This document shows, one piece after another, positions 1 to 64,000 of a DNA stretch of 64,000 nt. Every line of letters begins with the position of its first letter. Positions within the stretch are counted from its first letter, which is position 1. The position numbers were made by a program, and so were the translations under genes. The notes beneath the pieces are model-generated. The model saw only the letters and a list, made by a program, of their open reading frames with translations, was not told where the DNA came from and searched no databases. Origin of the DNA: Halosegnis longus (GTDB lineage Archaea; Halobacteriota; Halobacteria; Halobacteriales; Haloarculaceae); assembly GCF_009663395.1 (NCBI RefSeq), contig NZ_QKNW01000001.1, positions 744,001 to 808,000 on the forward strand, written 5' to 3'.

Positions 1-147
1 CCGTTCGGCCGAGAGCGCGCGAACCTCAATGTCGGCGCTCGCGAGGGCACCGCGAAACCGCGACTCCGCGGTGTCGCCACTGGCACAGCCAGCGAGCGAC
101 GCGAGCCCGACGCCGCCGAGCACACCCAGAAACCGCCGTCTGGTCAC
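1..147 (-). CDS. Tat-type lipoprotein, N-terminal part (cut by window edge)
   Basis: Only the first 49 codons are inside the window; the gene runs off the left edge. A GTG start at 147 gives MTRRRFLGVLGGVGLASLAG followed by Cys. This is a twin-arginine motif (TRRRF), a hydrophobic stretch and a lipobox (LAGC, Cys21), so the product is probably exported folded through Tat and lipid-anchored at Cys21, as is common in haloarchaea. A GGAGGG sequence lies 12 nt upstream (160-165). The start overlaps the stop of the upstream zinc microprotein (GTGA), so the two are probably translated together. The mature function cannot be read from this fragment. Confidence 0.75.
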   Translation of the reverse strand, partial: MTRRRFLGVLGGVGLASLAGCASGDTAESRFRGALASADIEVRALSAER

Positions 148-296
148 GTCGCGTCGAGTCCCTCCGACAGGTATGCGCTGGCACACGCCGGGCTACAGAA
201 CCGACTCTCGAAGTTCATGTGTTCGTGGTGGTGTCGCAGTTCGACCCACTCGCCGGCGGCGGAGATTCGTGTCTCACAGCGAGCACACTGTTGCAT
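144..296 (-). CDS. small zinc-finger protein (50 aa)
   Basis: ATG at 296 opens a 50-codon frame. It has a CARC pair near the N terminus (Cys4, Cys7) and a second pair in FCSPAC, so one zinc-binding site of four cysteines is likely. Such short two-pair proteins are typical of haloarchaeal zinc microproteins, most of unknown role. Its TGA overlaps the GTG of the downstream lipoprotein gene by four bases, which suggests translational coupling. It could be a regulator or folding partner of that lipoprotein, but the sequence does not show this. Confidence 0.7.
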   Translation of the reverse strand: MQQCARCETRISAAGEWVELRHHHEHMNFESRFCSPACASAYLSEGLDAT

Positions 297-397
297 CACC
301 CCACTATTCGGGCGACACCGGCAAGTAGGTTCGGGCTACTCGCTTAGACGCGCACCTCATTCTGCCGTCGGAACCGGAGCTTCGGTATGGCGGTAAA

Positions 398-444
398 TTT
401 AATATCGCGTGTAAAGTCTGCTTTACTGTAAAGGAGGCTTTACA
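398..444 (+). promoter_or_regulatory. TATA box and double palindromic operator before the DUF2178/HTH pair
   Basis: A TATA-like element (TTTAATAT, 398-405) is followed by two inverted repeats. The first is GTAAAG-4 nt-CTTTAC at 411-426, and the second is TGTAAAG-4 nt-CTTTACA at 427-444. They abut and have the same 17-nt register. The second palindrome carries the GGAGG ribosome-binding site (433-437) in its centre and ends 3 nt before the ATG at 448. A repressor bound here would cover both the transcription start and the ribosome-binding site. The likely ligand is the HTH protein encoded at 871-1062. Confidence 0.75.
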
Positions 445-447
445 GCA

Positions 448-867
448 ATGACAACGAGTCAGACCACACCGAGACTCTCACGGACGACGTACCAGCGGGT
501 CGTCTACGGCATCATCGCGCTCGCCGTCATCGGCCTGTTCGTCGGTATCATCGTCGACAGACCGCTCGTCGGGACCGCCGTCTACCTGGTCGGCGCGTGG
601 GTCGGGGGCGGCTTCGCGTTCCTCGCTCCCCGGCTGAGCAGCGCACAGCTACAGGACGAACGCGACTACGCCCTCCACAACCGCGCGAGCGGGCTTCTGC
701 TCAAAATTATGACCGTCATCACGCTCGCCACGGTGCCGGCGCTGTACGTGCTTGAAGCCGCGGACTACCTGACGATTTCGGGCGCGCTGGGCGGCGCGAT
801 TGGGACACTTTCGGCGCTGTTCATCCTGTACGGCGTCTGCTACGGCTTCGTCAAGCGACGTGGGTGA
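448..867 (+). CDS. DUF2178-like four-helix membrane protein
   Basis: This 139-residue protein has four hydrophobic segments (about residues 18-36, 41-60, 86-102 and 112-132), with a short charged loop containing QDERDYALHNRAS between the two pairs. The pattern and the pairing with a small HTH gene match the DUF2178 membrane protein family of archaea. The function is unknown. The ATG is preceded by GGAGG at 433-437. The downstream HTH gene starts 3 nt after the stop, so the two form one transcript, and the operator in front implies tight repression. Confidence 0.85.
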   Translation: MTTSQTTPRLSRTTYQRVVYGIIALAVIGLFVGIIVDRPLVGTAVYLVGAWVGGGFAFLAPRLSSAQLQDERDYALHNRASGLLLKIMTVITLATVPALYVLEAADYLTISGALGGAIGTLSALFILYGVCYGFVKRRG

Positions 868-870
868 GCG

Positions 871-1062
871 ATGGAGAATGACCTCAAACGGCGACGGAGT
901 CGACACGACCTCAGTCAGGCGGCCTTAGGCGAGGCTGTCGGCGTGTCCCGACAGACGATTAACGCCATCGAGCGGGGACGATACGACCCCTCGTTGGAAC
1001 TCGCCTTCGAGTTGGCCGACCACTTCGACTGCCGCATCGAGGACATCTTCACCCCCGAGTAA
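871..1062 (+). CDS. small HTH (Xre/Cro-type) transcriptional regulator
   Basis: This 63-residue protein is a single helix-turn-helix domain. DLSQAALGEAVGVSRQTINA forms the two helices and ERGRYDPSLELAFELADHF is the classical continuation, ending in EDIFTPE. It has no separate sensor domain. Small regulators of this type usually repress the operon that encodes them, and the palindromes at 411-444 are the obvious target. It may sense a state of the neighbouring membrane protein. That link is inferred only from gene order. Confidence 0.9.
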   Translation: MENDLKRRRSRHDLSQAALGEAVGVSRQTINAIERGRYDPSLELAFELADHFDCRIEDIFTPE

Positions 1063-1067
1063 CCCGC

Positions 1068-2108
1068 TCAGGTCAGGTCGACGAACACCTTCACGGCCTC
1101 GCGTTCGTCCATCGCGGCGTACCCCTCCGGAACCCCGTCGAGGTCGACCGTCTTCGTGAACACCGGCGAGGGGTCGAGCGTCCCCTGCAACACGTCGGCC
1201 ATCAGCTCCTCGATGTACTCGCGGACGGGCGCGACGCCGCCCTTCAGGGCGATGTTGTCACCGAAGGCAGTCCCGAGGAACTCCGCTTCCTCGATGCCGG
1301 CCGGAACGCCGACGTAGCCCACCGTGCCGCCGGGGCGCGCAACGTCGAAGGCCATGTTCATCGACGACTCCATGCCGACCGCCTCGATGACGTGGTTGAC
1401 GCCGCCGTTCGTCAGTTCGTGGACGCGCTCGACGGCCTCGTCGGCGCGCTCGGTGACGCGGTCGGTCGCCCCGAACTCCTCGGCGATGTCCAGTCGGTTC
1501 TCGTGGTGGCCCATCGCGATGATGCGCTCTGCGCCGAGTCGCTTCGCCGCGAGCACGCCACACAGCCCGACGGCACCGTCACCGACGACGGCGACCGTCG
1601 AGCCGGCCTCGACGCCGGCGTTGACGGCGGCGTGGTGGCCGGTACACATCACGTCCGTCAGCGGGAGCAGCGATTTCAGCGTCTCGGGGTCGTCGGCGTG
1701 GCGGTCGGGGACCTTCACGAGCGTCCCGTCTGCGGTGGGACATTTCACGTACTCGCCCTGCCCGCCGCCGTTTTCCCCGCCCCAGCTGCTCGCGTTCGAA
1801 CAGGAGGTGTGGAGTCCCTTCCGGCAGAACTCACACTCGCCACAGGAGATGGCGAAGGGAGCGAGGACGCGGTCGCCGGGTTCGAGCGAGACGACGTCCT
1901 CGCCGACCTCCTCGACGATACCCATCGGCTCGTGGCCGACGCCCGAGGGGACGTCGCGGTCCTGCTGGCCGCGGTAAAACCACAGGTCCGAGCCGCAGAT
2001 TGCGGTGTGGGTGACGCGGACGAGTGCGTCCTCCGGGTCGGTGACTTCGGGGCGGTCGACCTCGTCGATGCGGATGTCGCCGGGTCCGTGATAGCGTGCT
2101 GCGCGCAT
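1068..2108 (-). CDS. zinc-dependent alcohol dehydrogenase (MDR family)
   Basis: This 346-residue medium-chain dehydrogenase/reductase probably oxidises or reduces an alcohol/aldehyde or polyol with NAD(P). The catalytic zinc site is seen as Cys38 in ICGSDLW and GHEP at about 58-61. The structural zinc lobe has Cys89, Cys92, Cys95 and Cys103. A Rossmann motif (VVGDGAVG) follows near residue 173. The overall form resembles threonine or glutathione-independent formaldehyde dehydrogenases, but the substrate cannot be read from sequence. It is convergent with the HTH gene at 1062 and divergent from the ABC operon. Confidence 0.88.
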   Translation of the reverse strand: MRAARYHGPGDIRIDEVDRPEVTDPEDALVRVTHTAICGSDLWFYRGQQDRDVPSGVGHEPMGIVEEVGEDVVSLEPGDRVLAPFAISCGECEFCRKGLHTSCSNASSWGGENGGGQGEYVKCPTADGTLVKVPDRHADDPETLKSLLPLTDVMCTGHHAAVNAGVEAGSTVAVVGDGAVGLCGVLAAKRLGAERIIAMGHHENRLDIAEEFGATDRVTERADEAVERVHELTNGGVNHVIEAVGMESSMNMAFDVARPGGTVGYVGVPAGIEEAEFLGTAFGDNIALKGGVAPVREYIEELMADVLQGTLDPSPVFTKTVDLDGVPEGYAAMDEREAVKVFVDLT

Positions 2109-2211
2109 ACGACACCTGCGACCGGCGGCGGCAAAAAGCCGCGGCTCCGTCGGCTGAACTTCCGTTCAAAAATGTGGAAACGCTTTACCACCCGGCAGTC
2201 CACCCTCGGGT

Positions 2212-3696
2212 ATGACGACGCATCGCGCGGTCGCGGCGCTGGTCGTACTGCTCGCCGCGAGCGCGGGAATCCCACCGGCCGCGGGCGCATCGACGACGGC
2301 TGCGAACGACGGACTCCTGTATCTGACGACGAGCACCGACCCCGTCCAGCCGACGACGAGCGGGAACTTCACCTTCACCGCTCAGCTCACGAATCCCGAC
2401 GCGAGCAGGGAGACCTACTCGATTCGCTCCGTCTCGGTGTACGACGGCGACCCCTCCGAGGGCGGTGACCGACTCGACCGCAGGAGCAATCCCGGCCGCG
2501 TCGCCCCCGGCGGCGAGACGGACATCCCACTCGACATCGGCTTCGACGAGGCGGGAACCAAGACGCTGTACGTCACCATCGACGCCCGCGCGACGGCCGG
2601 CGGCGACCCGCTGACCGTCGAGACGACCACCGCCATCGAGGTGTACGACCCGGCACCGCGCATCGAGGCGAGCGCCGCCGGCACCGTCGCCGGGGAGCCG
2701 ACCGACCTCACCGTCGGAGTCGCGAACGGGCTCGACGTGCCGGTCAGAGACGTGAACCTCGAACTCGCCGCCGCCGGCGTCGACTTCGACGAGTCCTCGC
2801 GCGTTGCCTCGTCGGTCGCCGCCGGCGCGGAACGGGAGTTCACCTTCACCGCCACGCCCGCAGAGTTGGGTGTGGGCGACATCGAGGCGACGCTCTCGTA
2901 CACGGACGACGACGGCTTCCGGCGGACGACCACCGAAACCCTCGACGTGCGCTTCCGCTCGCCCGACCTCGCGGGAAGCATCGACGTGGGCGGGACGATC
3001 GACCCCGCCTTCCCGGGCGCGGAGACCACCCTCTCCGTGAACGTCACGAACGGGCTGGACCAGCAGGTCAGACAGATTGCCGTCGAGGCGGCCGGTGAGG
3101 GCGTCGAGTTCCGCACCGACCGCCGCGTCGGGACCCAACTCGCCAGCGGGGAGGGCCGGACCTTCACGTTCCCCGTGACCCGCGATTCGACCGGCGCGCA
3201 GTCGTTCGACGTGACCGTCACCTACACGACGGCAAACGGCGTCGAGCGCCAGACCGACCGCACGCTACGGACGCGCTTCACCGAGCCGGCCAACCCCGCT
3301 GAAATCTCACTCACCGGCGTCGAGGCGGTCGCACGCGGCGGTGAACTCGAACTGTCGGCGACGGCGAGTAATCTGGGCGGCGGTCCCGCGAGCTCGGTCG
3401 TCGTCGACGTCGGCGGCGAGAACGTCTCCGCGAGCGAGTACTTCGTCGGCAGCGTCGACGGGAGCGACTTCGCCGCGTTCACACTCACCACCGGCGTCAG
3501 CGGCGACGTGTCGACGGTCCCCGTCACCGTGAGCTACGACGTGGGCGACACCGAGCGCTCGTACACGCAGGACGTACCCGTCCAGACGGTCGAGACGGTC
3601 GAGGAGTCGGGCGGCGGCGGCTTCCCGATACTGCTCGTCGGGCTGGTGGTCGCCGCGCTGGTCGTGGGTGGCGTCCTCATCCGCCGGCGGAACTGA
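2212..3696 (+). CDS. secreted CARDB/COG1361-like protein with C-terminal membrane anchor
   Basis: This 494-residue protein starts with a signal peptide (TTHRAVAALVVLLAASAGIP). It is followed by three or four repeats of about 110 residues, each built like a CARDB/alpha-galactosidase-type beta-sandwich (repeated motifs such as LTVGVANGLDVPVRDVNLEL and LSVNVTNGLDQQVRQIAVEA). It ends in one transmembrane helix (GGFPILLVGLVVAALVVGG) and RRRN, so the beta domains face outside. Its stop overlaps the start of the ABC ATPase, and such proteins commonly precede MacB-like ABC genes in haloarchaea. It may be the extracytoplasmic partner of that exporter. Confidence 0.82.
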   Translation: MTTHRAVAALVVLLAASAGIPPAAGASTTAANDGLLYLTTSTDPVQPTTSGNFTFTAQLTNPDASRETYSIRSVSVYDGDPSEGGDRLDRRSNPGRVAPGGETDIPLDIGFDEAGTKTLYVTIDARATAGGDPLTVETTTAIEVYDPAPRIEASAAGTVAGEPTDLTVGVANGLDVPVRDVNLELAAAGVDFDESSRVASSVAAGAEREFTFTATPAELGVGDIEATLSYTDDDGFRRTTTETLDVRFRSPDLAGSIDVGGTIDPAFPGAETTLSVNVTNGLDQQVRQIAVEAAGEGVEFRTDRRVGTQLASGEGRTFTFPVTRDSTGAQSFDVTVTYTTANGVERQTDRTLRTRFTEPANPAEISLTGVEAVARGGELELSATASNLGGGPASSVVVDVGGENVSASEYFVGSVDGSDFAAFTLTTGVSGDVSTVPVTVSYDVGDTERSYTQDVPVQTVETVEESGGGGFPILLVGLVVAALVVGGVLIRRRN

Positions 3697-4400
3697 TGGC
3701 CCACCCGGTCGGCTACGTCCCCGAGGACGCGGTCATCGAGGGCCACGACGTGGTGAAGGAGTATCGCACCGGCGACCAGGTGGTGCGGGCGCTGAAGGGG
3801 ATTGATTTCGGCATCGCATCGGGCGAGTCCGTCGCGGTCGTCGGTCCCTCCGGCTCCGGCAAATCGACGCTGTTGAATCTGCTCGGCCTACTCGACGTGC
3901 CGACCAGCGGCTCCGTCACGCTGTACGGCGAGGAGACCGCCGAGTTCTCCGAGGCCGAACGCACGCAAAAGCGCAAGGAGGTCATCGGCTTCGTCTTCCA
4001 GAGCTTCTTCCTGATTCCGACGCTGACGGCGCGGGAAAACGTCGAGATGCCGCGGCTGCTCGACCGGACGCCGAAGCGCACCCGCGAGCGCGCGACCGAA
4101 CTGCTCGAACGCGTCGGGCTCGGCGACCGACTCGACCACTACCCCGACGAGCTATCGGGCGGCCAGAAACAGCGCGTCGCCGTCGCCCGCTCGCTCATCA
4201 ACGACCCGGCGCTCGTCCTCGCTGACGAGCCGACGGGCAACCTCGACCGCAAGACCGGCGACCAGATTCTCGACCTGTTCGACGAGCTACGCGAGACCGA
4301 GGACGTGGCGGTCGTGACGGTGACCCACGACGACTACGTCGCCGACGCCGCAGACCGGGTCGTCCGGCTCATCGACGGGACGCTGCGCGAGGGTGAGTGA
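3696..4400 (+). CDS. ABC transporter ATP-binding protein (MacB/LolD type)
   Basis: This 234-residue nucleotide-binding subunit has Walker [10 protein letters not shown] (residues 50-58), the Q-loop in VFQSFFLIP, signature [15 protein letters not shown], Walker [12 protein letters not shown] and the switch His in VTVTHDDYV. This form is typical of LolD/MacB ATPases that pair with FtsX-type permeases. The ATG overlaps the stop of the secreted protein, and the next gene begins at the stop of this one. The complex probably exports or extracts a lipoprotein, peptide or lipid. The substrate is unknown. Confidence 0.92.
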
Positions 4401-4401
4401 G

Positions 4402-5577
4402 ATGTTCGACCGGCTGGCCGCTCGATTTCCCGTGCTCCTGCTCGCGCGCCGGAACCTCGCCCGGTCGCGCGACCTGACGGTGCTCGCGGTGTTGGCGGTC
4501 GTCATCGGCGTCGTCGCCATCGGGGGTATCGGGCTGGGCGGCGAGGCGTTCAAACAGGACCAGCTTTCGGCGTTCGAAGGGTTCGGCGGCACGGCGACGG
4601 CCGACCCGATCGACTACGAGGGCGAACCGCCGAGCGAGCGCGGCTTCGGCGACGACGACATCGACCGGATGCGGCAGGCCGCCGGGAGCGCGACGGTGCT
4701 CCCGGTGGTCTCGCCCGGCGGCTCGACCGTCCAGACGGCCAGCGGCGACATCGCGGTTACCGCGCAGGTGAACGGTATCGAGGACCCGCGCGCATTCTAC
4801 GACGCACAGACCGGCGAGATACCGGCGAACTGGCGGCGCAGCGTCGTCGTCGGCGCACGCATCGCCGACACGAACGACATCGCGGTGGGCGACCGCATCA
4901 CCGTCTCGGTCCCCGGCGCGTTCACGCGCGCGTTCACCGTCGACGCGATACTGGAAGCGCAGGGCTTTGCCGACCCGCTCAGCGCCGACCAGACCGTCTT
5001 CGTCCCGCTGGCGCAGTTCGGCGAGCCGCGGTACGATTCGGCCGTCGTGCGCGTCCCCACGACCGCCGGCGACATCGACGCCGTCGCCGAAAACATCGAG
5101 GCGGCGCTCAACGTCCGGCGACAGGAGGTGTCGGTCTCACCCGTCCAGAACCAGCGCGCGCAGTTCGAACAGCTGTTCGGCACGATCAATCAGTTCCTCG
5201 CGGGCGTCGGCGCGCTGTCGCTGCTCGTGGCGGCCGTCACCATCGCGAACACGCAGCTGATGAGCGCGCTCGAACGCGAGGGCGAACTCGGCGTGATGCG
5301 GGCGGTCGGCTATCCGAAGCTGGCGGTCGTGCGCCTGCTCGTCGCCGAATCCGCGGCCCTCGGCGTCGTGGGCGCGGCCGTCGGCATCCCGCTGGCGCTC
5401 GCCATCGGCCTGGTGGTCAACGCCCTGCTCGTGGGGGATCCGCTGGCGTTCACGGCGACGGGGCTAACCTACGTCGCCGTCGGTGCCGTGTTCGGCATCC
5501 TGACGGCGCTCGTCGCCGGTATCTACCCCGCATGGCGGACGGCGAACAAACGACCCGTGGAGGCGTTCCAGGGATGA
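4402..5577 (+). CDS. ABC transporter permease, FtsX/MacB type (first paralogue)
   Basis: The protein has about 391 residues: one N-terminal helix (about 25-45), a large MacB-PCD-like extracytoplasmic domain, then three C-terminal helices (about 262-290, 310-340 and 350-375). The cytoplasmic motif EREGELGVMRAVGYPK between them is the FtsX coupling region. The ATG at 4402 follows the ATPase stop by 1 nt. A GTG at 4393 would add three residues, but alignment with the second permease favours 4402. It likely forms a heterodimer with the next gene product. Confidence 0.88.
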   Translation: MFDRLAARFPVLLLARRNLARSRDLTVLAVLAVVIGVVAIGGIGLGGEAFKQDQLSAFEGFGGTATADPIDYEGEPPSERGFGDDDIDRMRQAAGSATVLPVVSPGGSTVQTASGDIAVTAQVNGIEDPRAFYDAQTGEIPANWRRSVVVGARIADTNDIAVGDRITVSVPGAFTRAFTVDAILEAQGFADPLSADQTVFVPLAQFGEPRYDSAVVRVPTTAGDIDAVAENIEAALNVRRQEVSVSPVQNQRAQFEQLFGTINQFLAGVGALSLLVAAVTIANTQLMSALEREGELGVMRAVGYPKLAVVRLLVAESAALGVVGAAVGIPLALAIGLVVNALLVGDPLAFTATGLTYVAVGAVFGILTALVAGIYPAWRTANKRPVEAFQG

Positions 5578-6716
5578 GTTTCCTCCATCGCCTGCTCGGT
5601 CGGGTACCCTCTCTCCTCATCGCCCGCCGGAACGTCACCCGCGCGAAGGTGCGGTCCGGGCTCGCCGTCGCGGCTATCGTCATCGGCGTCGTCGCCATCG
5701 GCGCAATCGGGGCCGGCGGCGCGGCGTTCAAACAGAGCCAGCTCGCGACGCTCGACGACCAGGGCGCGACCAACGTGTTCGTCCTCCCGGGCGTCGACAG
5801 ACAGGAGCGCACCTTCGACCAGACCGACCTCCAGCGCATCGAGGAGACGGTCGCGCCCGCGGGCGTCGTCGCCACCCGGTCGGGCGGCGGTGAGCTACGC
5901 ACTCGCGACGGAACGGAGCCGGTGTCGATAACGTATCTCTCCGCCCCGAGGCTCATCTACACCGTAGAGGCGGGAGCGATACCCCCCGACTGGCGGCGGG
6001 GCGCAGTCGTCTCGACGACCATCGCCGAGGAGTACAGCATCGACCCCGGCGACCGGATTCACCTGACGCGCCGCGGCGAGGTTGGCGTCCACCGGGTCGA
6101 GGCGCTCGTCTCCGGTGGCGGCTTCGGCGGACAGAGCATTCTGCTGCCGCTCGAACTCACCGGCGAGCGACGCTACGACCAGCTTCGCGTGACGACCCAG
6201 TCGGTCGACCGCGCGGAGGCCGTCGCGGCCACGCTCCGCGAGGAGTTCAACGGCCGGAAAGACACCTTGCTGGTGGTCGAACTCACGTCGCTGGTCCGGC
6301 TGTTGCGCTCTATCGTCAACGGTATCAACCTGTTCTTGGCCGGGCTGGCGGCCATCTCGCTGCTCGTCGCCGGCGTCTCCATCGCCTCGACGATGTTGAT
6401 GGCCGTCATCCGCCGGCGACAGGAAATCGGCGTGCTCCGGGCGGTCGGCTACGGGCGCAGAGACATCGTCCGCGTGCTCGTCGTCGAGGCGGCGCTGCTG
6501 GGAGCCATCGGAACGGTAATCGGGCTGACCATCGCCGTGCTCGTGACGATGGTCGCGAACGCGCTGTTTCTCGGAAATCCGGTCGCCTTCGCCGGCGAGT
6601 CGCTGTTGTATCTCGGGGCCGCGGCGCTGTTCGGTATCGGTATCAGTCTCGTCGCGGGCGTCTACCCGGCGTGGCGGGCGGCGAACGACCGGCCGGTCGA
6701 GGCGCTGCGCGGGTGA
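5574..6716 (+). CDS. ABC transporter permease, FtsX/MacB type (second paralogue)
   Basis: The 380-residue product is a clear paralogue of the preceding permease. Both begin with LLxARRN and a first helix containing VIGVVAIG, followed by FKQ. Both end with ...AGVYPAWRAANDRPVEALRG or a close variant. The coupling motif is RRQEIGVLRAVGYGRRD. The ATG at 5574 overlaps the previous stop as ATGA; an in-frame upstream ATG at 5532 lies inside the preceding gene and is less likely. It is the last gene of the four-gene ABC operon. Confidence 0.88.
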   Translation: MSFLHRLLGRVPSLLIARRNVTRAKVRSGLAVAAIVIGVVAIGAIGAGGAAFKQSQLATLDDQGATNVFVLPGVDRQERTFDQTDLQRIEETVAPAGVVATRSGGGELRTRDGTEPVSITYLSAPRLIYTVEAGAIPPDWRRGAVVSTTIAEEYSIDPGDRIHLTRRGEVGVHRVEALVSGGGFGGQSILLPLELTGERRYDQLRVTTQSVDRAEAVAATLREEFNGRKDTLLVVELTSLVRLLRSIVNGINLFLAGLAAISLLVAGVSIASTMLMAVIRRRQEIGVLRAVGYGRRDIVRVLVVEAALLGAIGTVIGLTIAVLVTMVANALFLGNPVAFAGESLLYLGAAALFGIGISLVAGVYPAWRAANDRPVEALRG

Positions 6717-6729
6717 GCGGAACAGAGAA

Positions 6730-6858
6730 TGGCCGGGGTGGGCTCCGAACCCACGATCTCCGCATGTCCCAGGTGTCGGATAGGCATCCGACGGGGAGGC
6801 GGGAAGCCGACTCGTAACCCTATGAGTGCGGCGCTATGTCCAGCTAAGCCACCCGGCC
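6730..6858 (-). tRNA. elongator tRNA-Met (CAT) with intron
   Basis: Read on the minus strand, GGCCGGG (6858 down) pairs with CCCGGCC (6737-6731), with discriminator A at 6730. The T arm is GTGGG-TTCGGAG-CCCAC. The anticodon stem CCGCA/TGCGG encloses loop CTCATA|A, so the anticodon is CAT (6824-6822). A 55-nt intron (6766-6820) interrupts the loop after position 37, the canonical archaeal site. Haloarchaeal elongator tRNA-Met genes are known to carry an intron here, which favours Met over the CAU isoleucine tRNA. Confidence 0.88.
6766..6820 (-). other. intron in tRNA-Met anticodon loop
   Basis: This 55-nt insert sits between nucleotides 37 and 38 of the tRNA. It contains TCGGATGCCTATCCGA, a short hairpin (stem TCGGAT/ATCCGA). 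It should be excised by the archaeal splicing endonuclease at a bulge-helix-bulge formed by the exon-intron junctions. Characterised haloarchaeal tRNA-Met introns are, from memory, somewhat longer. Confidence 0.8.
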
Positions 6859-6947
6859 TACCACCGCGTAGCCAAGTGAGAGACTTGAAGCTGTCTATCC
6901 AATCTGTTCCCCTGCGGATTTATGCCGCGTGCCGGAAACACACGGGC

Positions 6948-7820
6948 ATGGACGTTCCCTCGCTCGTCGCCGACCGGCTCGACGGCGACTCGGTCCGCAC
7001 GCGCGTCGACTTGGGCGGCGACGACGCCGTCTTCGTGACCGCCGACCAGACCCTCGTCTACCGGGCCGAAGGGCTCCTCTCTGACGAGTCCGTCTCCGCG
7101 TATCCACACGACGTGGAACGGCTCGACCTGACGACCGGCCGCAAGAGCACCTTCGAGTTGACGTACGTCGACGCCGCCGGCAAGTTCGCCGTGCCGAGCG
7201 ACCGCACCGACGCGGTGCTCGCGCCGCTGCTCGAGGGCGTGCTCGCCACGACCGGCGTGGTCGACTCGGGCGAGTCAGTCCGGGCGACCTACCGATTTTC
7301 GGAGCTCACGCTCGTCGTCACGGACGCGCGTCTGCTCAAACACGTCGGCAGCGCGGTGTGGGACAGCGACTTCGAGTCGTACGCGTTCGACGCGGTGACC
7401 GACCTCGAGACCGAGGCGGGCAACGTCGCGAGCCAGCTCGTCGTGACCGTCGACGGCCGCCCGCAGCGCGTGAAGGTCCCCTCCGAGGAGGCCGACGCGG
7501 TCGCCCACACCGTCGAGAGCGCGCTGCTCGCCTTCCACGGCGTCGACAGTATCGCCGAACTCGCGACCGGCGAACCGGAGCCCGAATCCGAGCCGGAGAC
7601 GTTCGAGGACCAGAACCTCGACACCCTCGTCTCCGACACGGAGGCGACCATCGACCGCGTCGCGAGCGGCGACACCGAGTCGCTCGACGTATCGAAGGCG
7701 AACGCGCTGACGGAACGGCTCGCCTCGCTGGAGGAGACGGTCGAACAGCAGACCGAACTGCTCGAACAACAGCAGGAGACGATCGAAACGTTGGTGGAGG
7801 AACTGCGTCGCGGCCGCTGA
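6948..7820 (+). CDS. conserved haloarchaeal coiled-coil protein (DUF7115-like)
   Basis: The 290-residue product has an N-terminal half of two similar beta-rich segments. Both contain a motif like DQTLVYRAEG / DARLLKHVG, resembling PH-like or bacterial short-PH repeats. An acidic linker (about 205-225) follows, then a C-terminal coiled coil with the heptad EETVEQQTELLEQQQETIET. No enzyme motif is seen. The ATG at 6948 follows a TATA-like GGATTTATG (about 6916-6924) by the usual leaderless distance. Upstream in-frame codons run through the tRNA gene and are not used. The family assignment is from memory. Confidence 0.75.
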   Translation: MDVPSLVADRLDGDSVRTRVDLGGDDAVFVTADQTLVYRAEGLLSDESVSAYPHDVERLDLTTGRKSTFELTYVDAAGKFAVPSDRTDAVLAPLLEGVLATTGVVDSGESVRATYRFSELTLVVTDARLLKHVGSAVWDSDFESYAFDAVTDLETEAGNVASQLVVTVDGRPQRVKVPSEEADAVAHTVESALLAFHGVDSIAELATGEPEPESEPETFEDQNLDTLVSDTEATIDRVASGDTESLDVSKANALTERLASLEETVEQQTELLEQQQETIETLVEELRRGR

Positions 7821-7861
7821 AACGCACGCGACGGAGGAACTGCGTCGCGGCCGCTGAAGCG

Positions 7862-8233
7862 TTACTCTCTGCCCGTCACCTTCCGAATACACGAGGAGCC
7901 GAACGGCCCGTGTTCGCCGGCCTCGAGGTTCATGAAGTATCCCGTCGAGATGGAGGCCCCACACCGCCGGCAGGTGAACTCACCCTCCTTCGTGACCACC
8001 TCGGCCTCGAAGGAGAGAAACGACGAGCGGTTCGGCCGGACGACGCCGTCCTCGCGCTCGATGATACCGCGCATCTCCGCTGTGTCGAGAATCTCGCGAA
8101 CGAGCGCCGGGTCGGTGGTGACCGTCTCGATGCGGTCCATCGTCTCGGCAAGCGTCAACTCGGCGTGTTCGAGCCGTTCGAGCAGCTGCAAGCCGAGTTC
8201 GATAATGTCCTCGTCGTCCGAATCGCCGCGCAC
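7862..8233 (-). CDS. DUF5830-like protein with C-terminal zinc ribbon
   Basis: The GTG at 8233 gives 123 residues. An N-terminal winged-helix-like part (ELGLQLLERLEHAELTLAE, then MRGIIEREDGVVRP) is followed by a treble-clef-like zinc site (CRRCG ... SSCIRKVTGRE). The GTG lies 29 nt from the centre of an A/T element at 8258-8266, as expected for a leaderless gene. The role is unknown. A regulator of the wHTH-plus-zinc type is plausible. It is divergent from the membrane protein at 8291. Confidence 0.72.
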   Translation of the reverse strand: MRGDSDDEDIIELGLQLLERLEHAELTLAETMDRIETVTTDPALVREILDTAEMRGIIEREDGVVRPNRSSFLSFEAEVVTKEGEFTCRRCGASISTGYFMNLEAGEHGPFGSSCIRKVTGRE

Positions 8234-8255
8234 ACCGAGGGCAGGCGACCGGATG

Positions 8256-8268
8256 ACAAAGCGTTTGC
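8256..8268. promoter_or_regulatory. probable shared bidirectional TATA element
   Basis: The near-palindromic AAAGCGTTT at 8258-8266 is centred on 8262, exactly 29 nt from the GTG at 8291 (plus) and 29 nt from the GTG at 8233 (minus). Both distances fit leaderless haloarchaeal promoters, so one element may fire in both directions. Confidence 0.5.
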
Positions 8269-8290
8269 CACAGCGGGAAAAGCCTGAGGC

Positions 8291-8926
8291 GTGCACCCCG
8301 TCGCCCGGAGACAGGCTGCCGGCGTCGCGACGCTCGCGCTCGTGGCGGGAGTCGCGACGGTCACGCTCTCGCCGGCCGGAGTCGCGCGGGCACTGACGGC
8401 GCTCGCCGACCGACCGCTCCTGTTCGTCGGCGTGGTGGCCGTGGCGTATCTGCTTCGGTTTCTCGCGGCGTGGCCCATCAGCGCCTTCTCCGCCGTCGTC
8501 GGCTTCGCGCTCGGGCCGCGGGGGGTGCCGCTCGCGCTCGCGGGCGCGGTCGTGACCTGTCTGCCGCCGTATCTGCTGGCCGGCCGGTTCGACCAGCGCG
8601 GGCCGCTCGGCACGCTCGCCGACCACGGCGACCGCTACTTCACCGCGACCGGTGGACTTCGGGGTGTCGTCGCCGCGCGACTCGCGCCCCTACCGGCGGA
8701 CGCGGTCTCTTACACCGCCGGGCTGTCGGGCGTCTCGCTTCCGGCGTACGCGCTCGGAACCGCACTCGGTGAACTCCCGTGGGTGACGGCCGCGGTGCTC
8801 GTCGGTGCGAGTGCAGAGCAGGTGACGACGGAGGGGATGACGGGTGAGCCGACGCTGGTCGTCGGTGCCGTGGCGCTGGCGGCGTTGCTGCTTGCCGGGC
8901 CGGCGTACCGCGCGCTCAGAGGGTGA
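8291..8926 (+). CDS. TVP38/TMEM64 (VTT-domain) membrane protein
   Basis: This 211-residue protein has about six hydrophobic segments. The VTT/SNARE-associated core signature is visible as FPISAFSAVVGFALGPRG-like (AWPISAFSAVVGFALG). It is followed by LAGRFDQRGPLG, then a conserved arginine-proline turn (RLAPLPADAVSYTAGLSGVS) and ALGTALGELPW. Members of this DedA-like family are lipid scramblase or transporter-like proteins of the inner membrane. Translation starts at GTG 8291. Its 3' end overlaps by 11 bp the convergent zinc microprotein gene. Confidence 0.82.
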   Translation: MHPVARRQAAGVATLALVAGVATVTLSPAGVARALTALADRPLLFVGVVAVAYLLRFLAAWPISAFSAVVGFALGPRGVPLALAGAVVTCLPPYLLAGRFDQRGPLGTLADHGDRYFTATGGLRGVVAARLAPLPADAVSYTAGLSGVSLPAYALGTALGELPWVTAAVLVGASAEQVTTEGMTGEPTLVVGAVALAALLLAGPAYRALRG

Positions 8927-9032
8927 ACGGGTCCGAACAGTCGGTGATGACGCCGTGTTGCGGACAGACGTACTTGCAGTGGCGCTTGAACAGCGCGGCC
9001 TCACAGCGGGGACACGCCGGTGGCTCTGCCAT
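8916..9032 (-). CDS. small zinc-finger protein (38 aa)
   Basis: ATG at 9032 and TGA at 8916 give 38 residues with CPRC (Cys7, Cys10), a central KRHCKYVCPQHG and a final DCSDPF, so one or two zinc sites. It resembles the HVO_2523-type zinc microproteins of haloarchaea. It is conserved in pattern (PCPxCxxxLxKRHCKYVCPxHG), so I consider it real despite its size. No function can be assigned. Confidence 0.8.
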   Translation of the reverse strand: MAEPPACPRCEAALFKRHCKYVCPQHGVITDCSDPFTL

Positions 9033-9111
9033 ACCCTCGTTCACACCGCCGCGGGCATGAATCCTCCCGTCCGTGGACAACGACTTTGCCCGTCGCGTCC
9101 CTCGTGTGCGT

Positions 9112-10563
9112 ATGTCACGCCGCCGCGAACGGGGGATACAGGCGGTCGCTGCTGGCGTCGCCGGCGTCGCCGGAAGCTACGCGGTCGGCGGCTTCACGCC
9201 CGGGTTCGTCCCCGCGACCATCGCCACGGCCATCACGCGCCACTCGCCGGACGCCGTCATCCGGTTTGCCATCACCGTCCTCGGCGACCTCGGCCGGCAG
9301 TTGGCCGTCGTCGCCGGCTTTCTCCTCGCCGTCGCGCTGTTCGCGGGAATCGCCGGCGGCGCACTCGCCGTCGGCCGTCGACTCGACGCCGACCCGCTCG
9401 CGGTGCCACTCGCCGGCGGGGGTATCTTCGCCGCGACGACGACACTCGGGAGTGGCGCGGGCGCGGCACTCGCGGCCGCAGTCGCCGCGATACTCCCGCT
9501 GGCGGTCCCGCCGCTTACAGCGCGGGTGCCGAGCGAACGCGTCTCGCCCGCGCGCCGGCGCACCCTCGGGACGGTGGGGTCGGCGCTCGCGACCGTCTGG
9601 GTCGGCATCGAGTCCGGCGTGCTCAGCGGGCCGGCGCTTCCGAGCCGGGCCGTCAGCGACCCCGCAGTCCGCGACCGACTCGACGAGGCCGAAGCGAAAT
9701 CGCTCGACGTATCTGGACTGGAACCGCTCGTCAGCACCGACTTCTACCGCGTCGACGCCAGCATCGCCGCGCCACAGACCACCCGCGCCGAGTGGTCGCT
9801 GTCGGTTACCGGTGAGGTCGAAAACGAACTCGACCTCGATTTCGCGACCGTGACCGAAATGGACAGCGAAGAGCGGTTCGTCACCCTCCGGTGTGTCGGC
9901 GACGGGCTGGACGACGAGAAGATGGACACCGCCCTCTGGACCGTCGTGCCGGTCTCAGAGATTCTGGACCACGCGGGCGTCACCGACGCCGGAAGCCACG
10001 TCATGCTCCGGGCGGCGGACGACTACTATCAGGAGTTTCCGGTCGAAGTGCTCGATTCCGCGGTGTTGGCCTACCGGATGAACGGCCGGCCGCTGCCCCG
10101 CGGCCACGGCTTCCCCGTGCGCGCGCTCGTCCCCGGCCACTGGGGAGAAATCAACGTCAAGTGGCTCGAGGAAATCGAAATCCTCGACCGCGAGGCCGAA
10201 GGCTACTGGGAAAAACGCGGCTGGCACGGCACCGGCCCGGTCCACACGGTCGCGAAGATCGAGACGACGAGCCGCGAGGGAGCCACGCAGACCGTCGCCG
10301 GCCACGCCTACGCCGGGACGCGCGGCATCTCCGCGGTCGAGGTGTCGACCGACGGCGGCGAGACGTGGAGCGAGGCGACCCTCTCGGAGCCGCTGCCGGG
10401 CGATGACGTGTGGCGACAGTGGGCCTTCGAGTACGAACCGTCGGGGAGCCACGAGGTAGTCGCTCGCGCTCGCGAGGCTGACGGCACACTCCAACCGGAA
10501 GAACGAACGGAACCGTATCCCAGCGGCGCGACGGGCTGGGACACCGAAGAAATCGAACGCTAG
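9112..10563 (+). CDS. membrane-anchored sulfite-oxidase-like molybdopterin oxidoreductase
   Basis: The 483-residue product has an N-terminal membrane part of four or five helices (about residues 8-180). A soluble Oxidored_molyb domain follows, with the Mo-ligand Cys261 in VTLRCVGDGL, then a C-terminal Mo-co dimerisation domain (GISAVEVSTDGGETWSEA ... WRQWAFEYEPSGSH). The ATG at 9112 is preceded by a TATA-like CGACTTTGCC about 30 nt upstream; an in-frame GTG at 9073 lies before this box. Sulfite, sulfoxide or an organic oxide could be the substrate. The multi-helix anchor suggests electron exchange with the membrane chain. Confidence 0.85.
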   Translation: MSRRRERGIQAVAAGVAGVAGSYAVGGFTPGFVPATIATAITRHSPDAVIRFAITVLGDLGRQLAVVAGFLLAVALFAGIAGGALAVGRRLDADPLAVPLAGGGIFAATTTLGSGAGAALAAAVAAILPLAVPPLTARVPSERVSPARRRTLGTVGSALATVWVGIESGVLSGPALPSRAVSDPAVRDRLDEAEAKSLDVSGLEPLVSTDFYRVDASIAAPQTTRAEWSLSVTGEVENELDLDFATVTEMDSEERFVTLRCVGDGLDDEKMDTALWTVVPVSEILDHAGVTDAGSHVMLRAADDYYQEFPVEVLDSAVLAYRMNGRPLPRGHGFPVRALVPGHWGEINVKWLEEIEILDREAEGYWEKRGWHGTGPVHTVAKIETTSREGATQTVAGHAYAGTRGISAVEVSTDGGETWSEATLSEPLPGDDVWRQWAFEYEPSGSHEVVARAREADGTLQPEERTEPYPSGATGWDTEEIER

Positions 10564-10569
10564 CTCAGT

Positions 10570-13500
10570 CTAACACTCGGACCAGCCGCAGGACTGACAC
10601 GTCTTACAGCCCTCGTTCATCGCCAGCGACATCGCCCCGCACTCGGGACACTCCGGCGACTCGCCGGCCGCGAGCAGCGAGTCCGTGGCGTCGTCGCTCG
10701 CCAGACTCTCGCTGGTCGGCTCGCCGAGCGCGTTCGCGCCGCCGTCCGTCTCCGGCGTCGGCTCCGGCTCACGGTTCGGGTCGGTCTCCGTGGCGTCGGC
10801 CGCCTCGGAGAGCCGCTGCTGTTGTGGGTACGGCTTGTCGATGTCGTCGTCGAGATAGCGCTGGAGCGCGGTGCCGATGGCGTCCGGGATGGAGTTCACC
10901 TGCTCGCCCTTGTCCCACGCGACCTTCGGCGAGCGGATGCCGCGCAGTTCGCTCGCGATCTCGTCGGGCGCGACGCCCGACCGGAGTGCGGTGGAGATGG
11001 TCTTCGCGAGCGCCTCGGTGAAGCTCGCCGTGAAGCCACCGGAGTTGCCGATAGTCGCGAACAGCTCGAACGGCCGCTCGCGCTCGGTGTCCTCGTTGAT
11101 GGTGACGTAGAGCTTCCCGTAGCCGGTGTCGATGCGCTGGGTCACGCCGTGGAGCAGGTCCGGGCGGCTCTGCTTTTCCGCGTAGGCGTGCTCGGAAACC
11201 TCGAAGCTGAACAGCTCCTCGGGGTCGGTGTCGAGCGTCGCCGCGACCTCCTCGTGGCTGAGGAAATCATCCAGTCCGCCGAAGATTTTCTCGATGCGGT
11301 CGATGATGACCGGAGCGGCCTCCTCGGGGTCCATGTCCTCGGAGAACTCCGTGTTCTCCGCACGGGTGGTGAGCACCTGCTTCGAGCGGGTGCCGTCGCG
11401 GTAGACGGTGACGCCCTTGCCGCCGTTCTCGTAGATGTAGCGGAACACCTCGTCCATATCCTCCGGCGTCGCGGAGTTCGGGAAGTTACACGTCTTCGAG
11501 ATGGCCGAGTCGACGCCCACCTGACAGGCACACTGCACGGCGGCGTGCTCGATACCCGAGAGGTCGGAGGTGACGACGAACAGCTCGCCGATGGGGTTCG
11601 GCACGGTGTCGAGCCCTTCGACGCCGTCGAACTCGTTGGTCGCCATCTGCTCTTGGGCCTCCTGTTTCACGGCCTCGACGTCGATGTCGTTGGCCTCCAG
11701 CGTGCGCAGGAAGTAGTCGTCGAACTCGACGAGCATCTCGTCGCCCTGCACGTCGTCGGAGACGTTCTTGTAGTAGGCGACGTTGTAAATCGGCTCACAG
11801 CCGCCGGTCGTGTTGCCGACCATCGAGGTCGTGCCGGTCGGCGCGATGGTGGTCGTGTTGTGGTTGCGAATCGGGTAGCCGTCGGCCCAGTCGTCGGCCG
11901 ACTCGCCGGTCTGGTTCTCGAACCAGTCGCGGTACTCGGTCGGGTTCGCGTACTTGGAGTCGTCCCAGTCGTCGAAGGAGCCGCGCTCCGTCGCGAGCTC
12001 GTGAGAGGCGGCCTTCGAGCCGTGGTTGATGCGCTGCATGACCTGGCGGGCGACCTCGTTGCCCTCGTCGCTGCCGTAGCGGATGCCGAGTTGGACGTAC
12101 AGCTGGGCGAGTCCCATGACGCCAAGCCCGATTTTCCGCATCTCGCGGACCTTCTGTTCGATTTTCTCGACTGGGAAGTCCGACATCGTGACGACGTTTT
12201 CGAGGAAGCGCGTGCCGGTCTCGATGCGGTCGTCGAACTCCTCGGTGTCGAGGGCCTCGCTTAGGAACCGCTCGACGCCCTCCTCCAGTGTGTCGAACTC
12301 GTTGTTCTGCGACCAGACGCGCCAGTCCGGTGCGCCGTTAGCCGCGAGCGTGGAGAGGTTGATGTGGCCGAGGTTGCAGGCCTCGTACTCCTCGAGCGGC
12401 TGTTCGCCACACGGGTTCGTCGCGAGAATCCGGTGGTCCGGGTGCTCCTCCACGTCGAAGGAGTGCTCCTTGTTGATGCGTTCGAGGAAGACCACGCCCG
12501 GCTCGCCGTTCTCGTGGGAGCCGTCGACGATGCGCTCCCAGACGAGGTTCGGGTCGATGGAGAACGGCTCGCCCACCTCGACCTCGTCGCCGAGCCCGTA
12601 GCGGGAGTACATCTCCTTGGTCTCCTCGCTGGCGATGTGCGGCTCGCCCGTGCGGGGGTTCGTGAACGTGAACTCCTCGCCGGAGTCGAGCGCGTCCATG
12701 AAGTCGTCCGTCACGCCGACGGAGATGTTGAAGTTCGAGAGGTGGCCCTCGACGGCGTTGCGCAGGTGTTTCGGCACCTTGCCGTCGTCGTCGATGAGCC
12801 CGCGCGCCTCCTCCAGCGCCTCCGAGAACGTCGTGTACGTGTAGTCGTCGGGGTCGTTGAGCCGGAGACAGTGGGCGAGGCTCACGTCCTTGTTCTTGGC
12901 GTGGATGAACTCGATGACGTCCGGGTGCGAGACGCGCATGACGCCCATCTGGGCACCGCGGCGTGCACCGCCCTGGGCGATGGTCTCACACATCTGGTCG
13001 AACGTCCGCATGAACGTGATCGGCCCGGAGGCGATGCCCCCGGTGGAGCCGACCGCGTCACCGTACGGCCGGAGCCGCCAGAAGGCGTACCCCATGCCGC
13101 CGCCCGACTGGAACACCTCGGCGGCCTCCTTGGCCGTCTGGTGGATGTCCGTCAGGTCGTCCTCCGGCGAGTCGACGAAACACGCCGACAGCTGCTGGAG
13201 CTCGTCGCCGGCGTTCATCAGCGTCGGCGAGTTCGGGATGAAGGAGAGCCGCTCCATCACGTTCTGGAACTCCTCGCGTTTGTCCTGGACGTGGGCGCGA
13301 ACGCCGTCCGGGAGTTCGGGAACGATGGTGTCGTACGCGAACTTGTTGACGTTGTAGACGGAGAGTTCGGTCTCGGCGTCGGCGTCGGCGGTCGTGCCGG
13401 CACCGAACACCTCGGCAGCGAGTTCATCGCGACGCGGGTGGTCGGGCTTGAGCTGGTCGGGCGTGACGGTCACGTCGACGCCGCGCTTGTCGGCCTCGAA

Positions 13501-13710
13501 GACGGCCTCCGCGAGCGCGATGTTCTTCGCGACGCGGGCAAAGAGGTCCTCCTGGCTCTCGACGAGCTCGCCGTCCTGGTTCTGGCGGAGGTACCGCGCG
13601 GGGAGAATATTGTGGTAGGCGTTCGCAGTGAGTCGGTCTTCGAGCGTCTCACCGTCGGTGCGTTTGATCGGCAGTTCGAGGTCGTCCGCAGAGAGGTCCG
13701 TTCCGGACAT
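10570..13710 (-). CDS. nrdJ: adenosylcobalamin-dependent ribonucleoside reductase (class II)
   Basis: This 1046-residue enzyme makes deoxyribonucleotides with a B12 cofactor. The redox Cys177 (LSACFVDS), the loop NPCGEQPLEEYEACNLG and the 10-strand barrel motif (GTTSMVGNTTGGCEP) are present. A Ser/Thr-rich linker leads to a C-terminal zinc ribbon (CPECG ... CKTCQSCGWSEC). The reading frame is continuous, without the intein seen in many haloarchaeal copies. The ATG at 13710 overlaps the stop of a 13-codon upstream frame. A TATA-like box lies at 13801-13810. The cobyric acid synthase at 41318 serves the same cofactor. Confidence 0.95.
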   Translation of the reverse strand: MSGTDLSADDLELPIKRTDGETLEDRLTANAYHNILPARYLRQNQDGELVESQEDLFARVAKNIALAEAVFEADKRGVDVTVTPDQLKPDHPRRDELAAEVFGAGTTADADAETELSVYNVNKFAYDTIVPELPDGVRAHVQDKREEFQNVMERLSFIPNSPTLMNAGDELQQLSACFVDSPEDDLTDIHQTAKEAAEVFQSGGGMGYAFWRLRPYGDAVGSTGGIASGPITFMRTFDQMCETIAQGGARRGAQMGVMRVSHPDVIEFIHAKNKDVSLAHCLRLNDPDDYTYTTFSEALEEARGLIDDDGKVPKHLRNAVEGHLSNFNISVGVTDDFMDALDSGEEFTFTNPRTGEPHIASEETKEMYSRYGLGDEVEVGEPFSIDPNLVWERIVDGSHENGEPGVVFLERINKEHSFDVEEHPDHRILATNPCGEQPLEEYEACNLGHINLSTLAANGAPDWRVWSQNNEFDTLEEGVERFLSEALDTEEFDDRIETGTRFLENVVTMSDFPVEKIEQKVREMRKIGLGVMGLAQLYVQLGIRYGSDEGNEVARQVMQRINHGSKAASHELATERGSFDDWDDSKYANPTEYRDWFENQTGESADDWADGYPIRNHNTTTIAPTGTTSMVGNTTGGCEPIYNVAYYKNVSDDVQGDEMLVEFDDYFLRTLEANDIDVEAVKQEAQEQMATNEFDGVEGLDTVPNPIGELFVVTSDLSGIEHAAVQCACQVGVDSAISKTCNFPNSATPEDMDEVFRYIYENGGKGVTVYRDGTRSKQVLTTRAENTEFSEDMDPEEAAPVIIDRIEKIFGGLDDFLSHEEVAATLDTDPEELFSFEVSEHAYAEKQSRPDLLHGVTQRIDTGYGKLYVTINEDTERERPFELFATIGNSGGFTASFTEALAKTISTALRSGVAPDEIASELRGIRSPKVAWDKGEQVNSIPDAIGTALQRYLDDDIDKPYPQQQRLSEAADATETDPNREPEPTPETDGGANALGEPTSESLASDDATDSLLAAGESPECPECGAMSLAMNEGCKTCQSCGWSEC

Positions 13711-13751
13711 TATCGGCCCTCTGTCTGTGTGGCGTGGATGGTCATGTTCAT
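13710..13751 (-). CDS. putative 13-codon upstream ORF of nrdJ
   Basis: ATG at 13751 reads MNMTIHATQTEGR and stops at TAA 13710, sharing one base with the nrdJ ATG (TAATG). It lies inside the roughly 70-nt leader predicted from the TATA box at 13801-13810. It could simply be chance, or it could couple ribosomes to nrdJ translation. There is no clear ribosome-binding site before nrdJ itself. Confidence 0.3.
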   Translation of the reverse strand: MNMTIHATQTEGR

Positions 13752-14061
13752 GTGGAGATTCCGTGGCGTCATTCGTGACGATGCGTGCTTCCGTGGCAGG
13801 CCAAATTAACCCTTTGGCGCGGCGGAACGCCCGCCGAGCTACTGGTCGTTGTTGACACTGCTCGTGGTGGATGGGTCGCTCCTCGTGTGGAACGCGTGGT
13901 ACGTATCTCAGTGGTCGCCCCACCCACATAAGGCTACGCACCGCGGAGTGAAACTGGACAGCTCGACACGAAATCGGGGTGTCGTCGTGCGGTTTCCCAC
14001 TCGAACGTCAGGGGGGTCGTGGTGCCCACAAGCTTTTGCGACCGCGGGATGAGACGCAGGT
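13752..14061. other. intergenic stretch between nrdJ and the 65-aa membrane protein gene
   Basis: Apart from the nrdJ promoter and a second TATA-like CTTATGTG near 13923-13930 (minus), no gene is seen. AAGCTTTTGCG at about 14030-14040 is the likely TATA box of the plus-strand gene at 14062. No cobalamin riboswitch consensus was recognised. Confidence 0.5.
13801..13810 (-). promoter_or_regulatory. TATA box of nrdJ
   Basis: GTTAATTTGG on the minus strand is the most A/T-rich element before nrdJ. Transcription would start near 13780, giving a leader of about 70 nt. Confidence 0.5.
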
Positions 14062-14259
14062 ATGAACGCCGTACTGCCAGCGCTCCAGGCGATACCGGAA
14101 CTAACCCCCGTCTCCATCGGCACCACCATCGTCGTCGTCCTGCTCGCTATCTTCGCCGCCCGACTCCTGTTTTCGATTGCGATTCGGGTGGCAGTCGTGG
14201 CGGCCATCGTCGCCGGCCTGCTGTGGTACTTCGGGCTGTTCCAGCTGCTCCCCTTCTAG
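14062..14259 (+). CDS. small membrane protein (65 aa)
   Basis: The protein has two closely spaced hydrophobic helices (about residues 17-38 and 40-62), separated by few polar residues (SIAIR). A TATA-like AAGCTTTTG lies about 25 nt upstream. The frame overlaps the convergent trpG stop by four bases. There is no recognised family. The composition and the promoter support a real gene. Confidence 0.6.
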   Translation: MNAVLPALQAIPELTPVSIGTTIVVVLLAIFAARLLFSIAIRVAVVAAIVAGLLWYFGLFQLLPF

Positions 14260-14831
14260 AGCGTCGCGAGGAAGTTGTCGATGATGTCGTGGCCGACGCC
14301 CGTCAGCACCGACTCAGGGTGGAACTGGACCGCCTCAAGTGGGAACGACTCGTGGCGAATCCCCATCACGAGCGCGTCCTCGTCGGCCGTGCGCGCCGTC
14401 ACGTCGAACGCCGCGGGCACCTCAGTCGCGATGAGGGAGTGATACCGGCCGGCCTGGAACCCCTGTTCGAGCCCGACGAAGACGCCCTCGCCGTCGTGGT
14501 CGATCGGCGAGGCCTTCCCGTGGACCGGTTCGGGCGCGCGCCCGACCGTGCCGCCGTACTCGTAGGCCGCGGCCTCCAGTCCGAGACACACACCGAGCGT
14601 CGGCACCTCGGGCGAAAGCTCCGTGAGCACGTCCGCCGAGACGCCCACGTCGCGGTCGTGTTTCGGGTGGCCCGGTCCCGGCGAGATGATGATGCCCTCG
14701 GGGTCGTGGCTCCGCACGGCATCGAGGGAGGCGATGTTCTTCTCGACGGCCACGTCGATGCCGTGTTGGCTGACGTACTCCACGAGGTTGTACGTGAACG
14801 AGTCGTAGTTGTCGACGATGACGACGGTCAT
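14256..14831 (-). CDS. trpG: anthranilate synthase, glutamine amidotransferase subunit
   Basis: TrpG supplies ammonia from glutamine to TrpE in the first step of tryptophan synthesis. The class I amidotransferase triad is Cys82 (GVCLG), His171 and Glu173 (QFHPES). The oxyanion region SPGPGHP is at about 50-56. The residues after the nucleophile are CLGLEA rather than the usual CLGHQA, an odd but probably tolerated change. At 191 residues it has normal length. The ATG overlaps the trpE stop (ATGA). Confidence 0.93.
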   Translation of the reverse strand: MTVVIVDNYDSFTYNLVEYVSQHGIDVAVEKNIASLDAVRSHDPEGIIISPGPGHPKHDRDVGVSADVLTELSPEVPTLGVCLGLEAAAYEYGGTVGRAPEPVHGKASPIDHDGEGVFVGLEQGFQAGRYHSLIATEVPAAFDVTARTADEDALVMGIRHESFPLEAVQFHPESVLTGVGHDIIDNFLATL

Positions 14832-16390
14832 GGTTCCTCCGTGATGGCGTCGAGCGCATCGAGCACGCCGCCCATCTTCTTTTCAGTCTCCTCGTACTCG
14901 CGTTCGGGGTCGGAGTCGGCGACGATACCCGCGCCGGCCTGCACGGTAATGCGGTCCTCCTCGCCGGCGGTGTCGACCGTCGCCGTCCGGATGACGATGG
15001 CGAAGTCCGCGTCGCCAGACCACGAGTAGTAGCCGACGCCTCCGCCGTACAACCCTCGGGGCGTGCGTTCGAGGTCGTCGATAATCTCCATCGCGCGCAC
15101 CTTCGGCGCACCAGAAAGCGTCCCGGCGGGGAACGCCGCGCGCGTCGCGTCGAACGCGTCCGAGTCGGCGGCGAGCGTCCCCGTCACCGTCGACTCGATG
15201 TGCTGGACGTGCGAGTACTTCAACACGTTCATGAACTCATCGACGCGGACGCTGCCGGCCTCGCTCACCCGGCGTACGTCGTTGCGCGCGAGGTCCACGA
15301 GCATCGTGTGCTCGGCCCGCTCCTTCCCGTCGGCGAGCATCTCGCCGGCGAGCCGGCGGTCCTCGACGGGCGAGGAGCCGCGGGCGCAGGTGCCGGCAAT
15401 CGGGTTGGCCATCACCTCGGTGCCGCGCACGGAGACGAGCGTCTCGGGCGACGCCCCGACCACGGTTCGGTCACCGTAGCCGAGCAGGTACATGTACGGC
15501 GAGGGGTTCACCTCGCGGAGCGCACGATAGAAGCCGAGCGGGTCGACCTCGCCGGTCCGTTCGCGGGTGCGCGAGATGACGCCCTGATAGATGTCGCCGT
15601 CGAGGACGTGCTCTTTCGCGCGGTCGACCGCGTCCTCGTACTCCGGCTGTGGCCCGGCGGTCTCACCGGTCTGCGTGAAGCCGCCGGTCTCCGGCGGGTC
15701 GGCGCGCGCGAGCAGGTCCTCGACGCGTTCGACCTCGCTTGCGAGGGCGTCGTACACCCGTCCCGCGTCGGACTCGTCGACGACCGGCGTGCAGACCAGC
15801 GAGAGGGTGTCGGCCTCGTCGTCGAAGACGAGCGTCTTCGTGTTGAGGACGAACTGCGCGTCCGGAAACGCCGTGTCGGGACGGTCGACGCCCACCTCGT
15901 CGAGCCAGAGGTCGTAGACGGCTTCGTACGCGAGAAAGCCGACCAGCCCGCCGTCGAGGTGGCGGCGACCGCTCGCGTCGAAGTTCTCGCGAGGAAGGTC
16001 CGGCAGCGCAGACCGGAGGGCGTCGATGCAGTCGCCGTCGGCGTCGGGCGCGAGCAGCCCGTCGTAACGGTCGTCGAAGGTCGCCACGTCGGCACCGTCG
16101 GGACCGACCGTGACGACGCCGGCGGGGTCGTAGCCGACGAAGGAGTAGCGGGCGTGGCGGTCGGTGTCGTCGGTCGAGAACGCGCCGTCCGGGTCCGAGG
16201 AGGCGACCTTCTGGGCCGACTCCAGCAGGAACGAGTAGTCCGCGCGGTCGGCGTCTGTCGTCCGGCCGACGAGGGCGGCGTACGCCGACAGCGGCTCCAC
16301 GTCGGCGTCGATGGGTGCGTCCAGTCGGACGACGGTCGGCTCCGTGCCGGCGAGGTCGACGAACTGCTCGCGCGTGGTGTCGAAGCTCAT
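14828..16390 (-). CDS. trpE: anthranilate synthase, component I
   Basis: This 520-residue chorismate-binding enzyme carries the C-terminal signature (DIYQGVISRTRE, ASPETLVSV, NPIAGTCARG, LVDLARNDVRRV, AAFPAGTLSGAPKVRAMEII, YGGGVGYYSW). The N-terminal half, where tryptophan feedback usually acts, is also present. trpF lies upstream with a four-base overlap and trpG downstream with another, so synthesis of the complex is coupled. Confidence 0.95.
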   Translation of the reverse strand: MSFDTTREQFVDLAGTEPTVVRLDAPIDADVEPLSAYAALVGRTTDADRADYSFLLESAQKVASSDPDGAFSTDDTDRHARYSFVGYDPAGVVTVGPDGADVATFDDRYDGLLAPDADGDCIDALRSALPDLPRENFDASGRRHLDGGLVGFLAYEAVYDLWLDEVGVDRPDTAFPDAQFVLNTKTLVFDDEADTLSLVCTPVVDESDAGRVYDALASEVERVEDLLARADPPETGGFTQTGETAGPQPEYEDAVDRAKEHVLDGDIYQGVISRTRERTGEVDPLGFYRALREVNPSPYMYLLGYGDRTVVGASPETLVSVRGTEVMANPIAGTCARGSSPVEDRRLAGEMLADGKERAEHTMLVDLARNDVRRVSEAGSVRVDEFMNVLKYSHVQHIESTVTGTLAADSDAFDATRAAFPAGTLSGAPKVRAMEIIDDLERTPRGLYGGGVGYYSWSGDADFAIVIRTATVDTAGEEDRITVQAGAGIVADSDPEREYEETEKKMGGVLDALDAITEEP

Positions 16391-17007
16391 GCGCGGTGTG
16401 CTCGTTCGACGAACGCCTCGACGGCGTCGGGGTCCTTCTCGCCCGGCGCGGCCTCCACGCCCGACGCCACGTCGACGGCGTACGGCCGGACGGTCTCGAT
16501 TGCCTCGACGACGTTGTCTGGGGTCAGCCCGCCCGCGAGGATGAGGGGCCGGTCGAGGTCGGCGGTCGCGTCGCGCGTCGCCGCCCAGTCGTGGGTCTCG
16601 CCGGTGCCGCCCCCGCCGCCTTCGCTCGGGGTATCGACCAACAGCGCGTCGCCCAGGTTCTTGTACTCGGGAATCTCGTCGGGCGAGATAGCAGGGAAGA
16701 CGGGGCCGCGGAAGCTCTCGATGACGACCGACAGCGAGCCGGGGTCGAGTCCGTGAAGCTGAACGGCGTCCACCTGTACGAGGTCGGCGAGCGTGATCGC
16801 CTGTGCGGCGTTGTCGGGCATCGTGACGAGCGTCGTCGTGACGAACGGCGGGACGCTCGCCTCCAGGCTCGCTGCCTTCTCCGCGGAGATTTCACGCGGC
16901 GAGTCCACGTCCACGTCGACGATGAAGCCGACCGCGTCCGCGCCGGCCTCGACGGCCGCCGCTACGTCCGCCTCGGAGGTGAGTCCACACACCTTCGCGC
17001 GCACCAT
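16387..17007 (-). CDS. trpF: phosphoribosylanthranilate isomerase
   Basis: TrpF performs the Amadori rearrangement of phosphoribosylanthranilate. It is a 206-residue TIM barrel with the catalytic Cys in VCGLTS near the N terminus (Cys7), an Asp in VDAVQLHG (about 123-130), and the C-terminal phosphate site LAGGLTPDNV with DVASGVEAAPGEKD. Its ATG shares one base with the trpD stop. Confidence 0.93.
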   Translation of the reverse strand: MVRAKVCGLTSEADVAAAVEAGADAVGFIVDVDVDSPREISAEKAASLEASVPPFVTTTLVTMPDNAAQAITLADLVQVDAVQLHGLDPGSLSVVIESFRGPVFPAISPDEIPEYKNLGDALLVDTPSEGGGGGTGETHDWAATRDATADLDRPLILAGGLTPDNVVEAIETVRPYAVDVASGVEAAPGEKDPDAVEAFVERAHRA

Positions 17008-18023
17008 CAGAGGCTCACCTCGCCCCCGGCGAGGGTATCGAGCGTCTCGCCCGCAGCGCCCGAGTCGATTGCCTCGCGCGCCTGCTCGACACCGGCCGCG
17101 AGCGACTCGGCCTCGCCGGCGACGTAGATGGCCGCGCCGGCGTTCGCGAGAATGATGTCGCGTTTCGGACCGTCGAGCTCCCCGGTGACGATACCCCGGA
17201 GGTCTGCGGCGTTCTCCGTCGGCGTACCGCCCGCGATCTCCTCGACCGGGGCGCGGTCGAGTCCGAGGTCGTCGGGCGTGACGGTGTACTCCTCGATGTC
17301 CCCGTCGCGGAGTTCGGCGGCGGCGGTGTCGTCGTGGAGCGCAATCTCGTCCATCCCGGAGCCGTGGACGACGAGCGCGCGGTCGACGCCCACGCGGTCG
17401 AGCGCTCGCGCGACCACGGGCACGAGGTCGGGGTCGTAGACGCCGACGACCTGTGCGTCCGCGTCGGCGGGATTGGTCAGCGGCCCGAGGACGTTGAAAA
17501 TCGTCCGGATGCCGAGTTCGCGCCGCGGCCCGATGACGGCCTTCATCGCGGGGTGGAACGCCGGCGCGTGCATGTAGCCGATGCCGTCGCGCTCGATGCG
17601 CTCCTCGACGGCGTCGGGGCTCGAATCCAGGTCGACGCCGAGCTCCGCGAGCACGTCGGAACTCCCCGAGGAGGAGGAGACGGAGTAGTTGCCGTGTTTC
17701 GCGACCGTGACGCCCGCGCCCGCGGTCACGATGGTCGCAGTCGTGGAGACGTTGATGGTGTCGTAGTCGTCACCGCCCGTGCCGCAGGTGTCGACCAGCG
17801 GCCGGCGGTCGGGGTCGATGGTGTTGGCGACCTCGCGCATCCCCTCGGCGAAGCCCGCAATCTCGGCTTCGGTCTCTCCCTTGGCGCGCAGCGCCGCGAG
17901 CAGCGCGCCGATTTGTGCCTCGGTCGCGTCCTCGAAGACGAGCCGTGCGGCGGTTCGCGCCTCCGCCTGCGTCAGGTCCTCCCCGTCCGTCACCCGTTCG
18001 AGGTACTGTGTCATATCCGTCAT
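17007..18023 (-). CDS. trpD: anthranilate phosphoribosyltransferase
   Basis: TrpD joins anthranilate to PRPP. The 338-residue product has the PRPP-binding loop DTCGTGGDDYDTIN, NVST, KHGNYSVSSSSGSSD and RREL...NVLGPLTNP. I chose the ATG at 18023 (MTDMTQYLERV), with an internal ATG nine bases later as an alternative. Frame upstream of this crosses the promoter and the tRNA-Val gene. It is the first gene of trpDFEG. trpCBA are not in the window. Two TGTACA boxes lie between its TATA box and the start. Confidence 0.93.
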   Translation of the reverse strand: MTDMTQYLERVTDGEDLTQAEARTAARLVFEDATEAQIGALLAALRAKGETEAEIAGFAEGMREVANTIDPDRRPLVDTCGTGGDDYDTINVSTTATIVTAGAGVTVAKHGNYSVSSSSGSSDVLAELGVDLDSSPDAVEERIERDGIGYMHAPAFHPAMKAVIGPRRELGIRTIFNVLGPLTNPADADAQVVGVYDPDLVPVVARALDRVGVDRALVVHGSGMDEIALHDDTAAAELRDGDIEEYTVTPDDLGLDRAPVEEIAGGTPTENAADLRGIVTGELDGPKRDIILANAGAAIYVAGEAESLAAGVEQAREAIDSGAAGETLDTLAGGEVSL

Positions 18024-18045
18024 AATGTTCGATACTGTGTTGTAG

Positions 18046-18071
18046 TGTACAAGTCTGTACATTCGTAAAAG
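18046..18071 (-). promoter_or_regulatory. trp operon promoter with two TGTACA boxes
   Basis: On the minus strand, CTTTTACGA (about 18064-18071) is the TATA element. TGTACA occurs at 18056-18061 and again at 18046-18051, exactly 10 nt apart and between the TATA box and the expected start of transcription near 18042. TGTACA is the consensus of the TRP box bound by the TrpY repressor in Methanothermobacter, so this looks like a tryptophan operator. Confidence 0.65.
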
Positions 18072-18142
18072 CGTGTCGGAGCCACGGAGTTGGCGATTCG
18101 AAACCTTCAATTGTACCACCGGGCTACCCGAGAGTGCAACAG

Positions 18143-18217
18143 GGGTTCGTGGTCTAGGCTGGTTATGACACCTCCTTGACATGGAGGAGGCCGGCGGTTC
18201 AAATCCGCCCGAACCCA
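18143..18217 (+). tRNA. tRNA-Val (GAC)
   Basis: GGGTTCG (18143-18149) pairs with CGAACCC (18210-18216), with discriminator A at 18217. The anticodon stem CCTCC/GGAGG encloses loop TTGACAT, giving anticodon GAC. The T arm is GGCGG-TTCAAAT-CCGCC. There is no intron and CCA is not encoded. Confidence 0.95.
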
Positions 18218-18560
18218 TACCCTCACCCGTATTTTGTTGCGTATACGACAGACCCCCAGCGTAGCCGTTACGTCTGGGGGTGGTCCTGTGTCTGAATCCC
18301 TCCTACGCGTCAGTGTTGTTCCTCTCGAAACACACAATTCGAGTTCTGTGGCGACGGCATTCGGCGTCCGGGAGACGAAGATTGACCACACGAAGAATGC
18401 TCGCGAGGAAGTCGGCTACACTGGGACGGGCTTCGTGCTGGGTGTCGGTATCGGGACGCTGCTGCGAGCGGCGAATGGTGGCTCCGGCGACGTCGCAAAC
18501 GTCGTTGATGTGGTCGGTCGGTTCGCTGGCTCGATTCCCGTATAACAGCCCTCTCCGTTC
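18218..18560. other. gene-poor stretch between tRNA-Val and vapC
   Basis: No convincing gene is seen. An open frame ending at 18545 has a GTG near 18286 and a Gly-rich tail, but no recognisable family, and it may be a decayed remnant. A strong hairpin sits at 18253-18280. I saw no second copy of the tRNA 3' end that would mark an integrated element. Confidence 0.4.
18253..18280. terminator. hairpin after tRNA-Val
   Basis: CCCCCAG-CGTA at 18253-18263 pairs with TACG-(T)-CTGGGGG at 18269-18280 around a 5-nt loop. It begins 36 nt after the tRNA and could end or process its transcript. There is no T-run next to it. Confidence 0.35.
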
Positions 18561-18968
18561 TCAGCGATACGTTTCCACTTCAACACCGGGCACGGATTCG
18601 AAGTGCCCGTCGGCTGCAAGCACAGGGACATCGTACTCGATAGCGGTTGCAGCAATCGCAGCGTCTCCCTTTCCGATTCCTGGGCCCTCACCGTCGCCTG
18701 CGTCTGCCATCTGCTCACCGAGTAATCGCCCTGCTCGCCGGGCGATACTGGGCGTCATATCCGCCTGTGGATACGATTCGATGACGCCACGGACCGCTTG
18801 CCGTTCAGCGGTGGAACTCGTCGCCGCCCCGACGCCGATCCACAGCTCCAGTATCGTCATCGCGGGGAGCGTGAGGGGGATGTTCTGCAGCTGTAGCTCC
18901 GTCTCTTTTGCTTCGGCTGCCTCCACGCCGTCGATACGGTCGAGAACGAAGCTGGTGTCGACGATCAT
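18561..18968 (-). CDS. vapC: PIN-domain toxin (VapC family)
   Basis: This 135-residue PIN nuclease is probably an RNA-cleaving toxin. All four acidic metal ligands are in place: Asp4 (IVDTSF), Glu41 (ILELW), Asp102 (KGDAAIAATA) and Asp120 (VLAADGHFE). The ATG overlaps the stop of the antitoxin by four bases, the classical VapBC arrangement. It lies in a gene-poor area next to tRNA-Val, which suggests past transfer. Confidence 0.9.
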   Translation of the reverse strand: MIVDTSFVLDRIDGVEAAEAKETELQLQNIPLTLPAMTILELWIGVGAATSSTAERQAVRGVIESYPQADMTPSIARRAGRLLGEQMADAGDGEGPGIGKGDAAIAATAIEYDVPVLAADGHFESVPGVEVETYR

Positions 18969-19195
18969 TTGAGACGGTCCGCGACCTCGTCGGCTTCTTG
19001 GCGGTCGCGACGGTCGGCCTCGTCGATGGCGTTCCGCATGTCGCTCACCTGTTCGTCATCGAAGACTGCTTCGAGATCACCGAAGGTCCGGCCACCGAGC
19101 GCACGCTCGACGGCTTCACTGTACGTCTCGTCATCTCGCTTGTTCTCTCGGAGCCGCTCGTAGACATCGTCGTCAAGACGTATCTGTTTCGACAT
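18965..19195 (-). CDS. vapB: VapB-type antitoxin
   Basis: The 76-residue product has an N-terminal ribbon-helix-helix-like segment (SKQIRLDDDVYERLRENKR, DETYSEAVERALGG). Its charged C-terminal tail (DMRNAIDEADRRDRQEADEV) would wrap the PIN toxin. The ATG at 19195 is preceded by two GTTGACA repeats and a TATA-like CATATC (about 19227-19232), so the operon is probably autoregulated. Upstream in-frame codons have no support. Confidence 0.85.
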   Translation of the reverse strand: MSKQIRLDDDVYERLRENKRDDETYSEAVERALGGRTFGDLEAVFDDEQVSDMRNAIDEADRRDRQEADEVADRLK

Positions 19196-19199
19196 CCTT

Positions 19200-19215
19200 G
19201 TTGACAGCGTTGACA
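19200..19215 (-). promoter_or_regulatory. direct-repeat operator before vapB
   Basis: GTTGACA occurs at 19200-19206 and 19209-19215 on the plus strand (TGTCAAC on the coding strand), with a 9-nt period. It covers the expected transcription start. RHH antitoxins commonly bind such short tandem sites. Confidence 0.45.
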
Positions 19216-19813
19216 CTGTAGGCTGATATGTGCTACGCCGCACTGAGTACGGTTGTCCCAGGGGAGATCTCCCTGTGCTACAAGTCCGGTAAACGGCTCG
19301 ACTCACAGTCCGCTCACATTTCCTCGATACCCTCGAGAGCGTCGTCTGAGTCGGTCGGAGAACCGCGTGACGCCGATTGCGTGCGGCCGTCACGCCGGCG
19401 CCGGTAGTGGCTCCGAGAAGTTGGTCCCACGTCCCGGACGCGAGACGCAGTGAGTCGCGACCGGTCCCCCACGGCCGCGTCGGGGGGAGAGCGCGGCCCG
19501 TGTCGGGGGCGGCGACTCGGGGGCCGGGTCGGTCTCGGCCGGGACACCTGAACAGTGGCGTCCCAGCGGTCTCACGGTTGGCACGAACATGTTCGGAAAT
19601 ATCCGAGCGAACGACAGCGATCCACCCACGCGGGCCGTGCTGCGTGCACCCTCGAAACTATCTGTAGAGAGCAGAGCGTGGCATGGTACTTTCCCAAGTA
19701 ACCGTGTGCCGTCTCGGTGCTGTTCGGCCGCCCCGCGGGTGTGGATGGGCCACATGCGACACAGGATTACTTTCAATACCGCGGCTTGCGAAGCCCGAAG
19801 GAGAGGGACTCCA
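19216..19813. other. gene-free stretch of about 600 bases, partly very GC-rich
   Basis: No convincing protein gene is seen. The part at about 19360-19560 is dense in G-runs and C-runs, with an inverted repeat GCGTGACG / CGTCACGC at about 19366-19396, so it could fold as an RNA. The last 150 bases, including GGATTACTTTC near 19766, belong to the promoter of the CBS protein gene. I could not match it to RNase P RNA or SRP RNA. Confidence 0.4.
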
Positions 19814-20956
19814 ATGGATATCGAGGACATCATCATCGACGAGTACGAGAAAGTGGACGTAGACGAACGACTGGGGAAGGTGCGCTCGGCGTTCGAGCGA
19901 ACCCGAAGCAAGGGGATCATCGTCACCGAGGACGGTGAGTACGCCGGCGTTATCACGGAAAAGCAGCTCCTCCAGTCACACGTCGAGGACAACACGAAGG
20001 CCGGCGCGATGATGCTGTCGGCTCCCCGCGTCGACGAACACGCCGACGTGCGCGACGTTGCGCGCGTCCTCGTCGAGGGTGACGTGAAGGTCGCACCCGT
20101 CTTCGCCGGCGAGCGACTGGCCGGAATCATCACCGAGAACGCCATCCTCGAGGCCGTCATCGAGAACCTGGACGTGCTCACGGTCGGCGACATCGCGACC
20201 GAGGACGTGCTCTCGGTGTCGGAAGACGCCACCATCGGGCAGGTCATCAACCTCATGCGGGAAAACAGCATCTCGCGTGCCCCCGTCACCAACGAGAACG
20301 GCTACCTGACGGGCGTCGTCACGACCCACGACATCACCGACATCGTCGTGCGCGACATGGACAAAGCGACCACCGGCGACCGCGGCGGCGACATCGAGCG
20401 CATGCTCGACATCCCGGTGTACGACGTGATGCAGAGCCCGGTCGAGACCATCGACCCCGACGCCACCGTCGAGACCGCCGTCCGCACCATGCTCGACGAG
20501 CGGTACAGCGGTCTCGTCGTTACCAGCGACCCCGAGGACCGACTCGTCGCCGGGATCATCACCAAGACGGACGTGCTCCGTGCGCTCACCTACACCGAAG
20601 ACGAGCACATGGACGTCCAAATTACGAACATCGAGGTGTTGGAGACCATCACCCGCGAGGAAATCGTCTCCAGCATCGAGGCCGTCTCGGACAAGTACGC
20701 CGACATGCAGGTCCAGCACGCCCACGTGCGCTTCAAGCAGCACAAGGAGAAGCTCCGTGGCACGCCGCTCATCTACGCACAGATTCGGCTCCGGACCAAC
20801 GTCGGCCAGATCGGCGGCTCGGGCGAGGGCTACGGTGCCGAGTCCGCGTTCCGCGTCGCGCTCGACAAGCTCGAGCGCAACGTCGTCGAGCTGAAAGGAA
20901 TGCAGGCAGACGAGGAGTACGAGGGCCAGCTCCTCCGCAAGCTCGGCCAGCTGTAG
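19814..20956 (+). CDS. protein with four CBS domains and a C-terminal RaiA/HPF-like domain
   Basis: This 380-residue protein has four CBS motifs in tandem (about residues 1-60, 65-120, 125-190 and 205-275). The segments GIIVTEDGEYAGVITEKQLL and LVVTSDPEDRLVAGIITKTD are typical, so it likely senses an adenine nucleotide. The last 100 residues (VQHAHVRFKQHKEKLRGTPL ... IRLRTNVGQIGGSGEGYGAE, then AFRVALDKLERNVVELK) have the beta-alpha-beta-beta-alpha look of a ribosome hibernation-type S30AE domain; this is a tentative reading. The ATG at 19814 is preceded by GGAGAGGG. Confidence 0.8.
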   Translation: MDIEDIIIDEYEKVDVDERLGKVRSAFERTRSKGIIVTEDGEYAGVITEKQLLQSHVEDNTKAGAMMLSAPRVDEHADVRDVARVLVEGDVKVAPVFAGERLAGIITENAILEAVIENLDVLTVGDIATEDVLSVSEDATIGQVINLMRENSISRAPVTNENGYLTGVVTTHDITDIVVRDMDKATTGDRGGDIERMLDIPVYDVMQSPVETIDPDATVETAVRTMLDERYSGLVVTSDPEDRLVAGIITKTDVLRALTYTEDEHMDVQITNIEVLETITREEIVSSIEAVSDKYADMQVQHAHVRFKQHKEKLRGTPLIYAQIRLRTNVGQIGGSGEGYGAESAFRVALDKLERNVVELKGMQADEEYEGQLLRKLGQL

Positions 20957-20962
20957 CGTGCG

Positions 20963-21262
20963 TTAGGCGTCGAACGACTCGAAGTGCGTGATGTCCTCGA
21001 CGCTGCGGCGGTACTTTCGCTCGCGTTCGAGGTCACCGGCGTCGTCTTCTGGATAGCCGAGCGTGATAATCATGACCGGCTCGTAGCCGTCGGTCCCGTA
21101 CGTCTCCTCGGTATCGGGGTCGGGGGAATCGCCACTGTCCTCGTGAGCAGCGCAGCGGGAGTCGAGTTGTCTCGCTTCACTCCACGCTCGACGATCGGGT
21201 AGTACACCGCCGAATCTCGGGACGGACAGCGGTGTGAGCTGTACCGCAGTCAGGCAGTTGTG
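20963..21262 (-). pseudogene. nitroreductase remnant (C-terminal end only)
   Basis: The last 55 codons before TAA at 20963 read YGTDGYEPVMIITLGYPEDD ... ERKYRRSVEDITHFESF, the usual end of haloarchaeal nitroreductase-family proteins. The frame stays open to about 21262 but has no ATG or GTG. The FMN-binding N-terminal two thirds are absent, because UspA begins immediately beyond. It is therefore a 5'-truncated relic. Confidence 0.65.
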
Positions 21263-21268
21263 TCAGTG

Positions 21269-21694
21269 TTATCGGGCGACCGTCACCGGGACGTGCGCGC
21301 GACGGACGACCGTCTCGGCGACCGAGCCGAGCAGGACGCGGGAGATTCCCTTCCGGCCGTGGCTGCCGATGATAATCTTGTCGTGGTCGTTCTCCTCGGT
21401 GAACTCGACGATGGTGCGGGCCGGCTGACCCACCTCCGTCGCGGTCTCGATGGTCATCCCCTCGGGGGCGTCGGCCTTCGCCGCCTCGAACAGCTCCTCG
21501 GCGGCGGCTTCCGCCTCCTCGTACCACTCCTCGGAGAAGCTCGGCAGACCGGCCTGTGCACCGTAGCCGGCGCGGGCCGGATTGATGACGTGCAACAGCG
21601 TCACCGTCGCGTCGGGGAAATGCTCGTAGGTGTACTCCAGCGCCTTCTGTGACTGGTCGGAGCCGTCGACCGGAACGACGATTTTCGTTCCCAT
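21269..21694 (-). CDS. universal stress protein (UspA family)
   Basis: The 141-residue single Usp domain starts with IVVPVDGSDQSQKALEYTYE. It ends with the ATP-binding motif GSHGRKGISRVLLGSVAETVV (G-2x-G-9x-G-S). Such proteins bind ATP as dimers and help survival under stress. It is one of three Usp genes in the window. It lies 62 nt after the HerA gene on the same strand and could share its transcript. Confidence 0.92.
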   Translation of the reverse strand: MGTKIVVPVDGSDQSQKALEYTYEHFPDATVTLLHVINPARAGYGAQAGLPSFSEEWYEEAEAAAEELFEAAKADAPEGMTIETATEVGQPARTIVEFTEENDHDKIIIGSHGRKGISRVLLGSVAETVVRRAHVPVTVAR

Positions 21695-21756
21695 AATCGA
21701 GTCTCGAACGTCGATGGATAAAAAGTCCCACATCGAAGGTCGGAATCGGGGACCGC

Positions 21757-23535
21757 TCAGTCCCGGCCGTGTCGGGTGACACAGTGTGGCAGTCCGACCA
21801 CCTCCACCGGCTCGGAGTTGTCCGGCGAGTAGATCGCCATCTGGCCCTTCTCGAAGTACGGCACCTTCCCCTCCAGCGTCGACGGGATGTTGACGGATTT
21901 GATGGCGTCCTCGTCGCCCAGGTTCAGGACGACGGTCGTGTTCACCTGCTTGAACACGGGATCGGCGATGTCCTGTGGGTCCTGCGTGATGAGGAAGAGA
22001 CCGAGCCGCTCCTTGCGGCCCTGTTTTGCGGCCTCGGAGAACTTCGAGATGACCTTGTCCGCCTGCACGCTGTCGGCGTCGGTGAGGAAGTTGTGCGCCT
22101 CGTCCATCCCGAGCACGAGGGGCGTCTCCTTGATGCGGTCGTACCGGGGGTCGTTCGAGAGCTTCTCGTCCACGAGCAGCGAGGAGAGCGCCAACACGAC
22201 GGTCGTCGTCGCCCGCGTGTCGTTGATGTGGTACGTCGGCACGCAGGTAAGCCCGCCCGGCCGGACGAAGTCGTGGACGAGGTCGGTGATGGGCGGGGCG
22301 TCGCCGTCGAAGATATCCCCGAAGCCCTGCGTCTTCCGTCTGACGGCGTCGAAGGTCGCTTCGTGAATCTGTCCACCCTCGTGGAGTTCCTCCCGCAGTG
22401 CGGGGTCGTCGAGGAACGAGCGGAACTGCGAGTACGTCCCCTCGTTGCCGTACTGTCGGAAGAACCGGTCGAGCAGATTCGTGAGGCCCTGGTACTGATT
22501 GTCGTTGAGACCAGCGCCGGCGACGAGCCACGGCCGCGATTCGACCATCGAGAAGGGGAGCGTGAAGCCGACCTGTTCGGCGCGGTGGTGGTCGGCCGCG
22601 TAGGTGGCCCCGCCGACCGCGGGAACGAACGCCTTCGTGTCGGCGTGGCCGCCGTGTTTGACCCCCTCGGCGTCGAGTTTGCGGGCGAAGTCGTCGGGGT
22701 AGTCGCCGTCGTCGTGCATCTGTGCGTACTCGTCTTGCGGGTCGAACTGGACGACCGCCGCGCCGGGCGTGCGACCGTCGCTCATCTCGTACGTCCGGCC
22801 GAGATACTGTCTGAGGATGTTCTTCGAGGCGTGGGTCTTCCCCGACCCCGTCCCGCCGGCGATGAGCGAGTGACGGAACACGAGCGGGTCGCCGGAGTCG
22901 TAGTCGTCCTGGAGCCGGTAGTCGACGGTCGGCGGTTCGGCCGCAGTGCGAATCTTCTCGCCCCCGACCGCGAGGTGGCCGATGAAGACGCCGTCGTCGG
23001 GCACCTTCAGCCCGGTCTTCACCTCGACCTTGTCCTCGGCCTGTCGGATGACGGTCTCGGGTTTCGGGACGCGGTCGGCCATCCGCCGGCGGAGTTCACC
23101 GCCCTCGGAGTAGAGCACTGCGAGGGGTTCGAGCGTCGCCATCAGCTTGTAGTCCGCCTCGTCGATACCGTCCGACCGCATGGCTCGACGGGCGTGAATC
23201 TCGGTGGCGTCGTCGGATTCGAACTCCTGTGCGTACTCCAGCGCGGAGATGCGACAAAACAGCGCCTCGTCGTCGGGGTAGTCGGCGATGGCGTACCGGC
23301 CGACGCGCACGAGCGAGCGGTTGCCCACGGTCACGTACGCGCGCAGTCGGGTGTCGTCGTCGTCCTCGCCGACGGAGAGTCCCTCCGCGGCCGAGAGCGT
23401 CCCCAGCCCGCGGTCGTGTCCCTGTGGCGTCGCGTCCACCGGCTCGAACGTCGGTTCCTCGCCCGTCGCGTCTGGCTCCGAATCGGCGTCGCTCGTCGTC
23501 TCCGCGCCGGGTTCGAAATCCCCGAGGTCGGTCAT
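21757..23535 (-). CDS. HerA-like hexameric DNA-translocating ATPase
   Basis: The 592-residue protein has an acidic N terminus, then a HAS-barrel-like domain (about 60-200), then a HerA/FtsK RecA-type core. Walker A is GGTGSGKT (residues 227-234), Walker B is VLGMDEAHNFLTD, and the arginine/glutamine sensor region is LITQDPQDIADPVF. HerA pumps DNA, classically with NurA in end resection. No NurA gene is next to it. It is preceded by a DUF6293 gene 47 nt upstream on the same strand. Start: ATG 23535; longer upstream frames run into that gene. Confidence 0.9.
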   Translation of the reverse strand: MTDLGDFEPGAETTSDADSEPDATGEEPTFEPVDATPQGHDRGLGTLSAAEGLSVGEDDDDTRLRAYVTVGNRSLVRVGRYAIADYPDDEALFCRISALEYAQEFESDDATEIHARRAMRSDGIDEADYKLMATLEPLAVLYSEGGELRRRMADRVPKPETVIRQAEDKVEVKTGLKVPDDGVFIGHLAVGGEKIRTAAEPPTVDYRLQDDYDSGDPLVFRHSLIAGGTGSGKTHASKNILRQYLGRTYEMSDGRTPGAAVVQFDPQDEYAQMHDDGDYPDDFARKLDAEGVKHGGHADTKAFVPAVGGATYAADHHRAEQVGFTLPFSMVESRPWLVAGAGLNDNQYQGLTNLLDRFFRQYGNEGTYSQFRSFLDDPALREELHEGGQIHEATFDAVRRKTQGFGDIFDGDAPPITDLVHDFVRPGGLTCVPTYHINDTRATTTVVLALSSLLVDEKLSNDPRYDRIKETPLVLGMDEAHNFLTDADSVQADKVISKFSEAAKQGRKERLGLFLITQDPQDIADPVFKQVNTTVVLNLGDEDAIKSVNIPSTLEGKVPYFEKGQMAIYSPDNSEPVEVVGLPHCVTRHGRD

Positions 23536-23582
23536 GCCTCGCCTGCGTGTTCGGGAGACAAAAAGCCCCGCTCGCCGCGCGG

Positions 23583-24482
23583 CTACTCGGCGAACTCCTC
23601 GGTCGTGTGCGAGCGCACCCACAGTTCGCCGATGCGCGAGAGCCGCGTCCGGTAGGATTTCCCCTGCTCTTCCTGTTCGATGTACCCCTTTCCCCCCGGC
23701 CCGAGCCGGTCGACGTTGTAGATGACCTTCGACCGGAAGGAGTCGGTGTACTCCTCGCCCAGCTCCGAGGCGAGCGTCTTCGCGAGCTCGGAGACCGACC
23801 CGAACTCGCCGTGCTCACCGAGCGTGAACAGAATCAGCTCCTCGAACGGCTTCACGTTCGAGAACGACGCCACCGGAAGCTCGACGATGTGGCTCCCGTT
23901 GAACTCCTTCGCGCCGATGGTCGTTCCTCGCTCGTCGAACTCGGCGAGCAGGTCACGGCCCGCCTCCAGTCGCTCGCGCACCTGCTCGTCCTCGCCGTCC
24001 CCGTCGAGCACCTCAGCGAGCAGGTCGGTCTGTGCGCGCAGTTCCTCCGCGAGTTCCGTCTCCAGATACTTCTCCGGGGCGGTGTAGTAGGTGTGGATGC
24101 GGTCGCGGTCCTCGCTGCGCTCGACGGCGATGGAGTGGGCCGCGGTCGCGAAGGCGAAAGAGACGACCCGCGGCATCGAGGAGACGTTCACCCACACCTC
24201 GTTGCCGGCGTCGAGTTCCGCGTTGATGAGGTCGAACGCCTGCTCGAAGGCGGCCCCGTAGTCGTACACGTCGGCGACGCCGTGACGCTGTGTCTCCGCG
24301 CCGAGCAAGTTCTCGAAGTCCTGTTCGAGTTGGCCGCCGAGGTTCCGGGAGTACTCGACGTTCGCCTCGCTTCCGACCGCACCCTCCAAGAGGATAACGC
24401 GGTCCACCGTGAGCCGGTCCCGGACCAAGGGGGCGATGAGCCGGTCGTAGTCGAAGCCGACCGGCACGATGTGGGTTTGCAT
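23583..24482 (-). CDS. DUF6293 / HFX_2341-type regulator with CARF-like domain and wHTH
   Basis: This 299-residue protein begins MQTHIVPVGFDYDRLIAPLV. Its N-terminal 150 residues look like a Rossmann-type CARF domain, with a motif VWVNVSSMPRVVSFAFATAA (about 96-115) in the position of the ligand-binding loop. The C-terminal 95 residues form a winged helix (FEELILFTLGEHGEFGSVSE, SKVIYNVDRLGPGGKGYIEQ). CARF domains bind cyclic oligoadenylates or related nucleotides. No CRISPR-Cas genes are in the window. Start ATG 24482 is about 25 nt from a strong TATA box, so leaderless. Confidence 0.82.
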   Translation of the reverse strand: MQTHIVPVGFDYDRLIAPLVRDRLTVDRVILLEGAVGSEANVEYSRNLGGQLEQDFENLLGAETQRHGVADVYDYGAAFEQAFDLINAELDAGNEVWVNVSSMPRVVSFAFATAAHSIAVERSEDRDRIHTYYTAPEKYLETELAEELRAQTDLLAEVLDGDGEDEQVRERLEAGRDLLAEFDERGTTIGAKEFNGSHIVELPVASFSNVKPFEELILFTLGEHGEFGSVSELAKTLASELGEEYTDSFRSKVIYNVDRLGPGGKGYIEQEEQGKSYRTRLSRIGELWVRSHTTEEFAE

Positions 24483-24503
24483 ACGGCGACTTGGCCGAGT
24501 AAC

Positions 24504-24513
24504 ATTATATATT
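24504..24513 (-). promoter_or_regulatory. TATA box of the DUF6293-HerA transcript
   Basis: AATATATAAT on the minus strand, about 25 nt before the ATG at 24482, is one of the strongest TATA elements in the window. It faces a GATTATAC box (24539-24546) that serves the divergent GIY-YIG gene. Confidence 0.65.
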
Positions 24514-24568
24514 CCCGCATCACGGAGCGGGCCAGAGGGATTATACACGAGCTCGCCCGGTCGTGCGT

Positions 24569-24940
24569 ATGGCACTCGACGAGTTCGACGGCGGTTCAAC
24601 GGAACTCAGGGACGTGGTGAACGATTTCAAGGAGAAAGAGCCCACTCCACACGTTCGGAGTGCCGTGTACGGCATCTTCGACGCCGAGACGAGGGCGTGT
24701 CTCTATATCGGCGAGGCGAAGTGGCTCATCAGTCGGCTGAACGACCACTACAACACCCGGACAGGTAGCCAAATCAAGGCGTTCGTGGAGAACGACGACG
24801 AGATCGACATCGATGCCTCGAACGTCTGGGAACGAACCGCCGTCAAGTACGTCAGCGGTATCGACGGCGGGCAGAAGGGCCGCAAGGAGGTCGAATCAGT
24901 ACTTATCGAGGAGCTAAATCCTCGGTACAACACCCGGTAA
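24569..24940 (+). CDS. stand-alone GIY-YIG nuclease-like protein
   Basis: The 123-residue product has VYGIFDAETRACLYIGEAKW (residues 33-52), which holds the GIY-like and YIG elements. The conserved Arg (about 56, SRLNDHYN) and the C-terminal EVESVLIEELNPRYN with Glu follow. The first Tyr motif is YGIF rather than GIY, so catalysis is uncertain. There is no DNA-binding extension. The ATG at 24569 is 25 nt after the TATA box GATTATAC. It is divergent from the DUF6293-HerA genes. Confidence 0.8.
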   Translation: MALDEFDGGSTELRDVVNDFKEKEPTPHVRSAVYGIFDAETRACLYIGEAKWLISRLNDHYNTRTGSQIKAFVENDDEIDIDASNVWERTAVKYVSGIDGGQKGRKEVESVLIEELNPRYNTR

Positions 24941-26458
24941 TCAGTCGGCGCCGACGCCGAACTTCGCCGGATTCTCACTGCCCGCCGGCGACGTGGCGAG
25001 ACTCACGCCGACCGTGACGACGAGGGAAAGCAGCATACACCACAGCGCGTACTCCCACGTGAGATACGACGCCTTCAGCAGGGTGACGCCGGCGACGGTG
25101 ACACCCTCCATGCCGAGCACGCTCAACACGCCGACGTGGGCGAGATAGACGACCTGAGAGACGATGATACCGGCGAGCATCCCCGCCTGAGTCGTCCCGC
25201 TCCAGTAGAGTGCGAGCAGGAGTGGGAGGGTGAGTTGCGCGTAGCCGCCGAAGGCGGTGTCACCGAGCGCGACAATCGCGCCGAGTCCACCACCCTGCGT
25301 CAGGAGTGCGCCGACGAGCGTGGCGGTCGCGAAGACGGCGACGCCGATGCGGGCGACTTTCCCCTCGCGCTCCTCGCTCGCGTCCGGGGCGACGAACGGC
25401 CGATAGATGTCCCGGGTGAAGTACGACGACCCCGACAGCAGCATCGAGTCGGAAGAGGACATCATCGCGGCCATCGCGCCGGCGACGACGAGCGCGGCGA
25501 ACCACGCCGGCGTGTACTCGTTCAGGACGACGGGAATGACGTTCCCCCCCTCGGGAACCGTGACGCCGAGCCCCGACGCCCACGCGCCCAGCAGGAACGC
25601 CGGCACGAACAGCAACACGACGAGGACGGGCCACAGCGCGAAGGAGCGCTTGAGCGTCTCGACCCGCTTTGCCATGAAGAACCGCTGGTTCACCTGCGGG
25701 AAGGCGGCGACGCCAAAGGCGATGGTGATCGCCGTGCCGAGGATGTACTGGACGGAGTAGGCACCGCCGCCGAGCGCGCCGAACTCCGGATTGGTTGAGA
25801 CCATCTGGTCGGTGAGCGCGCCGATGCCGCCGACGTTGGTGGCGAGCCACGCGACCGCGACCCACAGCACGCCGAGCATGAACACCCCCTGGAGGGTGTC
25901 GGTCCACGCGACCCCGCGCAGGCCCGCGAGGGTGACGTACAGAATCATGAAGGCGGTGATGAGCGCCGCGCCGGCCCAGTAGGGGACCGCGCCGTCGGTG
26001 AGACCGACGACCGCCTGTCCGGCACCCTGCTGTTGGAGCATCACGTACGGGAATAACCATAAGAGACCGACGCCGGCGACGAGACCGCGGAGCCGCTGGG
26101 AGCCGAACCGGTCGCCCAGCATCTCGCCCATCGTGACGTAGCCGTGTTTCTTCCCCACGAGCCACTGCTTGTAGCCGACGACGTACCAGAGGACGGCAAA
26201 GAGGATGCCGTCCATCAGCCCCATGACGAGCAGCCACTCGGGGCCGATGCTGAACGCGACGTTCGGCCCGCCGAAGAAGGTGAACGCCGACAGCAGGGTC
26301 GCGAACGTCGTGAACAGCAGGACACCGGTCCCGAGGGTCCGGCCCGCGAGGTAGTAGTCCTCGGCGTCGCTGTCGGTCGCGCGGTAGGCGACGAGCCCGA
26401 TGCCCAGCGAGGCGACGAGATACACGCCGAGCACGCCGAGCTGGACGGCGAGACTCAC
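24941..26458 (-). CDS. sodium:solute symporter family protein
   Basis: This 505-residue transporter of the SSS family has about 13 hydrophobic helices. It shows family patterns such as DYYLAGRTLG, FGGPNVAFSIG and VNQRFFMAKRVETLKRS. The central MAAMMSSSDSMLLSGSSYFTRDIY is the typical sodium-site region near helix 8. The substrate is unknown (pantothenate, acetate or other organic acids are common in relatives). The GTG start overlaps the DUF3311 stop as GTGA. SSS transporters with a small DUF3311 partner are a recurring pair. Confidence 0.92.
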   Translation of the reverse strand: MSLAVQLGVLGVYLVASLGIGLVAYRATDSDAEDYYLAGRTLGTGVLLFTTFATLLSAFTFFGGPNVAFSIGPEWLLVMGLMDGILFAVLWYVVGYKQWLVGKKHGYVTMGEMLGDRFGSQRLRGLVAGVGLLWLFPYVMLQQQGAGQAVVGLTDGAVPYWAGAALITAFMILYVTLAGLRGVAWTDTLQGVFMLGVLWVAVAWLATNVGGIGALTDQMVSTNPEFGALGGGAYSVQYILGTAITIAFGVAAFPQVNQRFFMAKRVETLKRSFALWPVLVVLLFVPAFLLGAWASGLGVTVPEGGNVIPVVLNEYTPAWFAALVVAGAMAAMMSSSDSMLLSGSSYFTRDIYRPFVAPDASEEREGKVARIGVAVFATATLVGALLTQGGGLGAIVALGDTAFGGYAQLTLPLLLALYWSGTTQAGMLAGIIVSQVVYLAHVGVLSVLGMEGVTVAGVTLLKASYLTWEYALWCMLLSLVVTVGVSLATSPAGSENPAKFGVGAD

Positions 26459-26685
26459 AGCTCCACCCCCAGTCCCCACGCGCGGCGGCTGAAGCCGTAG
26501 AACACCAGCGAGGCGACGCCCATCCACGCGATGTGCCACCATATCCACGCCGGCAGGCCGGCGATGACCGTCGCGTCACGCCACAGAAACCACGGGACGG
26601 CGAGCGCCACGACGACAGCAACTGCGAGCACCCACAGGAGCTTCTCTGCGGTCGACACGTCGACGTTGGTTGCGTCTACCCCCAT
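26455..26685 (-). CDS. DUF3311 small membrane protein
   Basis: The 76-residue product has two hydrophobic helices (about 14-33 and 41-60) with the family-typical Trp-rich segment (VPWFLWRDATVIAGLPAWIW, WHIAW). It probably acts as a small subunit of the symporter encoded just downstream. I favour ATG 26685; a GTG at 26694 would add three residues. Confidence 0.85.
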   Translation of the reverse strand: MGVDATNVDVSTAEKLLWVLAVAVVVALAVPWFLWRDATVIAGLPAWIWWHIAWMGVASLVFYGFSRRAWGLGVEL

Positions 26686-26875
26686 CTCTGCCACACAGAA
26701 GTCGATACGTAGAGGTAAGTGTTGCTCTCCACGCGTTCACACTCGCAAATTGAAGCCGAAATGTCTTCAACACCGGCCCAGGCCGGCAGGGTTTTCCCCA
26801 CGACACGCGTATCCTTCGTGTTGCGGTCTCTCGCAACGATTCACCATCATTCGCCCCGCGAGGGGCAGTTCATCA

Positions 26876-28258
26876 ATGCAAGACACAGCCAAATATCTCA
26901 TCCACGCCGACATCACCGCAGACGGGGTGGTCGAGCGCTCCGACGTGGTCGGTGCCATCTTCGGCCAGACCGAGGGGTTGCTCGGCGACGACCTCGACTT
27001 GCGCGACCTGCAGGACTCCTCGAAGGTCGGGCGCATCGACGTGGATATCGACTCCGCACACGGACAGTCGTTCGGCGAAATCACCATCGCGACCTCACTG
27101 GACAAGGTCAAGACCGCCATCCTCGCGGCGGCGCTCGAAACTATCGACCGGGTCGGCCCGTGTCGCTCCACCATCGACGTGGAGACCATCGAGGACGTGC
27201 GCGCCGCAAAGCGCCGCGAGGTCGTCGACCGCGCGAAGGGGCTCCTCCAGGAGTCGTTCGACGGCTCCATCCTCTCCAGCGAGGAGCTGGTCGCCGAGGT
27301 GCGACAGGCGCTGCGCGTCGAGGACGTGACCGAGTACGAGGGGTATCCCGCCGGGCCGCGCGTACCCGACTCGGACGCCATCATCGTCGTCGAGGGGCGA
27401 GCCGACGTGCTCCAGCTGCTCACCTACGGCATCAAGAACGCCATCGCCGTCGAGGGGACGAACGTCCCCGACCCGATTGCGAGACTCACCAAAGAGCGCA
27501 CCGTCACCACCTTCCTCGACGGGGACCGCGGGGGCGAACTCATCCTGAAGGAGCTCGCACAGGTCGGCAACATCGACTTCGTCGCGTTCGCGCCCTCCGG
27601 TGAGTCCGTCGAGGACCTCTCGCGGTCGGCCGTGATGGCCGCGCTCCGCGAGAAGGCCCCCTACGAGATGGTGGCCGACACCGACGAGGACGGCTCCGTC
27701 ACCGTCGCGGACGACCCCGAGGCCGTCGCCGACGAGGCGACCATCGCGCCCAAGCGGAGCGACGGCGCGTCGACCGACCCCGACCGCGGCTTCCAGTCGG
27801 TGACCGACGACGAGTCCGACGATGAGACCGGCGAGGACACGGAATCAGTAGCGGCCTCGGCCGACGACGACGAGGCGAGCGAGGCGAGCGAGAAATCGAC
27901 TGACGGCGAGACCGACGAGGAGTCGGACGAATCGCCAGACCAGCAGACGCCCCGCACGCTCGGGGGCCACGTCGACGCCGTCATCGACGGCGACACCGGG
28001 CTGGTGCGGCTCCTCGACGCCGATTTCGACGTACTCGAAGAAGGAGAGGCGGCCGACGCCTTCAGGCTCGTGCGCGACGCCGAGCCGGTGCCGGAGACGG
28101 TCGTCCTCGACGGGGAGGCGAGCCAGCGGCTGCTCGACGTGGCGGCCCAGCGCGGCGTCGCGGGCATCGTCGCCGCGACGACCGGCGAGTTCGTGAAACA
28201 GCCGGCGAACGTCCGCGTCCGGACGGCAGACGAGCTACGACAGCCGGCGGAGCAGTAG
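26876..28258 (+). CDS. dnaG: archaeal DnaG-type primase/exosome subunit
   Basis: This 460-residue protein has a TOPRIM domain with Glu173 (VVEGRADV) and Asp215/Asp217 (FLDGDRGG). The conserved archaeal N-terminal domain is YLIHADITADGVVERSDVVG. After about residue 265 comes a long acidic low-complexity linker (Asp/Glu/Ser-rich to about 360), then a C-terminal domain (LGGHVDAVIDGDTGLVRLLD). In archaea DnaG acts in RNA degradation with the exosome and has primase activity in vitro. The acidic insert is longer than in non-halophiles. Confidence 0.95.
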   Translation: MQDTAKYLIHADITADGVVERSDVVGAIFGQTEGLLGDDLDLRDLQDSSKVGRIDVDIDSAHGQSFGEITIATSLDKVKTAILAAALETIDRVGPCRSTIDVETIEDVRAAKRREVVDRAKGLLQESFDGSILSSEELVAEVRQALRVEDVTEYEGYPAGPRVPDSDAIIVVEGRADVLQLLTYGIKNAIAVEGTNVPDPIARLTKERTVTTFLDGDRGGELILKELAQVGNIDFVAFAPSGESVEDLSRSAVMAALREKAPYEMVADTDEDGSVTVADDPEAVADEATIAPKRSDGASTDPDRGFQSVTDDESDDETGEDTESVAASADDDEASEASEKSTDGETDEESDESPDQQTPRTLGGHVDAVIDGDTGLVRLLDADFDVLEEGEAADAFRLVRDAEPVPETVVLDGEASQRLLDVAAQRGVAGIVAATTGEFVKQPANVRVRTADELRQPAEQ

Positions 28259-28651
28259 GAGGCCGTCCTCGCCGTCGAATCTGTTCTCGATGCGGTCTAA
28301 CTCCCAGAAGCCACACGCCGTGTAGAAGGCGCGGGCCCCGTCGTCGTCGGCGGCGACCGTCACCCGAAGCTGGTCGAATCCGTCGTAGTTCTCCGACAGC
28401 GACGCGACCAGCCGGCGACCGTACCCCTCGCGTCTGACGCCGGGCGCGACCGCCAGCTCCGCGAGGTAGACGGCCTCGTCGCCGGGGACGGCAAGGGCGT
28501 AGCCGACGACCGCTCCCTCGTTCGTGGCGACGAGTACGTCGCCGGCACCGGCGTCGAAGGCGGCTTCGAGTAAGGCCGGGGCACGGTGGTCGAGCAGCGA
28601 CTGGAGTGCGCGCACGGCGGGCTTCTCCGCCGGGCGAGCCGGCCGAATCAC
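28235..28651 (-). CDS. GNAT-family N-acetyltransferase
   Basis: The 138-residue GNAT domain has the acetyl-CoA loop (LAVAPGVRREGYGRRLV, pattern R/Q-x-x-G-x-G/A). The downstream FYTACGFWELDRIE is typical of RimI-like enzymes. The substrate is unknown. The GTG start overlaps the stop of the upstream DUF92 gene (GTGA), so the two are coupled. The 3' end overlaps the end of dnaG by 24 bp in opposite orientation. Confidence 0.85.
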   Translation of the reverse strand: MIRPARPAEKPAVRALQSLLDHRAPALLEAAFDAGAGDVLVATNEGAVVGYALAVPGDEAVYLAELAVAPGVRREGYGRRLVASLSENYDGFDQLRVTVAADDDGARAFYTACGFWELDRIENRFDGEDGLLLLRRLS

Positions 28652-30006
28652 AGCAGGACGAAGAGAACGCCGGCGGTGACGCCACCCGAGAGGGTGGCGA
28701 GGAAGTTCACCGTCTGGTTGCCGACCCGACCGCCTTCGAGGGTCGCACCGAGCAGGCTGTCGGTCGTCATGCCGACGATACCGCCGAGCACGACCAGTCC
28801 CGTCGTCGGGGCGTCGAGCCCGAAGCCGAGCGCCGCGAGCCCGGCGATGAGACTCGCCCCGAGCAGGCCGAACAGCTCACCCTGCCACGTGACCGCGCCG
28901 TCGGTGCCGGGTTCCACCCGGCCGAGCGTCGTAATCAGTCGGGGGTTGTCGAACAGCCCGCCGAACTCCGAGGAGAAGGTGTCCGCGAGCGCGGTGGCGA
29001 CGGAGCCGGCGAAGGCGAGCCGGAACGCGGCCGCGAGCGTCGCGTCGATCCCCATCGTGGCGGCGTAGCCGACGACGGCAGCCAGCGCGACGGCGGAGTT
29101 CGCGAGGACGTTCCCGCTGCCGCGGGCACCGTCGTTGGCCTCCGCGATACCGCGGTCCGCCTTGGCGTCGTAGCGATACTTCGAGGCGAGCGCGCCGAGT
29201 CCGAAGAAGGTGACGAGCAGCGCGAACCAGCCGTAGCCGCCGAGCACGACGGCAAACAGCGCGAGCAGAACCCCCGTCAGCATTCCGGCGATGCTCGCCG
29301 TTCCGAGCCCGTAGGCGACGTAGCCGAGGAGCGTGGTCGCGGCGACGCCGACGAGGAAGCGGACGAGCGGGACCGTCGGCTCGAGGTCGGCACACAGCCA
29401 GACGACGATGGCGACGGACACGAGGATGAGCGGGGCGTCGTGGCCGCCGAACATATCGCGCAAGAGCGCGGCGGTGACGGCGGCAGCGGCGGCGAGGAAG
29501 CCGACCTGCGTCGGGGCGAACGCGCCGAATGCCGTTCCCTCGGCGAGGAAGCTAGCGGCGACCGCGCCGACGGCTCCCCACGCGAGCGCGGCGGCGAGGA
29601 AGCCGAGCATCGAGGCGAACGCGCCTCGGCCGCGGTCGATGGCGACCGCCGCGCCGACCCGCCCGCCGGTGAGCGTGAAGATGGCGGTGACGGCGGCGAC
29701 GACGGAAAGCGGGGTGCCGACGGCGAAGGCGACGATGGCGGCGGCCGCGAGCGCGAAGGAGCCGAGTCCGAACAGCTGGCCGGATTCGAACTCCTCCGAG
29801 CGAGCGAACAGCTCGAAGAACGGACCGTCCTCACCTAACAGGAGTGCGTAGCCGGCGACGAAGAGCAACGGCGACGCCGCGAGCACGGCAGCCGTCGCCG
29901 TCTGTCTGGGGTCGAGTTCGGGGGCGGCCAGCGCGAGCACGCCGACGACCGCGAAGGCGACCGCCCGCCTCAGTTCTGACACAGCCGCTCTTGCCGCGAG
30001 ACGCAC
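28648..30006 (-). CDS. DUF92-family membrane protein
   Basis: The 452-residue protein has about 12-13 hydrophobic helices. The C-terminal half carries DUF92 hallmarks (GALASKYRYDAKADRGIAEA, GSGNVLANS, FAGSVATALADTFSSEFG, GGIVGMTTDSLLGATLEGG). The N-terminal half looks like a CDP-diglyceride/phytol kinase-type membrane part. Relatives include VTE6 phytyl-phosphate kinase, so a role in polyprenyl or phytol lipid metabolism is possible. It starts at GTG 30006. Confidence 0.85.
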   Translation of the reverse strand: MRLAARAAVSELRRAVAFAVVGVLALAAPELDPRQTATAAVLAASPLLFVAGYALLLGEDGPFFELFARSEEFESGQLFGLGSFALAAAAIVAFAVGTPLSVVAAVTAIFTLTGGRVGAAVAIDRGRGAFASMLGFLAAALAWGAVGAVAASFLAEGTAFGAFAPTQVGFLAAAAAVTAALLRDMFGGHDAPLILVSVAIVVWLCADLEPTVPLVRFLVGVAATTLLGYVAYGLGTASIAGMLTGVLLALFAVVLGGYGWFALLVTFFGLGALASKYRYDAKADRGIAEANDGARGSGNVLANSAVALAAVVGYAATMGIDATLAAAFRLAFAGSVATALADTFSSEFGGLFDNPRLITTLGRVEPGTDGAVTWQGELFGLLGASLIAGLAALGFGLDAPTTGLVVLGGIVGMTTDSLLGATLEGGRVGNQTVNFLATLSGGVTAGVLFVLL

Positions 30007-30023
30007 TTAACGGTCCCGAACAG

Positions 30024-30353
30024 CTATGTCCCCGACCGCACCGTCGCCGCCGGGAGATACCGCGAGGCAACGTCGGCTTTCGCCAGCAGGACGGCCGACA
30101 GCGTCGGTGGGTTGTCGATGCCCGCGGCGTCGAGCCCGGTCGCCGGCACGCTGAGTGTCCGCGCCGGCACGCCCGCCTCCCCGCGGACGGCGAGGTGCGT
30201 CTGTCCGAGCTTCACGACGAGCGGCTGTTGCTCGCCGTAGAGGTCCTCGGTGACGGACTCGTAGGTCCGTTGGCTGATGGTCGCGTGTGGCCCGTCGGTC
30301 GGCTCCACGTAGAGCCGGCCGAGGTAGTAGCCGCTGGAGAATCGTTCGAACAT
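30024..30353 (-). CDS. DUF5802-like conserved haloarchaeal protein
   Basis: The 109-residue soluble protein begins MFERFSSGYYLGRLYVEPTD and contains LVVKLGQTHLAVRGEAGVPA, the pattern I associate with the DUF5802 family. The function is unknown. A TATA-like CTTATGTG (about 30382-30389, minus) lies about 30 nt upstream. The DUF92 gene begins 17 nt after its stop, so co-transcription is likely. Confidence 0.75.
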   Translation of the reverse strand: MFERFSSGYYLGRLYVEPTDGPHATISQRTYESVTEDLYGEQQPLVVKLGQTHLAVRGEAGVPARTLSVPATGLDAAGIDNPPTLSAVLLAKADVASRYLPAATVRSGT

Positions 30354-30451
30354 CGTTCGGTAGTGTGGTAGTCAATAACACACATAAGCCTTGCGTGCGT
30401 CTGTCACGCCCGCCGGTGTCGTTTTATCCTCCCGTGGCTAACGTCAGGTGA

Positions 30452-31207
30452 ATGGACTCCGCCGTACTCCTCGATCTGCTGGGGAACGAGAACCGGCGGC
30501 GTATCCTTCGGCTGCTCGCGCGCCGCCCCTGTTACGTGACTGAGATATCGGAGTATCTCGGCGTCAGTCCCAAGGCCGTCATCGACCACCTGCGCAAGCT
30601 GGAGGACGCCGGGCTCGTCGAGTCCCGGGTGGACGAGCAACGCCGCAAGTACTTCTCTATCGCCCGGAACCTCCGACTAGAGGTGAACGTCTCCCCCTAC
30701 GAGTTCGGCACCAAATCCGCGTACCCGGCCTCCCGCTCGCTGGACATGACCCGGTGTCGGTATCTCTCGCTCCACATCGAGCCGGAGGAGGTGGACGAAC
30801 CGGACGACGACACCCCGACGGTGGAGCCGGTCGACGGCGATGCGGCCGACGGCGAGAATCCGGGTGGCGACGACGTGGACCCGGACGCGGACGAGTCGCT
30901 GTCGGACCTCACGGCGGAGTTGGCGCGGCTGGAGACGCTTGAAAACGAGCTGTCGATGGCCCAACGCTGGGTACAGGGGCGCTTGACCGACGTGATGGAC
31001 TCGCTGTCTGCGGCGTTCGGTGAGCGCGACGGTCGGTTCTACGCGGAACTGCTGGCGGCGGTGGCGAACGGCGCACGGACGACGAGTGCAGTCGCCCGCC
31101 GCGTGGACGCGAGTCCGACGGTGACGGCAGACGGGCTTGCACAACTGGAAAGCGAAGGGCTGCTCGAACAGGTCGGCGAGGAGTGGCGGCTCACAGCGAG
31201 CGAGTGA
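30452..31207 (+). CDS. ArsR-like transcriptional regulator with two HTH segments
   Basis: The 251-residue product has an N-terminal winged helix (LLGNENRRRILRLLARRPCY, YLGVSPKAVIDHLRKLEDAG) of the ArsR/SmtB type. It is followed by an acidic linker (about 115-150), a helical segment (LARLETLENELSMAQRWVQG) and a second HTH-like tail (ANGARTTSAVARRVDASPTV). No clear metal-binding cysteines beyond Cys27 and Cys103 are present. A TATA-like GTTTTATCC (about 30420) is 27 nt before the ATG. Confidence 0.85.
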   Translation: MDSAVLLDLLGNENRRRILRLLARRPCYVTEISEYLGVSPKAVIDHLRKLEDAGLVESRVDEQRRKYFSIARNLRLEVNVSPYEFGTKSAYPASRSLDMTRCRYLSLHIEPEEVDEPDDDTPTVEPVDGDAADGENPGGDDVDPDADESLSDLTAELARLETLENELSMAQRWVQGRLTDVMDSLSAAFGERDGRFYAELLAAVANGARTTSAVARRVDASPTVTADGLAQLESEGLLEQVGEEWRLTASE

Positions 31208-31649
31208 GCCCGTCGCGCAGGTCGCGACCGAAGTAGTGGCCGACGACGCCGGAGATGATACCGGCGACGACACCGCCGCCCGCGACGGCGAGTCCGGCGT
31301 TGCCGGCCGCCGAGAACAGGAGGAGATTCGAGACGAGCGACAGCGCCGCGGCCGCGCCGCCGGCGATCGCCATCTCCAGATACGACGCCGCCGACCGGAC
31401 GAGACCGAGGAGGAAGCCGGCGAGTCCGAGCCCGACGAGCGTCGCGACCGACCCCGGCACGAGCGGGACCGTCCCGACGAGCGCGGAGGCGGCGACGGTG
31501 ACGACGACGGCGAGCAGGAGCGACCGGCCGGTCATCGACGGGGTGACCCGGCGTTTCACGCGCGCGAGCCGCCCGGGCGACTCCTCCGTCGTCGACTCCG
31601 GCTCGGACTCCTGTTCGCGTTCGAGGAGCGTCTCGCCGCTTCGTGACAT
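31191..31649 (-). CDS. four-helix membrane protein
   Basis: The 152-residue protein has an N-terminal charged segment (about 1-40) and then four hydrophobic helices. The Gly/Ala-rich end is AVAGGGVVAGIISGVVGHYFGRDLRDGL. It resembles small DUF456/DUF5518-type integral membrane proteins in composition, but I cannot name a family. The ATG is at 31649. It ends convergent with, and overlaps by 17 bp, the regulator gene. Confidence 0.7.
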   Translation of the reverse strand: MSRSGETLLEREQESEPESTTEESPGRLARVKRRVTPSMTGRSLLLAVVVTVAASALVGTVPLVPGSVATLVGLGLAGFLLGLVRSAASYLEMAIAGGAAAALSLVSNLLLFSAAGNAGLAVAGGGVVAGIISGVVGHYFGRDLRDGLTRSL

Positions 31650-31729
31650 ACCCCGGCTTCGGCGTCCAACAGTAACGGTGTTTCGCCCGAATGGGGGTAA
31701 TTGAAGACGGAGGCGGAGGTAGCGAGCGT

Positions 31730-32992
31730 ATGAACGTAGGCGACCGCGTGCGGGTCGAACGCGACGCGGTGACACACGAAGGTGTACTGTTACCGTCCAC
31801 CACGGACGAGGAACTCGTCGTCAAACTCGACGGCGGCTACAACGTCGGGCTCGACCGCGAGCAGGCGAGCGTCGAGGTGCTGGAGGAGAACGTCCACACC
31901 GTCGGCGAATCCGAAACGGGCGACTCGACCGTCGCCTTCGACGAGGACCTCCCGACGGTCGCGCTCGTCTCGACGGGCGGCACCATCGCCTCCACCGTCG
32001 ACTACCGAACGGGGGCCGTCACCGCGCAGTTCGACGCCGAGGACGTGCTCCGTGCCGTGCCGGACCTCGCGGGTCGGGCGAACTACCGCGGGCGCGTCGT
32101 CGCCAACATCCTCTCGGAGAACATGGACGCGAGCATCTGGCAGGAGCTCGCCGACGCGGTCCACGAGGAAATCGCGAACGGTGCCGACGGCGTCGTCGTG
32201 ATGCACGGCACCGACACGATGCAGTACACCGCCAGCGCGCTCGCCCTGATGCTCGATACCCCGGTGCCGGTCGTCTTCACCGGGAGCCAGCGCTCCGCCG
32301 ACCGCCCCTCCTCTGACAACGTGATGAACGCCGTCTGTGCGGTCGAGGCGGCCAAGGCCGACTGCGCCGAGGTGCTCGTCTGTATGCACGCCAGCGAATC
32401 GGACGACGAGTGTGCGCTCCACCGCGGCACCCGCGTCCGGAAGGGCCACACCTCCCGGCGTGACGCCTTCGAGACCGTCGGCGCACCCGCGCTCGGCACC
32501 GTGGACTACGACACCGCGACCGGCGAGACCCCCGAGGACGCGGTCGAGTTCCGCGGCGACTACGTCGCCCGCGGCGAGCGTGACCTCGCGCTCGCGCCGG
32601 CGCTGAACGAGGACGTGGAACTGCTGAAGTTCCACCCGGGGATGGACCCCGCGCGACTCGAATCGCTCTCGGGCGCGGACGGCATCGTCATCGAGGGCAC
32701 GGGACTGGGCCACGTCCACACCGACCTGATTCCGACGCTCGCGGAGTTCGTCGACGACGGCACGGTCGTCGCGATGAGTTCCGCCTGCATCGAGGGGCGG
32801 GTCTGTGACCGCGTCTACGATACGGGGCGTGACCTGCTCGACGCCGGCGTCGTCGAGGCCGAGGACACCCTCCCCGAGACGGCGTACGTGAAGCTGATGT
32901 GGGCGCTCGAGAACCACGACGACCCCGCCGCGGCGATGGGAACCGACCTCGCCGGCGAGGCGACCGACCGCTCGACACCATGGCAGGCATGA
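31730..32992 (+). CDS. gatD: glutamyl-tRNA(Gln) amidotransferase subunit D
   Basis: GatD is the asparaginase-type subunit that makes ammonia for archaeal Gln-tRNA(Gln) formation with GatE. The 420-residue product has an N-terminal AnsA-like SH3-type domain. The type I asparaginase signatures are STGGTIAS (Thr82, Thr85) and VVMHGTDTM (Thr161, Asp162). SACIEGRVCDRVYDTGRDLL follows in the C-terminal domain. The ATG at 31730 follows a TATA-like GGGTAATTG. GatE is not in the window. The next gene starts at the stop (ATGA). Confidence 0.95.
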   Translation: MNVGDRVRVERDAVTHEGVLLPSTTDEELVVKLDGGYNVGLDREQASVEVLEENVHTVGESETGDSTVAFDEDLPTVALVSTGGTIASTVDYRTGAVTAQFDAEDVLRAVPDLAGRANYRGRVVANILSENMDASIWQELADAVHEEIANGADGVVVMHGTDTMQYTASALALMLDTPVPVVFTGSQRSADRPSSDNVMNAVCAVEAAKADCAEVLVCMHASESDDECALHRGTRVRKGHTSRRDAFETVGAPALGTVDYDTATGETPEDAVEFRGDYVARGERDLALAPALNEDVELLKFHPGMDPARLESLSGADGIVIEGTGLGHVHTDLIPTLAEFVDDGTVVAMSSACIEGRVCDRVYDTGRDLLDAGVVEAEDTLPETAYVKLMWALENHDDPAAAMGTDLAGEATDRSTPWQA

Positions 32993-33876
32993 CCGTCCGG
33001 CCGGCGACTCACGACGACCACGACGCCGTCGTCGCGTTCACCGAGAACACGTGGCCCGACCGCGAGGGTAGCGACTACATCCCCCGCGTCTACCACGACT
33101 GGCTCGACAACGAGGCCGCGGAGACGTTCGTCGTCGACCCGGAGGACGGCGACGACCTCGCGGGCATCTGTCAGGCCGTCATGCTCTCGCCCCACGAGGG
33201 GTGGGCACAGGGGATGCGCGTCAACCCCGACTACCGCGGCGACGGCATCGGCTCCACGCTGACGGAGGCGTGTTTCGACTGGTGTCGCGAGCAGGGCGCG
33301 ACCGTCTGTCGCAACATGGTGTTCTCGTGGAACCAGGGTGGACTCGGCATCTCGCGGGCGGCCGGCTTCGAGCCGGCGGCGGAGTTCCGCTGGATGCAGC
33401 CCGAACCGAGCTACGAGGTCGAACCGACCCTCGACGTGTACAACGACCCCGACGCCGCGTGGTCGTGTTTCAAGCGCAGCGACGCGAACAAAGAGCTTCG
33501 CGGGCTGGCCCTCGACATCGACGAGACGTACGCGATGGCGGAGCTGACCCGCGAGCGACTCCACCGTGCTGCCGCCGAGACCCGCGTCTTCGCCGTCGGC
33601 GACGGCAACGGCACCCGCGCGATGGCCTACCGGACTCGCGTAGGCGAGGGTAGCGACGGTTCCTACGCCGAGTACGGTATCGGCGCGTGGGACGACGTGC
33701 CGGCGCTCCGGTCGCTGGTCGCAGCCATCGCCCGCGACGCCGCAGACCACGGTGTCGACTCGACCCGCGTCGCCATCCCCGAGACCGTCCGACACGTCAG
33801 CGACGCCTCGCTCGCGCGGGCCGGCATCTCCGACGACCCCGACTTCGTCCTCGAAGCCGACCTGACCGGTCGTTAA
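32989..33876 (+). CDS. two-domain GNAT acetyltransferase
   Basis: The 295-residue protein has an N-terminal active-looking GNAT domain with acetyl-CoA loop VNPDYRGDGIGSTL (about 75-88). A second, weaker GNAT-like domain (about 155-290) lacks the R-G-x-G loop and is probably structural or substrate-binding. The ATG at 32989 overlaps the gatD stop; another in-frame ATG is at 32980. The substrate is unknown. Confidence 0.83.
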   Translation: MTVRPATHDDHDAVVAFTENTWPDREGSDYIPRVYHDWLDNEAAETFVVDPEDGDDLAGICQAVMLSPHEGWAQGMRVNPDYRGDGIGSTLTEACFDWCREQGATVCRNMVFSWNQGGLGISRAAGFEPAAEFRWMQPEPSYEVEPTLDVYNDPDAAWSCFKRSDANKELRGLALDIDETYAMAELTRERLHRAAAETRVFAVGDGNGTRAMAYRTRVGEGSDGSYAEYGIGAWDDVPALRSLVAAIARDAADHGVDSTRVAIPETVRHVSDASLARAGISDDPDFVLEADLTGR

Positions 33877-34151
33877 CCCCCCGAAACGGGTGGGAACAGC
33901 GCCAGCGTCTCGTCCTCGCCGACCGGCTCATCGAATCCCCGACCGTCGAGAAACGGATTCGTCTCCCCGCACAGCAGCGTCATATGCTCGCGGAGGTCCC
34001 CTTCGTCGTCCAACACCACATCGCTGAGTTCGGGGTGGCGCTCGAATAACGCGTCCAGCGCGTCGCGAACGGTCGCCTCGTCCCCGAGGTCGAGCGTGAG
34101 TTCGCGCTCGCCGGCCGCATCCGCGACCGTCGCGAACAGCTTCCAGTGCAC
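33873..34151 (-). CDS. samp1: small archaeal modifier protein, SAMP1 type (ubiquitin-like/MoaD)
   Basis: This 92-residue beta-grasp protein ends in the diglycine tail needed for activation and conjugation (ALFPPVSGG). The start is WKLFATVADAAGER and the core ATVRDALDALFERHP, close to Haloferax SAMP1 as I recall it. It should be adenylated by the E1-like UbaA and joined to lysines, and may also serve as MoaD in molybdopterin synthesis; a molybdoenzyme is encoded at 9112. GTG start. It lies 24 nt after the acyl-CoA dehydrogenase gene. Confidence 0.92.
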   Translation of the reverse strand: MHWKLFATVADAAGERELTLDLGDEATVRDALDALFERHPELSDVVLDDEGDLREHMTLLCGETNPFLDGRGFDEPVGEDETLALFPPVSGG

Positions 34152-34175
34152 ACCCGAGCAAGCGCCGCGACCGGC

Positions 34176-35309
34176 TTAGCGGTGTTCCTCGACGACGGCC
34201 GCGCCGAGCGCGTCCCGGTGGCCGGCGTTCGGCCCGCCGGCGATCGTTAACAGCTTGGCGTCCCGGAGATACCGCTCGACGGAGCGCTCGCGGGTGTAGC
34301 CGATGCCGCCGTGGAGCTGGAGCGCGTCGTTGGCGTTGTCGACGGCCGCCTCGGTCGCCTCCAGTTTCGCCGTCGCCATCGCCTGCCCGTAGTCGAGTCC
34401 GCGGTCGGCGCGGTCTGCCGCCCGGAGGGTCACGGCCCTGGCCGTCTCGACCCGCCGGGTGAGCGACGCCAGCTCCCAGCGGACGCCCTGTCGGTCGGCG
34501 AGCGGTGTCCCGCCCTGCTCGCGGTCGGTCGTGTGTGCCGCCGCGGCGTCGCGGGCGGCGCGGGCGATACCGACACCGCGTGCGGGGACGTTCACGCCGT
34601 TGGCGACGGTGCTCCGGTGGCGATACCCCTCCCCGACCGCGCCGAGTCGTCGGTCGTCCGAGACGACGGCGTCGTCGAGCGTGACCCGACAGGCCGGGAC
34701 CGGGCGCGCGCCGAGGGTGTCCCACTCGCGGTCGAGGGTGAACGCCTCGGTGTCGACGAGGAAGGCGGTGATACCGCCCGGGAACGGCTCGTCGCCGGTG
34801 CGCGCGTACGTACACACGAGGTCGGCCTCGTGGAAGTTCGACACCCACCGCTTGTGGCCGGTGAGCCGCCACCCCTCCCCGTCGCGCTCTGCCGTCGTCT
34901 CGATGCCCGACTTGTCGCTGCCGGCGTTATCCTCGCTCAATCCGAGCGCGGCGACCGTCTCGAAGGTCGCCATCGAGTCGAGCCAGCGGTCGCGCTGGGC
35001 CGGCGTCCCGTGTTCTGCGATGAGTTGTGCGACGCCGAGATGGAGATTCAGCGCCGAGGCGACCGGCATCGACGCCGCCGCCAGCTCCTCGGTCACGAGC
35101 GCGAGCGCGACGTAGCCGCGGCCGAGGCCGCCGACGGACTCGGGGAGGGTCAGCCCCGTCCACCGGCGGTCCCCGAGGGCCGCCATGATGTCCGCGGGAT
35201 ACCGGGCCTCGCGGTCGAGTTCGTCCGCGACGGGGACGATTTGCTCGGCCGCGAACTCGCGGGCCTCGGTTCGGAGTGCCGTCTGTGCGTCGGTGGGGTG
35301 GAATGGCAT
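34176..35309 (-). CDS. acyl-CoA dehydrogenase
   Basis: This 377-residue flavoenzyme oxidises acyl-CoA to the 2-enoyl form. The N-terminal helical domain, the middle FAD domain (LGLSEDNAGSDKSGIETTAE, LTGHKRWVSN) and the C-terminal helical domain with the FAD/Glu signature (LQLHGGIGYTRERSVERYLR) are all present. The ATG at 35309 begins MPFHPTDAQTALRTEAREFA. Its own electron-transfer partner is not nearby. It likely shares a transcript with the SAMP gene. Confidence 0.92.
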   Translation of the reverse strand: MPFHPTDAQTALRTEAREFAAEQIVPVADELDREARYPADIMAALGDRRWTGLTLPESVGGLGRGYVALALVTEELAAASMPVASALNLHLGVAQLIAEHGTPAQRDRWLDSMATFETVAALGLSEDNAGSDKSGIETTAERDGEGWRLTGHKRWVSNFHEADLVCTYARTGDEPFPGGITAFLVDTEAFTLDREWDTLGARPVPACRVTLDDAVVSDDRRLGAVGEGYRHRSTVANGVNVPARGVGIARAARDAAAAHTTDREQGGTPLADRQGVRWELASLTRRVETARAVTLRAADRADRGLDYGQAMATAKLEATEAAVDNANDALQLHGGIGYTRERSVERYLRDAKLLTIAGGPNAGHRDALGAAVVEEHR

Positions 35310-35444
35310 GCCCCACTCTGGTCTCCGCCCCGGCTTGAACTTCCGGGTCCAGTCGGCGACACGAGAGCATGTGGTCGCGCGCACCGGCGACTAGTGTGTC
35401 ATTCTCACCCAAACCGATATGTGACGACGGTACCTCTCTCCCCC

Positions 35445-36326
35445 ATGCGCGCACTCGTCGTCGGGGCAACCGGATTCGTGGGGTCGCGACTCGTCGAAGC
35501 GCTGGCCGACGCGGGCCACGAGGTGGTGGCCTGCTCGCGGTCGGCGGCGAGCCGTGAGTTCCCCGAGGGCGTCGAGCCACGCGAGGCAGACTTCGCCGAG
35601 CCGTCGACGCTCGACGGCCTGTGTGAGGGCATCGACGTGGCCTACTACCTGCTCCACTCGCTGTCGGCGTCGGATTTCGTGGAGCGAGACCGCCGGTACG
35701 CCAAGCGGTTCAGACGACAGGCCGACGCCGGCGACGTTGACCGCGTCGTCTATCTCAGCGGCATCACCAGCGGCGAGAAGCAGTCGGCGCACCTCGACTC
35801 CAGACGCGAGGTGGAGGGGCTGCTCGCGGCCGGCAGTTACGATTTGACGGTGCTCCGGGCGGCCATCATCATCGGTTCGGGGAGTTCGAGCTTCCGCATC
35901 ATCGACGATTTGACCGACCGACTCCCGGTGATGATCGTCCCCGAGTGGGTCCAGACGCCGTGTCAGCCCATCTACATCGACGACGCGATACAGTATCTGG
36001 TGGGCGTCCTCGACGTGCCGGCGACGCGAGAAGAGACCTACGAAATCGGCGGGCCGACGGTCCACACCTACGAGTCGATGCTGCGGCTGCTCGCCGCACT
36101 GAAGGAAAAACACATCATCCTCATCCCGGTGCCGGTGATGAGTCCGGAGCTGTCGGCCCACTGGCTCCGGATGGTGACGGACGTGGATTACAACATGGCG
36201 CGCCCGCTCATCGAGAGCATGCGCTACCCGGTGACGGTGAGCGACGAGGCGGATATCCAGTCGGTCATTCCAATCGACCGCACGTCGATTGGGGAGGCGA
36301 TGGCGACGGCAAGCGGCATCAGGTAG
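35445..36326 (+). CDS. NAD(P)-binding NmrA/epimerase-like protein
   Basis: This 293-residue atypical short-chain dehydrogenase has a nucleotide-binding loop GATGFVGSRL (residues 7-16), and YLSGITSG where catalytic Ser would lie. There is no clear YxxxK pair. The C-terminal half (GPTVHTYESMLRLLAALKEK) resembles NDUFA9-like and NmrA-like proteins that bind the cofactor without classical catalysis. A TATA-like CGATATGTG lies about 28 nt before the ATG. Confidence 0.82.
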   Translation: MRALVVGATGFVGSRLVEALADAGHEVVACSRSAASREFPEGVEPREADFAEPSTLDGLCEGIDVAYYLLHSLSASDFVERDRRYAKRFRRQADAGDVDRVVYLSGITSGEKQSAHLDSRREVEGLLAAGSYDLTVLRAAIIIGSGSSSFRIIDDLTDRLPVMIVPEWVQTPCQPIYIDDAIQYLVGVLDVPATREETYEIGGPTVHTYESMLRLLAALKEKHIILIPVPVMSPELSAHWLRMVTDVDYNMARPLIESMRYPVTVSDEADIQSVIPIDRTSIGEAMATASGIR

Positions 36327-36735
36327 CGTCGTGCACGTCGATCGTGACGCCGCCAGCGCCCCGGAGCACGGTCGCCGCGTCCTCGTCGAGAGTAAACTGG
36401 CCGTCGATATCCGCCGGCTTCGAGCCGTGGACGACACGGCCGAAGGAGTCGCCGCCCACGTCGTAGAGTCGCTCGGCGAGGACGGTGAGCCGCTCGCCCG
36501 CGCCGTAGCGTTCGAGCAGCTTCGAGATGGCCGTCCCGCCGGCGTAGACGCGGTCGCCCTCGACGAGCAGGAAAGCGAACGGTCGCTCGCCGAACTGCCG
36601 GTCTAAGAAGGCCGTGCCCGTCTCGCTTTCGAGCGGGACCAGCGCTAATCCGTCGGCGCGGCGCTCGACGGCGCGCGCGAGCCGTCGAAACAGCGGCCGA
36701 CTCCCGTCGTACAACAGCACGGACTGCTCGCTCAT
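36319..36735 (-). CDS. DCC (DUF393)-like thioredoxin-fold protein lacking the redox cysteines
   Basis: The 138-residue product begins SVLLYDGSRPLFRRLARAVE. The DCC family has DGxCxxC at this point, but both cysteines are replaced (Ser, Phe) and none occur elsewhere. The continuation (ALVPLESE, AFLLVEGDRVYAGGTAISKL) fits the fold. It therefore cannot be a thiol oxidoreductase, and a binding or regulatory role is more likely. It is convergent with the NmrA-like gene (8-bp overlap). Confidence 0.65.
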   Translation of the reverse strand: MSEQSVLLYDGSRPLFRRLARAVERRADGLALVPLESETGTAFLDRQFGERPFAFLLVEGDRVYAGGTAISKLLERYGAGERLTVLAERLYDVGGDSFGRVVHGSKPADIDGQFTLDEDAATVLRGAGGVTIDVHDAT

Positions 36736-36834
36736 ACCGGAGGAAGGTGTCCCGGCGGCTTGAGTGTCCGGGCGATTGTGGTTTGTTTCTCGCTCGTCTG
36801 GAAGATTTAAACGCAGGGAGCCGTGGGAGCGGGT

Positions 36835-37845
36835 ATGGGTTCGGTTCGCGCGCTCGCGCAGCAGGCGTATCCGCGGCGGGTCGCACACGCGCTGTTCGCC
36901 CGTCACGCGAGCGACTGGAGACGCGCGCGACGCAGTCGCGGGGAGAGCATCGAGAGATACGTCGTCCGCCTGTACGCCGGTGCGTGGCTCGCCGCGCTCG
37001 CCGTCGGAACGGTCGCGGGAGCGATTCGTGGGGGCGTGCTCTCGGGGCTGCTCGTCGGTGTCGCGACCGTAGCCGGCGTACGGCTGCTCCTCGTCCGGGC
37101 CGGCTTCGCGCGACTTCGGCTCGCGCGGTGGCGGCGAGCCAGACGGTTGGAGCGTGCACTGCCCCGCGCGTCGGCGACGCTCCGACGCTGTGTCGCGGGC
37201 ACGACCGACCGGTCCCGACTGCTCGAGGCGGTCGCGAGCGCCGAGGAGGGACCGACGGCAGAGGCGTTCGCGTCGCTCCGGCATCGCGCCGAACTGGAGG
37301 GCACAGAGTCGGCGCTCGAAGCGACCGCGCGCACGACCGGGTCGCCCGCGTTCGCCGACTGCTGTCGGGCGCTGTGTGGTCCCGAGCAGACGCTTCCGGC
37401 GCGACTCGACGCGCTCGACGTGACGCGAGAGCGAGGACGCGTCGGGCGATTCGTCGAGGCGATGGCGAGGACACTTCGGACGCGAACCCGACCCCGGACG
37501 CGACGGAGACAGACCGGCGAGTGTGAGCAATTTCTCGATGCGGTCACAGCCAACCTTCGGGCGGGGGCGACCCTCTCGGACGCTGTCGGGCGGGCGGCGA
37601 CGGGGGAACACGACGCGCTCGCGCGCGAGTTCGACCGACTGGCCGGCGGTGTCGCGGTCGACGGACCACGGGCGACCCGGCGCGCCTTCGAACAGTTCGC
37701 GGCGCGCGTCGACGCGCCGACGGCGAGTCGCGACCTCCGACGAGTCGCTGCCGCGCTGGCGTGTGACTGCCCGCCGGCGGTCGCGGTCGGCGGTGTGTCG
37801 GACGCTACCACGACTACATCTGTCGGGGAACGACAACGTTCATAA
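36835..37845 (+). CDS. T2SSF/PilC-like protein missing its later membrane helices
   Basis: The 336-residue product has two hydrophobic helices at about 46-84. It is followed by two soluble four-helix segments like those of type II/IV secretion F proteins (LERALPRASATLRRCVAG; FLDAVTANLRAGATLSDAVG, ending REFDRLAGGVAVDGPRATRR). In full PilC/TadC proteins each soluble domain is followed by membrane helices, and here those are missing. No PilB ATPase gene is adjacent. The TATA box GATTTAAAC (about 36804) gives a leaderless ATG at 36835. It is Arg-rich compared with neighbours. Confidence 0.6.
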   Translation: MGSVRALAQQAYPRRVAHALFARHASDWRRARRSRGESIERYVVRLYAGAWLAALAVGTVAGAIRGGVLSGLLVGVATVAGVRLLLVRAGFARLRLARWRRARRLERALPRASATLRRCVAGTTDRSRLLEAVASAEEGPTAEAFASLRHRAELEGTESALEATARTTGSPAFADCCRALCGPEQTLPARLDALDVTRERGRVGRFVEAMARTLRTRTRPRTRRRQTGECEQFLDAVTANLRAGATLSDAVGRAATGEHDALAREFDRLAGGVAVDGPRATRRAFEQFAARVDAPTASRDLRRVAAALACDCPPAVAVGGVSDATTTTSVGERQRS

Positions 37846-37848
37846 CCG

Positions 37849-37866
37849 ACTGACCAGTTAGTCAGT
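37849..37866 (+). promoter_or_regulatory. palindromic operator before the MATE gene
   Basis: ACTGAC-6 nt-GTCAGT at 37849-37866 is an inverted repeat placed about where transcription would start after the TATA-like TTCATAA (about 37839-37845). Palindromes of this ACTGAC/GTCAGT kind are typical of TetR-type repressor sites of multidrug exporters. No TetR gene is next to it. Confidence 0.5.
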
Positions 37867-37913
37867 GTATCAGCAGTTCCGCGCCACGGCGAGCGGTTTC
37901 GCTCGCCACACGG

Positions 37914-39413
37914 GTGTTTCTCTCGGTCCTCGCGTCGCTGCGGGCCGTCGCCAGCGGCGTCGCTTCACGGCTTCCGAATCCGGTTCGCGGTGTCGTCCTC
38001 GTGGTCGGTCTCGCGCTCGCGCGGCTCGGACTCGCCGACGAGCGCCGCGTCCGCCAGACGACCGACCTCGCGTGGCCCCGCGTCGTCACCGGCATCGCCC
38101 GGATGTCGAAGAACGCGGTCGACGTGGCGATGGTCGGGACCGTGCTCGGCTCGACCGGCGTCGCGGGCGTCGGCTTCGCCGGCCCCTACTGGGGGTTGGC
38201 GTTCGCATTCGGCGGCGGAGCCGCCGCCGGCGCAATCGCGCTCGTCTCACAGCGGTTCGGCTCCGACGCCGACAACGACGGACTCGCACAGGCCGTCCGG
38301 TCGTCCGCGGCCGTCGCCCTGCTCGTCACGCTCCCGGTGATGGCCGTGCTCGCGACGCAGGCCGAACCGCTCATCCGACTCGTCAGCGACAACGCCGCCG
38401 CCGTCCAGTACGGCAGCGAGTATCTGCGCGTCGTCGCCTTCGGCGTCCCCTTCGCCGCCCTGAATCTGGTCGGGTCGCGCGTCTTCATCGGCGTGGACGA
38501 CGCCCGAACGCCGATGCTCGTGCGCGGCGGCGCGGCCATCGCCAACATCGGGCTGAACGCGCTGTTCATCTTCGGGTTCGGCCTCGGCGCGGCGGGCGCG
38601 GGACTGGGAACCGTGCTCTCGAACGCAGCCGGCACCCTCGTGTTCGCGATTATCCTCCTTCACGGCCGGGTGCCGGGCGTCGGCTCCTTCCCCGTTCCCG
38701 TCGACGCGCGCGGCCCGTATCTCATCCGCGAGACGGTGCGCGACGTGATCGACATCGGGACGCCCGTCTTCGGCCGCTCGCTCGTCTGGACGGTCGCCGA
38801 GTTCCCGATGTTCATCATCCTCGACAGCTACTTCGGCGTCGAGGTGGCCGCGGCGTTCGTCATCGCGCGCCGCATCTGGGGCATCATGAACACGCCGGGG
38901 TGGGGGTTCGGGCTGGCGTCCTCCTCGCTCGTCGGGCGGTCGCTGGGCGCGAACGACGAGACGGAAGCCGAGGCGTACGGGCGTGAAATCATCCGCCACG
39001 CCGTCGGCGTCTATCTCGTCTCGGCGGTCATCGTCGCGGTCTTCGCCCGCCAGATTGTCGGCTTCTTCGCCGACTCGCCGACCGACCCCGCCATCCCCAT
39101 CGCTGTCTCGCTGGTGTACGCGGCCTGTGTCGCCGTCATCATGCAGGGAGTCTCGGGCGGCGCGGCCGGTCCCCTCGACGCCAGCGGCGACACCCGGTGG
39201 CCCTTCGCCGCGCAGTTCCTCGGCATGTTCTGTTGTTCGATTCCGCTGGCGTACGTCGGCGGCGTCACCTCGCTCGGGATGTGGGGGCTGTATCTGGCCT
39301 TCGTCGCCGAGACGACGATTCCGGCGCTCCTGAACTACTACCGGTTCCGGTCGGGTATCTGGAAGCGCGTCAGCGAGCAGTACCGGCCCGACGCCGCGCC
39401 CGCAGACGACTGA
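37914..39413 (+). CDS. MATE-family efflux transporter
   Basis: This protein of up to 499 residues has 12 hydrophobic helices in two MatE halves (first at about 58-265, second at about 280-470). ARMSKNAVDVAMVGTVLGST and FGVPFAALNLVGSRVFIGVDD are in the first half and NTPGWGFGLASSSLVGRSLG in the second. It exports cationic drugs or metabolites by Na+ or H+ exchange. The start is uncertain: GTG 37914 is used here, and a later GTG near helix 1 is possible. A palindromic operator lies upstream. Confidence 0.9.
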   Translation: MFLSVLASLRAVASGVASRLPNPVRGVVLVVGLALARLGLADERRVRQTTDLAWPRVVTGIARMSKNAVDVAMVGTVLGSTGVAGVGFAGPYWGLAFAFGGGAAAGAIALVSQRFGSDADNDGLAQAVRSSAAVALLVTLPVMAVLATQAEPLIRLVSDNAAAVQYGSEYLRVVAFGVPFAALNLVGSRVFIGVDDARTPMLVRGGAAIANIGLNALFIFGFGLGAAGAGLGTVLSNAAGTLVFAIILLHGRVPGVGSFPVPVDARGPYLIRETVRDVIDIGTPVFGRSLVWTVAEFPMFIILDSYFGVEVAAAFVIARRIWGIMNTPGWGFGLASSSLVGRSLGANDETEAEAYGREIIRHAVGVYLVSAVIVAVFARQIVGFFADSPTDPAIPIAVSLVYAACVAVIMQGVSGGAAGPLDASGDTRWPFAAQFLGMFCCSIPLAYVGGVTSLGMWGLYLAFVAETTIPALLNYYRFRSGIWKRVSEQYRPDAAPADD

Positions 39414-39453
39414 CCGCGCACACGCTTTTGCCCGCGCCCTGCGAGCAGTCCGT

Positions 39454-40857
39454 ATGGACCCGTTCGTCGTCGTCGGTGGAGACGCCGCCGGCCTGAGTGC
39501 CGCGAGCAAGTGCAAGCGCGAAGACCCCGACCGCGAGGTCGTCGTCTTCGAGAAAGGCGCGTGGGTGTCGTACGCCCACTGCGGGACGCCCTACTACGTC
39601 AAAGGCGAGGTCGAGGAGCTGACCGACCTCATCTCGCTCACGCCCGAGGAAATCGAGGAACGCGACATCGCCCTCCACCGCGACCACGAGGTGACGGCAA
39701 TCGACCCCGAGGCGAAGACCGTCACCGTCGTCGGTCCCGACGGCGAGCGCGAACAGGCGTACGGCGACCTGCTGCTCGGGACGGGTGCCCACGCGACCCA
39801 GCCGTTCGAGACCGGCGAGGACGTGTTCACCCTCCACGGGCTGCCGGACGCAGCGGCCATCCGCGCCCGCGTGGACCCGGACTTTTCCCCCGACAACGCT
39901 GCCCTCGGGCCGATGGACCCCGACACCATCCGGCCGTACGCCGAGCGTCCCGCGCCCGAGACGGTCGCTATCGTCGGCGGGGGCTACGTCGGCGTCGAGA
40001 TGGCCGAGGCGTTCTCTGCGTACGGTATCGAGGTTCATCTGTTCCAGCGGGGCGACCTCCTCCCGCCGTTCGGCCCGGCCGTCGCCGAGAGCGTCGAATC
40101 GGCCCTCGACTCCGAAGGGGTCGTCGTCCACACCGGCACCGAGGTCGATGGGTTCGACACCGATGTGGACGGCGTGACGGCGATTCGGTACGGCGACGGC
40201 GAACAACTGGATATCGACATGGCCGTCGTCGGAGTCGGCATCGCACCGAACACCGATATCGCCGAGGCTGCCGGTATCGCAGTCGGCGAGACGGGCGCGG
40301 TCGCCGTGGACCGCTACGGTCGCACCGACACCGACGGGGTGTACGCCGCCGGCGACGTGGCTGAGTCGCGCCACACCGTCACCGGGGAGCCGACGTGGGT
40401 CCCCCTCGGGCTGACGGCGAACCGGGCGGGCAGAGCTATCGGGGAGACCATCGCCGGCGAGCCGACGCCGGTGGGTGACGTGGCGGGGACGGCCGTCGTG
40501 AAGGCGTTCGACCTCGGCGCTGGCCGGGCTGGCTTCGTCACCGAGTCCGAGGCGCGCGACGCCGGCTTCGAGCCGGTGTCCGAGACGATTACGGCGGGGT
40601 CGCGCTCGGGCTACTACCCCGGCGCGGCCGAGACGACGGTTACCCTCACCGCCGACCGCGGGACCGGGCGCGTCCTCGGGGGGAGCGTCGTCGGGACCGA
40701 CCGCGCGGCAAAGCGCATCGACACCCTCGCGACCGCGCTCGACGCCGGCCACACCGTCGCCGAGCTCGAACGGCTGGATTTGGCGTACGCACCGCCCTTC
40801 TCGCCCGTCTGGGATCCGATTCTCGTCGCGGCGAAGGTGCTCGCTGACGAGGTGTAG
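39454..40857 (+). CDS. FAD-dependent pyridine nucleotide-disulfide oxidoreductase (CoA-disulfide reductase/NADH oxidase-like)
   Basis: The 467-residue flavoprotein has an N-terminal FAD motif VVVGGDAAGLSAASK (5-19) and a single active-site Cys43 (SYAHCGTPYYVKG). The NAD(P) motif is IVGGGYVGVEMAEAF and the second FAD motif is TDGVYAAGDVAE. The single-cysteine form is shared by CoA-disulfide reductases and NADH oxidases. In haloarchaea, which use gamma-glutamylcysteine, the substrate may differ. TATA box CGCTTTTGCC is about 25 nt upstream. Confidence 0.9.
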   Translation: MDPFVVVGGDAAGLSAASKCKREDPDREVVVFEKGAWVSYAHCGTPYYVKGEVEELTDLISLTPEEIEERDIALHRDHEVTAIDPEAKTVTVVGPDGEREQAYGDLLLGTGAHATQPFETGEDVFTLHGLPDAAAIRARVDPDFSPDNAALGPMDPDTIRPYAERPAPETVAIVGGGYVGVEMAEAFSAYGIEVHLFQRGDLLPPFGPAVAESVESALDSEGVVVHTGTEVDGFDTDVDGVTAIRYGDGEQLDIDMAVVGVGIAPNTDIAEAAGIAVGETGAVAVDRYGRTDTDGVYAAGDVAESRHTVTGEPTWVPLGLTANRAGRAIGETIAGEPTPVGDVAGTAVVKAFDLGAGRAGFVTESEARDAGFEPVSETITAGSRSGYYPGAAETTVTLTADRGTGRVLGGSVVGTDRAAKRIDTLATALDAGHTVAELERLDLAYAPPFSPVWDPILVAAKVLADEV

Positions 40858-40896
40858 CCCCTACACCTTTGGGTCGCGACGCCGTATCTACGGGCG

Positions 40897-41148
40897 ATGA
40901 TTCCATCATTCGACCCCGCGAAGAGTGCGGCATCCGCAGGCGCGAGCGTCGGAGCCAGCCTCGGAGCGCGGGCCGGCCCGGTCGGAGCCGGCGTCGGTGC
41001 GGGCTTCGGTGCGGCGAGTGGCTACATCGCCGGCGCGCTCGCGGTCCCGATTCCCGGCCGGAAGGTTCTGCCCGACGGCGGCGAAGTCGACGAAGACGAG
41101 TCGGGCGACGAGGCAGACGGCGTCGCGATTCCCGTCACCGAGGCGTAG
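40897..41148 (+). CDS. small Gly/Ala-rich protein with glycine zipper
   Basis: The 83-residue product has a central stretch (about 10-50) with repeated small residues at G-x3-G spacing (GASVGASLGARAGPVGAGVG), which fits a glycine-zipper membrane hairpin. An acidic tail follows (GGEVDEDESGDEAD). A TATA-like ACACCTTTGGG is about 30 nt upstream. No family is recognised. The TatA-like microprotein follows 51 nt downstream on the same strand. Confidence 0.6.
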   Translation: MIPSFDPAKSAASAGASVGASLGARAGPVGAGVGAGFGAASGYIAGALAVPIPGRKVLPDGGEVDEDESGDEADGVAIPVTEA

Positions 41149-41199
41149 ACCGACTCGTCGGCCCAGAAGGACTATCATTCTCCACGGGGAGCATCGCGT

Positions 41200-41307
41200 A
41201 TGACGCCCCTCCAGTTCGGGATTCCCGGCGGCCAGGAGTTGATCATCGTGAATCTCCTCGTCGTCGTCGCGCTCGTGTACATCGCCTACCGCGTGTTGAT
41301 CGACTAG
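41200..41307 (+). CDS. TatA-like single-helix microprotein (35 aa)
   Basis: ATG at 41200 and TAG at 41307 give a short protein beginning MTPLQFGIPGGQELIIVNLL and ending IAYRVLID. The start matches haloarchaeal TatA N termini (PLQFGIPGGPELL), but the FG hinge and amphipathic helix of TatA are missing. It may associate with the Tat translocase or be an unrelated membrane microprotein. A TATA-like ACTATCATT (about 41171) is about 28 nt upstream. Confidence 0.6.
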   Translation: MTPLQFGIPGGQELIIVNLLVVVALVYIAYRVLID

Positions 41308-41317
41308 CCACCGGTGA

Positions 41318-42775
41318 TTACGGTTCCAACGGCCCGGTGTCGACGTGTTCGCCGACGAGCCGCGCGGCCGCGTCGTACGGATTCGTCCCACCGGCATCGT
41401 CGGGCGGTCGCTCGACGCCCGCGGCGGCGAACACGCGGTCGAGAAACGCCGCTCTGACCGGTTCGTTCTCGAACAGCCCGTGGAGATAGGTGCCGAGCAC
41501 GTCGCCCACACGGGCGCTGTCGGGACCGAGCGGCGCGGCCACGTCGGCCAGCCGTCGGGTGTCGCCGGCGTGAATCTCGTAGCCGGTCGCTTCGCCCGTC
41601 GCGCCGGCGAGTGGTCCCGCACCCTCGACCGTCACGGTCGTCTGGGTCACCCGTTTTTCGGGCGAGAATGTCGTCTCGACCGGAAGCAGGCCGAACCCCT
41701 CAATCGTCGTCGCCGCCCCGGTTCCCTCCACGTCCGCGCCGAGCAGTCGCTCGCCGAGCATCTGGTAGCCGCCACAGATGCCGAGAATCGGACCGTCGAA
41801 CTCCGCCAGTCGGTCCCCGAAGCCGGCGGCGTGTAGCTCTTGGAGGTCGTCGACGGTGTTCTTGCTCCCCGGGAGGACGAGCGTGTCGCAGTCGAGCGGG
41901 GCGTCGGGGGCGAGATACCGGACCGACACGCCGGGCGCGCCGGCCAACGGCTCCACGTCGGTCGCGTTCGAGATGTGCGGCAGGCGGACGACCCCGACCG
42001 TGACGCCGGCGTCGGGGTCCGAGTCGTTCGCCGCATCCGGGATGCCGACGCTGTCTTCCTCGGGGAGACCGGGGTCGTCGTACGGAACTACGCCGAGCAC
42101 CGGTATCCCGGTCCGGACTTCGAGGTCCTCGATACCGGGGGCGAGGAGGTCGCGCGAGCCGCGGAACTTCGTGATGACGACGCCGGCTACCCGAGAGGTG
42201 AGGTCGTCTGGCATGAGTTCGAGCGTCCCGACGACGTGGGCGAAGACGCCGCCGCGTTCGATGTCGGCGACCAGCAGGATGTCGGCGTCGCCGAACCGGG
42301 CGGTTTCGACGTTGGCGAGGTCGCGGTGGTGCAGATTTGGCTCGGCAATCGAGCCGGCTCCCTCCGCGACGACGAGGTCGTGGTCGCGCGCGAGGCGGTC
42401 GTGGGCGGCGACGGCGGCCTCGCGCGCCGCCTCCCAGTAGTCGTCGTAGTACGCCCCCGAGGCGACGTTCGCGACGGGACGACCGTTCACGACGAGTTGG
42501 CTCTCGCCGTCGCCCCGCGGCTTCAGGAGGACGGGATTGTGGTCGGTCGTCGGCGGAGTCTGGGCCGCGCGGGCCTGCACGTACTGGGAGACGCCGATTT
42601 CGCCGTACGGCTCCGTGCCGACGGCCGCGGTGACGGCGCGGGCGTTGTTCGACATGTTCTGGGCCTTGAACGGGGCCACGTCGTAGCGGTCGGCGAACAG
42701 CCGGCAGAGACCGGCGGCGACGGTGGACTTCCCGACGTGGCTCGCAGTGCCGGCCACGAGCAAGGTTCGGGTCAC
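41318..42775 (-). CDS. cobQ: cobyric acid synthase
   Basis: CobQ/CbiP amidates four side chains of adenosylcobyrinic diamide with glutamine. The 485-residue product has an N-terminal P-loop-like dethiobiotin synthase fold ([15 protein letters not shown], 9-23; [10 protein letters not shown]). A central [13 protein letters not shown] follows. The C-terminal amidotransferase domain has Cys334 ([10 protein letters not shown]) and a His in TYLHGLFE. It belongs to the B12 pathway needed by the class II ribonucleotide reductase at 10570. It has a GTG start. Other cob genes are not adjacent. Confidence 0.95.
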
Positions 42776-42871
42776 GCCGCCGAGATGCGCGTGTCGGGCG
42801 CGGGCGTGGTCTGGTGCATACCCCCTGTTCGGCCGGGTGGATTTAATCCCTCCCGCGTTGCCCCTCTGTGT

Positions 42872-43732
42872 ATGTACGAGAAGCTACTCGTCCCGGTCGA
42901 CGAGTCGAGCGTGGAGATGGCGCTGTTGCCACACGCCTGTGAGGTCGCGCTCCGATTCGACGCCGAGGTGCGACTGCTCCACGTCGCAGACACGGCCCGC
43001 GACAGCGTCACCGTCACCGACGACGGCCTGGTGGACGCCCTCGAAGCCGCCGGGCGCGACGTGGTCGACGCCGCCGGCGAGGTGCTCGACATCTTCGGCG
43101 TCGAGTACACGACCGACGTGGTCCAGGGGAGTCCCGCCGACACCATCGCCCAGTACGCGACCGAGTTCAACTACGACTGCATCGCGATGGCGACCCACGG
43201 CCGGACGGGTGTCGCCCGCGGACTGCTCGGCAGCGTGACCGAGAAGGTGGTCCGGCTGGCGGACGTACCGGTGCTCACGCTCCGGGGCGGTGACCACGAC
43301 CCGCTCACCTTCCCCTACGAGCGGATTCTCGTCGCGACGGACGGGAGCGCGACCGCCGACCGCGCAGCGAGCCACGCGTTTCGCCTCGCAGAAACACTGA
43401 ATGCATCGGTCCACGTCGTCACGGTCATCGACACGGCGGAACTCGGCCCGGACGTGCGGTCCGTGCTCGACACCAGCGGCGCGCGAGCCGCCGCGCGCGA
43501 AACCGTCGATGCCGTCGCCGAGGACGCGCCAGACGGCGTCGAGGTAACCACCGCAGTCGTCGACGGCAAGCCGTCGACCGCACTCGGCGACTACGTCGAA
43601 GAGAACGGGATGGACGCGGTCGTGCTCGGAACGACCGGCCGCCGCGGCGTCGACCGCATCCTGCTTGGCTCCGTCGCCGAACAGACCGTCCGCACCGCCT
43701 CGGTCCCGGTCATCACCGTCGGCGGGGAGTAG
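42872..43732 (+). CDS. tandem universal stress protein (two Usp domains)
   Basis: The 286-residue product is a fusion of two Usp domains. The first ends in [21 protein letters not shown] and the second in [21 protein letters not shown], and both keep the ATP-binding glycine pattern. Such tandem forms act like an internal dimer. A TATA-like GATTTAATCC at about 42840-42848 gives a leaderless ATG at 42872. Confidence 0.93.
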
Positions 43733-43733
43733 C

Positions 43734-45134
43734 TCAACAGTCGAACGCCCCGAGCGACTGCCGCTCGGGAGCCGACGGCTCGGGATACATCTCCTGGGTG
43801 ACGTGAATCAATTCGACACTCGTGAGTTGTGAGTCGTGGTGCCCGTCCCACCGGTCACAGAGGTAGTCGGCGAAGCCGGGCCGGAGCGTCGGCGCGTCGG
43901 GGAGGCTGGTGAGATACAGATACCAACTGACGTTCGGATAGGTTTTCCCGCTGTCGTCGACGACAAACTGTGGTTCGCCGCCGCGGAACGCGTCGACGCG
44001 CTGGCCGTCGGTCGTCGTTCCGACCGGAACCGACCAGTTGTCCTCGGTCTTCGGGTAGGGCGCGAACATGTCCCACCGCCGCTCCTCGGGGTCGACGGGA
44101 GCCGCGGGCACCGTCAGAAACCCGACGCTCGCGAGCGACCACACGAGCACGAACGCGAGCGCGACGGCTGCAAGCGCCTGGGTCGCTGAGTGCGGAACGG
44201 TCGGCCAGTCGCCGGGCGTCGGGAGCGCGGCCGCGCGGTCGCGGAGGCGTGCGCGCACCCGTTCTGTCCGTCGCTTGACGCGGTCCCAGACCGACGGCGG
44301 GAGGAAGACGAGCAGGCTCGCCACGGAGACGAGCGGGAACACCCCGAGCCGGAGGGTCGCGAACATGAACAGGTGGCCGCCGGCGAGCGCGGCGACGAGG
44401 GCGGTCCGGACGCGACCGCGCGCGAGCACGAGCAGGGGTGAACAGACGAGTAACGCGAGCCACGCGTGGCTCCCGACCGAGAGCAGCGGCGTCCCCGCGA
44501 CGAGGTTCCCGAGACCGACGGTGAGCGAGTCCACTCGATAGATGTACTGGACGGCGCTCCCCTCGACCCAGAGGTCGCCCCGAAGCTTGAGCACGGCGTT
44601 GACGGCGTAGACGACGACCACCTGCACGAGGACGCCGAGGGTCGCGACGGAGACGGCGCGGCCGCGGTCGTCGGCGACGCGCCGGGCGTCGAGCGCCCAC
44701 CGGCGACCGAGCGGGAGGAACGCACACCACAACAGCAGCCGGCGCAGGAGCCAGTTGCCGGCGTTGGCGACGAGCAGATTCCGCGCGTGGAGCGAGAGCA
44801 GGAGGACGAACAGGACGAACGCGGCCAGCCGGCTCCGGTAGCCGACGACGAGCGCGACCGCCGCGAGCGCCGTCAGCCCGAACAGGAAGAGCGCCCACGC
44901 GAGCGACCCCGAGAGGGTGTACAGCGACAGGCGGCTGATGGTCGGATACGCCGCAGCCAGCAGTGACCGGGGGAGGACGCCGGCGTCGGTGTAGAACGCG
45001 GCGATGTCGGGGAGCCGGAGCGCGAGGTCACAGAGGACGAGCAGACCGAGCGCGATGCGGACGGCGGCGAGCCCGCGGGTGTCGATACCGACCCGAGCGG
45101 GAAGCGTCTCGCGCAGCGATGCGAGCAGGGACAC
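43734..45134 (-). CDS. HTTM-domain membrane protein (vitamin K-dependent carboxylase-like)
   Basis: The 466-residue protein has about nine helices. Features of HTTM proteins are AAVRIALGLLVLCDLALRLP, FYTDAGVLPRSLL, the central LSLHARNLLVANAGNWLLRRLLLW and NAVLKLRGDLWVEGSAV. The C-terminal soluble part begins WDMFAPYPKTEDNWSVP. The family includes gamma-glutamyl carboxylase and bacterial maturation enzymes such as SdpB-like and lantibiotic partners. No substrate peptide gene is obvious nearby. It starts at GTG 45134. Confidence 0.87.
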   Translation of the reverse strand: MSLLASLRETLPARVGIDTRGLAAVRIALGLLVLCDLALRLPDIAAFYTDAGVLPRSLLAAAYPTISRLSLYTLSGSLAWALFLFGLTALAAVALVVGYRSRLAAFVLFVLLLSLHARNLLVANAGNWLLRRLLLWCAFLPLGRRWALDARRVADDRGRAVSVATLGVLVQVVVVYAVNAVLKLRGDLWVEGSAVQYIYRVDSLTVGLGNLVAGTPLLSVGSHAWLALLVCSPLLVLARGRVRTALVAALAGGHLFMFATLRLGVFPLVSVASLLVFLPPSVWDRVKRRTERVRARLRDRAAALPTPGDWPTVPHSATQALAAVALAFVLVWSLASVGFLTVPAAPVDPEERRWDMFAPYPKTEDNWSVPVGTTTDGQRVDAFRGGEPQFVVDDSGKTYPNVSWYLYLTSLPDAPTLRPGFADYLCDRWDGHHDSQLTSVELIHVTQEMYPEPSAPERQSLGAFDC

Positions 45135-45266
45135 GACACACGGTGGGGAGACGGCGAGCGCCGTAGCTCTTTGTATCTGTCACACCGGCGACGAAGTTGA
45201 CGAACGTGCTGTTTTTCGACTGTCGCTACCGAAGGACTAACGCCGAGCGGGAGAAATACGGAGACA

Positions 45267-46325
45267 ATGGACGGTTCACCGCGTGACGAGGCGGCCGTCG
45301 GCACCGACGACCGGTACCACCATCTCATCTCACACATCCAGGACGCGGTCGTCGAGTTCAAGTTCGTCGACGGAACGCCAATCGTCCGGGAGGTGAACGC
45401 CGCGTTCACCGAGCAGTTCGGCTACGAGGCGGCCGATATCGTCGGCGAACCGCTCAACGACTGGATCGTCCCCGAGTGGCTGGCGACCGAAGCCGAGACG
45501 CTCGACGAACAGACTCGGGCGGGCGAGGTGAACTACCAGCGGGTGCGCCGGGAGACGGCGACGGGGCTGCGGGAGTTTCTCTATCGCGGGATACCCTACG
45601 CCGACGAGACGGGGCGGCTGGACGGGTTCGCCGTCTACACGGACCTGACGGACGTGACGCGGAGCGAGCGCCGGATTCAGGTGATGAACCGCATCCTCAG
45701 ACACAACCTCCGCAACCGAGCCAACGTCATCGCGGGCAACACCGCGCGGCTGCTTGCGGACGGCGAGCCGACCGCGGAACGGAGCGAAGCGGCCGCGACG
45801 GTCGAGCGAGCGGCCCGCGAACTGGAGACGCTGGCCGAAGAGAGCGCGGACATCCAGCGGATGCTCGACGAGCCGGAGGTAGAGGCGGCGGGTATCGACG
45901 CCGTCCCGCTCGTCCGGCAGGTGGCGAGCGAGACGCGCACGAACGCCCCGACCGCGACCGTCGAGACCGACCTCCCCGACGAGCTCGTCGTCTACGCGAA
46001 CGACTACCTCCGGCGCGCGCTCGACAGCCTCGCGGACAACGCCGTCAGACACAACCCCGACCCGGAGCCGACGGTCAAACTGACCGCCCGCGTTGCTGGC
46101 GCCGACGGCTGGGCCGACATCACCGTCGAGGACGACGGACCGATGATTCCGGAAATCGAGCGCGCCGTCGTCGGCGAGGACGCCGATATCACCCCCGTCC
46201 GCCACGGCCGCGGGCTGGGGCTGTGGCTCGTCCGGTGGGCGGCGGAGACGTTCGGCGGGACGCTCAGCTTCGAGGAGAGCGACCTCGGTGGCAACCGCGT
46301 CCGCCTGCGGCTCCCCCGGCGTTAG
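45267..46325 (+). CDS. PAS-domain sensor histidine kinase
   Basis: The 352-residue soluble kinase has one PAS domain (about 20-132). The phosphoacceptor His146 is in RILRHNLRNRANVI, a form common in haloarchaea. The HATPase has N-box DSLADNAVRHNPDP and G-box GRGLGLWLVRWAAETFGG. There is no membrane segment, so the signal is cytoplasmic. No response regulator is adjacent. It overlaps the end of the convergent alcohol dehydrogenase gene by four bases. Confidence 0.92.
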   Translation: MDGSPRDEAAVGTDDRYHHLISHIQDAVVEFKFVDGTPIVREVNAAFTEQFGYEAADIVGEPLNDWIVPEWLATEAETLDEQTRAGEVNYQRVRRETATGLREFLYRGIPYADETGRLDGFAVYTDLTDVTRSERRIQVMNRILRHNLRNRANVIAGNTARLLADGEPTAERSEAAATVERAARELETLAEESADIQRMLDEPEVEAAGIDAVPLVRQVASETRTNAPTATVETDLPDELVVYANDYLRRALDSLADNAVRHNPDPEPTVKLTARVAGADGWADITVEDDGPMIPEIERAVVGEDADITPVRHGRGLGLWLVRWAAETFGGTLSFEESDLGGNRVRLRLPRR

Positions 46326-47368
46326 AACGTCAACACCTCGATGCCGTCGGTGTCGTACGTCGACATCGCGGCGAGTCGCTCCGACACCGAGTCGAGCGAC
46401 ACCTCCCTCCCGACGAGCGACCCGGGGTCGAGGTGGCCGCTCTCGACCATCGAGAGCAGTTCGCCGAACCTGGTCGGGGGCATTCCGCGCGCGCCGAGCC
46501 AATCAATCTCCCACCGGGTCATCCAGTCGGTCGGCAGCGACACCGCGCCCTTCTCCGCCTCGGTCGTCAGCCCGACCTGTGCGTGGGTGCCGCGCTCGCG
46601 GAGACACCGGACGGAGTTTCGCGCCGTCTCCGCGCGCCCGAGCGCGTCGACGCTCACGTCGGCCCCGCCGTCGGTGATATCCCGAATCGCGTCGACCGGG
46701 TCGGCCTCGACGGTCGCGACCGCGCCCGCACGCTCGGCGCGGGCGAGCGCATCGGCGTCGACGTCGACGGCAATCGCTCGCGCGCCGAGCGCGTCGGCAA
46801 TCTGGACGGCCGACAGCCCGACGCCGCCACAGCCGTGGACCGCGACCCAGTCGCCACCGGAGATGTCGGCCCGGTGTGCGAGGGTGTGGAAGGCCGTCAT
46901 GTACCGACAGCCGACGGCGGCCACGTCCCGAAAGGAGACGCCGTCGGGAATCGGCTGGAGGTTGTACGAGGCGTTCGGGACGGCCACCCGCTCGGCGAAC
47001 GCGCCGGGGACCGGCCGCTCGAAGCCGAGCGCCGACCCGTCGGGACAGGTGTTTCCGTGACCGGCGTAGCAGTGGGGACACGCGCCACAGCCGAGGCTGA
47101 ACGGAACGACGACGCGGTCACCGACCGAGAAGCCGGTCACGTCGGGACCGGTCTCGATAACCCGACCGGCCGGCTCGTGGCCGAGCACGTAATCGAGAGG
47201 GGCCTGGTCGTCGGCCCACTCGCCGTGGCCCTGCCAGGCGTGCCAGTCGGACCGACAGATACCGCAGGCCTCGACTGCGACGACGGCCCCGTCGGCGTCG
47301 GGCGTCGGGTCGGGCCGCGTCGTCACGTCGAGCGGTTCGCCGTACTCGCGGAGGACGCCAGCGCGCAT
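46322..47368 (-). CDS. zinc-dependent alcohol dehydrogenase
   Basis: The 348-residue MDR enzyme has catalytic zinc residues Cys38 (ACGICRSDWH) and His64-Glu65 (GHEP). Structural zinc Cys94, Cys97, Cys100 and Cys108 and the NAD motif HGCGGVGLSAVQIA are also present. The Trp in SDWHAWQGHG and the spacing are like NAD-dependent alcohol dehydrogenases acting on small or branched alcohols. It is only distantly similar to the enzyme at 1068. The small HTH gene 37 nt upstream on the same strand may regulate it. Confidence 0.9.
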   Translation of the reverse strand: MRAGVLREYGEPLDVTTRPDPTPDADGAVVAVEACGICRSDWHAWQGHGEWADDQAPLDYVLGHEPAGRVIETGPDVTGFSVGDRVVVPFSLGCGACPHCYAGHGNTCPDGSALGFERPVPGAFAERVAVPNASYNLQPIPDGVSFRDVAAVGCRYMTAFHTLAHRADISGGDWVAVHGCGGVGLSAVQIADALGARAIAVDVDADALARAERAGAVATVEADPVDAIRDITDGGADVSVDALGRAETARNSVRCLRERGTHAQVGLTTEAEKGAVSLPTDWMTRWEIDWLGARGMPPTRFGELLSMVESGHLDPGSLVGREVSLDSVSERLAAMSTYDTDGIEVLTF

Positions 47369-47405
47369 ACGCGAGGTGTGCGCGAGACCGACAAAAGCGC
47401 TCGCC

Positions 47406-47600
47406 TCAGACGGCGGTGTACCGGTCGCCGCGCTGTTCGACCAGTTCCGCCTCGACCAGCCGGCGACACGCCGGCAACAGCCGGAGCAGTTGTTCGTCGA
47501 GGGCGGCCGACAGCTCGTCGGCCGTCGCCGCGCCGCGCTCGCTCAGGTACAGATACACCAGCTTCGCCGTCCGCGAGGACAGCCCTCGGACCGAATCCAT
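47406..47600 (-). CDS. small winged-helix DNA-binding protein (64 aa)
   Basis: The 64-residue protein is a single wHTH fold: SRTAKLVYLYLSERGAATAD, SAALDEQLLRLLPACRRLVE and the wing ELVEQRGDRYTAV. There is no effector domain. It lies just upstream of an alcohol dehydrogenase on the same strand. It resembles MarR/TrmB-type DNA-binding cores. Confidence 0.75.
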   Translation of the reverse strand: MDSVRGLSSRTAKLVYLYLSERGAATADELSAALDEQLLRLLPACRRLVEAELVEQRGDRYTAV

Positions 47601-47652
47601 ACCGGCGGCTGATGACGACAGCTACTAAATGTATCTACGGCGTTTGTCGAAC

Positions 47653-48060
47653 TCAGAAGCCGAGATGCGAACTCGACCCGGGCATGTCGTCGTCGCTGAT
47701 GCCGCCGACGTGTTCGAACGTGAGGTCGTCGTCGGTGAGATACACGTCATCCCGGTTGACCGTGATGGCGACCTCGGCGAGTGTCGAACCGGCGGCTTTC
47801 CCGTTGTCGCAGTAGCCGGTCGACCCGTCGAAGATGGAGCCGTGTTTCGGACAGATGACGCCGCCGTCGCGGGTGGCTGCACCGTTGCCGCGGTCGAGCC
47901 GCTGGTCGATTTCGTGTTGACAGAAGTTCTTCCACGCCGCGATCTCCTCTTCGCTGTCGCGGATGAGGATGACCTCCTCCTCGCGGCCGTCGGACTCGGT
48001 GACGGTAAAGAGGAACGACCCCTGTTCGGGCACCTCGTCGGTCGTCGTGATGCGTTCCAT
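47653..48060 (-). CDS. Rieske [2Fe-2S] ferredoxin-like protein
   Basis: This 135-residue soluble Rieske domain has cluster ligands Cys47 and His49 (FCQHEI) and Cys70 and His73 (ICPKHGSIFD). The 20-residue spacing between the pairs is a little longer than average. It has no membrane anchor, so it is probably an electron carrier of an oxygenase or nitrite reductase-like system. No oxygenase subunit is nearby. The acidic tail is typical of halophiles. Confidence 0.9.
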   Translation of the reverse strand: MERITTTDEVPEQGSFLFTVTESDGREEEVILIRDSEEEIAAWKNFCQHEIDQRLDRGNGAATRDGGVICPKHGSIFDGSTGYCDNGKAAGSTLAEVAITVNRDDVYLTDDDLTFEHVGGISDDDMPGSSSHLGF

Positions 48061-48097
48061 ACCGGGAGTTCACGGCCGAGCGAGGTGTGCGTTTCGC

Positions 48098-49960
48098 TCA
48101 GTCGGCGAGGGCCATCCCCGACAGTTCGACGCAGAGGCCGCCGGCCTCGCTCTCGGACAGCGAGACACCCCAGCCGTGCGCCTCAGCGATGCGGGCGACG
48201 ATACCGAGTCCGAGTCCCGACCCCTCGCTGCTGGTGGTGTAGCCCGACTGGAGCACGTCCTCGCGCTCGTCGGCCGGGATGCCGGGACCGTCGTCACAGA
48301 TGGACAGCGTCGCGGTGTCGCCGGTGACGGTCGCGCGCACGTCGATGTGGGGGTCGTCGGCGTGGTCGACGGCGTTGCGGAGCACGTTCTCGAGACACCG
48401 CTGGAGCCGCGGCTTGTCGGCCAACACCGTCAGCGACTCGTCGGGGAGCGACAGCGTGGCGTCGCCGGCGAGCACGCCGTGCCACGCGGTCTCGACCAGC
48501 GGCGTCAGCTCGACGGGCGACGGCGACTCGACGGTGCGGCCGTCGCGCGCGAGCGTCAGGGCGTCCTGGATGAGCGTCGTCATCCGGTCGAGCGCGTCCT
48601 CGGCGGCCCCGAGATGCGAGAGGTCCTCCGTCTCGCGGGCGAGTTCGATGCGACCGCTGGCGACGTTGAGCGGCGTCCGGAGGTCGTGGCTCACGACCGA
48701 CGCGAACTCGTCGAGTCGCTCGTTTTGCCGGCGAAGCTCCTCCTCGCGGGCCTTCCGCTCGGAGATGTCGCGGGCCACGCCAAGCAGCATCGGCTCACCG
48801 TCGTGGACGATACGGCGCGTGTTCAGCTGGTAGGGAGTACACTCCCCGTCGTTGTTCACCTCGATTTCCCCGCGGAAGGAGCCGCCCGAGTCGAGGATCT
48901 CCTGCAGTTGGGTCGTGAAGTCGGCCTCGATGGTCTCGTTGGGTATCCCGGTGGCGGACATCGCTTCGAGCTGGTCGCGGTCGTACGGGACCGCCTCGAC
49001 GAGCGCGTCGTTGACCGTATCGAACCGGAACGACGCATCGAGGATGTACACCGGGTCGGGGATGGAGTTGAGCACCTCCCGGAAAAACCGCTCCTGTTCG
49101 GCGATTTCGTCCTCGCGTTCGATACGCGAGAGCGTCTCGGCGAGGTGGTCACACAGCAGAACGGCCGCCTCGTAGTCCTCGGTCGTGAAGACGCCGACGC
49201 CGTCACCGACCGCTTGGAAGATGCCGTGTTCGCCGATGGGGACGCTGAGGAGTGCGACCTCGTTGTCGCTCTCGACGTGCGGGTACGCGGCCACGTCGTC
49301 GATGAGCAGCGCCTCGCCCGACTGGTACGAGAGCCCGGCGATACCCTCGTCGCTGGGAAGCACGTCGGCCTCGCCGTGTTCGTCGCCGCGCTCCTCGACG
49401 ACCCGGAGCATCCCGTCGCGCTCGATACCGAAGGAACACCGGTCGAACGCCAGAATCTGCGTCGCGGCGTCTGCCGCCATCTCGATGGCCTCCAGTTCGT
49501 CGGTACAGGCGTGGAGGTCGCTGGTGAAGGCGGCGAGCGGTTGCATCCGGGTCGACACGCGGTCGACGGTCTCGCGGTCGTACCGGGTCACGCGACGCTC
49601 GATGCGGTCGAGCAGTCGGTCGTAGGCGTCCTCGGCCGTCGCCGAGACGTAGTCGGTCACGTCGGCGCGGATGGCCGCCTCGGCGAACGTCGCGGGGTCG
49701 CGGGCGGTGAACAACAGGACGGGTAACAGCGAGTCGTACTCGCGGACCACCTCGACGGTGTCGAAGTCGGTCGCCGCCGGGTCGACGACGAGACAGTCAA
49801 CGTCGGAAAGCCGGTCGAGAACGTCGGTGGCGTCGGGTGAAGCGTCGAGCGGGATAGCCGACAGCGCGGGGGCCCGCCGGGAGAGTTCCGCCGCCACGCG
49901 CGAAGCAGTGTCGGCGACCACGAGAACTGTCGGTCCCGCCGATTCCCCCTTCGCGTTCAT
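48098..49960 (-). CDS. multi-domain sensor histidine kinase (receiver-like, GAF, PAS)
   Basis: The 620-residue protein comprises an N-terminal receiver-like domain (about 10-120, VLVVADTASR ... DCLVVDPAATD), a GAF domain (about 145-285), a PAS domain (about 290-405), and HisKA with His425 (SVVSHDLRTPLNVASGRIEL). The HATPase has the N-box ENVLRNAVDHADDP and DDGPGIPADER. All is cytoplasmic. Its promoter has a strong TATA box and a palindrome (49984-50013). The cognate regulator is not adjacent. Confidence 0.92.
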   Translation of the reverse strand: MNAKGESAGPTVLVVADTASRVAAELSRRAPALSAIPLDASPDATDVLDRLSDVDCLVVDPAATDFDTVEVVREYDSLLPVLLFTARDPATFAEAAIRADVTDYVSATAEDAYDRLLDRIERRVTRYDRETVDRVSTRMQPLAAFTSDLHACTDELEAIEMAADAATQILAFDRCSFGIERDGMLRVVEERGDEHGEADVLPSDEGIAGLSYQSGEALLIDDVAAYPHVESDNEVALLSVPIGEHGIFQAVGDGVGVFTTEDYEAAVLLCDHLAETLSRIEREDEIAEQERFFREVLNSIPDPVYILDASFRFDTVNDALVEAVPYDRDQLEAMSATGIPNETIEADFTTQLQEILDSGGSFRGEIEVNNDGECTPYQLNTRRIVHDGEPMLLGVARDISERKAREEELRRQNERLDEFASVVSHDLRTPLNVASGRIELARETEDLSHLGAAEDALDRMTTLIQDALTLARDGRTVESPSPVELTPLVETAWHGVLAGDATLSLPDESLTVLADKPRLQRCLENVLRNAVDHADDPHIDVRATVTGDTATLSICDDGPGIPADEREDVLQSGYTTSSEGSGLGLGIVARIAEAHGWGVSLSESEAGGLCVELSGMALAD

Positions 49961-49983
49961 CTGTGAGTGAATTGCAGTCTCTG

Positions 49984-50013
49984 GTATATATACTTACATA
50001 CACTCGCGTGTAT
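49984..50013 (-). promoter_or_regulatory. TATA box and upstream palindrome of the multi-domain kinase gene
   Basis: GTATATATAC (49984-49993) is the TATA element of the kinase gene, starting at 49960. Five bases upstream of it, ATACAC-4 nt-GTGTAT (49998-50013) is a perfect inverted repeat. It sits where a regulator would help or hinder TFB binding. Confidence 0.5.
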
Positions 50014-50044
50014 CGCCGGCAAGCGTCCGGTCGCCGCCGGCCCG

Positions 50045-51049
50045 TCACAACAGCGGCTCGACGGCCGCCATCGTCGCCTCCTTCGCGTCGTCGTCAAGCC
50101 CGCTCGCGAAGCCGACCCTGACGGCGTCGACGCCGTCGATATCGCGGAACGTCGAGAGCCGCTCGCGCACCTCCCGCGGGGTGCCGGCGGCCGCAAGCGA
50201 ATCGAGCAGTTCGTCGGGGAGCGCCGCGGCCATCGCGTCCGTGTCGCGGTCCGACTCCCACGCCTCGCGAATCTCGGCGACGACGTCCGGATACCCCTGT
50301 TTCGCGACCGAGTCGCCGTAGAAGGGACCGTACGCGCCGATGAGGAACGCGACCGCCGACCGGGCACTCGCGCGCGCCTGCTCGCGGTCCTCGCTCGCGA
50401 CCGTTCGCACCAGCGGCGTCACCCGCACGTCATCGACGGTGCGCCCGCCGAGGTCGGCCCCGCGTTCGAGGTCGCCCAGCCGGTCTCGAAGCCCGTCGGC
50501 CGTGAACAGCTGTGGCACCCAGCCGTCGGCGAAGCGCCCGACGAGTTCGGTCGCCTTCGGGCCGAGCGCGGCCACGTCGATTGCCGGCGGGTCTTCCGGC
50601 ACGGGACGGCTGTACCGCAGCCCGCCGACGTCGTAACACTCCCCGTCGTACTCGACGCTACCGCCCTCGTACACCTCCCGGATGATGTCGATACACTCCC
50701 GCAGTCGCCGGAGCGGGCGGTCGAACTTCCCCCCGTGCCACCCCTCCGCGATGGCCGGCGAGGACGTGCCCAGCCCGAGTCGGAAGCGCCCGTCCGTCGC
50801 GTCGTGCATCGTCAACGCGGTCTGAGCGAGCACGGTCGGGGCGCGCCCGTACGGCGAGAGCACGTCCGTCGACACGCCGATGTCCTCGGTTCGCTCGCCG
50901 ACGACGGTGAACGCCGACACCATGTCCCAGCCGGTGGTTTCACCGGCCGAAACGCGCTCGAATCCAAGCCGTTCGGCGTGTTGGGCACGGGCAGCAAGCG
51001 AGTCCAGCGAGTCGTGGTCACCGGTCGACAAGACGAGTTCGTAGCTCAT
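50045..51049 (-). CDS. LLM-class (F420-dependent) oxidoreductase
   Basis: The 334-residue luciferase-like TIM barrel has LAARAQHAERLGFERVSAGE at the start. RFRLGLGTSSPAIAEGWHGG is the flavin/F420-site loop, and IDVAALGPKATELVGRFADG is also typical. Haloarchaeal members are related to methylene-H4MPT reductase (Mer) but usually act on unknown substrates with F420 or FMN. It has normal length and lies alone between the kinase and malic enzyme genes. Confidence 0.85.
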   Translation of the reverse strand: MSYELVLSTGDHDSLDSLAARAQHAERLGFERVSAGETTGWDMVSAFTVVGERTEDIGVSTDVLSPYGRAPTVLAQTALTMHDATDGRFRLGLGTSSPAIAEGWHGGKFDRPLRRLRECIDIIREVYEGGSVEYDGECYDVGGLRYSRPVPEDPPAIDVAALGPKATELVGRFADGWVPQLFTADGLRDRLGDLERGADLGGRTVDDVRVTPLVRTVASEDREQARASARSAVAFLIGAYGPFYGDSVAKQGYPDVVAEIREAWESDRDTDAMAAALPDELLDSLAAAGTPREVRERLSTFRDIDGVDAVRVGFASGLDDDAKEATMAAVEPLL

Positions 51050-51121
51050 ACGCCGGTAGCCGGGTGGGGATATGATAAACGTCGGGGCGGACGGGGGGAA
51101 CCGCTCGCTGTCGCTCGCGGA

Positions 51122-53374
51122 TTACTCCTCGTCTTCCTGTGCGTCCACGACCGCAACGCTCGCCAGATTCACGATGTCTTTCACTTCGTCGCCGCGCTGG
51201 AGGACGTGAACCGGCTTGTCCATCCCGACGAGCATCGGGCCGACGGCGTCGGCTCCCCCGAGCCGCTGGAGCAGCTTGTACGCGATGTTGCCCGCCTCCA
51301 GGTTCGGGAACACGAGCACGTTCGCCGGCTCGTCGAGTTCGGCAAACGAGTAGTCGGTCGTGAGAATGTCCTCGATGACGGCGGTGTCGGCCTGCATCTC
51401 CCCGTCGACCGGGAAGTCGACGGTCGGGTCGCTGCGGAGGCGGTCGGCGGCCTCGCGCGGCTTGCGCGTCCCCTCGTTGTCGACGGTCCCGAAGTCGGAG
51501 TACGACAGCAGAGCGACGCGGGGGTCGACGTTGAACTGTCGCGCGAGGTCGGCGGTGTGGCGGGCGACCTCCGCCAACACGTCTTCGTCGGGGGCCTGGT
51601 TCACGGTCGCGTCGGCACAGAAGACGACGCGGTCGTCGAAGGTGAGCATGTAGACGCCGGCGGCGTAGTTGGCGTCGGGAGCCGTGCCGACGACCTGCAG
51701 CGGCGGGCGAAGCGCGGTCGGGTAGTGGTGGGTCAGGCCGGTCAACATCACGTCGGCGTCGCCCATCTCCACGAGCGTCGAGGCGAGCCAGTCGCCGTCG
51801 CGGATGAGCGAGTCGGCCTCGTTGCGGGTGACGCCGTCGCGCTTGCGTAGCTCGTGGAGTCGCTCGGCGTAGGGGTCGAGGTGGTCGCTGGTCGGGTCGA
51901 CGATTTCGGGGTCGAAGGCGAGTCCGAGTTCCGCCGCCGTGCGGTGAATCTGGTCGGCGTCGCCGACGAGTATCGGCTCGGCGATACCCTCGTCCTGAAG
52001 CTGGTAGGCGGCGCGGATGATTTTCCGGTCTGCGCCCTCGGAGAAGACGACGCGTTTCGGATTCGACTGCGCCTTCGTCAGGACGGTGCGCATCATCTCG
52101 CGGCCCTTTCCGAGACGGGCTTCGAGTTCGTCGCGGTAGCCGTCGAGGTCGCGCTCGGCGCGGGCGACGCCGGAGTCGATAGCCGCCTGCGCGACGGCCG
52201 CCGACACCTCGAACAACACCCGCGTGTCGAGCGGCTTCGGAATCAGGTACTCCGGCCCGAACTGGAGCGGTTCGTCGCCGTACGCCTTCACGACGGCGTC
52301 GGGCACGTCCTCCTTCGCGAGGTCGGCGAGCGCCTCGGCGGCGGCCTGTTTCATCGGCTCGTTGATGTCCGTCGCACGCACGTCGAGCGCGCCGCGGAAC
52401 AGGAACGGGAAGCCGAGCACGTTGTTCACCTGATTCGGGTAATCCGACCGCCCCGTCGCCATAATCAGGTCGTCGCGGGCGGCCATCGCCTCCTCGTAGC
52501 CGATTTCCGGATTCGGATTCGCCATCGCGAACACGACCGGGTCGGGGGCCATCGACTGCACCATCTCCTCGGAGACGATGCCGCCGACGGAGAGGCCGAC
52601 GAACACGTCGGCCCCCTCGATGGCGTCTTCGAGTTCGCCGCCCGACTCGGCGGCGAACGGCTCGGTGTACTCGTGTGGGTCGCCGGCGGCCGCCCGCTCT
52701 TCGGTGATGATGCCGTCGATATCGACCATCGTGATGTTGTCGGGGTCGACCCCGAGGTCGGTGTAGAAGCGGGCGGTGGCGGTGGCGGCCGCGCCGGCGC
52801 CCGAAAAGACGACAGAGAGGTCTTCGAAGGATTTGCCCGTCAGCTCACAGGCGTTCATCAGCGCCGCCCCGGAGATGATGGCGGTGCCGTGTTGGTCGTC
52901 GTGGAAGACGGGGATATCCATCGACTCGCGCAGGCGCGCCTCGATTTCGAAACACTCCGGGGCGGAGATATCTTCGAGGTTGATGCCGCCAAAGGTCGGC
53001 TCCATGCGCTCAACCGCGGCACAGAACCCGTCGGGGTCGGCGTCGTCGAGTTCGATGTCGAACACGTCGATATCGGCGAATCGCTTGAACAGGACGCCCT
53101 TCCCTTCCATGACGGGCTTGGACGCCTGTGCGCCGATGTCGCCGAGTCCGAGCACGGCGGTCCCGTTCGAGACGACCCCGACCATGTTCCCTTTCGTCGT
53201 GTAGCGGTAGGCGTCGGCCGGGTCGTCCGCGATTTTCTCACACGGCGCGGCGACGCCCGGCGAGTAGGCCAGCGAGAGGTCCCGCTGCGTGTTCGTCGGC
53301 TTCGTCGTCGAAATCTCCACCTTGCCGGGGGGCTTCGCCTCGTGATACTCCAGTGCGTCCTCGTCGAGTCCCAT
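51122..53374 (-). CDS. maeB: malic enzyme fused to a phosphotransacetylase-like domain
   Basis: The 750-residue product has a malic enzyme part (about 1-420) with [35 protein letters not shown] and [23 protein letters not shown]-type domain (about 430-740) with [20 protein letters not shown] and [20 protein letters not shown] follows. The enzyme decarboxylates malate to pyruvate with NADP. In MaeB proteins the C-terminal domain is regulatory, sensing acetyl-CoA, rather than catalytic. Nothing is truncated. Confidence 0.94.
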
Positions 53375-53437
53375 ATCTCGTCTCTATCGTCGGACTACTA
53401 AACGGCTCTCGCTCGCTGTATTGTTCGTGATAAACCG

Positions 53438-54085
53438 TTATTCGAGGTCGGTGTCGGTCAGCGCGTCGCCGACGAACTGCCGGATGATGCTCCCCTCGGC
53501 GCGGTGGAGCGTCTCCGAGGCGGTGGATTTGGCCACGTCGGCCGCCTCGGCGAGTTCCGTCAGCGTGCAGTCGCGCGGGGTGTCGTAGTACCCCTCCTCG
53601 ACGGCCGTGAGCACGAGGTCGCGCTGGCGGGGCGTGAGCAGCGTCTCCACGTCCAACTCCTGTCTGAGCGACTCCACCTCGAACCGGAGCCCGTACTCGC
53701 GGAAGTAGTCGGTCAGCGTCGAGATGGCGTCGTCGGGCGCGGTCGCCTGCAGCGAGGCGCGGCCGTCGCGGCAGGTGAGCGGCGGCTCGAACGGTATCGA
53801 CGCCCGGCGCAGACAAAAGACCACGAGCGGCGTCTCCGAGCGGAACCGGACGACGGTCGCGCCCTCACCCTGCTGGACGACCGAGAAGCCCCGGAACCCG
53901 TTCGCGTTGCGCATGAACTCGACCGGCCGGTCCGGCTCGGTCGCGTCGACGCGCACGAGCTGGTGACACTCGGTCTCGCCGGGTTCGAGCGCCAGCAGCT
54001 CGAACTCGGCGTCGGGAAACTGCGTCGAGACGGTGTGTGCCCACTCCCCTTCCGAGAGCTGGACGACGAAGTTCGCGCGTGACAC
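53438..54085 (-). CDS. bat-type HTH transcriptional regulator
   Basis: The 215-residue protein has an N-terminal BAT/GAF-like domain (about 1-140) and a C-terminal HTH_10 domain (LLTPRQRDLVLTAVEEGYYD, ELAEAADVAKSTASETLHRA), the form typical of haloarchaeal Bat-like regulators. The signal is unknown. It starts at GTG 54085. It is upstream of maeB on the same strand with a 63-nt gap, so a role in carbon metabolism is possible. Confidence 0.88.
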   Translation of the reverse strand: MSRANFVVQLSEGEWAHTVSTQFPDAEFELLALEPGETECHQLVRVDATEPDRPVEFMRNANGFRGFSVVQQGEGATVVRFRSETPLVVFCLRRASIPFEPPLTCRDGRASLQATAPDDAISTLTDYFREYGLRFEVESLRQELDVETLLTPRQRDLVLTAVEEGYYDTPRDCTLTELAEAADVAKSTASETLHRAEGSIIRQFVGDALTDTDLE

Positions 54086-54123
54086 CCGTACATGTTCGCT
54101 CGGTTCGGCCTAAAATCTGCGGG

Positions 54124-54639
54124 TCACCCGGAGTCGAGTTGGTCCGACAGCCCCCACTCGTCGGCCTGTGCGGTGGCCTCGGCCCGCGCCTCCGCCTTCA
54201 GCGCGGCAATCTGGTCGGAGTCGTCAAGAAACGCGGCCACGGAGTCCGCCTCCGAGTCGTCGGGCGCACGCTCGCGGAGCCGAGCCGCGAGCGCGGGCGC
54301 GTCGGCGCGCTCGGCGAGCGCGCCGGGGTCGACGTGACACGCGGGGCGGTCGTGGAGCGCGGCGAGCGCCTCCACACTCGTCCGGGTGCGCTCGACCCGA
54401 AACGGTCCCGTGTCGGGGAGGGCGGCGACTGCATCCGCGCCCGTCAGGTCGCCCTCACGGACGACCGCCGCGGTCGGCACACCGTCGTCGAGAGTGACGA
54501 GAACGGGGTCGGCGTCGGCGACCGGCATCCCCGGCTCGACGCGGAGATAGCCGGTGAGCCGGTCCGCGAAACAGGTCTCCAGCGGGGTCGCGAGCGACTC
54601 GACGACCCGGGAGGCGACCAGCGTCCCCTCGGGCGTCAT
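54124..54639 (-). CDS. PATAN/DUF4388-like partner of the MinD ATPase (tentative)
   Basis: The 171-residue protein's first 90 residues have the layout of PATAN/DUF4388 domains: a start helix (LETCFADRLTGYLRVEP), a strand pair with a small-residue turn (VLVTLDDGVPTAAVVREGDL), TGADAVAAL, then GPFRVERT. The remainder is helical and acidic. This assignment is a pattern reading and is not certain. The ATG overlaps the minD-like stop by four bases, so the two are coupled. PATAN proteins in cyanobacteria work with receiver domains in motility. Confidence 0.5.
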   Translation of the reverse strand: MTPEGTLVASRVVESLATPLETCFADRLTGYLRVEPGMPVADADPVLVTLDDGVPTAAVVREGDLTGADAVAALPDTGPFRVERTRTSVEALAALHDRPACHVDPGALAERADAPALAARLRERAPDDSEADSVAAFLDDSDQIAALKAEARAEATAQADEWGLSDQLDSG

Positions 54640-55400
54640 GGCGAGTCGGGGATGACCGCCGACTGGAACCGGTCGGCGACCGCCTCGCTGTCGCCGGCGC
54701 GTACGTCGAGCGCGTCGGCAGCCTGCCGGAAGGCGTCGGCGGCAGCCGACTCGGGCGCGTGTGCGAGTAAGGGTTCGCCCGCACTTCGGGCGGCGCGGGC
54801 AGCGTCGGCGTCGGGCACCTCGGCGAGCGTCGGTCCCTCGAAGTAGCGGTCGGCCTGCTGTGCGACGCCGTCGTCGCCGTCGTGGACCTTGTTGAACAGG
54901 ACGCCCGCAACGTCGGTCCCGTACGAGAGCGCGTACTCCTGGACCTTCAGCCCGTCAGAGAGCGCGGGGACCGTCGGCTGGAGCACGACGATAGCGCGGT
55001 CGGCCAACACCACCGGGAGGACGGCGGCCTTCGAGCCGAGCGTCGCCGGCGAATCGAGCAGGAGCACGTCGGTGTCGCTCGCGAGGTCGGCCACCACGTC
55101 GCGCAGTCGGTCGGGGTCGGCCCGCTCGAACGCCGCGAGGGAGGTGCCACACGGGACGACCGACATCCCGAACCGCTCGTAGGTGGCCGCCTCGACGGAC
55201 GGGCCGCCCTCGACGAGCACGTCGTGGAGGGTGGCGTCGGCGTCGGAAAGCCCGGCGTGAAAGAGCAGATTCGCCATCCCGGTGTCGGCGTCCACGACGG
55301 TCACGTCGTAGGAGTCGGCGAGCGCCATCCCGAGCGCGAGCGTGCTCGTCGTCTTACCCGTCCCGCCCTTGCCGGAGGCGACGGCGAACGCTTCGACCAT
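54636..55400 (-). CDS. MinD/ParA-family ATPase
   Basis: The 254-residue product has the deviant Walker A SGKGGTGKTT (residues 9-18, Lys11 and Lys16). Switch I is VVDADTGMANL and Walker B is DVLLLDSPATLG. There is no obvious amphipathic membrane-targeting helix at the C terminus. Haloarchaea carry several MinD homologues, at least one of which controls placement of archaella and chemosensory arrays. The coupled downstream gene is its likely partner. UspA lies upstream (40 nt) on the same strand. Confidence 0.9.
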   Translation of the reverse strand: MVEAFAVASGKGGTGKTTSTLALGMALADSYDVTVVDADTGMANLLFHAGLSDADATLHDVLVEGGPSVEAATYERFGMSVVPCGTSLAAFERADPDRLRDVVADLASDTDVLLLDSPATLGSKAAVLPVVLADRAIVVLQPTVPALSDGLKVQEYALSYGTDVAGVLFNKVHDGDDGVAQQADRYFEGPTLAEVPDADAARAARSAGEPLLAHAPESAAADAFRQAADALDVRAGDSEAVADRFQSAVIPDSP

Positions 55401-55440
55401 CTGGTTTCGTTCGTCGGTTCGCGAACAAAAGTGTTCGGCC

Positions 55441-55893
55441 TCAGCGGACGACCGTGACGGGAGCGTGCGCCCGGCGCATCACCGACTCGGCGACGGAGCC
55501 GAGCAGGACGCGAGAGACGCCCGAGCGGCCGTGGCTCCCCATCACGATGTGGTCACAGTCGTTGTCCTCGGCGAACGCCACGATTTCGCGGCTGGGGTGA
55601 CCGACGACGACCGCGGCGGTGGCGTCGTGGCCGGCGGCCCGCGCCTCGGAGGCGGCCGCCTCGACGCGCTCGGCCGCCGTCGTCTCCAGTTCGTCGAGCA
55701 TCTCGGTTCCTGCTCCGGCGGTGCCGGCGGGCGACTCGTAGGCTCCGGTAATCGGCTCGGAGACGATGGCGTCGGCGGGGTCGACGACGGACAGCAGCGT
55801 CAGCTCCGCGTCCGGAAACCGCTCTCTGGCGTACTCGAGCGCATCGCGCGCTTGCTCGGAGCCGTCGAGCGGGACGAGTAGATGTTCCTGCAC
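55441..55893 (-). CDS. universal stress protein (UspA family)
   Basis: This 150-residue single Usp domain starts MQEHLLVPLDGSEQARDALE. Its ATP-binding end is GSHGRSGVSRVLLGSVAESV, and HDATAAVVVGHPSREIVAFA lies in the middle. GTG start. It is similar in build to the Usp at 21269. It may share a transcript with the MinD-like ATPase. Confidence 0.92.
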   Translation of the reverse strand: MQEHLLVPLDGSEQARDALEYARERFPDAELTLLSVVDPADAIVSEPITGAYESPAGTAGAGTEMLDELETTAAERVEAAASEARAAGHDATAAVVVGHPSREIVAFAEDNDCDHIVMGSHGRSGVSRVLLGSVAESVMRRAHAPVTVVR

Positions 55894-55933
55894 GAGAAAT
55901 TTCTATCCGACGGAGCGAAAAAAGCGCCGGGAC

Positions 55934-57019
55934 TCAGTACTCCGGCAGTCGGGCCGACCGCTCGGACCCCTCGACGAACGGGAGCGGTTCGTGGCTCGCC
56001 GCCACCTGCTCGCCGTCGACGCGGACGGTGAGGGTATCGAGGTCGTGGTTGAACCCGACGAACGCGAGCGCGACCGGCGAGTCACGCAGCGGCGGATGGC
56101 CGGCGCGGGTCACCTCGCCCGCGTGGCTGTCGCCGGCGAACACGGCCGCCCCGGCTTCGGGCACCGATTCGAGCGCGAGGCCGACCAGCCGGCGGGAGGG
56201 TCGCCCGCGGTTCTCGATTTTCGAGACGACCTCCTGGCCGACGTAACACCCCTTCGAGAAGTCGAGCGCGTTCCGGAGTCCGAGCACGTTCGGCACCGTT
56301 CCGTCGAGTTCCGTCTCAAACATCGGAGTGCCGGCTTCGAGCGTCAGCGACTCCCACGTCCGGTAGCCGAACGGGACGGCGTTGTTGCCGCGGGTGATGA
56401 GCGTTTCGAACGCCTCGTGGGCGTCGTCGGCTGCACACACCACCTCGTACCCCTCTTCGCCGGGGAGATTGTCGGTGCGGATGACGGTGACGCCGGCCTC
56501 GCCCATCGAGCCGCGGACGAAGGTGAGCTCCTCGTCGGGGGAGCCGACGCCGCCGTGGAGGACGCTCGCCACCTTCTCGGTGGCCGTCGGCCCGTGGACG
56601 CCGAAGACGGCGAGGTCCTCGGTGGCGTTCTCGATGGCGACGTCCTGGATGAAGATGTTCTCGCGCCACGACTCGGCGAGCGGCGCGGCCTCGCCGGGCG
56701 GGGTGAAACAGAGCAGGCGCTCGCCGGCGTTGTAGACGTAGAGGTCGGTCTCGATTTTCCCCTGCGGGTCGAGCAGGAGGGCGTAGACGCCGCGGCCGTT
56801 CTCGGTCGGGACGGCGTTGGTGACGGCGTTGTCGACGAACTCGACGCGGTCGTCGCCGGAAATCTGGAGAATGCCGTAGCGCGTCTCGATGACGCCGACG
56901 CCCTTGCGGACGGCGTGGTGGGTGCGGTCGGGTCGGCCGTAGGAGTCGACGACCCGGCGGCCGTCGTACTCGCGGAAGGTGGCCCCGTGGCGCTCGTGAA
57001 CCTCGGGAAGGACGGTCAT
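55934..57019 (-). CDS. folate-binding YgfZ/GcvT-like protein
   Basis: The 361-residue protein has the GcvT fold and the YgfZ signature KGCYVGQE (residues 256-263, Cys258). YgfZ/IBA57 relatives use folate in repair or assembly of iron-sulfur clusters. True glycine-cleavage T proteins lack this cysteine motif. In archaea it may use a pterin. The remaining GCV genes are not adjacent, which supports a YgfZ-type role. Confidence 0.88.
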   Translation of the reverse strand: MTVLPEVHERHGATFREYDGRRVVDSYGRPDRTHHAVRKGVGVIETRYGILQISGDDRVEFVDNAVTNAVPTENGRGVYALLLDPQGKIETDLYVYNAGERLLCFTPPGEAAPLAESWRENIFIQDVAIENATEDLAVFGVHGPTATEKVASVLHGGVGSPDEELTFVRGSMGEAGVTVIRTDNLPGEEGYEVVCAADDAHEAFETLITRGNNAVPFGYRTWESLTLEAGTPMFETELDGTVPNVLGLRNALDFSKGCYVGQEVVSKIENRGRPSRRLVGLALESVPEAGAAVFAGDSHAGEVTRAGHPPLRDSPVALAFVGFNHDLDTLTVRVDGEQVAASHEPLPFVEGSERSARLPEY

Positions 57020-57065
57020 TACCTACCGAAGCGTACCGACGGTGAAAAACGGCTCGTCGTCGGAA

Positions 57066-57359
57066 TCAAAACGGGAGCTTCTCGCGGAGCGCGTCGACCA
57101 GCGAGGGGTCGTCCGTTTCCGCCTCGTCGGGAATCACGCGGTCGTGGGGGTAGATGCGTGTCTCGCTGTCGGCGTTCGTGACGCGGATGAGGTCGTCGGC
57201 TTTCAGCGCGGCGAGCGCGTCCTCGATGTCGTCGATGGGAGCGTCGACGCTGGCGCGCACCTCGAAGATGGTGAGTCCCTCCTCGCGTGCGTCGACCAGC
57301 GCGTCGAGCACCGCGAGTTCGGTCTCGTCGCGGTCGCGGTAGGTCGACTTCGCCTGCAT
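57066..57359 (-). CDS. DUF6432-like wHTH protein
   Basis: The 97-residue product has a compact winged-helix core (TELAVLDALVDAREEGLTIF, DDIEDALAALKADDLIRVTN) with a C-terminal tail ending DALREKLPF. It matches the pattern of the haloarchaeal DUF6432 family. It lies upstream of the YgfZ-like gene on the same strand with a 46-nt gap, so co-transcription is possible. Confidence 0.75.
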   Translation of the reverse strand: MQAKSTYRDRDETELAVLDALVDAREEGLTIFEVRASVDAPIDDIEDALAALKADDLIRVTNADSETRIYPHDRVIPDEAETDDPSLVDALREKLPF

Positions 57360-57464
57360 ACTCGCGGCTACGTGACGGGGCGACATAACCGTTCGTAGGG
57401 CGCGCGTCAGACGCTTGCCGGGGGCGTCGGTAGCCTTATGCCCGCGACGACGGGAAGATGACCA

Positions 57465-58190
57465 ATGGGAGTTACGTGTTCGCTGCTCGGGCACGCCTTC
57501 GAGGAGGCGGACACCGAGCGTGAACGGACCGAGCAGGGAAGCGAGGCGATTACCGTCGTCCGTGAAATCGAGGAGTGTCGCCGCTGTGGCGAGCGCCGCG
57601 TCACCTCCGAGAGCAAGGAGGTCACCTCAATCGTCGACCCGTCCGACGTGACCGTCGACGACGCGACCGATCCGGAGCCGAAGTCACCAGCCGCCGACAC
57701 CGACCCGGAGTCGGAACCGCCAGCCGCCGACGTGGAGCCGGGACCGGGTGGCGACGAACCGCCGCTTGATTCCGACCCGGCGACGGACCCGGGGTTCGCG
57801 TCGGGCGAGGACGATGAACCGCCCGCAGACCCGAGCGAGGAGGACGCGGAGATTCTCGACGGCGAGCCGACGGAGACGCCGGAGTCGTCGATGCGGGACC
57901 CCGGCCAGTGGCCCGAGGAGACGGACCAGTTCGATCCCGACGCGCTGACGGACGGCGAGGCGACCGGGGAGTCGGCGTCCGCGGCGTCGACCGAGGGGTC
58001 GCCACAGTCGGAATCGAGCGGGGAGTCAGATGCTGACACGGACACGGAGCCGGAGCCGGCGGCGACGGGTATCCTCGACGGCGAGTACGTCTGTCCGGAG
58101 TGTGGATTCTCCGAGCAGATGGACGCCTCGTCGCTGCGGGACGGCGACGCGTGTCCGGCGTGTCACCAGGGGTATCTCGACGCCCGATAG
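57465..58190 (+). CDS. acidic protein with a terminal zinc ribbon (DUF7093-like)
   Basis: The 241-residue protein has a conserved N terminus (GVTCSLLGHAFEEADTERER, EIEECRRCGERRVTSESKE) with a first cysteine pair. A long acidic, low-complexity middle (about 60-205) rich in Asp, Glu, Pro and Ser follows. The C-terminal zinc ribbon (YVCPECGF, ACPACHQGYLDAR) has four cysteines. The middle is probably disordered. The role is unknown; the two zinc sites suggest nucleic-acid or protein binding. Confidence 0.8.
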   Translation: MGVTCSLLGHAFEEADTERERTEQGSEAITVVREIEECRRCGERRVTSESKEVTSIVDPSDVTVDDATDPEPKSPAADTDPESEPPAADVEPGPGGDEPPLDSDPATDPGFASGEDDEPPADPSEEDAEILDGEPTETPESSMRDPGQWPEETDQFDPDALTDGEATGESASAASTEGSPQSESSGESDADTDTEPEPAATGILDGEYVCPECGFSEQMDASSLRDGDACPACHQGYLDAR

Positions 58191-58229
58191 CTCCGAAATC
58201 CGTAAACCATCGGGTGTCGAATCGGGCGT

Positions 58230-58616
58230 ATGGAGGAGTATAAGATGCGGCGCGGGGAGTATCTCGAGGAGCGAATCCCCGACCTCGAATCGACCGTCGA
58301 GGAGTATTTCGGCGAGATATCGGACACCGAGGAGTACAACGGCTCTGACCTGTTCGTCATCGAAGAGCCGGAGAACCCGGTGTTCGAGCGCATCGTCGTC
58401 GGTGCGGTGACGTACGGGAGCAAGAAGGACACCCTCGCGGTCAACTTCGAGGAGCGCGAGCTTGAGGACCTGATGGAGACGGGCGACGTGGACGCCGCCG
58501 GCGACGCCAACGCCGCGAAAAACGAGTTCCTGCTCGAAGCGACGGGTCGCGACGCCAAGGCGCGGCGCGACTCGATGAAACGCGACGTCGAAGACGACGC
58601 ACCCGACGACTTCTGA
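58230..58616 (+). CDS. DUF5611-like conserved protein
   Basis: The 128-residue soluble protein has a core (EEYKMRRGEYLEERIPDLES; GSDLFVIEEPENPVFERIVV; KKDTLAVNFEERE) followed by a helical tail (AKNEFLLEATGRDAKARRDS). It matches the haloarchaeal DUF5611 pattern. The function is unknown. The gene lies 39 nt after the DUF7093-like gene and 47 nt before the next one, all in the same direction. Confidence 0.8.
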   Translation: MEEYKMRRGEYLEERIPDLESTVEEYFGEISDTEEYNGSDLFVIEEPENPVFERIVVGAVTYGSKKDTLAVNFEERELEDLMETGDVDAAGDANAAKNEFLLEATGRDAKARRDSMKRDVEDDAPDDF

Positions 58617-58663
58617 GTTCGCGGGGACGCTGTGTTTTTCCCTCCCGATACCCCACGTCCGGT

Positions 58664-59113
58664 ATGGGCTACGCGTGTCCCGTCTGTGACGACCCGCAGG
58701 TCGACGCTCGCCACCTCGCGAACCACCTCGCCTTCACCGCCATTCTCGGCGACGACGACCACGAGGCGTGGCTCGACGACCACGTTCCGGAGTGGGCCGA
58801 GGAAGGCGAAGCGGAGCTCGCCGAGCGCGTCCGCGAGTTCGCCGACGAAGACGAGTACCCGCAGGTGTTCGAGGACACCACCGGCGAGCGACCAGACCGC
58901 GACGGCGGTCGCTCGGGCGAACTGTTCGAGAGCGAGGGGCACGGTCACGACCACGGCCAGGCTGGACACGCACACGACCAGGAGCTGCCGCCACAGGCGG
59001 ACATGGAGATGGACGAGGACACGCAGGCGGTCATCGAGGAGGCACGCGAACTGACGAAGGAGATGCTAGCCGAGGACGAAGCCGAGGACGAGGACGACGA
59101 AGCCGAGAATTAG
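58664..59113 (+). CDS. DUF5810-like protein with a zinc motif
   Basis: The 149-residue protein has a Zn-finger-like start (GYACPVCDDPQVDARHLANH, a C2H2-like CPVC ... HxxxH arrangement) and a helical, acidic middle (AELAERVREFADEDEYPQVF). A His-rich segment (GHGHDHGQAGHAHD) could bind metal ions. It resembles DUF5810. It is convergent with the arylsulfotransferase-like gene (4-bp overlap). Confidence 0.78.
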   Translation: MGYACPVCDDPQVDARHLANHLAFTAILGDDDHEAWLDDHVPEWAEEGEAELAERVREFADEDEYPQVFEDTTGERPDRDGGRSGELFESEGHGHDHGQAGHAHDQELPPQADMEMDEDTQAVIEEARELTKEMLAEDEAEDEDDEAEN

Positions 59114-60447
59114 CGTCCGACCGCGGCCCGGATGCGGTCGCGTCGCCACCACAGTTCTGTCGTCCCCCACGCGAACAGCGTCAGCGCCAGCGCGAGCACG
59201 ACGAGCAGTTCGGGGTACAGAATCCACGACGGCGAGACGTACAACAGCCCGTTGACGAGTAGCTGCGGGACGGCGGTCCGGAGGGTGTAGCCCGGATTCG
59301 CGAACAGTCCCGCGCTGGGGTCGATGCCGGGGTCGCCGGTGTCGACGGCCGGTCCGCCACCGGATTCGCTCGGCGTACCGAGCCGTTCGGCCTCGTACGG
59401 GAGCCGGACGGTCGCGGACCAGAGCACGGTACCGTCGGGCGCGACCTCGATGACGCGGTCGCCGTGGCTGTCGGTGACGAGCGTCGAGCCGTCGGGGAGT
59501 CGGTCGGCGTCGCGCGGCCACTGGAGGCGCGCGTCTGTCCACGCCCACGTCTGGACCCACTCGCCGCCCTGTCGCTGGTACTCGACGACGCGACGGTTCT
59601 CGGAGTCAGCGACGGGGACGCTCGGGCCGCCGTTCGCGGCGGGAATGTAGTCGGGGTTGTGCTGTTCGTACAGGATGGTGTGCGCGTCGTCGGAGCCGAG
59701 CGTCTGCTCGGCGACCAGCCCCTCGCCGGGCCGGACGAAGACGACGGAGTCCTGGTTCCGGAGGCTGGCTTGGAATCGGCCGTCGGGCGTCACCTCGACG
59801 TCGTTGACGTGGGTCCAGTCGCCGGGCGAGCCGCCGGACGAGCGGTCGTAGTCCTCGGCGGCGTTCCAGCGCCACACCTCCTCGCCGGTCGCGAGGTCGA
59901 CGGTGTAGAGGGCGTCCTCGTAGATGTCGGCGACGGCGATGTGGCTCTCGTTGACCCGGTCGATGTCGTGGTACCGGTTCGACGGGATGCGCGGGGTGAC
60001 CTTCGACCACAGGCGGGCGGTCTCGTCGGTGCGGAGGTTCACGCGCTCGTAGACGTTCCGCGAGCAGGTGTCGGTGGAGACGCCGGCACAGGCGTCGCCG
60101 GCAAGCTTCTCGGCACCGACGTACTCGACGACGTACGGCTCGTCGGGGACGGGGTCCACGTCGAAGTAGGTCTGGAGGGTGTCGTTGCGGTAGGCGACGC
60201 TCCCCTCGTCGGTGAGCGCGACGAGTTCACCCTCGGCGTCGGACTCGGGGACGCCCTGGGTGGCGACGACGGTGACGTTGGCAGCCGATTCGAGAGCAGC
60301 GGGGTCGTAGCCGCCGGCGTCGGTGGGTCGGAAGCCGTCGGTCGTCCCGGGGTCGTGCGGGCCGGTGAGATAGCCGGCGAGCAGACCGACGAGACAGACG
60401 ACGACGACCGCGAGGAGGGCGCGGCGGAGAGTCGAACGGGCGGGCAT
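59110..60447 (-). CDS. arylsulfotransferase (ASST)-like membrane protein
   Basis: The 445-residue product has an N-terminal anchor (about 8-27), then a beta-propeller-like domain (about 45-395) with repeats such as DLATGEEVWRWNAAEDYD, WTHVNDVEVTPDGRF and VADSENRRVVEYQRQGGEWV. A C-terminal membrane helix (about 405-427) and basic tail complete it. The His-Asn in THVND is at the place of the ASST active site. Sulfate transfer is not proven; many haloarchaeal members may be structural. It is divergent from the DUF5809-like gene. Confidence 0.82.
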   Translation of the reverse strand: MPARSTLRRALLAVVVVCLVGLLAGYLTGPHDPGTTDGFRPTDAGGYDPAALESAANVTVVATQGVPESDAEGELVALTDEGSVAYRNDTLQTYFDVDPVPDEPYVVEYVGAEKLAGDACAGVSTDTCSRNVYERVNLRTDETARLWSKVTPRIPSNRYHDIDRVNESHIAVADIYEDALYTVDLATGEEVWRWNAAEDYDRSSGGSPGDWTHVNDVEVTPDGRFQASLRNQDSVVFVRPGEGLVAEQTLGSDDAHTILYEQHNPDYIPAANGGPSVPVADSENRRVVEYQRQGGEWVQTWAWTDARLQWPRDADRLPDGSTLVTDSHGDRVIEVAPDGTVLWSATVRLPYEAERLGTPSESGGGPAVDTGDPGIDPSAGLFANPGYTLRTAVPQLLVNGLLYVSPSWILYPELLVVLALALTLFAWGTTELWWRRDRIRAAVGR

Positions 60448-60519
60448 CGACTCGCAGGTGTCCGGCGAGGTAGGATACTGTTTCGGTATATCTACCACCG
60501 ACCGGCCCGTACGGCGGGT

Positions 60520-60978
60520 ATGCACGAAGACGGGTGGCTCGCCCCGACGACGGCGACGGAGGCGCGGGAAGCGTACAGCGACCTCGCGCCGACGGCACAG
60601 ACGGTCGTCCGGGAGACGGCCAAGGCGATGTCGTTCGACCGCGAGGAGTACGGCGACCGCGTCACGAGCGACGTGGTCGAGACGGCGCTTGACGCGCTGT
60701 TCGCCTCGCTGCTCGAAGTCACGGTCGGCACGCGCAGCGAGTTCGAGTCCGTCCGCGAGGACTCGGCGTTCGCCGTCGAGCTGGAAGGCAGCGACGAGGT
60801 TGACAACGTCGCGTGGCACGTCGCTCCCGCGGCAGACACCATCGTGGCGGCGACGTTCCACGCCGAGGAGGAAGCCGCCGTCGGCACGCTCCGCCGACAG
60901 GCGTACGGGAAGGTGTACAGAGACATCGTGAAAGACGGCGACGGAAGCGAGGAGCGCGAGGAGGGGGCCGCGTCGTGA
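60520..60978 (+). CDS. DUF5809-like conserved protein
   Basis: The 152-residue soluble protein is helical at the start (TATEAREAYSDLAPTAQTVV, KAMSFDREEYGDRVTSDVVE) with a beta part containing VDNVAWHVAPAADTIVAATF and a C-terminal RRQAYGKVYRDIV. It matches DUF5809. The TATA-like CGGTATATC (about 60484) is about 33 nt upstream. The next gene's GTG overlaps its stop (GTGA). Confidence 0.8.
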   Translation: MHEDGWLAPTTATEAREAYSDLAPTAQTVVRETAKAMSFDREEYGDRVTSDVVETALDALFASLLEVTVGTRSEFESVREDSAFAVELEGSDEVDNVAWHVAPAADTIVAATFHAEEEAAVGTLRRQAYGKVYRDIVKDGDGSEEREEGAAS

Positions 60979-61373
60979 GACGCATCACGCGCAACGTCAC
61001 GCTCGGACTGCTCGTCGTGGTCGTCCTGCTGCTCGCGCTCGGGGCGGTCCCGTCGCTGCTCCAGAGCGGCGACCCCTACTACGCCGAGGCGACGGCCGCC
61101 GAGCCGCCGGCCGAGGTGACACCCATCGACGGCGCGAACCTCTCGGAGCGACGGTTCCCGTACACGTACGGCGCGGTGAGTGCAGCAGACGGCGACACGG
61201 CGCGCTCGACCGCCTACTACCGGGGTCCGTTCGGCATCAAGGAGACGTTCACCCACTCGGTGTTCGACGAGCGCGACGTGTTCAGACAGCGGTACGCGTC
61301 GAGCATGTCGGGGGACGCCGTCTTCGTCACCTTCGAGAACGTCACGTACCGCGTGACGGTGGTGCAGCCGTGA
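60975..61373 (+). CDS. small membrane-anchored protein (middle gene of a coupled operon)
   Basis: This 132-residue protein starts with a hydrophobic anchor (VTLGLLVVVVLLLALGAVP, about 8-26). It is followed by an extracytoplasmic domain ending in FENVTYRVTVVQP. No family is recognised. The GTG overlaps the preceding stop and its own stop overlaps the Nudix start (both GTGA), so all three are translated as one unit. Confidence 0.75.
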   Translation: MRRITRNVTLGLLVVVVLLLALGAVPSLLQSGDPYYAEATAAEPPAEVTPIDGANLSERRFPYTYGAVSAADGDTARSTAYYRGPFGIKETFTHSVFDERDVFRQRYASSMSGDAVFVTFENVTYRVTVVQP

Positions 61374-61912
61374 GCGACCACTCTGAGCACGACTGGCCGG
61401 TCGTCGAGTCGGTCGCCGAGTACGAGACCGGCTGGTACACCGGCGGCTACGACGAGGTGCGGCAACCCGACGCCACGACGAAGAAGTACTACTGGGCGGA
61501 CCTCCCGCCGGCGGTCGTCGTCGTCGCACAGGACGGCGACGAGCTGGTGATGATAGAGCAGTTCCGGCCCGCCATCCGCGAGCGCTGTCTCGAACTCGTC
61601 GCCGGCATCGTGGAGGACGGGGAGACGTACGCCGAGGCCGGCGCGCGCGAACTGGAGGAAGAGACCGGCTTCGTTCCCGATTCGGTCACGCACGTCGAGG
61701 AGTTCTGGTGTTCGACGGGCGTGCTCCGCCACCGCCGGGGGATCGTCTACGCGGAGGGACTCACCGCCGGAAACCGCAAGCTCGACGGCAACGAGTTCAT
61801 CGACGTGACACGCGTTCCGGTGGAGGAGGCGCTGGCCCGCGCCCGCGAGGAGCCGGCGAACGACGCCACCATCGAGGGGATTCTGCTCGCGCAGGCGGAC
61901 GGGCTACTGTAA
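61370..61912 (+). CDS. Nudix hydrolase (ADP-ribose pyrophosphatase-like)
   Basis: This 180-residue enzyme has a complete Nudix box: Gly79, Glu85, then Arg93-Glu94-x-x-Glu97-Glu98-x-Gly100. ELVAGIVEDGE precedes it, as in ADP-ribose pyrophosphatases. VVVVAQDGDELVMIEQFRPA forms the preceding strand and substrate lid. It starts at GTG 61370 overlapping the previous stop. It probably hydrolyses a nucleoside diphosphate-sugar. Confidence 0.9.
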   Translation: MSDHSEHDWPVVESVAEYETGWYTGGYDEVRQPDATTKKYYWADLPPAVVVVAQDGDELVMIEQFRPAIRERCLELVAGIVEDGETYAEAGARELEEETGFVPDSVTHVEEFWCSTGVLRHRRGIVYAEGLTAGNRKLDGNEFIDVTRVPVEEALARAREEPANDATIEGILLAQADGLL

Positions 61913-62380
61913 CGAGCGCACCATCACGAACGCGTCCTCGCCGTCGTCGTAGTACCGGGGGAGCCGGCGGTGAATCTCGAAGCCGAACCGCTCGTACAGC
62001 CGCTTTGCGGTGTCGTTGGTCTCCCGCACTTCGAGTTTGACGCGGCCGACGCCCTGTCGCCGGCAGATGCTGAGGGCGGCACCGAGGAGGTTCGCGCCGA
62101 GCCCCTGGCCGCGGGCGTCGGGACGGACCGCGAGGTCCTTGACGTGGCCGAGCGGGGTACCGCCGTTCGGGACGGTGTCGGCGACGATGAAGCCGTCGAC
62201 GGACTGGTCGCCCGCGACGAGGAACCCCGGCTGGCCGAGAAACTGCTCGAAGGCGGCGTAGGGCCACGGTTGGGGAAACGACGTGGTCTCGATGCGGTAC
62301 ACCGCGAGCAGGTCCGCCCGCGTCGCCTGCCGAATCGTCGGCTCGTCGGTCGACTCGCTCCCGGCTATCGTCACACCCAC
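61904..62380 (-). CDS. rimI: RimI-like ribosomal protein N-acetyltransferase
   Basis: The 158-residue GNAT enzyme has the loop VRPDARGQGLGANLL, then VKLEVRETNDTAKRLYERFG, the RimI signature. It may acetylate the N terminus of ribosomal proteins or other proteins (archaeal Ard1-like activity). I chose GTG 62380. An alternative GTG is 6 nt downstream. A TATA-like GCTTTACTC (about 62399-62407, minus) is about 23 nt upstream. Confidence 0.87.
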   Translation of the reverse strand: MGVTIAGSESTDEPTIRQATRADLLAVYRIETTSFPQPWPYAAFEQFLGQPGFLVAGDQSVDGFIVADTVPNGGTPLGHVKDLAVRPDARGQGLGANLLGAALSICRRQGVGRVKLEVRETNDTAKRLYERFGFEIHRRLPRYYDDGEDAFVMVRSLQ

Positions 62381-62450
62381 GCTACGGCGGTCAGCGAGTA
62401 AAGCCTTCGTCGCCAGCCAGTACCTTCTTATACACCTACCGTATACAATC

Positions 62451-62476
62451 GGATGCACCCAGTTTTGGGTGCATCC
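62451..62476. repeat. perfect 11-bp hairpin between rimI and the zinc microprotein
   Basis: GGATGCACCCA (62451-62461), GTTT loop and TGGGTGCATCC (62466-62476) form a perfect stem. It lies about 70 nt upstream of rimI and 110 nt past the end of the convergent-side zinc gene. It could be a terminator of the latter or a regulator site. The partial repeat TATAC-7 nt-GTATA is at about 62429-62445. Confidence 0.45.
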
Positions 62477-62588
62477 CCACCTCGCCCCCGTCGGGAGGGC
62501 TCTCCCCCACCCTCCTCCCTCCGGGGACGCTTTTCACTCCCCACAGCGGTCGCTGGTGAGCGCGAGCGACGCGAGTGCGAGACGCCGA

Positions 62589-62762
62589 TTAGTTCGGCGT
62601 CCAGCCGCAGACCGTACACTCCGGGGCCGCCATCTCGTGGAGTCCGCCACACTCCGGACAGCGCTTTTTGTTATAGTCCTCCTCCCACGCCGGCGTCTCG
62701 GTTTCCGTCTCGTGGCCCCTGTCTGCGAGGAAGTCGTCGAAGATGTCGTTCGCGGTCGCCAT
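62589..62762 (-). CDS. HVO_0416-type zinc-finger protein (57 aa)
   Basis: ATG at 62762 and TAA at 62589 give 57 residues. The end has KKRCPECGGLHEMAAPECTV, then CGWTPN, a four-cysteine zinc site (Cys35, Cys38, Cys49, Cys52). The N-terminal half (FDDFLADRGHETETETPAWE) is helical and acidic. This matches the HVO_0416 microprotein family. The function is unknown. Confidence 0.85.
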   Translation of the reverse strand: MATANDIFDDFLADRGHETETETPAWEEDYNKKRCPECGGLHEMAAPECTVCGWTPN

Positions 62763-62880
62763 ACAAGCAGATAATTAGCCGCGGTGGAAATAAATGTGTG
62801 GTACGCTTTAGCACGGAACGGGGAGCAGCCGGGCCAGCGAAGCCACGCCCCTTATGCCCGATGGTCGTGTTCATGTCTCT

Positions 62881-64000
62881 ATGACCGACGATACGCACCT
62901 GACGCGGCTGTTCGGTGGTCCCGGCAGCGGGAAGACCACCGCACTCCTCGACCGCGTCGACGAGATGCTCGAGGAGGGCGTCGACGTACGGGATATCCTC
63001 GTCGTCTCCTACACGCGGGCGGCCGCCGCCGAGATTCGCGAACGGCTGGCGGAGCGACTCGACCGCTCGCCGAAGTCGCTGAAGGGGAACGTCTCCACGA
63101 TGCACGCGAAGGCGTACGAACTGCTCGACTTGTCTCGGGGCGACGTGGTCGGCGAAGACGAGAAAGAGGAGTTCTGCTCGGAGTACGGCATCGAGTTCGA
63201 AGGCGAGTACGACTCCAACCGGCGGCGCTCGTCGCGCTCGACCACCATCGGCAACAAGATTCTCGCCACCTCCGAGTGGCTCCAGCGGACCCGCCGCGAC
63301 GTGGCCGACTGGTACGACGTTCCCTTCCAGTGGGACGTGGATGAGGTCCGACTCCCGCCGGAGGAGGACCCCAACTCACAGACCGGCAACAAGTACACCC
63401 CGACGTGGTCGTCGGACGACGACCGCATCGACGTGCCGGAGGTCATCCGCGCGTGGCGCGCGTACAAGGGTGAACACGGCGTCGTCGGCTTCGCCGACAT
63501 GCTCGAACGCGTCACCCAGCGCTCGCTCGTCCCGAACGTCGACCACCTCGTCATCGACGAGTTCCAGGACATCACGACGCTTCAACACGACGCCTACGAG
63601 GAGTGGCGACCCCACATGGAGTCGGTGCTCATCGCGGGCGACGACGACCAGGTCGTCTACGCGTGGCAGGGAGCCGACCCCGCGCTCCTGCTTGAGGCCG
63701 ACCCCGACGACGACGTCATCCTGCCCAACTCCTACCGGCTCCCGTCGAACGTGCTCAACGTCGTCAACCGCGAGATTCGCCACATCGACGAGCGCCAAGA
63801 GAAGGACCTGAACCCGCGCAAGGAGGGCGGCACCGTCGAGGGGATTCGCTCGCCGTCGATGTTCGACCTCACCCGGAACGTCCGCGACACCATCGAGGCG
63901 ACCGAAGACGAGACCGTGATGGTGTTGTTCCGCGCCCGCTATCAGCTGTTCCAGTTCATGGAGGAGTTCACCTCGATGGGGATTCCGTACACCTCGCTGA
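62881..64000 (+). CDS. UvrD/Rep-family DNA helicase, N-terminal part (cut by window edge)
   Basis: The first 373 codons are inside the window. Motif I is FGGPGSGKTTAL (residues 11-22), motif Ia is SYTRAAAAEIRERL, motif II is VIDEFQDIT and motif III is GDDDQVVYAWQGAD. The spacing fits superfamily 1A helicases of the UvrD group. The ATG at 62881 is preceded by GTCTCT. It probably works in DNA repair. The C-terminal half lies outside the window. Confidence 0.92.
   Translation, partial: MTDDTHLTRLFGGPGSGKTTALLDRVDEMLEEGVDVRDILVVSYTRAAAAEIRERLAERLDRSPKSLKGNVSTMHAKAYELLDLSRGDVVGEDEKEEFCSEYGIEFEGEYDSNRRRSSRSTTIGNKILATSEWLQRTRRDVADWYDVPFQWDVDEVRLPPEEDPNSQTGNKYTPTWSSDDDRIDVPEVIRAWRAYKGEHGVVGFADMLERVTQRSLVPNVDHLVIDEFQDITTLQHDAYEEWRPHMESVLIAGDDDQVVYAWQGADPALLLEADPDDDVILPNSYRLPSNVLNVVNREIRHIDERQEKDLNPRKEGGTVEGIRSPSMFDLTRNVRDTIEATEDETVMVLFRARYQLFQFMEEFTSMGIPYTSL

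Follow-up and report, generated by a model that had tools for sequence, protein, structure and literature searches.

Paired TGTACA half sites in haloarchaeal trp promoters as a conserved operator and probable target of a TrpY-family repressor

In the trpDFEG promoter of Halosegnis longus, two copies of the hexamer TGTACA stand between the TATA box and the start of trpD, raising the questions of whether they constitute an operator, and of which protein might bind it. TGTACA is the consensus of the TRP box, as defined by work on TrpY in Methanothermobacter, and the earlier note on this DNA had suggested that a TrpY-like repressor controls the haloarchaeal operon through the same sequence logic. 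This suggestion is supported by the present analysis of the window (the whole 64,000-nt stretch of DNA) and of related genomes, in which boxes were found across the class, with a second array at trpCBA, and with a single TrpY-family protein encoded in the Halosegnis genome. The boxes are almost certainly a real, conserved trp operator, and a TrpY-family protein is likely to be its binder. The reading as a whole, in which the operator of a haloarchaeal tryptophan regulon is bound by a tryptophan-responsive TrpY-type repressor, is probable; it builds on the observed sites, how they are spaced and conserved and which genes they accompany, and on the finding of a TrpY-family protein together with its predicted fold. 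The features concerned are as follows, in window coordinates.

14256 to 14831, minus strand: trpG, anthranilate synthase component II (NF041322, 338 bits)
14828 to 16390, minus strand: trpE, anthranilate synthase component I (TIGR01820, 572 bits)
16387 to 17007, minus strand: trpF, phosphoribosylanthranilate isomerase (PF00697)
17007 to 18023, minus strand: trpD, anthranilate phosphoribosyltransferase (TIGR01245, 426 bits)
18026 to 18031, minus strand: half site at phase 30, CGAACA (consensus CGTACA), columns 30-35, with the C and A at 34-35 conserved at 100%
18036 to 18041, minus strand: degenerate half site at phase 20, AACACA (consensus AAGACG), with columns 20 (A) and 24 (C) conserved at about 100%
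18046 to 18051, minus strand: half site 2 at phase 10, TGTACA, an exact match about -10 to -5 from the predicted start site
18056 to 18061, minus strand: half site 1 at phase 0, TGTACA, an exact match about -20 to -15 from the predicted start site
18066 to 18070, minus strand: TATA box of trpDFEG, TTTTA, assigned from sequence
18074 to 18078, minus strand: BRE-like part, CGACA, upstream of the trpDFEG TATA box, in columns conserved across trpD promoters

Read on the minus strand, in the direction of trpD, the promoter is CCGACACGCTTTTACGAA-TGTACA-GACT-TGTACA-CTACAACACAGTATCGAACATT-ATG. Both hexamers are exact, and their starts are 10 nt apart, as the earlier note had described; its placement of them between the TATA element and trpD also holds, the TATA element itself being corrected from 18064-18071 to the TTTTA at 18066-18070. 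The distance from this TATA box predicts that transcription of trpD starts at the first A of the phase-20 half site. The earlier note did not include the conserved half box CGAACA, which lies 20 nt beyond box 2 in the direction of trpD. On its own, the TGTACA hexamer is slightly over-represented in the window, with seen and expected counts of seven and 2.5 respectively, whereas the exact TGTACA-N4-TGTACA pair occurs once in the window and once in the 2.77-Mb Halosegnis genome, in both cases at trpD. Allowing two or fewer mismatches raised the genome count to 33 sites, compared to 14 for a reversed control, and mostly added background. Two one-mismatch sites in this genome (G000), at 996406 and 1216495, were rejected as targets, as they neighbour unrelated genes and look like background.

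Two candidate ATG start codons for trpD are found at 18021-18023 and 18012-18014 (spanning 18012-18023 of the window). The second of these is probably the ancestral one, judging by the alignments to most TrpD relatives, which begin only at about residue 4. This better fit implies that the GGTG of other genera, which resembles a Shine-Dalgarno sequence, would have been replaced in Halosegnis by the sequence containing the first ATG. The TrpD protein is 96% identical to that of H. rubeus, from the same genus group. Divergent from trpD, and about 120 nt away, is a tRNA-Val (GAC) gene at 18143-18217; a TTGAAGGTTTCGAA-like element 5' of trpD, seen in several genera, is possibly the promoter of this tRNA. 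At 18561-19180, the gene for a VapC-like PIN toxin (PF01850) and, immediately upstream of it, that for a VapB-type antitoxin (PF02697) are both encoded on the minus strand.

Conservation was assessed in 110 regions upstream of trpD, from 42 genera of the class, comprising those of the 30 best TrpD matches, and of further sets of 60 and 20 genomes. Almost all of the 60 were picked for lacking an exact pair, and most of the 20 had one; with this sampling, the count of exact matches is not representative, and the looser count is biased downwards if at all. The earlier note had recommended searching haloarchaeal trpD promoters for paired TGTACA, and had held that relatives retaining the operon without the boxes would refute its proposal. 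A pair with two or fewer mismatches over its 12 positions was present in 103 of the 110 promoters, across 42 genera, while 100 rounds of dinucleotide shuffling generated a mean of 0.99 pairs and a maximum of three; the boxes are therefore kept throughout the class, as they are at trpCBA. Other spacers of between 0 and 15 nt, in place of N4, were each found in at most 14 of the 110, except for N14 (89/110), which corresponds to the distance between phases 10 and 30, and therefore separates box 2 from the further conserved half box.

Weighted by genus and set in a fixed register, the trpD promoters give a consensus, CGACAngCTTAAGtcgaTGTACggATTTGTaCATTAYAAgaCGAAnnCGTACATTGGTG, that describes an element of approximately 58 nt, with boxes at phases 0, 10, 20 (degenerate) and 30. 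With the same weighting, conservation was 87-100% in columns 0-4 of half site 1, 73-100% in columns 10-15 of half site 2, and 97-100% at the C of each of the four boxes. Once re-fitted to the consensus register, 100 of the 110 promoters had two or fewer mismatches, and the remaining 10 had three; among the loci with named contigs, which partly overlap the 110, three or fewer mismatches were found in 79 of 80. In 106 of the 110 promoters, the start of the TATA motif precedes box 1 by 10 nt.

The earlier note had also advised looking for a TrpY-type protein with HTH and ACT domains, and the genome does encode one. An ACT-domain search identified P0002, a protein of 167 aa scoring 230 bits against the NCBIfam model NF053754, 'TrpY family transcription regulator' (cut-off 180), a family with no other member in the Halosegnis genome. 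An AlphaFold model of P0002 from a 48-sequence alignment (pLDDT 91) predicts a winged HTH and ACT protein, with winged-HTH-like secondary structure over residues 13-67, and a beta-alpha-beta-beta-alpha-beta arrangement over 94-166; structure comparison of the predicted C-terminal ACT domain gave a Z of about 10.6, at 2.1 Å over 77 residues. Matches in Pfam were weak and to ACT models only, and a PDB sequence search with P0002 returned only ankyrin-type composition matches and noise. A near-invariant VDRRVVD motif may fall within the predicted recognition-helix region. In Methanomicrobia, the TrpY-family proteins have a changed HTH segment, CNGVEIPATHIAKAIG..DRRVVD (L250 7964-8461, L251 7857-8357, L252 7714-8211).

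The family is present in 390 of 391 Halobacteria, exceeding the cut-off in 389, and in 238 of 247 genomes across the phylum. Such near-universality means that presence and absence cannot tie the protein to the site, which counts against the main reading, as do two features of the gene itself. Firstly, it is unlinked to the trp genes, being about 640 kb from trpD in Halosegnis; linkage in methanogens was likewise rejected, as none of 20 methanogen loci contained trp genes within up to 16 kb of the TrpY-family gene. Secondly, autoregulation through TRP boxes was rejected, as there were no boxes 5' of the gene in 31 haloarchaeal loci, where the best pair had 4 to 7 mismatches out of 12.

The strongest alternative accepts a real, amino acid-responsive operator, but assigns its binding to an Lrp/AsnC-family protein, such as LrpA2/Trh1, rather than to the TrpY family. 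LrpA2 is induced 14.9-fold in Halobacterium lacking aromatic amino acids, and the 2014 authors working on H. salinarum suggested it as the regulator of trp, contrary to the main reading (PMC4162585). Furthermore, structure comparison finds the P0002 model to be Lrp/AsnC-like over its full length; although this likeness does not by itself place P0002 in the Lrp/AsnC family, it means that a periodic array alone cannot separate binding by Lrp from binding by TrpY. Against this, TGTACA is the reported target of TrpY in Methanothermobacter, and the TrpY family, present in a single copy, extends across the whole class, as does the site. Lrp proteins also usually have a gene specificity broader than the trp genes alone, so the specificity seen here is narrower than their norm. 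An Lrp-type binder is consequently unlikely, and a TrpY-family protein is preferred.

Whether the conserved block is regulatory at all can be judged from trpCBA, an operon headed by trpC that lies about 1.4 Mb from trpD in the Halosegnis genome, and whose array was absent from the earlier note. The trpC promoters of 30 genomes contain a three-box array, CGCAAGcCTTATGTACAnATnaGTnCnTtaaTGTACAaTAATG, with phases of 0, 10 and 20, that ends at the start codon. Of 145 class genomes, 49 contain an exact match to all three boxes, while the reversed control matched in 0 of 145; every one of the 30 loci inspected was directly 5' of trpC. The Halosegnis array is weaker, consisting of TGCACA, a poor middle box and an exact TGTACA, which does not favour the main reading. 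Near-continuous conservation, from CGACA through the TATA box to the start codon, would suit a core promoter element, such as an unusual initiator or BRE, that sets promoter strength without the involvement of any regulator. Yet the TATA box is separated from box 1 by 4 nt in 29 of the 30 trpC promoters, as opposed to 10 nt at trpD, with the 10-bp period kept in both operons, and the exact pairs and arrays are almost entirely confined to trp genes. Hence the array, which shifts relative to the core promoter while maintaining its period, appears to be an operator contacted from a single side of the DNA helix, and a purely core promoter role is very improbable.

This gene specificity was evident from the 30 exact-pair loci inspected in haloarchaea, 24 of which were at trpD, with two at a symporter gene and four elsewhere. 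In all 14 orthologues of an NSS symporter of Haloarcula, a pair with two or fewer mismatches lies at a fixed position, -19; the 16 paralogues listed lack it. The nearest solved structure to this symporter is 4us3, which we take to be MhsT, solved with tryptophan. In Methanosarcinia, nine of 30 exact-pair loci were at trp genes, namely trpC (five), trpD (three) and a trpB-like gene (one). Methanomicrobia have the TrpY family, but no exact pair was found at their trp genes, which again runs against the main reading. That the pair is a chance double occurrence of a short palindrome, or an inherited untranslated leader devoid of function, is already contradicted by the conservation data and has next to no probability, for although so short a hexamer as TGTACA often turns up singly in the window, about one trpD promoter would be expected to have the pair rather than the number found, and the unrelated trpC promoter, a transporter gene and another class all show this hexamer with this period.

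Several pairs outside trp genes were noted separately. The TGTACAACCCTGTACA pair in G366 is within the coding sequence of a CopA-like ATPase (VYNPVQ), and was taken as chance, as was the additional pair of identical sequence that each of four g20 genomes has, probably in the same CopA-like gene; the exact pairs at L004 and L019, which lack promoter context, were also rejected. An exact TGTACAAGTCTGTACA pair is located 3' of a TATA-like sequence at L020 1501-1516 (G109:C1:797650), surrounded by a DUF7344 gene and unnamed genes. The TGTACACATGTGTACA sequence is repeated in several genomes of the methanosarcinal genus g162 (L280, L281 and L283-L285, at about 1501-1516), with no trp gene within 1.5 kb, and may represent another regulon or a repeat.

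The trpCBA and trpD1FE1G1 operons of Halobacterium salinarum are both induced without aromatic amino acids (PMC4162585). Combined with the position of the boxes, after the TATA box and across the predicted start site, this makes a tryptophan-responsive TrpY-type repressor the simplest reading. The trpDFEG half sites (consensus TGTACA), being 10 bp apart, would present themselves on one face of the helix, just past the TATA box and across the start site, while the three at phases 0, 10 and 20 would serve as the operator of trpCBA. The winged-HTH and ACT protein of the TrpY family, encoded by one unlinked gene per genome, would most likely bind adjacent half sites, and probably as a dimer, once its ACT domains are filled by tryptophan, the putative co-repressor. 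The bound protein would then block the recruitment of RNA polymerase, or initiation, making repression the expected regulatory effect. When tryptophan is scarce, the protein would leave, and both operons would be expressed.

Genetic work on haloarchaea relies mainly on Haloferax and Halobacterium, for which trp genes and a tryptophan-inducible promoter are everyday tools, and searchable papers identify no regulator of haloarchaeal tryptophan synthesis. Nor do these papers include gel shift or reporter results for a haloarchaeal TrpY at trp boxes, and no earlier report of a haloarchaeal TRP box was found in the open-access papers searched. The Haloferax trpCBA promoter was described in 2026 as not tightly regulated, with tryptophan regulation left open, which does not favour the main reading (PMC13147458). 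With the candidate protein named, the sites located exactly and the regulon delimited, direct testing is now possible.

Comparison with known archaeal regulators places this system closest to that of Methanothermobacter. Tar (TK0271) of Thermococcus kodakarensis is also a transcription factor of aromatic amino acid operons, but is an activator with its own site. The haloarchaeal LrpA1 and LrpA2/Trh1 similarly combine a wHTH with an ACT-like (RAM) domain and act in amino acid metabolism, LrpA2 also responding to the lack of aromatic amino acids, but they probably belong to another sequence family and have no known link to TGTACA; for LrpA1, the suggested site is an inverted repeat in the lrpA1 promoter (PMC2894021). 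In the study that names the Methanothermobacter TRP boxes, the TrpY homologue of Thermococcus does not control trp, which counts against the main reading, and haloarchaeal homologues are noted and described as untested (PMC6737238).

In Methanothermobacter thermautotrophicus, TrpY and the TRP box regulate trpEGCFBAD and trpY. In both systems the targets are trp biosynthesis genes whose promoters carry TGTACA hexamers, and the genome encodes a TrpY-family protein with HTH and ACT domains. TrpY of M. thermautotrophicus regulates trpB2 too, and the trpB-like target in one methanosarcinal genome provides a further likeness. The two systems differ in that the haloarchaeal trp genes are split between two operons, where the half sites, three or four in number, keep strictly to a 10-bp period, and in that the haloarchaeal trpY-family gene is unlinked and boxless, whereas trpY of Methanothermobacter adjoins the trp operon, from which it is divergent, and is autoregulated. 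What is new is therefore a class-wide case of the TRP box and its putative TrpY regulator, in which the half sites form helical arrays of three to four, the trp genes occupy two separate operons, and the regulator gene is unlinked and boxless. Opinion could fairly fall either way on the broader proposal that the TRP box arose long ago as a tryptophan operator, common to Methanosarcinia and Halobacteria, and from the literature to Methanothermobacter, which became a class-wide helical array in haloarchaea, serving two trp operons and the Haloarcula symporter through an unlinked, non-autoregulated and near-universal TrpY-family protein. If so, it would be an unusually strongly conserved archaeal operator, and the comparison suggests that methanogens and haloarchaea have the same tryptophan control sequence in common.
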